Shown here piece by piece: positions 1-39,209 of a DNA stretch of 39,209 bases. The stretch covers positions 1 to 39,209 of the forward strand of contig JANXVC010000308.1 in NCBI GenBank assembly GCA_025351925.1, read 5' to 3'. The position numbers and the translations under genes were made by a program. This DNA is from Rhodospirillales bacterium. Lineage in GTDB: Bacteria > Pseudomonadota > Alphaproteobacteria > Acetobacterales > Acetobacteraceae. The notes below the pieces were generated by a model. It was not told the origin of the DNA and did no database searches. It worked only from the letters and a program-made list of their open reading frames with translations. How positions within the stretch are numbered: the stretch's first letter is position 1; the number at the start of each line of letters is the position of its first letter.

Positions 1-2114
1 TCGCGATCAACAACGCCGACACCACTAAAGGCGAGGTGCTGCGCTACTCCACCAACGCTGCTACGGGTGCCACCACGAGCACGGTCGTCGCGAGCAACTT
101 GAACAACCCGCGCGGCATGTCGTTTGGTCCTGATGGCAACCTGTATGTGCTGGAGCAGGGCACCGGCACCTCGGCCAACGCGCCCGACGCCGCCACTGCT
201 CCCGTGATCCCGTTCATTCCTGGCTTGGTCAGTGAGCGCGGCGGTTACACCGGTTCGATCACCAAGGTGGACATCGCCAGCCCGGCTGGCGGCCAGGATC
301 GCGTTTACACCGGTCTGCCTTCATTCCGTGAGTTCAACCCGACGACGGGCCAGGATCGCGTGATCTCCATTGGCCCGAACGCCCTCACCATCACCCCGGA
401 CGGCACCGCTTACATCGCCTCCGGCGGCGGGCTTGCACCGGAGACGGCCGTCGCGGTTGGCGCGATCGGCGACAACCTGCAGGGTGTGCTGAAGCTCGAC
501 GGGCTGTTCGGCAGCGATCCGTCGAAGGCCACCTACACGGCGCAGTTCAACGCCCTGGCCTACGCGGCAGCGAACGGCCCCGATGGCGCGACGACCCTAT
601 ACAACACCGAAAGCAACCTTTACGACATTCTTCAGGGTTCAGACGGTAAGCTCTATACCGTGGATGCCGCCCGTAACCTTATTTATGGGCTGACCAGCGA
701 CGGCTCGACACTGGACAGCGTAACCGTCATCCAGAAGCAGCCACCCGTGCTGACGCCTCCGCAATATGCGGCCGTGGTTGCAGCCGGCGGTGATCCCACA
801 AAGCAGTATGCGGCCGAGATCGCCAACACTACCTATAAGGCTTCGAACAGCGTGCCGGACGTTCCCGGGAACGTCCCCCTCGCCGGTCTTGCTGCCGCTG
901 CTGCCGCTGCTGGTCTCACGGCGACCGCCGCTTCACCAACCGATCCTGCCGTTCCCGCCGGCACCAATCCCGCGCCACGTGGCGAGGATGGGACCGGAAC
1001 TGGCGTCAGTGGGAGCACGGGCGTCAACTTGACGACCGCTCTGCCTACGCTTCCCGCCGGTGCGAGCTTCGCACCTGCCCTACCCGGGGCGACCGATCCG
1101 GTTAGTCCGCCTGTGTTCGCCGGCAACATCTATTCTAACAACTACAGCCCGTTCTTCGGCAACTATGCTCCTGCACCGTCCGACCCGCTTGCTCTGAAGG
1201 CCGGTGACAGCAACACCTACACCGCGTCGAAGCTTGTCGTGTTTGGCGACCGGCTAGCCGACAACGGCAACACGGTCGCGCTTGAAAAGTCGCTTGGCCA
1301 GGCGCCAGGGGCCACGTCGGTTCCCTACTCGCCGACTGGCAACTTCACAGATGGCCCCAAGTGGACCACCGACCTCGCGCAGATGCTTGGGGCAACGGCG
1401 CCCTCGCAGCAAGAGAACGTCGCCTTCGAAAACGCGACCGGCCGGCCGCTTGGTGTCCCTGACCCGTTTGCTCCCAATGCAAGCAAGACCAACCTTGCGA
1501 CTTTTGCCGGGCAAATCCAGCAGTTCGAGAAGCAGGATGGATCCTTTACGTCGAGCGACGTAGTCTCGGTGACATTTGGCGGTAATGACATCTCGCTGCC
1601 GGGTGACCTGCCGCCGGATCAGGGCGTCACCGCGAGCGTCAATGCGATCATCGCTGGACTGGGCCAATTGGCTGATTTGGGCGCCAAGCATTTCTTGGTT
1701 TCCAACCTGCCGGACATCTCGATTGCGCCGCTGTTCAGCGATCCAGGATTTTTGGCAGCGACGGGAGCGACGCCAGCTCTGTTCCAAGGCTTGGTAGGTG
1801 AGTTCAACACCGAACTTGCCGCCGGACTTAAGAGCTTCCAGGCCTCAACCGGCTTGGACGTCAAGACTTTGGACCTGAATAAATTGTTCCAGGGAATCGT
1901 GAACGATCCCGCCGCATACGGCTTTACCAACATTACCCAGCCAGTGCTCATCAGCACTCCCAACGCTGGCACAAATCCTGTGTACAATCCGGCCATCGTC
2001 GGCCAGGACCCGCAGGTTGAGCATGGTTCGCTGTTCCTTGACCCATTCTTTGATCCGACGGCGTTGGGTCAGGCGCTTATTGCTCAGACCGCTCGCAATA
2101 CCCTTGTAGGTTAA
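1..2114 (+). CDS. ScyD/ScyE-type beta-propeller fused to inactive SGNH/GDSL-like domain (5'-truncated)
   Basis: The reading frame is open through the left edge, so the gene begins outside the window; the GTG at 36 is only an internal codon. The first ~260 visible residues carry blade motifs such as NNPRGMSFGPDGNLYVLEQG, TGSITKVD, RVYTGLPS and ILQGSDGKLYTVDA, matching the ScyD/ScyE family of extracytoplasmic beta-propellers from scytonemin loci. An Ala/Pro/Gly/Thr-rich linker follows. From about residue 395 (counted from 36) an SGNH/GDSL-esterase-like domain begins with VVFGDRLADNGN; block III (FGGNDIS) and a C-terminal FDPTALGQALIAQ are visible. The nucleophile Ser of GDSL is Arg (codon 1251-1253), and the catalytic His of the usual DxxHPT block is absent (DPFFDPT). 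The C-terminal domain is therefore probably non-hydrolytic, perhaps binding or structural. The gene lies just upstream of ScyA- and ScyC-like genes. The family call is confident; the function of the fusion is inferred. Confidence 0.82.
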   Translation, partial: AINNADTTKGEVLRYSTNAATGATTSTVVASNLNNPRGMSFGPDGNLYVLEQGTGTSANAPDAATAPVIPFIPGLVSERGGYTGSITKVDIASPAGGQDRVYTGLPSFREFNPTTGQDRVISIGPNALTITPDGTAYIASGGGLAPETAVAVGAIGDNLQGVLKLDGLFGSDPSKATYTAQFNALAYAAANGPDGATTLYNTESNLYDILQGSDGKLYTVDAARNLIYGLTSDGSTLDSVTVIQKQPPVLTPPQYAAVVAAGGDPTKQYAAEIANTTYKASNSVPDVPGNVPLAGLAAAAAAAGLTATAASPTDPAVPAGTNPAPRGEDGTGTGVSGSTGVNLTTALPTLPAGASFAPALPGATDPVSPPVFAGNIYSNNYSPFFGNYAPAPSDPLALKAGDSNTYTASKLVVFGDRLADNGNTVALEKSLGQAPGATSVPYSPTGNFTDGPKWTTDLAQMLGATAPSQQENVAFENATGRPLGVPDPFAPNASKTNLATFAGQIQQFEKQDGSFTSSDVVSVTFGGNDISLPGDLPPDQGVTASVNAIIAGLGQLADLGAKHFLVSNLPDISIAPLFSDPGFLAATGATPALFQGLVGEFNTELAAGLKSFQASTGLDVKTLDLNKLFQGIVNDPAAYGFTNITQPVLISTPNAGTNPVYNPAIVGQDPQVEHGSLFLDPFFDPTALGQALIAQTARNTLVG

Positions 2115-2162
2115 TGGTAGGTAGATAAAGTTCTGGCAGTCGGTTCGTATTCGGACAGGCAA

Positions 2163-2186
2163 GATGACGGTCTTCGGACCGTCATC
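2163..2186 (+). terminator. Perfect 10-bp stem with TTCG loop downstream of the ScyE-like gene
   Basis: GATGACGGTC-TTCG-GACCGTCATC forms a perfect 10-bp hairpin with a very stable UUCG tetraloop, about 50 bases after the stop codon. No clear T-run follows, so it may be a 3'-end-protecting or processing stem-loop or a weak terminator rather than a classic intrinsic terminator. It separates the propeller gene from the scyA-like operon. Confidence 0.5.
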
Positions 2187-2221
2187 GCTGGTAATAGTTA
2201 AATAAAACTGAAGAGATCAGC

Positions 2222-2374
2222 ATGTTGAGGACAGCATCGAGTGTCGAGCTGCCTTGTGTTGCATTCTTTACTAGGCGCGGTATGGCGGTTCTCACCGTCA
2301 TGCCGGTCGTTTCCATTGCACTCAAGCTCACCCGCTTCGGCGTTGGGCAGACTTTACGGAGGATCCGGACATGA
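2222..2374 (+). CDS. Possible 50-residue leader ORF coupled to scyA
   Basis: An ATG at 2222 opens a 50-codon frame (MLRTASSVELPC..., ending ...LRRIRT). Its TGA (2372-2374) overlaps the ATG of the next gene as ATGA, the same coupling used elsewhere in this operon. A weak purine-rich stretch (GAAGAG) lies about 6 bases before the ATG. The product has a hydrophobic middle (MAVLTVMPVVSIAL) and basic ends. It contains no Trp and only one Tyr/Phe-rich patch, so it is not a conventional trp attenuator peptide. It could be a chance frame in the 256-base gap between genes; the overlap is the main argument for it. Confidence 0.25.
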   Translation: MLRTASSVELPCVAFFTRRGMAVLTVMPVVSIALKLTRFGVGQTLRRIRT

Positions 2375-4194
2375 CGGCTGACAGTCTCGCGGAGTTCGGC
2401 GGCGACCTTCTGGAAGCCGATCACACATCGGACCACAGCACGCCGGCGACGGCACTGGCGCCGACGACAGTAGCGGACGGCCTCGCCGCATCGCTTCGCA
2501 GCATGGGTGTATCACACGCGCTCGGCGTTTGCGGCGGCGCACAAGCGTTACTGTGGGCGGCCTTTTCAAAGCACCTGGACGTGTTGCACTTCCGTCATGA
2601 GTGCGGCGCTGCGTTCGCCGCCACCGAGGCGCATTTTGTTAGCGGACGTCCGGTCGTGGTGTTCACGACCACCGGGCCCGGCATCACCAACGTCCTGACC
2701 GGCACGCTCGCGGCACGGAGCGAAGGCGCCAAGCTCGTGCTCGTGACCGCCTATCAGTCCGCGCCGTTCCGGGGCCGTGGCGGTATCCAAGAGACCAGCA
2801 GCTACACTATGCCGACCAGCGCCATGTTTGAGGCCGGTGCCTGGTTCGACGACGCGGTTGTCCTGGAGACGCCGGACCAGTTGCCGCAGGTGCTGCGCCG
2901 CATTGCGGCCGGCCTGCAGCGTGCTGGCGGCTACGTCGCCCATATCAGTATTCCCAACGCGGTGCAGGGCGCGCCTCTCACCAAGCCGTTGCCAACGTTG
3001 ACCGTTCAGCATGCAAACTCCGCCTCGGGCGTATCCAGCCGTCCAGGCGTGAACCGCGCCGCCGTGGCACGCTGCGTCGAGATGCTGACGGCTGAACCGT
3101 TCGCGATCTGGGCAGGTTTCGGCGCCCGCGGCGCTGCGCCGGCACTGCTCAAGTTGGCGGAGCGCGCTGGAGCCCCTGTGATGTGCTCGCCGCGGGCAAA
3201 GGGCGTGTTTCCCGAGGATCATCCGTTGTTCATCGGCGTCACGGGCATGGGCGGACATACCGCTTCCGCCGTGGCCTACATGCAGGAGCATGCGCCGCAT
3301 CGCGTGCTCGTCTTGGGCACCCGGCTGGGTGAGCCGACGTCGTTCTGGAACCCGGCACTCGTCCCGGATGGCGGATTCATCCACGTGGATATCGACTCCA
3401 CCGTGCCCGGCGTCGCTTACCCGCACGCTGAAACCTACGCCGTGCAAGCCGATGTCGGCGATTTCCTGGCGGAACTGCTCGATGCCTGGCCGGCAGCCGC
3501 GGTCGAGACGCTCGCTCCCGCATTGCCGCGCCCGCATCCTAGCCATCCGGTGCCCGGCGGTTCAGGCCGGGTTCGCCCGCACGCTTTGATGTCGGCTATC
3601 CAGCGCAATATTGTGGACGGTACCGACGCTGTTGTGCTCGCCGAATCCGGCAACTCCTTCACCTGGGCGACGCACTACCTTCGGTTTGCACAGCCGCAGC
3701 GGTATCGCGTCAGCACGAACCTCGGCTCCATGGGGCATGCGGCGACCGGCGTGCTTGGTGCGGCGCTTGGACGCGGCGGCAAGGCGGTCGCGATCGTCGG
3801 CGACGGCGCGATGTTGATGAACATGGAGGTCAACACCGCGGCCAAGCAGGGTTTGCCGGTAGTGTGGATCGTGCTGAACGACGGTCGTTACAATATGTGC
3901 TATCAGGGCATGGCCGCGCTGGACATGGCAGGGTTTGCCGACGCTACCTTCCCGCCCACCGACTTTGCGATGCTGGCCCGCGCCATGGGTGCGGACGGCG
4001 CGCGGGTGGAGAGTGAGAACGGTCTGGAGGCTGGCCTGGCGCAGGCGCTCGCTGCGTCGGGACCGTTTGTGCTCGACGTTCTTATCGACGCCGATCAGGT
4101 CGCCCCGACCAATGGACGCAACGAGGGTCTGCGCGTGGCGCGGCCGGTTCAGCGTCACGAGGGTTTCAGCTTCCCGGTCATTGCAGCCAACTAA
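2371..4194 (+). CDS. scyA: ThDP-dependent acyloin synthase, ScyA-like (acetolactate synthase fold)
   Basis: This 607-residue protein has the three-domain acetolactate-synthase/pyruvate-oxidase fold. The Pyr domain carries the cofactor-activating Glu in RHECGAAFAATEA (E77), and the PP domain has the Mg/ThDP motif from GDG (477-479) to ND (503-504). The start at 2371 has a strong SD, GGAGG, 8 bases upstream. A true biosynthetic AHAS would normally be followed by its small regulatory subunit (ilvN/H). Here the next gene is ScyC-like and is followed by trp/aro/tyrA genes, as in cyanobacterial scytonemin loci, where ScyA condenses indole-3-pyruvate with 4-hydroxyphenylpyruvate and loses CO2. About 25 extra residues precede the usual N-terminus. 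The ThDP enzyme call is essentially certain. The ScyA role is inferred from context and could be another acyloin-forming carboligase. Confidence 0.85.
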   Translation: MTADSLAEFGGDLLEADHTSDHSTPATALAPTTVADGLAASLRSMGVSHALGVCGGAQALLWAAFSKHLDVLHFRHECGAAFAATEAHFVSGRPVVVFTTTGPGITNVLTGTLAARSEGAKLVLVTAYQSAPFRGRGGIQETSSYTMPTSAMFEAGAWFDDAVVLETPDQLPQVLRRIAAGLQRAGGYVAHISIPNAVQGAPLTKPLPTLTVQHANSASGVSSRPGVNRAAVARCVEMLTAEPFAIWAGFGARGAAPALLKLAERAGAPVMCSPRAKGVFPEDHPLFIGVTGMGGHTASAVAYMQEHAPHRVLVLGTRLGEPTSFWNPALVPDGGFIHVDIDSTVPGVAYPHAETYAVQADVGDFLAELLDAWPAAAVETLAPALPRPHPSHPVPGGSGRVRPHALMSAIQRNIVDGTDAVVLAESGNSFTWATHYLRFAQPQRYRVSTNLGSMGHAATGVLGAALGRGGKAVAIVGDGAMLMNMEVNTAAKQGLPVVWIVLNDGRYNMCYQGMAALDMAGFADATFPPTDFAMLARAMGADGARVESENGLEAGLAQALAASGPFVLDVLIDADQVAPTNGRNEGLRVARPVQRHEGFSFPVIAAN

Positions 4195-4222
4195 CGCCAA
4201 ACTAAAGCGGAGTACGATCGGC

Positions 4223-5170
4223 ATGGAAAGCAACACCTTCGCAACGTCCACCTATATCGAGACGCAGGAGTCAGCCGCGTTTGAATACCTGCGCGATCTG
4301 CGCAACCTCGATGAGTGGACACTCTACAGCCGCATGATTGAGCAGATGGATGAGAACACCTGGCGCGGCACTGCGTCGGGCTATCAGCACGATCTGTATT
4401 ACCATGTGCGTCCGATCGAGACCGGGATGTTCCGCGGCGTCGAGTGGCACTGCGGGTATGAATACAAGAAGTATTTCCAGTGCTATCCGACGTTCTTGTT
4501 CCCGGCGAGCTACCTGGGTTCTGACGAGCCGGGCGTTTACTTCCACTGGCTCAGCTTCTGTGGCCCGGATCGCCGCACTCCGATGATTATGCAAGGCATC
4601 CATTTGGTGCATACGGCGGAAATCCGTTCGCTGAAGGGTGCCTTGGAGCGTAAGGCTGGCCTCGATCGGGCGGCGCATGGCCGCTTTGAAATCAAGACTA
4701 ACTCCATCTTCGTCGATGCGCCGGTCGAGCTCGCCGCTGACTACCTCGGCAACTTGAAGAATATGGGTGAGTGGGGCTTCTCGGTGCATCCGAACGGACC
4801 CGTCGATCCCGATAGGGGCAGTTTTACGGATGAGTACGGCCAAGAGGTCGAGGTTGTCGTGCGCAACCATGACATGGGTAATTATACGATCATCGAGTTT
4901 GAGCATCGCTACGTGAAGTCGAATTGGACGCAGCGCAGTTGCATGGTGCTCGTGCCCTGCTCCTACGCGTTCGGCAATCCGGAGGCGCGCGGCTGCGTCC
5001 AGCATCGCATTGCGTTCTTTGAGAAGAATGCGATGCCGAAGCACGGCAAGCTGCAGATCGAGGACTACGGCGCGGAGAGCATGAGCCTCAAGCGCGTTCT
5101 GGAGAACAAGGCCGGCAATCTAACCTCGTTTGCGCGGGGCATGAGCTATATCTCCGAGGCCGCAGCATGA
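4223..5170 (+). CDS. scyC: ScyC-like cyclase (tandem SRPBCC-like halves)
   Basis: The 315-residue product is cytoplasmic, with no signal peptide or membrane segment. Start at ATG 4223 with GGAG about 10 bases upstream, 28 bases after the scyA stop. Two halves repeat the same opening pattern: [11 protein letters not shown] (22-32) and [11 protein letters not shown] (174-184), 152 residues apart, suggesting duplicated START/SRPBCC-type cavities as in polyketide-cyclase-like folds. The size, duplicated architecture and position directly after a ScyA-like enzyme match cyanobacterial ScyC, which cyclises and decarboxylates the ScyA product to a tricyclic indole ketone. Its stop overlaps the next start (ATGA), implying coupled translation with trpG. 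ScyC orthology is inferred by memory of family features and synteny; a generic SRPBCC protein is the alternative. Confidence 0.72.
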
Positions 5171-5913
5171 GCGCCGCAAGCGACCAGCCCGGTCTGGCTG
5201 GGGCACCCTGGGGCGGGGCTGAGGGCCTATTGGCAGAGCGCGTCCTGCGACAGGTTGCCGAACGCTCGATACAGCCCGATTTGCAACCTAAAGCGGAGTG
5301 GCAAAGCCCCGCCACGGTCGCAGCACGAACACTGTTTTTGCTCGACAACTACGACAGCTTCACGTTCAACCTGTTTCACCGGCTTGGCGAACTCGGGGCC
5401 AAGGTTGAGGTTGTCCGGAATGACGCACTCACGCCGGATAAGGCGCTTGCCCTTGGGCTCGACGCCGTCGTGGTGTCACCCGGTCCCTGCGATCCCGACC
5501 GTGCGGGAATTTCACTCCGTCTGATTGAGGCTGCCGCAACGGTTTGCCCGGTGCTCGGCGTGTGCCTAGGCCATCAGGCAATCGGCCAGGTGTTCGGCGG
5601 TAAGGTCATCCGCGCACCGGCGCCGATGCACGGCAAGGTCAGCCTGATCCATCATGACGACACTGGCCTGTTCGCCGGCCTGCCCAACCCGTTCCCGGCA
5701 ACGCGCTACCATAGCCTGATCGTCGAACGGAACAGCCTGCCTTCGACGTTGCTCGTCAATGCTTGGACGGAGGACGGTCTAATCATGGGGCTGCGTCACA
5801 CGAGCCTCCCCGTGCATGGCGTGCAGTTCCATCCGGAAAGCATCGAGACGGACGCCGGTCATGCCCTGCTGCGCAACTTTCTCGCGCTCGTGCCGGAGAG
5901 GGCAGGGGCATGA
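5167..5913 (+). CDS. trpG: Anthranilate synthase component II (glutamine amidotransferase)
   Basis: Class I glutamine amidotransferase of 248 residues that supplies ammonia to TrpE for anthranilate synthesis. Visible are [11 protein letters not shown] (60-69), the oxyanion-strand SPGPCDP, the nucleophile in [10 protein letters not shown] (C133), and the His/Glu pair in [10 protein letters not shown] (H222, E224). The family normally starts within a few residues of the LDNYDSF motif and is about 190-200 residues long; here about 55 extra, poorly characterised residues precede it. The start is supported by ATGA overlap with scyC, and no internal start with a good SD is obvious. The stop again overlaps trpD by ATGA. 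PabA (aminodeoxychorismate synthase) is a related possibility, but adjacency to trpD/trpC/trpE favours TrpG. Confidence 0.93.
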
Positions 5914-6935
5914 GCGACGCGCTGCGACCAATCATGGGAGTGCTGGGCAGCGGCGCGCGGCTGAGTGCGGAGCAGACCGAGGCGGCGTTCGACCTTATCA
6001 TGGAGGGCGCCGCAACGCCGTCTCAGGTTGGCGGGCTGCTGATGGCGATGCGCGTCCGTGGCGAGACGGTTGAGGAGATCGTCGGCGCCACACGGGCCAT
6101 GCGCGGGCGCATGCTCCGGGTGTCGGCGCCGGAGGGTGCGATTGATACCTGCGGCACCGGCGGGGATGGGGCGCAGACGCTGAACATCTCGACTGCAGTC
6201 TCGTTCGTGGTCGCTGGCTGCGGTGTGCCGGTTGCCAAGCACGGCAACCGTGCGTTGTCGTCGAAGTCTGGTGCAGCCGACGTACTCGAAGCGTTGGGCG
6301 TCAATATCGATGCAGCGCCGGACGCGGTCGGCCGGGCGTTCCATGAGGCGAATGTCGGGTTTTTGTTCGCCCCGCAGCACCATGGCGCCATGCGGCATGT
6401 CGGCCCGAGCCGGCGTGAGCTCGGCACGCGGACAATCTTCAATCTGCTCGGGCCGTTGTCCAACCCCGCGGAGACCCGGCGGCAGCTGCTTGGCGTGTTC
6501 GCCCCACAATGGCTGGTTCCGTTCGCCGAGGTGCTGCGCGTCTTGGGCAGTGAGCGGGCCTGGATCGTGCACGGCCATGATGGGCTGGACGAACTCACCA
6601 CGACGACCCATTCCTCGGTCGCCGAATTGCGCTTTGGCGAGATCAGGCAGTTTGACGTGGTGCCTGAGCAGGCCGGCGTTGCCCGGGCGACGCTCGATGA
6701 CCTGCGAGGCGGCGACGCGCGGGACAACGCGGCGGCGCTCCGGGCGCTGCTGCACGGCCAGGCCGGGCCATACCGGGACGTCGTGGTGCTGAACGCAGCG
6801 GCGGCGTTGGTGGTAGCCGACCGGGCTGGGGATCTAGGGCGCGGCGCTGAGCTGGCCCGCCGTTCGATCGACTCTGGCGCGGCCGCAGGTCGGCTGGAGG
6901 CGTTGGTGCGTGCCACCAACGGAGTGCTGGCATGA
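5910..6935 (+). CDS. trpD: Anthranilate phosphoribosyltransferase
   Basis: Transfers phosphoribose from PRPP to anthranilate, the second step of the tryptophan branch. The 341-residue product shows the PRPP/diphosphate-binding signature [17 protein letters not shown], the [21 protein letters not shown] segment and the [10 protein letters not shown] motif, all typical of TrpD. Length is normal. The ATG at 5910 overlaps the trpG stop (ATGA), and its own stop overlaps trpC in the same way, so trpG, trpD and trpC form a translationally coupled run. An upstream frame-compatible start within trpG is less likely given this junction. Confidence 0.96.
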
Positions 6936-7729
6936 GCGACAGGCTGGCGGAGATCTGCGCGGTCAAACGCGAGCATGTCGCAGCCTGCAAGGCCCGACGG
7001 CCGTTGCGCGAGGTTGAGGCTGCGCTGCCTAGGCAGCCGCCACGCGGCTTCATCGACGCGTTGCGCGCAATGGTGGCGACAGGGCAGCCTGGCCTGATTG
7101 CCGAAATCAAGCGGGCTAGCCCAAGCAAAGGGTTGATCCGCGCCGACTTCGATCCGGCGACACTGGCGCAGGCCTACGCAGCCGGCGGCGCGGCCTGCCT
7201 GTCCGTGCTGACCGACGGACCGTATTTTCAGGGCGCCGACGAGTACCTCGTTGCAGCGCGCGAAGCGGCTGCTTTGCCGGCGCTCCGCAAGGATTTTACC
7301 ATCGATCCCTATCAGATTTTCGAGGCACGGGCGCTCGGTGCTGATGCAGTTCTGTTGATCATCGCGGCGCTTGACGACGCGCAGGCGGCGGAACTGGAAG
7401 CGGCGGCCCACTCGCTTGGCCTCAACGTGCTGATCGAAGTGCACGACGAGGCGGAGCTGGACCGCGCGTTGCGGCTGCGGTCGCCGCTCATCGGAGTCAA
7501 CAATCGCAACCTCAAGACCTTCGAGGTTGACCTGGCCACGACCGAGCGGCTGGCGCAACTGCTGCCGGCTGGATGCATGCTGGTCTGCGAAAGCGGCATT
7601 AGTACGCCTGCGGACATCGCCCGGATGCGCGCTGCCGGAGCATCCTGCTTCCTGGTGGGCGAGAGCTTGATGCGGCAGGCGGACGTCAGAACGGCGACGG
7701 CGACTCTGCTGGGCAAAGTGCCAGCGTAA
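6932..7729 (+). CDS. trpC: Indole-3-glycerol-phosphate synthase
   Basis: TIM-barrel enzyme of 265 residues converting carboxyphenylamino-deoxyribulose phosphate to indole-3-glycerol phosphate. The catalytic Lys segment [60 protein letters not shown] and the phosphate-binding C-terminal VCESGI...FLVGESLMR are all present. It is monofunctional: there is no fused TrpF (phosphoribosylanthranilate isomerase) domain. TrpF, TrpA and TrpB are absent from the window. The ATGA overlap with trpD fixes the start. Confidence 0.97.
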
Positions 7730-7796
7730 GCGTTTGAAGCGGTAGGACTTTATGGACCACGAGCAACGAGCTCGCTTCGACACGCGAGGACCTAAA

Positions 7797-9335
7797 ATGT
7801 ACGTTTCGACACCACGAAAGTCGTTTGCTGAAGTCTATGACCGCGGCGAGGCACAGGTGGTATGGACCACGCTGGTCGCGGACCTTGAGACGCCGGTTGC
7901 GGCCATGATTAAGCTTGCCGAGGGCCAGCCCTACGGGTTTCTGCTCGAATCGATCGAGGGTGGCGCTGTTCGGGGCCGCTACTCGTATATCGGCCTGAAG
8001 CCCGACCTGATCTGGCGCTGTTTCGGAGAGCGGGCCGAGATCAACCGTACCGTGCAGCTTGGTGGGAATCGTTACGAGCCCTCGCCTTTGCCAGCGCTCG
8101 CCAGCCTGCGGACGCTGATCGAGGAGTGCCGTATCGAGTTGCCGCCGGGTTTGCCGCCGGGCAGCGCCAGCCTGATCGGCTTTTTCGCCTATGACTTCGT
8201 CCGGCTGATCGAGCGGCTGCCGTCCGGCAACCCGGACGAGCTTGGCCTGCCCGACGCTATGCTGATGCGCCCGACCGTGATCGCGGTGTTCGACAACGTG
8301 CTGGACCGCATGACGGTCGTGACGCCGGTCTATCCTACGGAGGGTCTTTCCGCCGCAGTGGCGCACGATCACGCCTGCGAGCGTCTCGCTGGGGTAGCGG
8401 CCGACCTGCGGCGCAGCCTGCCGCACCAGTTCGCGCCGGGTGGGCATGGCGAGGCCAAGGAGCCGGTCTCAAACCACACCAGCGCGGAATACTGCGCAAT
8501 GGTCGAGCAGGCCCAGGCCTACATCCGGGCCGGGGACGCATTCCAGGTCGTGCCGTCGCAGCGTTTTTCACTGCCGTTCACCCTGCCGCCGCTGGCGCTT
8601 TATCGGTCGCTGCGCCGGCTCAATCCGTCGCCGTTCTCGTTCTACCTCAATCTCGGCGACTTCGCGCTGGTCGGCTCCTCGCCGGAGATCCTGGTACGGC
8701 TGCGCGACAACACCGTTACCGTCCGGCCGATCGCTGGAACACGGCCGCGCGGGCGTACGCGGGCGGAAGATATCGCGCTCGAACAGGATCTGCTCGCCGA
8801 CCCAAAGGAGCTGGCAGAGCATCTCATGCTGCTTGATCTCGGTCGCAACGACGTAGGCCGTGTCGCCAAGGTCGGCTCGGTGCGGGTGACCGAGAAGATG
8901 ATCGTCGAGCGCTACTCGCACGTCATGCACATCGTGTCTAACGTGGAGGGCGAGCTCGACCCGGCGCGCGCCGACGTGCTCGACGTGTTGTGCGCGGGCT
9001 TCCCGGCCGGCACGGTGTCGGGTGCCCCAAAGATCCGTGCGATGGAGATTATCGAGGAGCTGGAGCCGACGCGGCGCAGCTTCTACGCCGGCGGCATCGG
9101 CTACATCGGCGCGGATGGCAATCTGGACACCTGCATTGGGCTGCGCACCGGATTAGTGAAGGCGGGCATGCTGTATGTTCAGGCGGGGGGTGGAGTGGTC
9201 GCCGACTCTGATCCCGAGGCGGAATACCTTGAGTCTTGCAACAAGGCCAAAGCGCTGCTGCGCGCCGCAGAAGAAGCCATGCGTTTTGATGGAACAGGGA
9301 TCGCGCATCACGCGGAATACGGAATGGCTGATTGA
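7797..9335 (+). CDS. trpE: Anthranilate synthase component I
   Basis: Converts chorismate plus ammonia (from TrpG) to anthranilate. The chorismate-binding core is complete: PIAGTRPRGRT, a LLDLGRNDVGRV segment, SHVMHIVSNVEG, FPAGTVSGAPKIRAMEII and YVQAGGGVVADSDPEAEY. The N-terminal domain keeps the LLES tryptophan-feedback motif (residues 49-52), so feedback sensitivity is probably retained. I prefer ATG 7797 (512 residues) because GAGGA lies 6 bases upstream; an in-frame ATG at 7752 with AGGA would add 15 residues and cannot be excluded. In many alphaproteobacteria trpE precedes trpG, whereas here it follows trpC after a 67-base gap, an order unlike the common trpEGDC layout. Confidence 0.95.
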   Translation: MYVSTPRKSFAEVYDRGEAQVVWTTLVADLETPVAAMIKLAEGQPYGFLLESIEGGAVRGRYSYIGLKPDLIWRCFGERAEINRTVQLGGNRYEPSPLPALASLRTLIEECRIELPPGLPPGSASLIGFFAYDFVRLIERLPSGNPDELGLPDAMLMRPTVIAVFDNVLDRMTVVTPVYPTEGLSAAVAHDHACERLAGVAADLRRSLPHQFAPGGHGEAKEPVSNHTSAEYCAMVEQAQAYIRAGDAFQVVPSQRFSLPFTLPPLALYRSLRRLNPSPFSFYLNLGDFALVGSSPEILVRLRDNTVTVRPIAGTRPRGRTRAEDIALEQDLLADPKELAEHLMLLDLGRNDVGRVAKVGSVRVTEKMIVERYSHVMHIVSNVEGELDPARADVLDVLCAGFPAGTVSGAPKIRAMEIIEELEPTRRSFYAGGIGYIGADGNLDTCIGLRTGLVKAGMLYVQAGGGVVADSDPEAEYLESCNKAKALLRAAEEAMRFDGTGIAHHAEYGMAD

Positions 9336-9374
9336 TGCGGCTGGATCCGAATAACTGACGAATAGGGTTTTGCC

Positions 9375-10814
9375 ATGAATGACTTCGCAAATTTCGTAGC
9401 GGAAGAGTTCGTAGCCTCGACTGCAGAAAGCTACCCGACCGCTTGGTCGCCGGACTCGTGGCGAGCCTATCCGGTCCAGCAACTGCCGACCTACGACGAC
9501 ACAAGTCACCTTGCAGATGTGGAGAGCCGGCTGCGCCGTTCGCCGCCGCTCGTGTTCGCTGGCGAGGTACGCATCCTGCGCCGCAAGCTCAGTGAGGTGG
9601 CGGCTGGCCGAGGCTTCCTGCTTCAAGGGGGCGACTGCGCCGAGAGCTTCGCCGAATTCCATGCCGATAACATCCGCGACAGCCTGCGCGTGCTGCTGCA
9701 GATGGCGGTCGTGCTCAAATTTGGCGCCGGGGTGCCTGTGCTGAAGCTCGGCCGCATGGCGGGACAGTTCGCCAAGCCGCGTTCGTCCGACGTCGAGCGG
9801 CAGGGCGACCTGGAACTGCCCAGCTATCGCGGCGACATTGTCAACGGCTTCGATTTCACGCCCGCGGCCCGGCGGCCCGATCCCGAACGGCAGATTCAAG
9901 CCTACTCGCAGGCCGCTTCGACGCTCAATCTGCTGCGTGCGTTCACCGGCGGCGGCTATGCCAGCCTGGCCAACATGCACAAGTGGAACCTGGATTTTGT
10001 CGCCAACTCGGCGCAGGGCGCGCGCTACGAGGATTTGACGACTCGCATCTCGGAGGCGCTCGACTTCATGGCGGCCTGCGGCATTTCTGACCTGACCACG
10101 CCGCCGATGGCGCACACCACGCTGTACACCTCGCACGAGGCGCTGCTGCTCGGCTTTGAGGAGGCGATGACCCGCACCGACTCCCTCAGCGGCGGCCATT
10201 ACAATACCGCCGCACATTTCATATGGATCGGCGACCGGACGCGTGATCCCGACGGCGCGCATGTCGAATACATGCGCGGCCTCGACAATCCGATCGGCCT
10301 TAAAGCGGGGCCAAGCATGACACCGGACGCTCTGCTGCGCCTGCTCGACATCCTTGATCCACGCAATGAGGCGGGACGCATGACGCTGATCGTGCGTATG
10401 GGGCACGACAAGCTCGCCAAGCATTTGCCGCCGCTGGTTCGGGCCGTGCAGCGCGAGGGCCGGTCAGTGGTTTGGTCGTGTGATCCCATGCACGGCAATA
10501 CGGTCAAGGCGGCGTCGGGCTACAAGACCCGGCCATTCGACCGCATTATGGACGAGGTCGAGAGCTTCTTTGCCGTGCACCACGCCGAGGGCACCTACCC
10601 CGGCGGCATCCACATCGAAATGACCGGGCAAAACGTCACTGAGTGTACCGGCGGCGCGCAGGCGATCACCGATGCAGCGCTGTCAGACCGTTATCATACG
10701 CACTGCGATCCCCGCCTGAACGCGCAGCAGAGCCTGGAGGTCGCCTTCCTGCTGGCGGAGAAGCTGAAGACGGCGCGGCAGGACCGGGTGGCGAATGGGC
10801 TGGGTGCCGTATGA
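9375..10814 (+). CDS. aroG: Class II 3-deoxy-7-phosphoheptulonate synthase
   Basis: First committed step of the shikimate pathway, joining PEP and erythrose-4-phosphate. The 479 residues match the plant/actinobacterial class II type: [11 protein letters not shown] (metal-ligand Cys), [15 protein letters not shown], the [11 protein letters not shown] His motif, [18 protein letters not shown], and [16 protein letters not shown]. It lacks a fused chorismate mutase. It sits 39 bases after trpE and overlaps tyrA by ATGA, so it belongs to the same aromatic-supply operon. Cyanobacterial scytonemin loci likewise carry an extra DAHP synthase gene. Whether this is the only copy in the genome cannot be judged here. 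Confidence 0.96.
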
Positions 10815-11815
10815 CGCTCGATCATGGCGGCGAGACAATGCCGGAGAGCGGTCCGCATCGGCCATACAAGGCGCCACTGTTCCGGAAAATCACCTTCGTA
10901 GGACTCGGCCTCATCAACGGATCGATCGCCCGCGACGTGCGGCGCCTGGGTTTGGCCGAACGCCTGGTCGGGACTGCACGGCGGACGGAGACGCTCGATC
11001 AGGCTTGTGCGTTGGGCTTGGTGGACGAGGCGACGCCGAATGCCGCCGCCGCGGTTCGGGATGCGGATCTCGTGGTGCTCGGCGTTCCGGTCGGCGTCAG
11101 CGGCGAGGCAGCCCGTGCGGTGGCGCCCGGCCTGTCTGCTGATGCAATCGTGACCGATGTCGGCTCGGTAAAAGGCAAGGTCATCGAGCTCGTTGCGCCG
11201 TATCTCGATATGCGGCGCTTCGTCCCCGGACACCCTGTTGCCGGGACGGAGAAGTCTGGTCCGGCGGCGGCTATCGAGCGTCTGTTTGAAAACCGATGGT
11301 GCATTCTGACGCCGCATTCCGCGACCGACGCTGCAGCGACCGAGCGGGTCGCAACGCTGTGGCGCGCGCTGGGTTCTAATGTCGAGCTCATGGAGCCTGC
11401 GCACCACGACAAGGTGCTGGCCATCACCTCGCACCTCCCGCATCTGCTTGCCTTCAATATCGTCAACACGGCCGATGACCTTGAAGGCGTGTTGAAGGGT
11501 GAGGTGCTCAAGTATGCGGCGGGTGGCTTCACGGATTTCACGCGCATCGCTGCCTCGGACCCGACCATGTGGCGAGACGTGTTCCTGCATAACAAAGTCG
11601 CGGTGCTTGAGGTTATTGGCCGCTACATCGAGGATCTCATTGCCTTGCAGCGCGCAATTCGCTGGGACGAATCTGATGCTTTGTTCGAGCGTTTTGAGAG
11701 TGCGCAAGCCATTCGGCGAGAGGTGGTCCGCGCTGGTCAGGCTTACAAGCGGGTGCCGAGTGCGAGGTATCATCGCGTTAACGATCGACGACAGCTCAGT
11801 CGAAATCTCGTCTAA
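10811..11815 (+). CDS. tyrA: Prephenate/arogenate dehydrogenase
   Basis: NAD(P)-dependent oxidative decarboxylase of the tyrosine branch, 334 residues from the ATG that overlaps the aroG stop (ATGA). The Rossmann motif is [12 protein letters not shown], and the catalytic-site segments [21 protein letters not shown] and [11 protein letters not shown] (catalytic His) are present, followed by the helical dimerisation domain. If it uses prephenate it directly yields 4-hydroxyphenylpyruvate, one of the two ScyA substrates; if arogenate, it yields tyrosine. Sequence reading alone cannot settle the substrate. An upstream in-frame start inside aroG would add a poorly conserved 56-residue tail and is rejected. 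It is the last gene before an AT-rich gap and so probably ends the operon. Confidence 0.93.
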
Positions 11816-12073
11816 AGTATATAATTGAACGTTCTAAAGAACAATAATTATGAAATTGTATGACAAGATGAATGATCGAAGCAAAGATGTAGTTTGATGT
11901 GTTCTAATTACAAACACTTTATCAAATTTTCACTAGTATAAATCTTTGAAATAGATGATGAATGTTGCACCGTGCCGAGGGGTGCGCGTCCATGAGTGGG
12001 GACTAGGCGAACTGTGCCGACCGCCTGACTGGTCATCCGCTTTTTTCACCGACAAACAGGAGGACTATTCCAA
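11816..12073. promoter_or_regulatory. AT-rich regulatory gap with GAAC/GTTC palindromes
   Basis: About 140 bases (11816-11955) are strikingly AT-rich against a GC-rich background. They contain overlapping palindromes: GAACGTTC (11827-11834) and GTTCTAAAGAAC (11831-11842). A TTGATG (11894-11899) and a TATAAAT-like element (from 11937) could belong to promoters, but the spacing is not canonical and no single promoter is convincing. The gap probably drives the downstream repeat-protein gene; the palindrome may be an operator for an unidentified regulator. A strong SD, AGGAGG (12058-12063), closes the region. Confidence 0.45.
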
Positions 12074-13672
12074 ATGGCAAATGATAGCACCGGCGGCCCG
12101 CCAGCCGATAGCAATGCACCCAACGTTTTCGGTCCCGGCTCCTTTGGTCAGACCGGCTCGAGCGGCAGCAATAACGCTGGCGTGATCGCGCCCGGAAGCG
12201 CCAACGTCGCAGTGGGCAGCAATGCTGACACCTCGGCTGCCGGATACGCCGCTGCTAACCAGGGCGCTCCTGGTCAGGACAACAACGTCGGCGTGATCAC
12301 GCCCGGCGGCTCCGATGTTACCCTCAGCGGCGGTAATGGACGCTTCGTGATCGACTACACCCAGCCGTCGCCAATCGATGGTTCGGTGAATACCGGCGGC
12401 AACGTCGTTCACGTCACGGGCGGCAACAATCAGTTTGTCGTGAAGTTCAAGCCGGACAGCTCTGGCACCGATGCGAGCAGCTTCGGCAGCAATTCGGTCG
12501 CGGTTGACGGCGGCAATAACCAGTTTGTCGTCGTGTATGACTATTCAGCGTTCACCAGCGGCAGCCCCTCAGGCGACAACGTCACCGTGAACGGCGGCAA
12601 CAACGCGTTTGTCGTCAGCTACAGCGGCCCGTCGCCCAACGACGCCGCAAGCAGCAGCGCAGTGAACATTGGCGGCGACAACAACCAATTCGTCGTTGCG
12701 TATGCCGTCCCCGCGGCGGCAGGCAGCGGTGGTGCGGACGCTGGCAGCGCAGCGGGCGGCAATCCGTTTGCGGGCGGCAGCAGCGCCGCACCCGCCGGTG
12801 CGGGCAGCGGCGGCAACCCGTTCGCCGGCTCGGCGGGCGGTAATCCCTTCGGCGCTGCAGGCGGCGCCAGCACATCTGGAGGCAGCAGCATGAGTTCTAT
12901 GGATATGACAGGCAGCATGGGCGGAGCCGCTGGCGGCAGCAGCGCTGATCTTAACGCGTCGCTGAGGCAGAGCCCGTTCGGCAGCCTGCTCGATCTGCCA
13001 GGCGTCACTGCCGAGACCATTTTCGGCAACATCAACCCGAACGACTATTCGTCCACGGGAGGTAATCCCTTTGCGGGCGCGGCGCCGGGAAGCAACCCAT
13101 TCACTAACTATCCCGGGACCACCGGCCTGTTCTCGGCCGCGACAAACGCCGGCGCTGCAAGCAGTGGCGCGGGCGCCCCGAGCGGTGGCGGTAACCCCTT
13201 CGCTGGCGGCAGCATGGGAGGCGCGCCAGCCATCGGTGGAAGCGCTCCTGCCAGTGATGGGAGTGCTCCGGTCAGCAGCAGCGATCAGGCGGCAATGCCG
13301 AGCGATCCGACTGGTGCGGGGGCTGGCGCGCTAGCTACTGCTGGCAGTGGCAGCCCTGATGCAGGTGGCGCTCCCGTCCCCGGCGGCGACGCTGCCTCTT
13401 TCTTGGCAGCAAGCCCGTTCGGGCCGCTATTGAGCCTGCCAGGCTTCAGCGCCGATGCGTTGCTGGCTAGCCTGAGCGGCGGCAACAACTTTGCGGCCAT
13501 CGCCGGCCTTGGCGGACCCAACAATCCGTTCGGTGACACCGCAAGCAGTCCTGTTGCCGCTGGCAGCCCTGACAGCAGTGGCCCCTCGGCGAGCGACATC
13601 ACGTCGTCGGTCTTTGCGCAGATTTCGAGTGATGGCGGCTCGACCACACAGATGATTATGCCAACCGTCTAA
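12074..13672 (+). CDS. Gly/Ser/Asn-rich repeat protein of unknown function
   Basis: The family is not recognised. The 532-residue product starts at ATG 12074, 10 bases after AGGAGG. The N-terminal third has five copies of a beta-strand-like motif of the form V-x-V-x-GGNNQFVVxY at roughly 25-30-residue spacing (about residues 87-210), which suggests a beta-solenoid or stacked sheet. The rest is low-complexity Gly/Ala/Ser with repeated GGNPFAG. Two longer motifs, SPFGSLLDLPGVTAETI (around residue 299) and SPFGPLLSLPGFSADAL (around 446), repeat each other. There is no Sec signal peptide, membrane helix or Cys. A surface or matrix protein exported by a non-Sec route is possible. It sits inside the scytonemin-like region with its own promoter region and terminator, so any link to the pathway is conjecture. 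Confidence 0.75.
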   Translation: MANDSTGGPPADSNAPNVFGPGSFGQTGSSGSNNAGVIAPGSANVAVGSNADTSAAGYAAANQGAPGQDNNVGVITPGGSDVTLSGGNGRFVIDYTQPSPIDGSVNTGGNVVHVTGGNNQFVVKFKPDSSGTDASSFGSNSVAVDGGNNQFVVVYDYSAFTSGSPSGDNVTVNGGNNAFVVSYSGPSPNDAASSSAVNIGGDNNQFVVAYAVPAAAGSGGADAGSAAGGNPFAGGSSAAPAGAGSGGNPFAGSAGGNPFGAAGGASTSGGSSMSSMDMTGSMGGAAGGSSADLNASLRQSPFGSLLDLPGVTAETIFGNINPNDYSSTGGNPFAGAAPGSNPFTNYPGTTGLFSAATNAGAASSGAGAPSGGGNPFAGGSMGGAPAIGGSAPASDGSAPVSSSDQAAMPSDPTGAGAGALATAGSGSPDAGGAPVPGGDAASFLAASPFGPLLSLPGFSADALLASLSGGNNFAAIAGLGGPNNPFGDTASSPVAAGSPDSSGPSASDITSSVFAQISSDGGSTTQMIMPTV

Positions 13673-13687
13673 ATCAGCTGCAGGTAG

Positions 13688-13724
13688 GCCGGCGACGTAT
13701 CTATCATGTCGCCGGCTTTTCTTT
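13688..13724 (+). terminator. Rho-independent terminator after the repeat-protein gene
   Basis: A perfect 9-bp GC-rich stem, GCCGGCGAC (13688-13696) with GTCGCCGGC (13708-13716), is followed by TTTTCTTT, 16 bases after the stop. This is a textbook intrinsic terminator. A second, AT-rich inverted repeat, AAAACA...TGTTTT (13750-13769), lies further along and could act for the opposing aroK transcript. Confidence 0.85.
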
Positions 13725-13840
13725 GTCCAAGTTGAATCCAGCAAACGTTAAAACACAGTACGCTGTTTTATACAACGTGGCCATCGATATGTACTGCGAT
13801 GGTGTCCGTTGCGTGGACTACGAGTTTCGGACAATCGGCT

Positions 13841-14425
13841 TCAAGAGTTGACGTAAGTCCAAGTCCGCAACACGGCCAGCACCTTTGCAGTCGTCACATC
13901 AGGACTCTCGTCAACGCCGTCCACTACTAAGTCCGCCTCCCCATAGATGGGATGGCGCTGCATTATAAGCTGTTGCAGAGTTTCGACCGGGTCGCCGTTC
14001 TGCAGCAGCGGCCGATTGGTGCTGCCTGTAAGTCGCCGCAGCAGAAGCGGAAGATCACAACGTAGCCAAATCGATGTCGCCTGCTGCTGAATCGCCTTGC
14101 GGGTCCTCGGATCCATAAAGGCTCCGCCGCCGGTGGCTAATACCGACGGAGCATCCGCCAACAAACGGCGGATGACGCGCCGTTCCCGATCACGAAAATC
14201 TGTTTCGCCATAGCGCGCAAACAGCTCGGGGACGCTGCAGCCCGCATCGCGTTCTATTTCGATGTCCGTATCGTGGAACGGCAACGCAAGCCGCGCGGCC
14301 AGCCGCCGCCCGACATTGGTTTTGCCAGCACCCATCAAACCAACGAGCGCGATGCTGCGGCAGCGAATTTGCGCTGGCAGGCTATCCGCTGGCACACTGT
14401 CCACCAAGATGACTGGACTGTCCAA
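13841..14425 (-). CDS. aroK: Shikimate kinase (TTG start)
   Basis: Phosphorylates shikimate with ATP, the fifth step of the shikimate pathway. The P-loop is GLMGAGKTNVG; the shikimate-binding DTDIEIE, FRDRERR and the TGGGAF motif are present, as is the LID-region RPLL. The 194 residues are normal length. The first codon is TTG (complement of 14423-14425), supported by AGAGG six bases upstream; a GTG seven codons later is an alternative. In most alphaproteobacteria aroK is joined to aroB; here it stands alone, divergent from aroA and between pathway genes, which suggests an accessory copy serving this locus. Confidence 0.92.
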   Translation of the reverse strand: MDSPVILVDSVPADSLPAQIRCRSIALVGLMGAGKTNVGRRLAARLALPFHDTDIEIERDAGCSVPELFARYGETDFRDRERRVIRRLLADAPSVLATGGGAFMDPRTRKAIQQQATSIWLRCDLPLLLRRLTGSTNRPLLQNGDPVETLQQLIMQRHPIYGEADLVVDGVDESPDVTTAKVLAVLRTWTYVNS

Positions 14426-14662
14426 TACTTGCCTCTACATTGTAGAAATAATACATTGCGGGAGAATAGCGGCACGTAAGTCGAATAGCCGGTTGGAGCA
14501 GATAGTGTCAGCGTGCCGCGGGCATAATCGACAACACAAAACGGCGAGACAAAGTGATTTTAGCGTGGCTGGCCAGCCTTGTTCGACGCACGTGCTAATT
14601 ACCCGCTCTGGCAATTTGCCAATCCAGCTTTGTGACGAATTTCGCATAGGGGTTTGACGACC
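14426..14662. promoter_or_regulatory. Divergent aroK/aroA intergenic region
   Basis: About 235 bases separate the outward-facing aroK and aroA genes and must contain promoters for both. The part next to aroK includes an AT-rich patch with two nearby TACATTG elements. No confident -35/-10 pair, riboswitch or operator was identified. AGGGG (14648-14652) serves the aroA ATG at 14663. Confidence 0.4.
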
Positions 14663-15937
14663 ATGACGGCTGCGATCGTTAGAATTGCCGCGCTGACGGT
14701 CGTGCCGCCGGATCACCCGTTGCGTGGTCGGGTGGTGCCGCCAGGCTCGAAGTCGATCACCAACCGCGCCCTGCTTCTGGCAGCGCTGGCCAGCGGCACC
14801 AGTCGGTTGACCGGGGCGCTCAAAAGTGACGACACGGCATTCATGGCCAGCGCGCTGCGGCGCATGGGCGTCACGGTTTCGGAGCCGGACGCGGCGAGCT
14901 TCGTGGTAACCGCCACCGGGCGTCTCGCTGCGCCTAACGGGCCGATCAGCCTGGGCAATGCTGGGACGGCAACCCGCTTCTTGACCGCTGCCGCCGCAAT
15001 GGTTGACGGCGAGGTGGTCATCGACGGCGACGCGCACATGCGCAGGCGGCCGATCGCGCCGCTCGTTGCCGCGCTGCGCCGGCTTGGTGTTGATGCCGCC
15101 GCGGCATCGGGCTGCCCGCCCGTCCTTGTTCGCGGCCACGGCGGTTTCGCGGGTGGCCGAGTCGAGGTCGATGGCGGGCTCTCCAGCCAGTACGTCTCGG
15201 CGCTGCTCATGGTGGGCGCCTGCGGGCGTGGGCCGACGGAGGTCGTGCTGACCGGGTATGACATCGGCGCCAGGGGCTACGTTGATCTAACGCTCGCCGC
15301 CATGGCCGCGTTCGGCGCGGAGGTTACTCCCGTCGGCGCCAAAGCGTGGCGAGTGGCGCCGACCGGTTATCACGCGGCCGATTTCGCAGTGGAGCCGGAT
15401 GCCTCGGCCGCGACCTATCTGTGGGCGGCCGAGATGCTGACCGGCGGCGCAATCGACCTCGGCTTCGCGCCCGAGGCCTCCAGTCAGCCCGACGCACACG
15501 CCTGCCACGTCATCCGCAGCTTTCCGCACCTGCCGGCCGTGATCGACGGCTCACAGATGCAGGATGCCGTGCCGACGCTCGCCGTCCTGGCAGCGTTCAA
15601 TACGACGCCGGTTCGCTTCATCAATATCGCCAATCTACGGGTCAAGGAGTGCGACCGGCTGTCTGCGCTGGCGACCGAGCTGTCGCGCATCGCGCCGGGT
15701 CTTGGGCGCGAGGACGGCGACGACCTGATCGTCGCGGCCGACCCCGCGCTCGCCGGTATGACGCGGCCGACGCGCATCGAGACCTACGCCGACCACCGCA
15801 TCGCGATGAGCTTCGCGCTCGCTGGATTGCGGATTGGCGGCATTACCATTCTCGATCCGGACTGCGTCGGCAAGACCTATCCCGGCTATTGGGCCGACCT
15901 TGCCTCGCTTGGAGTTGGTTTTACGGAAAGCGCCTGA
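14663..15937 (+). CDS. aroA: 5-enolpyruvylshikimate-3-phosphate synthase
   Basis: Transfers the enolpyruvyl group of PEP to shikimate-3-phosphate. Diagnostic segments are PPGSKSITNRALLLAAL, LGNAGTATRFLTAA, the SSQYVSALLM substrate loop, VKECDRLSALATEL and TYADHRIAMSFALAG. From ATG 14663 the protein has 424 residues, the usual length. The TTG at 14654 is rejected because AGGGG would then be one base from it, while spacing to the ATG is 10. In many alphaproteobacteria aroA sits next to cmk and rpsA; neither is nearby here, again hinting at a dedicated copy. Confidence 0.95.
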   Translation: MTAAIVRIAALTVVPPDHPLRGRVVPPGSKSITNRALLLAALASGTSRLTGALKSDDTAFMASALRRMGVTVSEPDAASFVVTATGRLAAPNGPISLGNAGTATRFLTAAAAMVDGEVVIDGDAHMRRRPIAPLVAALRRLGVDAAAASGCPPVLVRGHGGFAGGRVEVDGGLSSQYVSALLMVGACGRGPTEVVLTGYDIGARGYVDLTLAAMAAFGAEVTPVGAKAWRVAPTGYHAADFAVEPDASAATYLWAAEMLTGGAIDLGFAPEASSQPDAHACHVIRSFPHLPAVIDGSQMQDAVPTLAVLAAFNTTPVRFINIANLRVKECDRLSALATELSRIAPGLGREDGDDLIVAADPALAGMTRPTRIETYADHRIAMSFALAGLRIGGITILDPDCVGKTYPGYWADLASLGVGFTESA

Positions 15938-16085
15938 AGCGGCAGCCTAACATAGAGTTAACGAAGTGATGCACCAGTATTAACATAGTTTAGCGACAAT
16001 CGCTGTAATGCAGTGCGAGTTTGCACTTTGTCGCATATGTTCAGCCCTCATTTTGTGCGGCTGGAGTACACCAAGGGGCTCAGCC

Positions 16086-16853
16086 ATGGCTCTCGTTGCC
16101 AATCACTTCTCAACGCCGCTTAATAGTCTGCTCGCCTCGTTGCCCGCCCACGAATTTGATCAATTCAAAGCGTGCCTCGTCCGTGTTTCACTCGTCCGCG
16201 ATCAAGTATTAGCTGAGCAAGGACAGCCGGTCGATCACGCCTATTTCATCGAGCATGGCGTCGTCTCGGTCATCTCAGATTCGACCGATGGAGATGGCGG
16301 CATCCAGGTCGCCATGGTCGGTCGGGAAGGCGTCGTCGGCGACCTCTCGCTGGTGGACATGCGGCACACTGCCTGCGCGAACGTCGTGGTGCACATTCCA
16401 GGTATCGCTCTCCGCCTCTCGAGCAGTGACCTACGCCGCGCTTTAGAGCGAAGCCCCGCGCTGCATGCGGCGTGCGGGCGCTTCGCACAGTCGCTTATCA
16501 CCCAAGTGATGCAGACCGCCGTCTGCAACGCGCGGCGCAGCCTGACGGAGCGCTGCGCCCGCTGGTTGGTGATGACGCATGAGCGGGTTGACGGGAACGA
16601 GGTGCAGGTCACGCATGAGGCGCTCTCGGCGATGCTCGGGATGCACCGGCCTGGCGTAACGGTGGCGGCGGCGGCGCTGCAGCAGGCTGGGTTGATCCGC
16701 ACCGGCCGCGGGCGTTTCACGGTGCTGGACCGGGCCGGTCTGGAGGCTGTCGCCCAGGGCGCGCGGCCCGCATTGCAAAGCACCTCGCCGCGGTCTCGTC
16801 CGGAAGGCACACGGCACGGCATGCGGCTACCCGTCACGGGCGCGGTATTTTGA
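16086..16853 (+). CDS. Crp/Fnr-family transcriptional regulator
   Basis: A 255-residue two-domain regulator. The N-terminal cyclic-nucleotide-binding-like beta-roll includes VLAEQGQPVDHAYFIEHGVVSV and GREGVVGDLSL. The C-terminal winged helix-turn-helix includes QVTHEALSAMLGMHRPGVTVAAAALQ, with the recognition helix around MHRPGVT. There is no N-terminal cysteine cluster, so it is not an FNR-type oxygen sensor. ATG 16086 is preferred over an earlier frame opening at 16008 because AAGGGG lies about 7 bases upstream and the domain begins there. It lies between aroA and the aminotransferase and may control the surrounding genes; its ligand and targets are unknown. Confidence 0.9.
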   Translation: MALVANHFSTPLNSLLASLPAHEFDQFKACLVRVSLVRDQVLAEQGQPVDHAYFIEHGVVSVISDSTDGDGGIQVAMVGREGVVGDLSLVDMRHTACANVVVHIPGIALRLSSSDLRRALERSPALHAACGRFAQSLITQVMQTAVCNARRSLTERCARWLVMTHERVDGNEVQVTHEALSAMLGMHRPGVTVAAAALQQAGLIRTGRGRFTVLDRAGLEAVAQGARPALQSTSPRSRPEGTRHGMRLPVTGAVF

Positions 16854-16911
16854 GCCGCAACCGGTTCGCAGTCATCCGATACCGGCGCGGCCGTTGCGAC
16901 GCGATGCAACC

Positions 16912-17250
16912 GTGAGCGAGGCTGCGGACGGCATTGTCGGGCGTTATCAGATCGTCGTCATCGGCAAGGAGGGCGCCGTGCTGCTGGATACCGCGACGGG
17001 GCTGTCGTGGTCGCTGGCCCGCGACATCGACACTCTCCAACTGGGGTGGAGGCCGCTCGAGGAGCGTTGGCCAGGCGCAGTTCTGCAACAAGCGCCCGAA
17101 CGGTCTCGATCGCTGCTGCAAGAGAAGCCGCTTCCAGGCGAGACCTCGCTATCCGAAGCGGCGCTGCATGGCGAGTCGGCCGCTTGGTGGAGGCCGCGTT
17201 TCGGGTCAAAGTGGTCGCGGGCCCGGCAACCCACCACCGATCAGCCCTGA
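16912..17250 (+). CDS. Small hypothetical protein
   Basis: A GTG at 16912 opens a 112-residue frame (a TTG at 16894 would add six residues). The core GRYQIVVIGKEGAVLLDTATGLSWSLARD resembles short conserved hypothetical proteins with an LLDTxTGxxW strand-turn motif; the remainder is charged and low in hydrophobicity. There is no signal peptide or membrane helix. It lies 58 bases after the Crp/Fnr-type gene and 12 bases before the aminotransferase, and is likely co-transcribed with them. No function is assigned. Confidence 0.55.
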   Translation: MSEAADGIVGRYQIVVIGKEGAVLLDTATGLSWSLARDIDTLQLGWRPLEERWPGAVLQQAPERSRSLLQEKPLPGETSLSEAALHGESAAWWRPRFGSKWSRARQPTTDQP

Positions 17251-17262
17251 TAGGAACCGCGT

Positions 17263-18447
17263 GTGACCATGTTCCAGACCCTGCAGCCGCAACCCGCCGA
17301 CGGGCTGCTCACCCTCATCGGCCTGTTTCGCGACGATCCGCGCAACAGCAAAATCGATCTCGGCGTCGGGACCTATCGGAATGCGGCCGGCGTCACCCCG
17401 GTCATGGAGGCGATCAAGTCGGCGGAGCGGGTGCTGCTCGAAGGCCAGCAGACCAAAGCCTATCTCGGCCCAGAGGGCGATCAGCGCTTCGTCGAGTTGC
17501 TGATGCCGATCGCCTTTGGCACCTCCGGCGCCCATGCCGGACGGCTTGTCGGGGTGCAAACACCCGGCGGCGGCGGTGCACTGCGGCTGGGCGGCGAGTT
17601 GATCACTGCGGCCCGGCCCGGCGCCAAGGTGTGGTTGGGGATGCCGACTTGGCCCAATCACCGCCCGGTTCTCGAAGCCGCCGGCCTGACGGTTGTCGAA
17701 TACCGCTACTTCGACCCGGACACGCAGTCGCTATGCTTCGACGACATGCTCGCGGCGCTCGCAACCGCTGAGGCCGGCGACGTCGTGCTGCTGCACGGCT
17801 GCTGCCATAACCCGACGGGCGCCGAGCTTGAGCCGGCTCAGTGGGACGCGGTCGCCGCGCTGATCGCCGAGCGCGGTCTTATGCCGTTCATCGACCTCGC
17901 CTATCAGGGCCTAGGGGAAGGGCTTGAGGCCGATGCGTACGGGACGCGCCGCGTGCTCGCCTGCGTCGAGGAGGCCTTGGTTGCCTATTCCTGCGACAAG
18001 AATTTCGGGCTTTATCGCGAGCGGACCGGGGCCTTGTTCGTGCTGTCCCGCGACGAGGCCGCTGCCTCCGTCGTCTATGGCAACCTGCTGGCTCTCGCCC
18101 GGGTGAACTGGTCGATGCCCCCCGACCATGGGGCCGCGGCGGTGCGTACCATCTTGGAATCGAAGGAGCTGAGGCGCGTGTGGCGGGCTGAGCTTGAGGG
18201 CATGTGCCGGCGCATCAACCAGGTGCGCGAGGCCCTGACGGCGGCCCACCCACGATTGGGCTTTCTGTCGCGTCAGCGCGGCATGTTCTCACAGCTGCCG
18301 ATCACGCCCGCGGCCGTCGCGGCGCTCCGCAATGACCATGGCATCTATATGGCCGGCAGCGGTCGCATCAACCTTGCGGGGCTGCAGATTGCTGATGCCG
18401 AGATATTTGTCGGCGCCCTAGTCGCGGTTGGCGGTCTGCCGGCATGA
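17263..18447 (+). CDS. Aromatic/aspartate aminotransferase (class I, PLP)
   Basis: A fold-type I aminotransferase of the aspartate/aromatic (TyrB/AspC) subgroup, 394 residues. The PLP Lys is in SCDKNFGLYRERTG (K246), with CHNPTG (N183), DLAYQG (D211, Y214) and the C-terminal carboxylate-binding Arg in GRINLAG. GTG 17263 is chosen because AGGA lies 7 bases upstream; an ATG two codons later is too far. Such enzymes interconvert tryptophan/indole-3-pyruvate and tyrosine/4-hydroxyphenylpyruvate. In this setting it could generate the keto-acid pair consumed by the ScyA-like enzyme, possibly in place of ScyB. Its substrate preference cannot be read from sequence. Confidence 0.9.
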   Translation: MTMFQTLQPQPADGLLTLIGLFRDDPRNSKIDLGVGTYRNAAGVTPVMEAIKSAERVLLEGQQTKAYLGPEGDQRFVELLMPIAFGTSGAHAGRLVGVQTPGGGGALRLGGELITAARPGAKVWLGMPTWPNHRPVLEAAGLTVVEYRYFDPDTQSLCFDDMLAALATAEAGDVVLLHGCCHNPTGAELEPAQWDAVAALIAERGLMPFIDLAYQGLGEGLEADAYGTRRVLACVEEALVAYSCDKNFGLYRERTGALFVLSRDEAAASVVYGNLLALARVNWSMPPDHGAAAVRTILESKELRRVWRAELEGMCRRINQVREALTAAHPRLGFLSRQRGMFSQLPITPAAVAALRNDHGIYMAGSGRINLAGLQIADAEIFVGALVAVGGLPA

Positions 18448-18481
18448 TTCGTCCGAACGGCCGTCCTAACCCTATGTTCGT

Positions 18482-18856
18482 CTAGTTGCGCCCGACCAGA
18501 AACACACCGGCGATCACTAGGGCGGTTCCGAGCAGGCGGGACGGCCCTAATGCCTCGTTGAACAGCATATAGCCGAGTGCTGCGGTCAGCACGAAGCCGA
18601 GGCCGACAAAAGGGTAGGCCTGCGACAATTCGGTCCGAGCCAGCGCGCGAAGCCAAACCACGGTCCCGATGCCGTATAGCGCGAGGCCGCCCAGAACCCC
18701 GGGCCTGAACAACGTGTCCAGTATGGCGCCGATCAGGGATGGGTTGCCCGCTGCCTCTACACTGGGCGCTGCCGAAACGCCAAGCTTGAACAGCACCTGC
18801 GCACAGGCCGACAGCGTGACGCTGATGAGGATGAGTGCGAGCGTGCCACCGGTCAT
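18482..18856 (-). CDS. SMR/EamA-type small membrane protein (ArnE-like flippase subunit)
   Basis: 124 residues with four predicted transmembrane helices: near 4-22, 44-66, 73-95 and 100-121. It has the small-multidrug-resistance/EamA half-transporter pattern (ACAQVLFKLG, ELSQAYPFVGLGFVLTA, LGTALVIAGVFLVGRN). The A-L-A-R-T-E-L-S-Q-A-Y-P-F segment is typical of ArnE-like subunits that flip polyprenyl-phosphate-linked sugars. It starts 7 bases after the stop of a GT-C-like membrane protein and is the last gene of a three-gene minus-strand operon. Efflux of a small molecule is the alternative, but the context favours a sugar-lipid flippase. Confidence 0.78.
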   Translation of the reverse strand: MTGGTLALILISVTLSACAQVLFKLGVSAAPSVEAAGNPSLIGAILDTLFRPGVLGGLALYGIGTVVWLRALARTELSQAYPFVGLGFVLTAALGYMLFNEALGPSRLLGTALVIAGVFLVGRN

Positions 18857-18863
18857 CGACGTT

Positions 18864-20585
18864 CTACGTGCCGGGCGGCATGAAGGGTGAAGCTGACCGG
18901 CGATTATAGAAGTCCCAGCATGCATTGAGCGGGTGCCGCTCGAACTCGGCGTCAAGCACCGGCCGAAAGATAGTTCGGATGGTGGGCTCGCCGCCGGCGG
19001 ACAGGACGCACGTCGAAAGAAAGACGCCGTCGGCGTCGGCAAGGTAGCGGGATGCGCCGGGGAGGTCGAAAATTGGGATGGTGCGGCTGACCTGGACGGC
19101 GAGCATGACCCCGCGTGCCGGCGTGAGGCCGAGCAGCCGCGAAAACTGATCGGTGAACGCCAGCGCCGTGTAGCGTTTTGCCGTCTTATCGAGACCCTGG
19201 GCCCGGAATATCTGCGCCGCATCGACGACGTCTTCGGCCCATGCGACGGCGGCGGCGGGGGCGTTGCTCGAAGGGTCGTTGTCGATGCTGAACCGCTTGC
19301 TCTGTACCTCGGAGATCATCCCAAGCCATTCATGCGACAGCCGCCGGATCAGCTCCGCCCCAGCAAGCGTTGGGGTTGAAACGCGGACGCCCGGCGCCAG
19401 GGCACTGAAGCCATGATCGTACGATCCCGTGCGCTCGCGTTGGATGATGGTCAGGGTGCGGGTGACTGCGACATCGAGGATCGGCAGCAGGAGGGCCGCG
19501 CCAAGGACGGTAGTCCCGATCAGGCGGCGTGGGCTTTGCCGTTTGATGTCGGGATGGAACAGCACGGCGGACGCTGCGACGACGCCGATGCCGCCGGTGT
19601 TCTGGCTCTCGACCACCAGGGCAGCGCCGAGCAGGAGGACCATATCCACCGTGAACGCCTGCGCCTGCAGCCAACCCCAGATCGAGCTGGGCGTTCGCCT
19701 TGGGAAAGCGCGCCGTGGCCGCGCGCGTTGCAGTGCCAGGATAGCGATGCCCGCTCCGACCGTCAGGGGCGCCCAATTCCGAAAGCCGGCGAAGCCCAGC
19801 GCATAAAGGCCCTGGCCCTGGTTGATCCGGACCATGGTCAGCACGTCTCGCCAATAGCCTGAGAGGACACCGCTCGTCGCCTCGATCAGCGCGCAGATAA
19901 CCGCCAATCCGGCGAGGCCCAGGCATGCCTCGCGCCATTTGGCCCGGCGCAGGACGCACGCGGCAATCAGCACGCCGACTGCAACGCCCGCCGCGGTGAT
20001 CTTTAGAAAAAGCAGCAATCCAACGAGATAGCCGAGCAGGGGCGCGTCCCACCGGGACTTCGGCAGCACATACCAAAGCCCGAGCAGGAACAGGGCGCCA
20101 ACGACAAAACGATTATAGGCGGCGAAATAGCTGATTTCCGAAAGGTTCGTCTTATCGACCGTGAAGGGAACCAGCACCATCAGCGCCAGCAGCGCCACTG
20201 CGCCGTAAAAGCGCGCTCTGGTCTCAAATCGAGGCGCCAGCAAAGCGAGCGGCGGCAGCATCAGCAGCCACATCAGCGCATGCAGCCCGATGAATGGCTG
20301 CCCGGCGGGAAACAACCGCTCGGCAAGGTAGGTCAGATAGAGCGTAAGCGAGCCGATCGGCACCATAAAGTCCAGATGCGGCACCTGCCCGAGCCCGATG
20401 CGGTAGGCTCCGTCCAGGATGAAGAGGAAGTCCCAGAATGCCCGCCCGAACGGGATGATTTTGATGGTTGCCGCCGCGATGCAGACGCCTACCGCCGAAA
20501 GCAGCAGGGCCAGCAGGCGAGGGCCGAGGCCGCCCGAAAGACCGGATGTCCGCGCGCTGACCGGAGCACGTTCCATGGTGTCCAT
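18864..20585 (-). CDS. Polytopic membrane protein, GT-C glycosyltransferase-like
   Basis: 573 residues with about ten hydrophobic helices in the first 400 residues and a hydrophilic ~170-residue C-terminal periplasmic-type domain. The first loop holds FLFILDGAYRIGLGQVPHLDFMVP, resembling the acidic first-loop signature (D followed by G-x-x-P-x-x-D) of GT-C transferases that use polyprenyl-phosphate sugars. No family was recognised with certainty. The start is ATG 20585; an ATG at 20576 is possible. It lies 10 bases after the HAD-UbiA gene and directly before the ArnE-like gene, consistent with a lipid-linked sugar transfer role. Confidence 0.7.
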   Translation of the reverse strand: MDTMERAPVSARTSGLSGGLGPRLLALLLSAVGVCIAAATIKIIPFGRAFWDFLFILDGAYRIGLGQVPHLDFMVPIGSLTLYLTYLAERLFPAGQPFIGLHALMWLLMLPPLALLAPRFETRARFYGAVALLALMVLVPFTVDKTNLSEISYFAAYNRFVVGALFLLGLWYVLPKSRWDAPLLGYLVGLLLFLKITAAGVAVGVLIAACVLRRAKWREACLGLAGLAVICALIEATSGVLSGYWRDVLTMVRINQGQGLYALGFAGFRNWAPLTVGAGIAILALQRARPRRAFPRRTPSSIWGWLQAQAFTVDMVLLLGAALVVESQNTGGIGVVAASAVLFHPDIKRQSPRRLIGTTVLGAALLLPILDVAVTRTLTIIQRERTGSYDHGFSALAPGVRVSTPTLAGAELIRRLSHEWLGMISEVQSKRFSIDNDPSSNAPAAAVAWAEDVVDAAQIFRAQGLDKTAKRYTALAFTDQFSRLLGLTPARGVMLAVQVSRTIPIFDLPGASRYLADADGVFLSTCVLSAGGEPTIRTIFRPVLDAEFERHPLNACWDFYNRRSASPFMPPGT

Positions 20586-20595
20586 ATGCTGGCGC

Positions 20596-22083
20596 CTAGA
20601 GGGAGGCAGCGACGAAGATGCAGAAGCCGACCGCTCCGGTCAGCAGGCTGACCCGGTCCGTCAGAGCGAAGACGACGGGATCATCATTCATCTGGCCGCG
20701 ATGCGACAGCATCAGCACCCGGCTGATCCAGAACAGCAGCACCGGGCACAGCAGCCATAGTGCCTTGGGACTGTGATAGAGCGCCAGCACGTCGGTGCTG
20801 TTGATATAGAGCGCCATGACCAGCACGGCCATGTAACCGCTGGAGGCCGCCATGCTGTGCAGCATGCTCAGATCCTCAAGCAGGTAGCCGCGCCCGGAGA
20901 TTTCGCCGCGTCCAGCGCGCAGATGCAGCGTGAGCTCGCTCTGGCGTTTCACCACTGCGAGCGAGAAGAACAGGAACATGGAAAATGCGAGCAGCCAGGG
21001 CGACACCGAAATCGCCGTCGCGGCAGCCCCGGCGAACACGCGGATCGTGTACAGCGCCGCAAGCATCAGCACGTCCGCCACCATCTGGCGTTTCAGGACG
21101 AACGAGTAGGATACCGTGCAAACGTAATAGACCAGCAGCATCAGCAGGAAATCGACCGGCAGGAAAGCGGCAAGGAGCAGGCCGCCTCCAAGCGTCAGCA
21201 TGATCAGCATCGGCGCCAGCGACAGCGGCAAGGTGCCGCTCGCGAAGGGGCGTTTTCGCTTGGATGGGTGCAGACGGTCATGCGGCAGATCGACCAGGTC
21301 GTTCAGCAGATAGACGCTGGAGGCGCAGAGGCTGAATGCAGCAAAGGCCGTCAGCGCGCGCAATTCGGTGAGCGGCGTGGCCTGGTGTGCGGCCAGGACC
21401 GGGACGAAGATTAGGACGTTTTTGGCCCATTGATGCACCCGCATCGCTTTAGCGACCACGCGGAGTTGCGCAAGCAGGCCGGGCCGGCGACCGATCGCGA
21501 CGGCGTCAGGGCACTCCGCCTCCACTTGGCGCGCCAGCCTGGCCGAGGGCAGCACCATAATCGCTCGACGCGCCTTGCGCCAAACCGGCCGATCCACCTC
21601 GGCGTCGCCGGCATAGTCGAACCCGGCCTCGCCAAACGTGGCGACTAAGAGCGCCGCCTTGGTCTCACCCTTTAGGTTTACGTTGCTTTCCGAGGCGAAC
21701 ACGCCGTCGAACAAACCCAAATGGCCCGCCACGGCGTCGGCGACGCCGCGGTCTGACGCGGTCGCCAGGAACACCTGCCGGCCCGCCGCACGCGCCTCCC
21801 GGGCCAAGGCCGTTACGTCTTCATTATAGACCAGCGTCGAGGGGTCCAGGCGGGCGGCCTCGGCGATGTGCCGTTTGAATGCAGCCCGGCCGCGCAACAG
21901 CGACGGCAACAATCCAAGAAACAGCAACGGATGCGCGGCAACGAGGCGCAGCAGGGCCTCGATCAGCGTGTCCGTGCGGACGATAGTGCCGTCAAGGTCG
22001 ATGATCAGCGGTATGCTGGAGTTCTCACCCGCCTGACGCAGCGATCCCGGCCCTGTCTCGGGCGGCAGGGTCAGGACGGACAT
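20596..22083 (-). CDS. HAD-UbiA fusion prenyltransferase (decaprenyl-phosphate phosphoribosyltransferase-like)
   Basis: 495 residues. An N-terminal HAD phosphatase-like domain (~25-190) has the nucleophile motif IIDLDGT (D29, D31), LATASDR, and the distal GDAEVDRP. A UbiA-superfamily membrane domain (~205-495, about eight or nine helices) has the Mg/diphosphate motif ND-x2-D-x3-D (N261, D262, D265, D269) with HPSKRKRPFASG. The UbiA half resembles DPPR synthases (Rv3806c type), which attach phosphoribose to polyprenyl phosphate; the HAD half could remove the 5'-phosphate. It probably initiates a lipid-linked pentose pathway with its downstream partners. A quinone or heme prenyltransferase is less likely because of the HAD fusion and neighbours. 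Confidence 0.85.
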   Translation of the reverse strand: MSVLTLPPETGPGSLRQAGENSSIPLIIDLDGTIVRTDTLIEALLRLVAAHPLLFLGLLPSLLRGRAAFKRHIAEAARLDPSTLVYNEDVTALAREARAAGRQVFLATASDRGVADAVAGHLGLFDGVFASESNVNLKGETKAALLVATFGEAGFDYAGDAEVDRPVWRKARRAIMVLPSARLARQVEAECPDAVAIGRRPGLLAQLRVVAKAMRVHQWAKNVLIFVPVLAAHQATPLTELRALTAFAAFSLCASSVYLLNDLVDLPHDRLHPSKRKRPFASGTLPLSLAPMLIMLTLGGGLLLAAFLPVDFLLMLLVYYVCTVSYSFVLKRQMVADVLMLAALYTIRVFAGAAATAISVSPWLLAFSMFLFFSLAVVKRQSELTLHLRAGRGEISGRGYLLEDLSMLHSMAASSGYMAVLVMALYINSTDVLALYHSPKALWLLCPVLLFWISRVLMLSHRGQMNDDPVVFALTDRVSLLTGAVGFCIFVAASL

Positions 22084-22195
22084 GCTGTGGTTTCCTGGCT
22101 GTCGAAATTCGAACGGTGTCCGCAGACAACGCCCGTATAAAGCGACCGGATGCAGGTTTCCACCCGCAAACCGGCCGACCCAGCGGTTTCTGCAT

Positions 22196-22224
22196 CACAA
22201 CAAAGAATGGGCCGGCGCCGGCCC
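22196..22224 (-). terminator. Intrinsic terminator of the GH5 gene
   Basis: Read on the minus strand, the perfect palindrome GGGCCGGCGCCGGCCC (22209-22224) can form a 6-bp GC stem with a GCGC loop, followed by ATTCTTTGTTG. It starts about 20 bases after the GH5 stop and separates that gene from the HAD-UbiA operon. Confidence 0.55.
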
Positions 22225-22243
22225 GATCCAGTTTGCCAGTCGC

Positions 22244-25087
22244 TTAGGATGGCTTGAACAGCATCTGGTCAGTGGCCGCCTGCTGGTCCGCCTTGAAGTT
22301 GCCCAAGCCCCACGCCGTCTGATTGCCGTCCGGAATGCCCTGGCCGCCCTCCGAGCCGATGTTCCACCACGAACCGCTGATGCCCTGCTGCTTCGCCGTG
22401 AACGTCGGGCCGCCCAGCGCGCCGTCCTTGCCGTTCATGTAATCGAGCAGCGTCGTCGCCCAAGCCTGATCGGCCGCAGTCTTCAGGTTCGCGCCCATCT
22501 CGCCGATCCAGACCGGGGCTACGTTGTTCTTCACCACGTCGCCCCAGGCATGGTTCATCTGCTGCACCAAGCCCGGGCCAGAGTCGACGGCCAGCCCAGT
22601 GATGCTGCCGGGGTACTCATGCACCGAATAGACCATCTTGTTGGCAATCCCCAGCACGACGGGGTTGCCGGTGATGCTCGCCATCGTCACGTCGCCCTCG
22701 GGGCTCGCGCCGAAATAGTCCTGCGACGGCTCGCCGATGATCAGCGCGCCGGGATTGACCGCCTGGATCGCGTTGCCGACGTCGGTAAACATCTTGTGGA
22801 TATCGGTGGCGCCGCCGCCGCCCCACGACGCGCCGTGCGGCTCGTTGTCGAGGTCAAAGCCGATCACCGTCGAGTTGCCGGCGAACGTTTTGGCAAACCG
22901 CACCCAGTCGGCCTGGAACCGCGCGGCATCGACGGTGCCCTGCACACCGGCGCCATCGGTTCCGTCGGTGCCCGGCCCCTTGTCGATCCAGAGTCCGTTC
23001 GGCTGCTGCCCGCCGGAGCCATCGTCGGTGTGGTGGTCGAAAATGACTTTCAGGCCGATCGTCCCAGCGTAGTCAACGACCTTCTGGAACACCTGGAGGC
23101 ACGTCAGGCCCTTGAGGTCGGCGTTCTGCGCCCAGTCCACGCCGCCTTTCTCGTTGGTTCCTGCGAAGGGTGCGTCGAGGCCCACGTTGGACCACGGAAT
23201 ACGCGTGGTGTTGAAACCGCCCTGCTTGATGCTGTCCAGAATTGTTTTATAGCTGGTGGCCCAGAGCCCCTGCAGTGCGTAGCCGGCCGGGCCGTCCGTC
23301 CCATACCAGCCGATTGAAGCGACGCGCACGTTGTTGCCGCTGGCGTCAACGATCTGGCTGCCGTTTGTGCTCAGGAAACCGGAGGGAAGCAACGAGGCGC
23401 CGCGCCCAGACGGAGTGAAAACCTCGCCAGCAGGAGGGGGCGGCGTCGGAGTGGGCGTCGGTGTCGGCGCTGGAACCGGTGTCGGAGTTGGTGTGGGTGT
23501 TGGCGTTGGAACCGGCGTCGGCGTGGTTGCGAAGCTGACCGTCCCATTGGCATAGAGCGACGCGCCGCTCGACACCTGGGTTCCGTTGAACGTGGCGCTG
23601 TCGATAAAGAGATTCCGATCGAGTCCGGGCCCACCCCAGGCGTCGTTCAGGAAGCTGACGCTGACCGTGTGGTTGCCGGGGCCGAAATTGCCCTTGTAGG
23701 TGAATGCTGTCTTTTGGTTCTGGCTATGCAGCGCGGTCACGCTCTGCGCTGCGCCAAGCTGGGTGCCATCGACCGCGACGCTGAACTGCGCATCGCCGGC
23801 GTAGGCGTCCTCCGAAAGATTGAGCACCAGCGTATCCGGAGTGTTCGGGACGACCGTTTTGACGTCGATCGCAACTATCTTGGACGATGCCAAACCGGCA
23901 CTGTCCTGGACCGCGACCGTCACATGCGCCGTCCCTGCCGATGCTCCGGTAAAGGCGAGCGTCGCGAGGTCGGCGTCGATCTGGGCCAGCGTGCCGCTCA
24001 GGCTGACCGGCTTGCCCGGCGAACCGGTCACGCTGGCGCCAGCATTGTTGCTGATCGTCAGCTTGCCTTGATCGACGCTGACGGTAAGGCTGAAGAGCCC
24101 AGTGGCATTCGGCTCAGCGACCGACACGCCCTTGATCGGCGCGGCAACGTTGACCGTATCGACGATACCCGCCGGCACGGTGATCTGCGGACCCTTGGCC
24201 GCTGCCAACGACACCTCGATCGGCAGCACGCTGGAGGTGCTGAGGCCATCGGAGTCCTGGATCTTAAGCGTCAGATGGGCGGTTCCAACCGTGCTGCCCG
24301 TATAGGCCAGGGACGCCAGAGTTGCGTTGACCTGGGCAAGCGTGCCGCTGACGCTGATGCTGTCTGGCGTTGCGATCAACAATGAGCCGGCCGGGTTCTT
24401 GACCGTTAACTTGCCCTGATCGACCGAAATCGTCAGCGTCACCACGCCGCCTTGGTTCGTGTCGGACGCCTTGATGCCCGATAGGGCGACGGCGACGTTC
24501 GGCGCGTCCGCAACGCTGGTCGGAAGTGCCAGCACCGGGTTTGCAAACGGGCTTGTGGTCGTGCCGCCCGGCGGCAGCCAGGCGGAATGAGGTCCCGTCG
24601 TTGACCACCAGCGATTATCCGCGTTTTCCTGCCAAACCAGGCCGTTGACGATGGCGAGGTTGGTGACCCGGTTCGTCGGCTGGTCGATATTGCCGTTGAC
24701 CGCGACCTGGCCGTTGATAATGGACCAAGTGTTTCCGGCAGCGTCGCGCAACGGCGAGGCAGCGGCATTGGGAATCGGGCTTGTTACGGTGCCGCCCGGC
24801 GGCGACCAGCCTGACGTCGGACTGGTCGCTGACCACCACCGGTTGTCGGCGTTCTGCTGCCAGATGACGCCGCCGACATAGGCCAGTTGGGTGACGCGGC
24901 TTGTCGCAGTGTCTGTCTTGTTATTGATTAAAATTTGGCCGCCTTCGATGGACCAGGAATTTCCGTTTGCATCGACAAAGGTTAGTACTTTCGTTATACT
25001 TGGCGAGCTGGCTAAGGCATTGAGGGACGCACTCCCATTATTCGGTGTAAGTTCGACGGTTTTCGTCTGAATGATTTCATTTGCCAT
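22244..25087 (-). CDS. Multidomain GH5 glycoside hydrolase (cellulase-like)
   Basis: 947 residues. The order is: two copies of a ~70-residue domain (about 37-105 and 112-180) with WSI-x-GGQ...WQxNADNRWW-S; two Ig/cadherin-like repeats (about 195-292 and 310-408) each with TISVDQGKL/TVSVDQGKL and LAQV/I motifs; a calcium-type xylan-binding-like CBM (about 415-505, SEDAYAGDAQFSV and NDAWGG); a Pro-Thr linker (522-552); and a GH5 barrel (about 560-947). The acid/base Glu is in FDLDNEPHG (E749), the nucleophile in WIGEMGA (E863), and HEY (H823) lines the site. It probably cleaves beta-1,4-glucans or related plant or matrix polysaccharides outside the cell. There is no Sec signal peptide at the N-terminus, so the export route is unclear. 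A chimeric adhesin-enzyme is possible. Confidence 0.92.
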   Translation of the reverse strand: MANEIIQTKTVELTPNNGSASLNALASSPSITKVLTFVDANGNSWSIEGGQILINNKTDTATSRVTQLAYVGGVIWQQNADNRWWSATSPTSGWSPPGGTVTSPIPNAAASPLRDAAGNTWSIINGQVAVNGNIDQPTNRVTNLAIVNGLVWQENADNRWWSTTGPHSAWLPPGGTTTSPFANPVLALPTSVADAPNVAVALSGIKASDTNQGGVVTLTISVDQGKLTVKNPAGSLLIATPDSISVSGTLAQVNATLASLAYTGSTVGTAHLTLKIQDSDGLSTSSVLPIEVSLAAAKGPQITVPAGIVDTVNVAAPIKGVSVAEPNATGLFSLTVSVDQGKLTISNNAGASVTGSPGKPVSLSGTLAQIDADLATLAFTGASAGTAHVTVAVQDSAGLASSKIVAIDVKTVVPNTPDTLVLNLSEDAYAGDAQFSVAVDGTQLGAAQSVTALHSQNQKTAFTYKGNFGPGNHTVSVSFLNDAWGGPGLDRNLFIDSATFNGTQVSSGASLYANGTVSFATTPTPVPTPTPTPTPTPVPAPTPTPTPTPPPPAGEVFTPSGRGASLLPSGFLSTNGSQIVDASGNNVRVASIGWYGTDGPAGYALQGLWATSYKTILDSIKQGGFNTTRIPWSNVGLDAPFAGTNEKGGVDWAQNADLKGLTCLQVFQKVVDYAGTIGLKVIFDHHTDDGSGGQQPNGLWIDKGPGTDGTDGAGVQGTVDAARFQADWVRFAKTFAGNSTVIGFDLDNEPHGASWGGGGATDIHKMFTDVGNAIQAVNPGALIIGEPSQDYFGASPEGDVTMASITGNPVVLGIANKMVYSVHEYPGSITGLAVDSGPGLVQQMNHAWGDVVKNNVAPVWIGEMGANLKTAADQAWATTLLDYMNGKDGALGGPTFTAKQQGISGSWWNIGSEGGQGIPDGNQTAWGLGNFKADQQAATDQMLFKPS

Positions 25088-25313
25088 ACGATATGGCTAT
25101 CGTAGGTTGCATCGGAATGGCGAGAGGAGGATTGATAGGAATTGTTGTTCTACAATCATCCCGGCAAGATTATTGCGTATTCAAAACATTTAGGCCGGAA
25201 CCCGTCTCAGATGCTGCCGGACATGCCGCAGCCGGTCGCGGCAATACATTGGGTTTACACTGCGCTAACATCTTCGCGGCTGAACGATGCAGCTTGCCGG
25301 ACGAGGGACAGGA
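25088..25313. promoter_or_regulatory. Divergent GH5 / LLM monooxygenase promoter region
   Basis: 226 bases between two outward-facing genes, moderately AT-rich in the first 110 bases. Promoters for both genes are expected here. I saw no convincing operator or RNA element. The purine stretch GAGGGA (25303-25308) is the SD for the ATG at 25314. Confidence 0.35.
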
Positions 25314-26657
25314 ATGGCGCGACCGAAGATGCATCTGGGCTTCGATTTTTCCTACAGCCACATGGGCGGTCGGTGGCGGCTGCCTGGATCGTGGCCCGGC
25401 CGCATTTTCCCCGACGTGACGATGTATGAAGACATCGCCCGCATCGCCGAGCGGGGCCTGTTGGACATGATCTTCTCCGGCGACGGCACCGGCGTGCCCG
25501 ACACCTGGCGCGGCTCGCGCGACGCCGCCGTCGAGTGGGGCGTGAACTGGCCGCGGCAGGACCTGAACCCGATCATGGTCGCGATGTCCCGGGTGACGCG
25601 GCACATCGGCTATGGGCTTACCTACTCGTCCACCTTCATGCACCCGTACTACACGGCGCGGCTGATGAACTCGCTCGACCACCTCACGGGCGGGCGGATC
25701 GCCATGAACCTGGTCACCTCCACCCGGCGGTCTGACGCGGCCAACTTCGGCTTCGACGAGCTGATGGAGCACGGCGCCCGCTACGACCGGATGGAGGAGT
25801 TCACCGACGTCTGCCGCAAGCTGTGGGACGCGACCGAGGCGGATGCCATGCTGTGGGACCACGCCAGCGGCCGGGTCGGTGATCCCCGCAAGGTGCACGG
25901 CGTGCGCCATCACGGCCGGTTCTTCAACGTGGAGGGGCCGCTCAACACCCCGCCCTCGCCGCAGGGGCGCCCGGTGCTGATCCAGGCCGGCGGCTCGCCC
26001 CGCGGCATCCGCGCCTCGGCGCATGTGGCGGACCACGTGTTCGGCGCCGACATGGCATTGCCGCTGCAGATAAAGCAGCGGCAGGCGCTGGACGCGGCGC
26101 TGGCAGACCTGGGGCGCGATCCCTCGGCGGTTGGCATCCTATGGCAGACGCCGATCGTGGTGGCGGAGACCGACGCGGCGGCCCAGGCGCAGCGTAATCT
26201 GCTGCTCACCGCCATCCCGCCGGAGGCTGTCGGCGCCTATTTGTCGTATAATTCCGGCTACGACTTCTCCACCCTGCCAGAGCGGTTTTCGCTGCAGGAC
26301 CTGCACGCCGAGATTGTCGCGTCCAACGCGTCTCCTGCCGGGTTCGTGCATGAGCTCGCGGTGAAGCTTGGCGCCGGGACGACGATCACGCGGGCGGAGT
26401 TCTTTGAGCACGGGCTGCGCAACGCGACCTCGTACGACACGACCATCGCCGGCACGGCGGCCCAGCTCGCCGACCGGCTGGAGGAGGTGTTCGAGGCGAC
26501 CGGCAGTCGCGGCGGCTTCATGCTGGGGCACATCGTGTCGCTGCCGGGTGACCTGCAGGCGATCGTCGATCTGCTGGTGCCGGAACTGCAGCGCCGCGGC
26601 CGTTTCCGCACGGCATATGGCGGGCGCACATTGCGGGAAAACCTGCTGGACTCATAG
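25314..26657 (+). CDS. LLM-class flavin-dependent monooxygenase (NtaA/SnaA/DszA type)
   Basis: A TIM-barrel FMNH2-dependent monooxygenase of 447 residues. Features include MHLGFDFSYSHMGGRWRLPGSW near the N-terminus, AERGLLDMIFSGDG, HYxxARLMNSLDHLTGGR-like core (YYTARLMNSLDHLTGGRI), the MNLVTSTRR segment, and QAGGSPRGIRASAHVADHVF. These place it with nitrilotriacetate, pristinamycin and dibenzothiophene-sulfone monooxygenases, which cleave C-N or C-S bonds with a separate flavin reductase; no reductase is adjacent. ATG 25314 with GAGGGA five bases upstream is preferred over an ATG nine codons earlier. The substrate is unknown. Confidence 0.9.
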   Translation: MARPKMHLGFDFSYSHMGGRWRLPGSWPGRIFPDVTMYEDIARIAERGLLDMIFSGDGTGVPDTWRGSRDAAVEWGVNWPRQDLNPIMVAMSRVTRHIGYGLTYSSTFMHPYYTARLMNSLDHLTGGRIAMNLVTSTRRSDAANFGFDELMEHGARYDRMEEFTDVCRKLWDATEADAMLWDHASGRVGDPRKVHGVRHHGRFFNVEGPLNTPPSPQGRPVLIQAGGSPRGIRASAHVADHVFGADMALPLQIKQRQALDAALADLGRDPSAVGILWQTPIVVAETDAAAQAQRNLLLTAIPPEAVGAYLSYNSGYDFSTLPERFSLQDLHAEIVASNASPAGFVHELAVKLGAGTTITRAEFFEHGLRNATSYDTTIAGTAAQLADRLEEVFEATGSRGGFMLGHIVSLPGDLQAIVDLLVPELQRRGRFRTAYGGRTLRENLLDS

Positions 26658-26762
26658 GGTCTGACCTATCATCCGCTTTTTTCGTGCGGCATGCCGAAGC
26701 AAGGAACGAAGTGTGCTGATCTGCAGGCCCGCAGTCTCGTTTAAAAAGGCGATCTCATAAGA
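26658..26762. other. Convergent intergenic gap
   Basis: 105 bases between the LLM gene and the converging lipoprotein gene. ATAGG...CCTAT followed by CATCCGCTTTTTT (26655-26692) could act as a weak intrinsic terminator for the LLM gene. Nothing else is recognisable. Confidence 0.3.
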
Positions 26763-27221
26763 CTACGGACCCGGCGGATTTGGCTGCACCATGACGGCAA
26801 GAATCACGCCGAGAGCATTGGGCTCTAGCGTGATGCTGAAATGGTCCGGCCCAGTGTAGCCGGGCTGCGGGATGTAGGAGATCTCGGCTTGCCGCCCCGC
26901 GGTGATCAACTCTGCTGCGGCGCGACCGTGGGCGGGTTGACCGGTCACCAAAGCGGCGTTGAGCACAATTTGCAGGTCAGGATTGAATATCGTGAAGCGG
27001 CAGGCCTGCCCGACATTGCCGATCGTCATCTCGGTCCGGACCGATGTCGTGCCCAGGATGTAAAACTTCTTAACCTGGCACGGCCCGCGTACAGTTTGCG
27101 GCTGCAGTAGGCCCTGGTCGTTTCTAGCCAGGTCGGCGCAGGATGCCGACATTAGCGGAACTAAAAGCAAAAGACTGCGAAGATGGCCTCGTCTCGTTCT
27201 ACTGCGTTCTTGGTTGCTCAT
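26763..27221 (-). CDS. Small putative exported lipoprotein
   Basis: 152 residues from ATG 27221, chosen because GGGAG lies 8 bases upstream and the Sec-type signal begins there: basic NQERSRTRRGHLR, hydrophobic LLLLVPLM, then SASC, a plausible but imperfect lipobox with Cys at about 28. The mature part contains GPCQVKKFYILGTTSVRTEMTIGNVGQACRF and a PGYTGPDHFSI segment typical of small Ig-like or cadherin-type beta proteins. Two further Cys (in GPCQV and QACRF) could form a disulfide. No specific function. A hairpin with 19-bp arms sits just upstream in the 5' leader. Confidence 0.65.
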   Translation of the reverse strand: MSNQERSRTRRGHLRSLLLLVPLMSASCADLARNDQGLLQPQTVRGPCQVKKFYILGTTSVRTEMTIGNVGQACRFTIFNPDLQIVLNAALVTGQPAHGRAAAELITAGRQAEISYIPQPGYTGPDHFSITLEPNALGVILAVMVQPNPPGP

Positions 27222-27238
27222 CCTGTGTACTCCCTTTC

Positions 27239-27298
27239 CAGCGTGCCGGCTCGGAAGCCCGTCGGAAGAAGCTGCCACGCTTCCGAGCCGGCACGCTG
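27239..27298. repeat. Large inverted repeat with perfect 19-bp arms
   Basis: CAGCGTGCCGGCTCGGAAG (27239-27257) and its exact reverse complement (27280-27298) flank a 22-base loop. No T-run follows on either strand. Read on the minus strand the stem ends immediately before the GGAAAGGGAG Shine-Dalgarno region of the lipoprotein gene, so as RNA it would form a very stable 5'-leader hairpin. It lies in a 197-base divergent gap. It may be a REP-like element, a translational control hairpin or an upstream terminator. Confidence 0.8.
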
Positions 27299-27418
27299 AG
27301 TAGGTTTGCCGAGCCAGTCTCACCGGCAACTCTGACCCATGCCCGAGCATTCAAGTTTCTTCGTTCTAAACGACGGGGAAGCGGCCTCGCCGGTCGATCA
27401 AGGTAAAGGAGAGTTTCA

Positions 27419-27745
27419 ATGTTGCTATCGATCAAAAAGACTATCGCCCTCGGCGCGCTGGCGTTCAGTTTGGCGACGCCGGCTGCCACGACAGCGTTGG
27501 CTCAGCCAGCGTCAAGCGAAGCAGGAAGCCAGTCGAGCAACATGGCGCCGGCAACCGGCAATAACGGGGCCGCCAATAACGGCGTCGGCACCAGCGGCTC
27601 GCTCGACCACGACGCCGGGAAGGCCAGCAGCACGGTCGCCGGGATGGGCGGCGCCAAGGCGGGCGTCGGGGGCAACAGCAGCAAGGCGACCGGCGGCGCC
27701 GTGGAGAGCGACCCGGCGCTGGGCGGCGGCAAGCAGCGCGAGTAG
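27419..27745 (+). CDS. Small exported Gly/Ala/Ser-rich protein
   Basis: 108 residues preceded by AAAGGAGAG at good spacing. The N-terminus is a clear Sec signal peptide: KK, hydrophobic TIALGALAFSLATPAATTA, with cleavage likely after ALA (ALA-QPASSE). The mature ~80 residues are low complexity (NNGAANNGVGTSGS, GMGGAKAGVGGNSSKATGGA) with no Cys and no aromatic residue, so likely disordered periplasmic or secreted. The family is not recognised. It converges on the iron-sulfur gene 38 bases downstream. Confidence 0.72.
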   Translation: MLLSIKKTIALGALAFSLATPAATTALAQPASSEAGSQSSNMAPATGNNGAANNGVGTSGSLDHDAGKASSTVAGMGGAKAGVGGNSSKATGGAVESDPALGGGKQRE

Positions 27746-27783
27746 GCCCGCCGAACCTTAATGCCAGTCGCCAACGTCCGTCC

Positions 27784-29823
27784 TCAACGGTAATCGTCGG
27801 TCGTTCGGGTCACCGGCCGTGCGTCGCCGGCGTAGGGGTCGAGGCCGTTGCGCGTCTGCGCGATGATGCGGCAGTCGCCGCACATGCGGATCCGGTCCAC
27901 GATGGCTGGGTCGGTGAACATCCAGTGCCGGCCCGCCAGCTGGGCCGCGATCTTGTCGATGGAGGCTTTCACGCCGAACGGCTTGGCGCAGCATATGCAG
28001 ATGGCCGGCTCCTCCTCCTTGATGACGACGTGAACACGCCGCTGCGCGCCAAATGTCGCCCGCGGCTCCAGGTGCACGACCTGTTCGGGACAGGTGGTCT
28101 GGCATAGGCCGCACTGGATGCAGGCGTCCTCGACGAACTTGAGCATCGGGCGCTCGGCGTCGTCCCGCAGTGCCGACGTTGGGCAGGCGGACACGCAGGC
28201 GAGGCACAGAGTGCAGCCTGCGGTATCGACCCGCACGCGGCCGATGGGCGCGCCACGCGGCAGCGGGATCACGTCGGCCGGCGTCGGCGCGGCCTGCTGC
28301 AGGGCGTTGAGCGCCTGCATGGTCAGAGCGTTCTTGTCGCCGGTCGGCAGGTACTCGGCCTGGCAAAGCCCGGCCCGCGAAGGTATGCGGCGCAGTATGT
28401 CAAAAAGCTCGTCGGGGTCGTCGGTCGCGATCAGCTCCATCCGCCGTTCGCCGTAGCCCAACGGCTCCAAGATGGCGGTCAGCAAAGCCACCTCGCGTCC
28501 GATCGTGTCGATGCGCGCCTGGTCACGTCCGCTGGCGAGCACGCGGATTTCGGCAGCGCCGAAGGCGAAGGCCGTGGCGAAGGCGTCCAGCCCGAACTGG
28601 CCCGGCATCTCGATCGGGATCACCCGGGCAGGCAACCCGTCGCCGAACCGCGCCAGCGCGTCGATCAGCGGCGCGCCGTGCTTCGCGTCGTGCAGCAGCA
28701 GCAGCACCGCCGGCTCCGCAGTGCCGGCGTCGCGCCCGGTCGCGCCAGCGTCGCGATACGCCGCCAGCACGGTGCGCAGCCAGCGGGCCGTCGCCTGCGC
28801 CCCTGGCACGACGTACTCCACCGCCGTGCTCGGGCATACCGCCGCGCAGGTGCCGCACCCCGCGCAGATATGCGGGTCGATGGCCACGCTGTCGCCCGCT
28901 GGGGTGATGGCGCCGGCCGGGCACACGTCCAGGCACCGTGTGCAGCCAATCTGGCCGGACCGGGAGTGCGCGCAACGGCTGGGGTGCAGCGCCACGTAGC
29001 GCGGCTTGCTGAAACTGCCGACCAGGTCGGTCGCCGCCAGCAGCAGCCGCTGCACCGCGACGGGGTCGTCCGGCGAGGCGCGCAGGTAGCCCTCGCGGTG
29101 CTCATGCCCCGCCAGCAGCGGCAGCCCGCCGCTCAGGTCGATGATCAGGTCACAGCGCGACCGGGCGCCGTTGCGCGCTGGGCCGAACATGAGGCTGCGC
29201 CGCGACGAGGGCAGGGGGATCGCAAAGCCGTCCACCACCAGCTCGAACGCGCCGAGGTAGCCGGTGGCGCGGGTGATCGTGCCGCGGACGACCGGGAACT
29301 CGGCGACACGCGGCGGGGTCAGCTCGGCGGTCCCGGTGATGATGACCGTGAGGTCCAGCCGGTCCTTCAGCTGCTCTGCCGCCGCGACCGCCTGGTCGTC
29401 CCGGCCATAGACGACGGTGACGCCCTCCGACCGCAGCGCGACCTCGCCGCGTAGTCCGGCGTCCGGCCACTGCGCGGCCCCGGCGAGCAAAGCGGCCATC
29501 TTCGGCAGCGCCTGCCCGGCCTCGACGGACCACCCGGCATTCTCCCGGATGTTGGTGAAGGCAAGCGGCGTGTCGTTGGCCGCGCCAGCCTGGGCCATGT
29601 CCGCCTGGGCCTGACGAAACGTCGGCGCCTCCTGGGTGCAAGCGACCAGCACCTTCTCCGACCCGGCGAGCGCGTCTTGGAAGCGGCCCAGCTCGGCGCG
29701 GCAAAGCTCATGAGCCAAAGGTGCGTCGGCAGTGACGCCGCAGGCCCGCGCCAGCGCCCCGCCCTCGATCGGCATGGTTCCCCGGCACGTGCAGGCGAGC
29801 ACCGTTTGACCGTGCAGCTTCAT
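27784..29823 (-). CDS. Multi-[4Fe-4S] ferredoxin-like protein of the formate dehydrogenase locus
   Basis: 679 residues, soluble, with four ferredoxin-type clusters: CTRCLDVCP (294-301), CAGCGTCAAVCP (320-331), CTLCLACVSACP, and CIQCGLCQTTCP near the C-terminus. Further Cys pairs (CTC at 11-13; CICC and CGDCR near the end) may bind metal. Similar large Fe-S proteins are found divergent from or next to FDH genes in alphaproteobacteria and are usually annotated only as 4Fe-4S binding protein. It probably passes electrons between formate dehydrogenase and other carriers, or assists its maturation. It is divergent from the accessory operon with only 58 bases between the genes, implying shared control. 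Confidence 0.85.
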   Translation of the reverse strand: MKLHGQTVLACTCRGTMPIEGGALARACGVTADAPLAHELCRAELGRFQDALAGSEKVLVACTQEAPTFRQAQADMAQAGAANDTPLAFTNIRENAGWSVEAGQALPKMAALLAGAAQWPDAGLRGEVALRSEGVTVVYGRDDQAVAAAEQLKDRLDLTVIITGTAELTPPRVAEFPVVRGTITRATGYLGAFELVVDGFAIPLPSSRRSLMFGPARNGARSRCDLIIDLSGGLPLLAGHEHREGYLRASPDDPVAVQRLLLAATDLVGSFSKPRYVALHPSRCAHSRSGQIGCTRCLDVCPAGAITPAGDSVAIDPHICAGCGTCAAVCPSTAVEYVVPGAQATARWLRTVLAAYRDAGATGRDAGTAEPAVLLLLHDAKHGAPLIDALARFGDGLPARVIPIEMPGQFGLDAFATAFAFGAAEIRVLASGRDQARIDTIGREVALLTAILEPLGYGERRMELIATDDPDELFDILRRIPSRAGLCQAEYLPTGDKNALTMQALNALQQAAPTPADVIPLPRGAPIGRVRVDTAGCTLCLACVSACPTSALRDDAERPMLKFVEDACIQCGLCQTTCPEQVVHLEPRATFGAQRRVHVVIKEEEPAICICCAKPFGVKASIDKIAAQLAGRHWMFTDPAIVDRIRMCGDCRIIAQTRNGLDPYAGDARPVTRTTDDYR

Positions 29824-29870
29824 TCAACACCCATCCTATGCGGTTCCTATCGCAGTGCCGTGCCGCGTTT

Positions 29871-29885
29871 CCATATGATATATGG
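29871..29885. promoter_or_regulatory. Palindrome CCATAT-N3-ATATGG in the divergent FDH promoter
   Basis: A perfect 6-bp inverted repeat with a 3-base spacer lies in the 58-base gap between the divergent iron-sulfur gene and the accessory operon, overlapping the proposed ATG (29882). Position and symmetry suggest an operator acting on both directions. It has some TATAT flavour of molybdate-responsive ModE boxes but does not match one well, so the regulator is unknown. Confidence 0.35.
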
Positions 29886-30517
29886 GATGGCGCAACCTGT
29901 CCCGGACCCGGCATTTGGGGGACCCAGCCATCGATCGCTCTCTCGTCTTGCCGCCCGGCTTTCGTGCCTTTCCTGGCCACGGCGACCCCTGGGCGGCCGC
30001 CCTACGCAGCGCGGCAACTTCGGCGGAGCCTGGCAGCGCCTATTGCGATGGGACGCAAGGCCGGTGCCGCGCCGCCTTCGTGTTCACTCCGGACCGGCCG
30101 TTTGATGACGCGAATGTGCTGCTGAACCTCGGGGCGCTCGCATTGTTCGACGCCGTCGCGGTGCTCGCCCCGCCTCAGGTCCCGGTGCATATCATCGCGC
30201 CGGACGGCCTGGCCGTCGATGGCGGCCGGGTCGCGACACTTCGCGCAGCGCAATCCGTTTCTCATACTCACGCCGTTCCGGATTGGGTCGTGCTCGGCAT
30301 CGACGTGGCGGTCGGTCAGCAGGGCGGCGCACCCGGCGAGACCCCCGACCGCACCAGCCTCGCGGAAGAGGGCTTCAGCGACATTACCCCTGCGGACGTG
30401 CTGACGCATATGAGCCGACATTTGCTTGGCTGGATCGACGCCTGGCAGCAGCATGGCGGGGAGGCCTTGCAGCGGGAGGTCGCGCTACGGACCCGGCGCG
30501 CAGCGGTGGCAGCGTGA
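29882..30517 (+). CDS. Biotin/lipoate ligase-fold protein of the FDH accessory operon
   Basis: 211 residues. Segments such as VLPPGFRAF, RCRAAFVFTPDRPFDDA, LFDAVAVLAPPQVPVHIIAPDGLAVDGGR, PDWVVLGIDVAV and FSDITPADVLTHMSRHLLGWID match the BPL/LplA-like family commonly seen beside DUF6505/DUF3305/DUF3306 genes in FDH loci. It lacks an obvious biotin-ligase GRGRRG motif, so it may not be a true ligase; a role in FDH maturation is plausible. The N-terminal 15 residues are uncertain because no SD precedes ATG 29882 and the real start may lie a few codons later. It overlaps the next start (TGATG). Confidence 0.72.
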   Translation: MGWRNLSRTRHLGDPAIDRSLVLPPGFRAFPGHGDPWAAALRSAATSAEPGSAYCDGTQGRCRAAFVFTPDRPFDDANVLLNLGALALFDAVAVLAPPQVPVHIIAPDGLAVDGGRVATLRAAQSVSHTHAVPDWVVLGIDVAVGQQGGAPGETPDRTSLAEEGFSDITPADVLTHMSRHLLGWIDAWQQHGGEALQREVALRTRRAAVAA

Positions 30518-31047
30518 TGTCGGGCACATATATAAAACTGCCGCGGACCATCCAGCTCGATGCCTCCGACCGATCGGTGTTCGACCACGCCGCAGAGCCC
30601 GGCGAGTGGGCGGTCACTGGGTCGTTCACCTTCCTCGCCATGGCGCCGGAAGCGATCGCCGGCAAGCAGCGCACGGCGTTCCAGCACGGCTTTCTTGGCA
30701 CCGCGAGCTTCGGATGGTCCACGCTGGTGATCGTGGCGGATGCGCCGGATGCCGTGGTGCAGGCGACGACCGACGCGCTCGCCTGGCATTTCCTGGACCG
30801 GCATGGCGCGCCCTCCTTCACTGTGGCGCGCGAGGTGGCAGTGCGTGAGGTCGCCTTCACAGCAGGCCTCTGCGACCATCCGGTCGGCACGCTGCTCACC
30901 ATCTTCCGCCAGCACGGCCCTGACGGCGTCGTGGAGCAGTTCGCCACCGTCACCCGCGATCCGGCCCCGCTCGATGTCGGCGGCGGACCCGATTTTGGCC
31001 AGCCGTTCGATCTGTTGGCCCTTGCAGCCAGCCGGGACGGCAAATGA
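30517..31047 (+). CDS. DUF6505-family protein
   Basis: 176 residues beginning at the ATG in TGATG, one base of overlap with the upstream stop. LPRTIQLDASDRSVFDHAAEPGEWAVTGSF, GKQRTAFQHGFLGTASFGWSTLV, and LCDHPVGTLLTIFRQHG are typical of the small conserved proteins annotated DUF6505 in alphaproteobacterial FDH operons. There is no signal peptide. Function is unknown, presumably assembly or cofactor handling. Its stop overlaps the DUF3305 start by ATGA, showing tight coupling. Confidence 0.8.
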   Translation: MSGTYIKLPRTIQLDASDRSVFDHAAEPGEWAVTGSFTFLAMAPEAIAGKQRTAFQHGFLGTASFGWSTLVIVADAPDAVVQATTDALAWHFLDRHGAPSFTVAREVAVREVAFTAGLCDHPVGTLLTIFRQHGPDGVVEQFATVTRDPAPLDVGGGPDFGQPFDLLALAASRDGK

Positions 31048-31559
31048 CAAGCAACCACGAGCGGCGCGAGGTCGGGGTCATCGCGGAGTGGCAGGCGGTC
31101 GAGAGCGCGTGGGCCGACCATCGCTGGCGGGTGACCGGGCTGCTGCCGGGAGCGGCCGCCGCGACGCCTTGGACCTTGCTCGCCGAGGGGCCGTTGCTGC
31201 GCCGCTATTTCGCCGGGAATGCCGAGCTGCTGCTGTTTCCGCTCGAGACGGATACGCTGAAGCACAACATCGAGGGGCCGCAGCCGGCGGTGTATGTATT
31301 TCTACGGACGACGGACGCGGCGCCGGGCATGGCGCTGCTGGGCGCCACGGTGTGCGCGGGCGAGGCGCAGGCCCACGTCGATACCGGGTCGGACCTGGTC
31401 GAGGCGGTGCCGATGCCGCCGGACATCGCCGCCTGGGTGGCTGATTTCGTCGAGCGCAACCATGTGGACCGCCCAGGCTATCGCCGGCGTCGGGACCGTT
31501 CGGAGCGCGCGACTGGGCCGCGCGGCGCGGCTGACGTGAACGCTGATGACGATGAGTGA
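31044..31559 (+). CDS. DUF3305-family protein
   Basis: 171 residues. REVGVIAEWQAVESAWADHRWRVTGLLPG, FAGNAELLLFPLETDTLKHNIEGPQPAVYVFLR and MPPDIAAWVADFVERNH are the family hallmarks. It is a soluble protein with a charged, probably disordered C-terminal tail. DUF3305 genes almost always neighbour DUF3306 and formate dehydrogenase genes, so a role in FDH biogenesis is inferred; older molybdopterin-guanine-dinucleotide labels are not supported by any visible motif. Start fixed by ATGA overlap. Confidence 0.85.
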   Translation: MTSNHERREVGVIAEWQAVESAWADHRWRVTGLLPGAAAATPWTLLAEGPLLRRYFAGNAELLLFPLETDTLKHNIEGPQPAVYVFLRTTDAAPGMALLGATVCAGEAQAHVDTGSDLVEAVPMPPDIAAWVADFVERNHVDRPGYRRRRDRSERATGPRGAADVNADDDE

Positions 31560-32088
31560 TGAGGGCCTGCTGCGCCGCTGGTCCCGGCGCAAGCAGGCGG
31601 CCCAGGCGGCGGCCGTACCGGCGCACGAGGTGGTTGCCCCGGTCGCACCCGAGCTGCCGGCGCCCGAGCTGCCAATGCCCGAGCTGCCAACGATCGAGAG
31701 CCTCGGCAGCGCCAGCGACTACACGGCATTCCTGCAGAAAGGCGTCACCGCCGAGGTGCAGCGCCTGGCCCTGCAGCGCGCTTGGCAGAGTGACGAGAGC
31801 ATCGCCGGGTTCCGCGGCATGGCGGAATATGCCTGGGACTTCAACGCGCCGCAGTATGGCGATTTATGGGTCACCGATAATGTGGCAAAGCTGCTGCAGG
31901 CGGTGCTGACACCCCCGCCGGAGGAGCCGCCGGCTGCGGTCGTCGAGCTTATTGCCGAGCTGGAACCGGCTGGAACAGATCAGATCGAGAACGCCGCGGC
32001 GGAACCGCCGCCCGGCCCGGTTGCGGAGCCAGAGCCGGCGCAGCAAGAGGTCGGCATCCGCCGGCACGGCAGCGCGCTCCCGTCATAG
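31546..32088 (+). CDS. DUF3306-family protein
   Basis: 180 residues, overlapping the end of the DUF3305 gene by 14 bases; an ATG two codons in is equally good. The conserved part is LLRRWSRRKQAA at the N-terminus and the SDYTAFLQKGV...LQRAWQSDESIAGFRGMAEYAWDFNAPQYGDLW block, flanked by a Pro/Glu repeat (APELPAPELPMPELP) and an acidic Pro-rich C-terminus. No catalytic motif is visible. It is a standard companion of DUF3305 in FDH loci, with unknown function. Confidence 0.87.
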   Translation: MTMSDEGLLRRWSRRKQAAQAAAVPAHEVVAPVAPELPAPELPMPELPTIESLGSASDYTAFLQKGVTAEVQRLALQRAWQSDESIAGFRGMAEYAWDFNAPQYGDLWVTDNVAKLLQAVLTPPPEEPPAAVVELIAELEPAGTDQIENAAAEPPPGPVAEPEPAQQEVGIRRHGSALPS

Positions 32089-32198
32089 TGTGCGAGCTCC
32101 GTAGGCCCAAATACCGATGACGAATTGCCACCAAGCCATACTTTGGTAATCTCTTTAGGAACCAACACCCAGAGGCTGTCATCAGCACGCCGCCACCC

Positions 32199-32792
32199 AT
32201 GCTGGACGATATCGAAACCGCGCGCGCTTTGGTTTATCGGCTGCTCGGCCATGCGCTGGCCCAGCCGCCTGACGCAGCGCTGCTGGCGCGGCTGGCCCGT
32301 CTGGACGGCAATGACAGCGCGATCGGCACAGCGTTGCGTGACCTCGCGGTGCAGGCTGGTGCAGCCTTGGTGCAGGACGCCCGCATCGAGTATGACGTCC
32401 TATTCATTGGCGTCGCCCGCGGCGAGCTGATGCCCTACGCGTCGTACTACCTGACCGGCTTCCTGCACGAGCGCCCGCTCGCCCGGCTGCGCGCCGATCT
32501 CGATCGGCTGGGCCTCGCGCGGCTATCTGGCCGATCGGACCCGGAAGACCACATCGCGACGGTATGCGAGGTAATGGCGAGCCTGATCGAGCGCCCGGTC
32601 TCAGCCGCCCAGGCGGAATTCTTCAGCCGTCACCTGGAACCTTGGGCGACCCGCTTCTTTACCGATCTGGAGGCTGCCGCATCGGCCCGGCTCTATCGTC
32701 CGATCGGCGTCATTGGCCGTCTGATGATCGAGCTTGACCGCCAAGGCTTCGCCTTCGCCGGCGACTCTCCCTTGCAACGAGGTGCAGCATGA
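32199..32792 (+). CDS. TorD/DmsD-family molybdoenzyme chaperone
   Basis: 197 all-alpha residues. LVYRLLGHALAQPPD, IEYDVLFIGVARGELMPYASYYLTGFLHERPLARLRADL and the EDHIATVCEVMASLI helix match TorD-like chaperones that bind Tat signal peptides and hold molybdoenzymes until the cofactor is inserted. The likely client is the FdhA encoded just downstream. No clear SD precedes ATG 32199, and a 110-base gap separates it from DUF3306, so a secondary promoter is possible. The stop overlaps the next ATG (ATGA). Confidence 0.88.
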   Translation: MLDDIETARALVYRLLGHALAQPPDAALLARLARLDGNDSAIGTALRDLAVQAGAALVQDARIEYDVLFIGVARGELMPYASYYLTGFLHERPLARLRADLDRLGLARLSGRSDPEDHIATVCEVMASLIERPVSAAQAEFFSRHLEPWATRFFTDLEAAASARLYRPIGVIGRLMIELDRQGFAFAGDSPLQRGAA

Positions 32793-32983
32793 CTGACAAG
32801 CCCAACGTGTCGCTCCGTGTGGACCGGCGCAGTTTCCTCCGCGGGGCCAGCGTCGCAGCCGCCGCTGTGGTGCCGCTCGCGGCCGACGCCGAGCAGCTGG
32901 TACAGCCGACAGATCACCAGGCCCCGGCGCGTTACAAGGACAGCGAGCACGTGCAACGCTTCTATGCCCTGAACCGCCGCTAA
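32789..32983 (+). CDS. Short Tat-signal protein of the FDH operon
   Basis: 64 residues, start fixed by ATGA overlap. The N-terminus has a twin-arginine motif, DRRSFLRGASVAAAAVVPLA, followed by a short hydrophilic tail ending YKDSEHVQRFYALNRR. Small proteins of this type directly precede fdhA in many alphaproteobacterial loci. It probably travels with or helps export or assemble the periplasmic FDH; the exact role is unknown. Confidence 0.82.
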   Translation: MTDKPNVSLRVDRRSFLRGASVAAAAVVPLAADAEQLVQPTDHQAPARYKDSEHVQRFYALNRR

Positions 32984-32992
32984 GAGGCCGCC

Positions 32993-35872
32993 ATGCTGAC
33001 AAAACACCGTCCCGGCTCCGCCTCACGCGCGCTGCCTTCACTGCCTGCGCAAGATACGCCCGCTGCATTGGACCGGCGCGGCTTCCTGCGCAACTCTGGA
33101 TTGGCTGCCGGCGGCCTCGCCGCGATCAGCGGGCTGGGGATGGCCACCGTGCGCCCGGTGCAGGCCGGTGAGATCGTGCCGGGCGAGCCCGTCGAGACGC
33201 GCAAGAGCGTCTGCACCCACTGCTCGGTCGGCTGCTCGGTGATCGCCCGGGTGCAGAACGGCGTGTGGGTCGGGCAGGACCCGGCCTTCGACAGCCCAAA
33301 CAACCTTGGTACCCACTGCGCCAAGGGCGCCGCGGTGCGCGAGCTGACCCACGGCGACCGCCGGCTGAAATACCCGATGAAGCTGGTGAATGGCTCCTGG
33401 CAGCGGCTGAGCTGGGAGAAGGCGATCGACGAGATCGGCGACAAGATGCTGGAGATCCGGGAAAAGTCCGGCCCGGACTCGGTTTACTGGCTCGGCTCCG
33501 CCAAGTTCAACAACGAGGCCGCCTACCTGTTCCGCAAATTCGCCGCGATGTGGGGCACCAACACCTGCGACCACCAGGCGCGCATCTGCCACTCCACGAC
33601 GGTGGCCGGCGTCGCCAACACCTTCGGCTACGGCGCCATGACCAACAGCTTCAATGACCTGGCCAACGCCAAGGCCATCATGATCATGGGCGGCAACCCG
33701 GCCGAGGCGCATCCGGTGTCGCTGCAGCACCTACTGCGCTCGAAAGAGCTCAACCAGGCTGAGCTGATCGTCATCGACCCGCGCTTCACCCGCACGGCAG
33801 CGCACGCGACGGAGTACGTGCGCATCCGGCCCGGCACCGATATCCCGGTGATCTGGAGCATTCTTTGGCACGTGTTCGAGAATGGCTGGGAGGACAAGGA
33901 GTTCATCGCCAACCGGGTTTATGGCATGGACCAGGTCCGCGCCGAGGTTGCGAAGTGGGGGCCGGAGGAGTCTGAGCGCGTGACCGGCGTACCGTCGGCG
34001 CAGCTCCGCCGGGTGGCCGAGATCATGTCGCAGAACCGCCCGTCGAGCCTGGTCTGGTGCATGGGCGCGACGCAGAAAACCGTGGGGACCGCCAACGTCC
34101 GTGCCTACAGCATCATGCAGCTGGCACTCGGCAACATGGGCATCTCGGGCGGCGGCACCAACATCTTCCGCGGCCACTGCAATGTGCAGGGCGCGACCGA
34201 CCTCGGCCTCGATGTGACGACTCTGCCGGCCTATCTCGGCCTCGACGAGGAGGCCTGGCGGCATTTCGGCCGGGTCTGGGACGTCGAGTACGACTGGCTG
34301 GTGTCCCGTTTCGCTTCGAAGAAGCTGATGGAGACCAAGGGCATTCCGAGCACGCGGTGGTTCGATGCGGTGCTCGCCGACAAATCGCAGCTGGACCAGC
34401 CGGACAACGTGCGGGCGATGGTCGCCTGGGGCCACGCCGCCAATTCCATCACCCGTGAGCCGGTGATGCGGCAGGGCATGAGCAAGCTCGACCTGCTGCT
34501 GGTCGTGGATCCGCACCCGACGACCTTCGCCATCTCCGGAGACCGCAAGGACGGCACGTATCTGCTGCCGGCCTGCACGCAGTTCGAGCAGTCGGGCAGC
34601 GTGACGGGATCGAACCGCTCGATCCAGTGGCGCGAGCAGGTGGTCAAGCCGATCTTCGAGAGCAAGCAGGACGCGGAAATCCTTTATCTGTTCGCGCGCA
34701 AGTTCGGCTTTGCCGAGCAGCTCATAAAAAACATCGCGGTCGAGGATAATGTTCCGGTGGCCGAGGACATCCTGCGCGAGATCAACCGCGGCTGCTTCGC
34801 TATCGGCTACAGCGGCCAGTCGCCGGAGCGGCTGAAGATGCATATGAAGCATCAGGCCGACTTCGACCCCGCCACCCTGAAGGCGACCACAGGTCCTTGC
34901 GCCGGCGACTACTACGGCCTGCCATGGCCGTGCTGGGGCACGCCGGAGCTGAAGCATCCCGGCACGGCGTTCCTGTACAACACCAACGTTCCGGTAAAGG
35001 ACGGCGGCAGCGGCTTCCGCGCCCGCTGGGGCGTCGAGCGCGAGGGCGTGTCGCTGCTGGCCGCCGACTACCCCATCGACTCCGAGATCAAGGGCGGCTA
35101 CCCCGAGTTCACCATGGCCGTGCTGAAGAAGCTCGGCTGGGACGGCGACCTCACCGCGACCGAGATGGAGATCATCCGCAAGATCGGCGGCGATAACATC
35201 GACCGGGTAAGCTGGCAGACCGACCTGAGCGGCGGCATTCAGCGGGTCGCGATCCAGCACGGCTGCGCCCCGTTCGGCAATGGCCGGGCGCGCGTGGTGG
35301 CATGGAACCTCGTGGACCCGGTTCCGATCCACCGCGAGCCCATCCAGACGCCCCGGCGCGACCTGATCGCCAAGTATCCGGCATTGCCCGACCGGCGTGA
35401 CTTCCGCCTGCCGCACCTGGGCCTCAGCCTGCAAACGGTGGATAAATCTAAGGATTTCCCGTTGATCCTGACCTCCGGGCGGCTGGTGGAGTATGAAGGC
35501 GGCGGCGACGAGACCCGCTCGAACCGCTGGCTCGCCGAGATCGTCCAGGAGGCCTACGCCGAGATCAACACCGAGGACGCGCGACGGCTCGGCATCAAAG
35601 ACAAGTCCATGATTTGGGTCTATGGCGCCGAGAGCAACTCGAAAGCCACGTTGCGCGCCCATGTCAGCAACCGCACCGGACCCGGCGTGGTGTTCATCCC
35701 GTTCCACTTCGGCGGCATGACCGCGGGCGTGGACAACCGCGGCAAGTATCCGCCGGGCCTCGACCCCATCGTGGTCGGCCATGCGGTGAACCAGCTCACC
35801 ACCTACGGCTACGACGCCGTGACGCATATGCAGGAAACCAAGGTCACGCTGTGCCGGGTCGAGGCCGCGTGA
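32993..35872 (+). CDS. fdhA: Formate dehydrogenase alpha subunit, Cys-type, Tat-exported
   Basis: Catalytic molybdenum or tungsten bis-MGD subunit, 959 residues, oxidising formate to CO2 on the periplasmic side. The Tat signal is DRRGFLRNSG (R28, R29). The [4Fe-4S] ligands are C74, C77, C81 and C109. The metal-ligand position has Cys199 followed by His200 in ARICHSTTV, where E. coli FdnG has selenocysteine, so no SECIS is needed. The MGD-binding regions GGNPAEAHPVS, RGHCNVQGATD and the C-terminal dinucleotide domain are complete. It lies 9 bases after the small Tat protein and before fdhB and the cytochrome b gene, giving a full membrane-anchored FDH. Confidence 0.96.
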   Translation: MLTKHRPGSASRALPSLPAQDTPAALDRRGFLRNSGLAAGGLAAISGLGMATVRPVQAGEIVPGEPVETRKSVCTHCSVGCSVIARVQNGVWVGQDPAFDSPNNLGTHCAKGAAVRELTHGDRRLKYPMKLVNGSWQRLSWEKAIDEIGDKMLEIREKSGPDSVYWLGSAKFNNEAAYLFRKFAAMWGTNTCDHQARICHSTTVAGVANTFGYGAMTNSFNDLANAKAIMIMGGNPAEAHPVSLQHLLRSKELNQAELIVIDPRFTRTAAHATEYVRIRPGTDIPVIWSILWHVFENGWEDKEFIANRVYGMDQVRAEVAKWGPEESERVTGVPSAQLRRVAEIMSQNRPSSLVWCMGATQKTVGTANVRAYSIMQLALGNMGISGGGTNIFRGHCNVQGATDLGLDVTTLPAYLGLDEEAWRHFGRVWDVEYDWLVSRFASKKLMETKGIPSTRWFDAVLADKSQLDQPDNVRAMVAWGHAANSITREPVMRQGMSKLDLLLVVDPHPTTFAISGDRKDGTYLLPACTQFEQSGSVTGSNRSIQWREQVVKPIFESKQDAEILYLFARKFGFAEQLIKNIAVEDNVPVAEDILREINRGCFAIGYSGQSPERLKMHMKHQADFDPATLKATTGPCAGDYYGLPWPCWGTPELKHPGTAFLYNTNVPVKDGGSGFRARWGVEREGVSLLAADYPIDSEIKGGYPEFTMAVLKKLGWDGDLTATEMEIIRKIGGDNIDRVSWQTDLSGGIQRVAIQHGCAPFGNGRARVVAWNLVDPVPIHREPIQTPRRDLIAKYPALPDRRDFRLPHLGLSLQTVDKSKDFPLILTSGRLVEYEGGGDETRSNRWLAEIVQEAYAEINTEDARRLGIKDKSMIWVYGAESNSKATLRAHVSNRTGPGVVFIPFHFGGMTAGVDNRGKYPPGLDPIVVGHAVNQLTTYGYDAVTHMQETKVTLCRVEAA

Positions 35873-35895
35873 CCTGCATTTAGGAGAACACGCCG

Positions 35896-36492
35896 ATGGC
35901 GCGGATGAAATTCCTCTGCGACGCCGAGCGCTGCATCGACTGCAACGCCTGCGTCACCGCCTGCAAGAACGAGCACGAGGTGCCCTGGGGGCTCAACCGG
36001 CGTCGCGTCGTCACGCTGAATGATGGCGAACCCGGCGAGCTCTCGGTCTCCATGGCGTGCATGCACTGCACCGACGCGCCGTGCGCCTCGGTGTGCCCGG
36101 TCAACTGCTTCGTGCAGACCGCGGACGGCATCGTGCTGCACAACAAGGACCAGTGCATCGGCTGCGGCTACTGCTTCTATGCCTGCCCGTTCGGCGCGCC
36201 GCAGTTCCCGTCGAAGTCCAACTTCGGCAGCCGCGGCAAGATGGACAAGTGCACCTACTGCGCCGGCGGGCCGGACGGCAGCAACTCGCCCGAGCAGTTC
36301 GCCAAGTATGGCCGCAACCGGCTGGCCGAGGGCAAGCTGCCGATCTGCGCCGAGATGTGCTCGACGCGCTCGCTGCTGGCCGGCGACGGGGCGACCATCG
36401 GCGCCATCTATAAGGAGCGTGTGCTCCGGCGCGGCTACGGCTCCGGCGCTTGGGGCTGGTCCACCGCCTATCGCGACAGCCCGACCGTCTGA
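35896..36492 (+). CDS. fdh3B: Formate dehydrogenase beta subunit, ferredoxin-type
   Basis: 198 residues with four cysteine groups for [4Fe-4S] clusters: CIDCNACVTAC (13-23), CMHCTDAPCASVCP, CIGCGYCFYACP and CTYC...CAEMC. This matches the FDH3-type beta subunit that relays electrons from the alpha subunit's proximal cluster to the cytochrome b gamma subunit. There is no signal peptide of its own, so it is presumably exported with FdhA. A 23-base gap to fdhA and a 9-base gap to the gamma gene are consistent with one transcript. Confidence 0.95.
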   Translation: MARMKFLCDAERCIDCNACVTACKNEHEVPWGLNRRRVVTLNDGEPGELSVSMACMHCTDAPCASVCPVNCFVQTADGIVLHNKDQCIGCGYCFYACPFGAPQFPSKSNFGSRGKMDKCTYCAGGPDGSNSPEQFAKYGRNRLAEGKLPICAEMCSTRSLLAGDGATIGAIYKERVLRRGYGSGAWGWSTAYRDSPTV

Positions 36493-36501
36493 GGAACTTC
36501 G

Positions 36502-37503
36502 ATGCGTATTCCAAAGGTAGCCTTCCTGCTTGTCCTGCTCGGCCTGACCAGCGGCGCGATGGCGCTCGAGCTGCCGCAGAACCGCCCGACCACCGACCGC
36601 GCCGCTTTGGAGCAGCAGCTTCAGCAGCAGCGTAATTTGCCCGATGGGCGGATCGAAGGTTTCGTGCACATTCCCGACCAGAAGGAGGGCGTGCTGATCC
36701 AGCCGCTCGGGCGCTCCTTCCGCGATTTCCGCACGCGGTGGCAGCCGTGGATCGACGCCGCCCTTATCATCGTGGCGATCGGTGCGATGGCGGCGCTGTA
36801 TTTCATCGCGGGGCCGATGCGCTATACGAAGGACCGGCAAGGCCGGACCATCCAGCGCTTCACGAAATTGGAGCGTTTCGTCCACTGGGCGACTGCCGTG
36901 TCGTTCATCTGGCTGTCGCTGACCGGGCTGAACCTCGTGTTCGGGCGCTGGCTGCTGCAGCCGCTGATCGGCGACACCAGCTTCTCCTGGCTGTCGTCGT
37001 TGGCGAAGCTGTCGCACAACTCGGTCGGCCTCGCCTTCATCCTGGGCTTGGCGCTCATGACAGTCCAATGGATCAAGCCGAACCTGCCGAGCCGGCTGGA
37101 TTGGCAGTGGATCAAAGCGGCCGGCGGAATGTTCGGCGGCCCGCACCCGCCGGCGCGAAAGTTCAACGCTGGGCAGAAGATGATCTACTGGATCGCGGTG
37201 TTCGGCGGCGGGGCGATCTCGCTGACCGGCATTGCGCTGCTGACGCCGTTTTACGTGCTGGACATCGGCGGGATGCAGCTCATGCAGGTCGTGCACTCGG
37301 TCATTGCCGCGCTGATGATCGCGGTTGTCATCGGGCACATCTATCTCGGCTCGATCGGCGTGCCTGGCTCATTGCAGGCTATGTCCAGCGGCCGGGTCGA
37401 TGTGAACTGGGCCCGCACACACCATGGACTCTGGGCAGCGGAAGAGGAGCCAAAGCAGGGGATCTCGGCGGCTCCGGTCCCCTCGATGCGTCCGGCCGAA
37501 TAG
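36502..37503 (+). CDS. Formate dehydrogenase gamma subunit, cytochrome b556
   Basis: 333 residues. A signal peptide (MRIPKVAFLLVLLGLTSGAMA) is followed by a short periplasmic region and four main membrane helices (about 78-97, 125-150, 170-195, 230-285 as two). Candidate heme b ligands are His in ERFVHWATA, LSHNSVG and QVVHSVIAALMIAVVIGHIY. It anchors FdhAB and delivers electrons to quinone. The last gene of the FDH operon; no convincing terminator follows. Confidence 0.93.
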   Translation: MRIPKVAFLLVLLGLTSGAMALELPQNRPTTDRAALEQQLQQQRNLPDGRIEGFVHIPDQKEGVLIQPLGRSFRDFRTRWQPWIDAALIIVAIGAMAALYFIAGPMRYTKDRQGRTIQRFTKLERFVHWATAVSFIWLSLTGLNLVFGRWLLQPLIGDTSFSWLSSLAKLSHNSVGLAFILGLALMTVQWIKPNLPSRLDWQWIKAAGGMFGGPHPPARKFNAGQKMIYWIAVFGGGAISLTGIALLTPFYVLDIGGMQLMQVVHSVIAALMIAVVIGHIYLGSIGVPGSLQAMSSGRVDVNWARTHHGLWAAEEEPKQGISAAPVPSMRPAE

Positions 37504-37506
37504 GTG

Positions 37507-37644
37507 CTACGGCCGGGTGGAAGAGGTGGAGTAGGCGCGCTCTGAGCTTTCGCCCACTTCGGTTGTCAAGAGAAGCTGCAATGCCGCGGCGACCACAATG
37601 ACCGCGACCGCGGCTAAAAGAAAAATCCTCACTCTAACTCCCAT
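37507..37644 (-). CDS. Possible 45-residue single-helix membrane peptide
   Basis: The minus-strand ATG at 37644 opens a 45-codon frame: basic MGVRVRIF, a strongly hydrophobic stretch LLAAVAVIVVAAALQLLL, then a polar tail ESSERAYSTSSTRP. The positive-inside pattern looks like a real one-pass membrane peptide. No clear SD precedes it. It lies 49 bases downstream of the permease gene on the same strand and ends 3 bases from the FDH gamma stop, so it fills most of an otherwise empty gap. Coding status is uncertain. Confidence 0.35.
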   Translation of the reverse strand: MGVRVRIFLLAAVAVIVVAAALQLLLTTEVGESSERAYSTSSTRP

Positions 37645-37693
37645 CAAACGGCGCTCAGTTCTGCGGGCGCCGTACGATGAACGAATTCGGGCG

Positions 37694-39166
37694 TCAAGCC
37701 AGCGGCACGCGCTCTCTTTCAGGGTGACGCAGGACGGAGTGGCGGTGGCCGTATAGGAAATAGATCGCCATGCCGACGGCCATCCAGATAATCAGGCGCA
37801 GCCAGGTGAACAGCGGCAGGCCGCTCATCAGCAGCAGGCAGAACAGGATGCCGCAGATCGGCACCACCGGCACGCCGGGCACGCGGAACGGCCGATACAC
37901 GCGGGCGTCGCTGCGGCGCAGGTAGATCACCGCGCCGCATACCAGGATGAAGGCGAACAGCGTGCCGATGCTGACCATCTCACCCAGGATGTTGATCGGC
38001 ACCAAGGCCGCGACGACGGCGACGAGGGCGCCGATCAGAATCTGGCTGCGATACGGGGTGTTCAGGGTTGGATGCAGGTGAGCGAACAGACGCGGCAGCA
38101 GGCCATCCTGCGACATGGTGAGGAAAATCCGGCTCTGGCCATAGAGCAGGACCAGGATGACGGTGGTCAGCCCGGTGAGCGCGCCGATCTTCACCAGGAT
38201 GGAAAACCAGGTGAGGCCAATGACGTCCACGCCCTTGGCAATCGGGTCGGAGACGTTGAGCTGGTCGTACGGCACGAGGCCGGTCAGCACCGCGGCCACC
38301 GCGACATACAGGAGGGTGCAGATCACGAGCGATCCCAGGATGCCGATGGGCATGTCGCGTTGCGGCGCCTCGGCCTCCTGGGCGGCGGTGGAGACCGCGT
38401 CGAAGCCAATGAAGGCGAAGAACACGACCGCCGAGCCGCGCAGGATGCCGCTCAGGCCGTAATGTCCGTACTCGCCGGTGCTCTCGGGGATGAACGGGTG
38501 CCAGTGCGAAGTGTCCACAAAGAACGCGCCGACGCCGATGAACGCCACGACGACAACCAGCTTGATCGCCACCATGATGTTGTTGAGCCGCGCCGACTCC
38601 TTGGTGCCGAGCACGAGCAGGGTGGTAATCGCCGCGATGATCAGCGCCGCCGGCAGGTTGACGATGGCGGTCGCCGTGCTGCCGTCCATCAGCGTGACGT
38701 CCGTGCCCGGCGCCGCCGCCAGAGTGGGCGGGATGACGATGCCGAAATTGCGCAGGATGCTAACGACGTAGCCGGACCAGCCGACCGCGACGGTGGCCGC
38801 CCCCATCGCGTATTCCAGGATCAAGTCCCAGCCGATCATCCAGGCGAACACCTCGCCCAGAGTGGCATAGGTGTAGGTATAGCTGCTGCCGCAGACCGGC
38901 AGCATGGCGGCGAGCTCGGCATAACAGAGACCGACGAAGCCGCAGACGACGCCGCCCAGTATGAAGGACAGCATGATGCTCGGGCCTGCGTACTGCGCTG
39001 CCGCCGTGCCGGTGAGCACGAAGATGCCGGCGCCGATGATGGCGCCGATGCCCATGGCGGTGATGCTGAACGGGCCGAGCGTCTTGGACAGCTTGTGGCC
39101 GTCGGCCTCGCCGCTCTTGACGATGTCATCCACGGATTTCCGTGTCATCAGGCCCTGTTCCGCCAT
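37694..39166 (-). CDS. APC-family amino acid permease (cationic amino acid transporter-like)
   Basis: 490 residues with about 12-14 transmembrane helices. The APC signature ITAMGIGAIIGAGIFVLTG, CYAELAAMLPVCGSSYTYTYATLGEVFAWMIGWDLILEY, VVFFAFIGFDAVSTAAQEAEAPQRDMPIGI and GQSRIFLTMSQDGLLP place it with the CAT/YfnA group of proton-coupled amino acid permeases. The ATG at 39166 is chosen because AAAGGA lies six bases upstream; an ATG at 39181 lacks an SD and would place that SD inside the coding sequence. Its substrate cannot be read directly. It is not obviously linked to the FDH operon, which it faces convergently. Confidence 0.93.
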   Translation of the reverse strand: MAEQGLMTRKSVDDIVKSGEADGHKLSKTLGPFSITAMGIGAIIGAGIFVLTGTAAAQYAGPSIMLSFILGGVVCGFVGLCYAELAAMLPVCGSSYTYTYATLGEVFAWMIGWDLILEYAMGAATVAVGWSGYVVSILRNFGIVIPPTLAAAPGTDVTLMDGSTATAIVNLPAALIIAAITTLLVLGTKESARLNNIMVAIKLVVVVAFIGVGAFFVDTSHWHPFIPESTGEYGHYGLSGILRGSAVVFFAFIGFDAVSTAAQEAEAPQRDMPIGILGSLVICTLLYVAVAAVLTGLVPYDQLNVSDPIAKGVDVIGLTWFSILVKIGALTGLTTVILVLLYGQSRIFLTMSQDGLLPRLFAHLHPTLNTPYRSQILIGALVAVVAALVPINILGEMVSIGTLFAFILVCGAVIYLRRSDARVYRPFRVPGVPVVPICGILFCLLLMSGLPLFTWLRLIIWMAVGMAIYFLYGHRHSVLRHPERERVPLA

Positions 39167-39209
39167 ATCCCGTCCTTTCATTCAACTGGCAAATAGCCCG
39201 ATGTCGTCT

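Follow-up and report, generated by a model that had tools for sequence, protein, structure and literature searches.

Scytonemin has been described as unique to cyanobacteria, and the gammaproteobacterium Methylocaldum marinum alone was named for ScyC matches outside this group (PMC9796282). In Nostoc, ScyE is essential for scytonemin production, through a role that is unknown, and the cyanobacterial protein carries an N-terminal signal peptide and is predicted to be periplasmic (PMC4870267). Little is understood of how scytonemin assembly proceeds in its late steps (PMC4870267). We report here on a window of 39,209 nucleotides, i.e., the whole stretch of DNA that was analysed, which opens with a fusion gene lying beside ScyA- and ScyC-type genes. 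Its product is a real, conserved and unusual variant assembled from two known families: judged from its sequence, it is a permuted ScyD/ScyE propeller followed by a linker and by an SGNH domain of the secreted or autotransporter esterase type. The parts of the fusion gene and the two genes that lie beyond it are:

3..2114, plus strand: fusion protein, C-terminal 703 aa, in one open frame with no start codon
81..818, plus strand: half of a ScyD/ScyE-family propeller, profile positions 1-205 (NCBIfam NF033206)
840..1205 (approximate), plus strand: Ala/Pro/Thr-rich linker from the propeller to the SGNH domain (orthologue alignment)
1218..2111, plus strand: degenerate SGNH/GDSL domain, Lipase_GDSL (Pfam, model and fold comparison)
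2371..4194, plus strand: ScyA-like ThDP enzyme, 812 bits and thus under the ScyA equivalog cut-off of 1020, with 54% identity to Brasilonema ScyA
about 4226..5170, plus strand: ScyC, scytonemin-type cyclase, 450 bits for a cut-off of 400, with 54% identity to Brasilonema ScyC

The 5' end of the fusion frame is cut: base 1 of the window is the first base of contig C331. Compared with the 903-aa orthologue of a related genome (G001, see below), about 190 N-terminal amino acids are absent, and a search of the same genome for the missing end, with the full-length orthologue as query, returned a match to C331 alone. Within the window frame, the ScyD/ScyE-family profile NF033206 matches aa 27-272 with 97 bits for a cut-off of 80 (full-length relatives score 174 and 188 bits), and Pfam Lipase_GDSL (PF00657) matches aa 411-646 with 49.3 bits for a cut-off of 23.6. 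The linker is of low complexity and, in the alignment, differs in length among the orthologues.

Such orthologues are present in three other genomes of the window's genus, called here G001, G002 and G003. The protein of G001 is 78% identical to that of the window and the protein of G003 (895 aa) 64% identical, and the G002 contig stops before the SGNH domain. The SGNH domain is known from three sequences (window, G001 and G003) and the full N-terminus from G001, G002 and G003. These full-length N-termini start with MSDTTTSTADTSATGAAPGGGG; by eye, they display no hydrophobic stretch and no classical signal peptide is apparent. In the four genomes of the genus, the fusion is the sole ScyD/ScyE-family protein over the cut-off. 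A preliminary description of this DNA had regarded such a fusion beside indole-alkaloid genes as an unfamiliar architecture, and indeed it was found in no other genus searched: among the genomes, plasmids and viral contigs covered, a fusion beside ScyA/ScyC genes was seen in the window's genus alone. Elsewhere, no propeller-SGNH fusion was detected in 397 sampled genomes of the family and 299 sampled genomes of the phylum, or among plasmids or viral contigs. A wider contig scan, from which near relatives of the window's genome may have been left out, yielded propeller relatives only among the matches listed.

The preliminary description had also recognized a ScyD/E propeller. The match to NF033206 over its cut-off upholds this family assignment, but the order is not the ordinary one and, by profile and pairwise comparison of sequences, the propeller is a circular permutation of the cyanobacterial ScyD/ScyE arrangement. 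A collinear match to NF033206 fails in G001, G002 and G003, as the two halves of the profile are swapped, with positions 194/197-332 standing upstream of positions 1-203. In the G001 protein, for instance, aa 46-206 correspond to profile positions 199-332 and aa 218-460 to positions 1-202. The swapped order was also read from the DNA of the three genomes, and BLAST against Calothrix and Brasilonema ScyD/ScyE returned two segments in swapped order. When the propeller was re-cut, alignment scores of 149-207 rose to 225-328 and the best cut point stayed constant, and cutting brought no gain when cyanobacterial ScyD/ScyE were compared among themselves. The window keeps only the second half of the propeller, followed by the linker and the SGNH domain, so that the permutation is invisible there. 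The scyD and scyE genes of Brasilonema adjoin each other in tandem (L013), and we suggest that two such genes fused and that their outer halves were lost. As for the descent of each half from ScyD or from ScyE, the two origins are not separated by BLAST scores obtained with a single Brasilonema pair.

The second partner of the fusion has been altered at its catalytic centre. The relevant positions of the SGNH domain are:

1251..1253, plus strand: block I, CGG codon giving Arg in place of the catalytic Ser and reading VVFGDRLADNGN (codon read; alignment of orthologues and homologues)
1350..1352, plus strand: Asp in place of the Asn of FSNG, Asp in all three orthologues (Asn invariant in 31 aligned homologues)
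1428..1430, plus strand: block II, Glu in place of Gly, Glu in all three orthologues (31 homologues: Gly in 27, Ala in 4)
1578..1589, plus strand: block III, GGND intact (also in G001; GDYD in G003)
2031..2060, plus strand: block V, LFLDPFFDPT without His (His to Asp, codon 2052-2054)

These readings confirm that, as first described, Arg stands at the GDSL nucleophile, the catalytic His block reads DPFFDPT and the GGND block is kept. The accompanying view that only Ser and His were lost from an otherwise intact domain holds in part: the SGNH fold and most fold-determining positions are retained, but the block II Gly has become Glu and the D-x-x-H loop of block V carries a one-residue insertion. 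Blocks I and V read FGDRLADNGN and DPYFNPT in G001, and FGDRLSDTGN and NPFYDTT in G003. Alignment of homologues, proposed at the outset as a check on the Arg, places Arg at the nucleophile position in the three sequences (window, G001 and G003) and Ser in 32/32 homologues examined, these being SGNH domains of other genera in the window's family. Similarly, the block V His is replaced by Asp in the window and G003 and by Asn in G001, and is present in all 32 homologues. The block III Asn is found in the window and G001 and is Tyr in G003, which is also devoid of the block V Asp.

The 31 aligned homologues had been chosen by a pattern requiring Ser, and a pattern open at the nucleophile position served as a check. 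One locus matching neither pattern (L067) was read directly and keeps both Ser and His (FGGSQSDAGN, DHMHLT). The open pattern and this direct reading together lift the selection bias; about twenty weaker matches with no assigned locus were left out of the reading. As a separate observation, block III reads GGFD, and not the usual motif, in one of the three SGNH genes of genome G173 (L048, 505-1359).

At least 27 of the 31 homologues in the alignment agree at 45 columns. The three orthologues retain 30 of these, are mixed at 8, have lost 4 and have switched 3 to a new fixed residue. The switched columns are Ser to Arg, the Asn of FSNG to Asp and the block II Gly to Glu; all are now charged, and two of the three are the active-site positions of blocks I and II. 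Overall, the polar residues fixed in the three orthologues at or near the former active-site blocks are Arg, Asp, Glu, a further Arg and the Glu-His of VEH. The nucleophile Arg is encoded by CGG in the window and G001 and by CGC in G003, and the block II Glu by GAA, GAA and GAG, so that both residues persisted through synonymous change. The passage of three near-invariant positions to fixed charged residues looks like repurposing, not rot.

The SGNH domain is under purifying selection. Its dN/dS (NG86, three pairs) amounts to 0.15 (bootstrap 0.11-0.21), 0.22 (0.12-0.31) and 0.37 (0.29-0.50), close to the values of the propeller, and these ratios are approximate since synonymous divergence is high. 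In the tree, the three SGNH domains form one clade, whose stem is long (1.76) and whose tips are short; the place of this clade among esterases is weakly supported (80/55). The initial proposal of a catalytic loss with selective retention of the domain thus agrees with ratios well below 1, with the Arg and missing His shared by the three sequences and with the Ser and His kept by the 32 homologues. Strain-specific decay or a sequencing error, also envisaged at that stage, was not borne out, as relatives at 78% and 64% identity share the changes; decay or error is ruled out by the conservation in three assemblies together with dN/dS. Taken more broadly, plain pseudogenisation of a fused domain no longer needed, or an error in the sequence, would account for the disappearance of several catalytic residues and for faster evolution on the stem. 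It is nonetheless extremely improbable considering that three assemblies share the changes in frames that are open throughout, that dN/dS lies between 0.15 and 0.37 and that the residues determining the fold are for the most part retained. The pattern is better explained by a new use of the domain, which then came under constraint, than by rot.

Structure prediction and superposition, which had been put forward as a further check, model the domain as an SGNH fold. The AlphaFold2 model (13 sequences) has a pTM of 0.73 and a mean pLDDT of 65, and fold comparison gives a Z of 21.7 to ChoE, about 20.5 to PlaA and 17.6 to EstA. Retention of the overall SGNH fold is supported by this model of moderate confidence, and the detail of the pocket lies beyond its support, the active-site loops having a pLDDT below 50. 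According to entry titles, the S38A and H288N mutants of ChoE were crystallized with acetylthiocholine, and an SGNH pocket without Ser or His can therefore still bind a ligand. The poorly modelled loops also leave room for a re-formed catalytic site, including the other Ser/His pair envisaged in the preliminary description. Alternatively, the domain might have become a re-invented enzyme, with the Arg/Glu/Asp set or the His of VEH performing new chemistry on an indole-alkaloid intermediate. Such an idea would make sense of the new polar residues fixed in all three orthologues in or close to the former active-site blocks, and late scytonemin assembly is poorly enough understood to accommodate it (PMC4870267). 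We consider it distinctly improbable, as no known enzyme with this Arg/Glu/Asp residue set was found and as neither the block V Asp nor the block III Asn is conserved in G003.

The role of the fusion protein is probably one of binding or scaffolding, not of catalysis. Our main reading, to which we assign a probability of roughly 0.6, is that of a non-catalytic, remodelled ScyE analogue endowed with a binding or docking pocket and taking part in a scytonemin-like indole-alkaloid pathway of a non-cyanobacterial genus. The SGNH domain would be unable to hydrolyse esters by the SGNH mechanism, and its pocket, re-lined with the conserved Arg, Glu and Asp, would have turned into a binding or docking site. 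The propeller would perform the ScyE-type job, and the fusion would keep a pathway intermediate, product or partner near the site of the late, ScyE-dependent steps. The pigment or its polysaccharide matrix, suggested in the preliminary description as what the domain might bind or scaffold, would be conjectural targets. A more complete scenario is possible and put forward tentatively: ScyE would have been replaced by this one fusion, the propeller being permuted via fusion and trimming of the tandem scyD-scyE pair and the SGNH esterase being converted into a charged-pocket binder of the intermediate or product.

The main rival takes the SGNH domain for a structural or targeting appendage, of use as a spacer or for stability or secretion and fused after its activity was lost, in which case the propeller alone would work and the pocket would bind nothing particular. 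The variable, low-complexity linker would suit an appendage of this kind, part of the pocket does drift in G003 (block III Asn and block V Asp), and, with no apparent Sec signal, the domain could serve another export route. However, the same charged residues occupy three near-invariant positions in all three orthologues, and a spacer would not require the nucleophile position to be fixed as Arg or the oxyanion position as Glu, which makes this alternative rather unlikely.

The genes surrounding the putative ScyE analogue give its possible context. Directly downstream of scyA and scyC, within the region 2371-11815, are trpG, trpD, trpC and trpE, together with a class II DAHP synthase gene and a prephenate dehydrogenase gene. 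Genes for a shikimate kinase, an EPSP synthase and an aminotransferase are found farther downstream in the window. ScyB gave no match at E 0.001 or better in the four genomes of the genus, so the product may be something other than scytonemin. The window encodes a class I/II aminotransferase at 17263-18447, which could provide indole-3-pyruvate in place of ScyB. An EboE gene lies on another contig, off the scy-like cluster (G000:C346, L122, 446 bits; G001:C605, L123, 441 bits; cut-off 250), that of G001 having a weak EboC-like neighbour. ScyC was present in 3 of the 397 genomes of the family, all three of the window's genus, and over the cut-off in 1 of 385 genomes of the class, namely the window's own. 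Judging from the homologues, the host is probably an alphaproteobacterium close to Acetobacteraceae. Two further observations concern the window itself. A 532-aa frame at 12074-13672, in the cluster region, matches no Pfam or NCBIfam profile at the cut-offs applied. The gap between the fusion gene and scyA harbors a hairpin at 2163-2186, with a perfect 10-bp stem and a TTCG loop (GATGACGGTC-TTCG-GACCGTCATC); a different short hairpin occupies this gap in G001 and none passes the filter in G003.

A rearranged ScyE fused to a catalytically disarmed domain would offer a handle on the contacts of ScyE and on the need for catalysis. With this locus, one more lineage outside cyanobacteria is seen to have ScyA- and ScyC-type genes, and its SGNH domain would be a clear example of an esterase that became a conserved non-enzyme.

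With the ScyD/ScyE family (NF033206), the fusion protein shares the whole profile, covered by its two halves, and the adjoining ScyA- and ScyC-type genes. It differs from this family by its swapped halves, its C-terminal SGNH domain, an identity of about 30%, and the lack of a PEP-CTERM match and of a classical signal peptide apparent by eye; unlike its cyanobacterial counterparts, it occurs as a single copy and not as a ScyD/ScyE pair. Its SGNH domain resembles secreted esterases of the ChoE, PlaA and EstA type (PF00657) in fold, block spacing and most structural residues, whereas the Ser, the block II Gly and the His are replaced, block V carries an insertion and a propeller stands in front. 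Finally, unlike the scyABCDEF cluster of Nostoc and Brasilonema, the locus has no ScyB match and no separate ScyD/ScyE pair, includes an aminotransferase gene in the window and belongs to a non-cyanobacterial host; like that cluster, it combines ScyA and ScyC homologues with adjoining trp and aro supply genes, EboE being encoded elsewhere.
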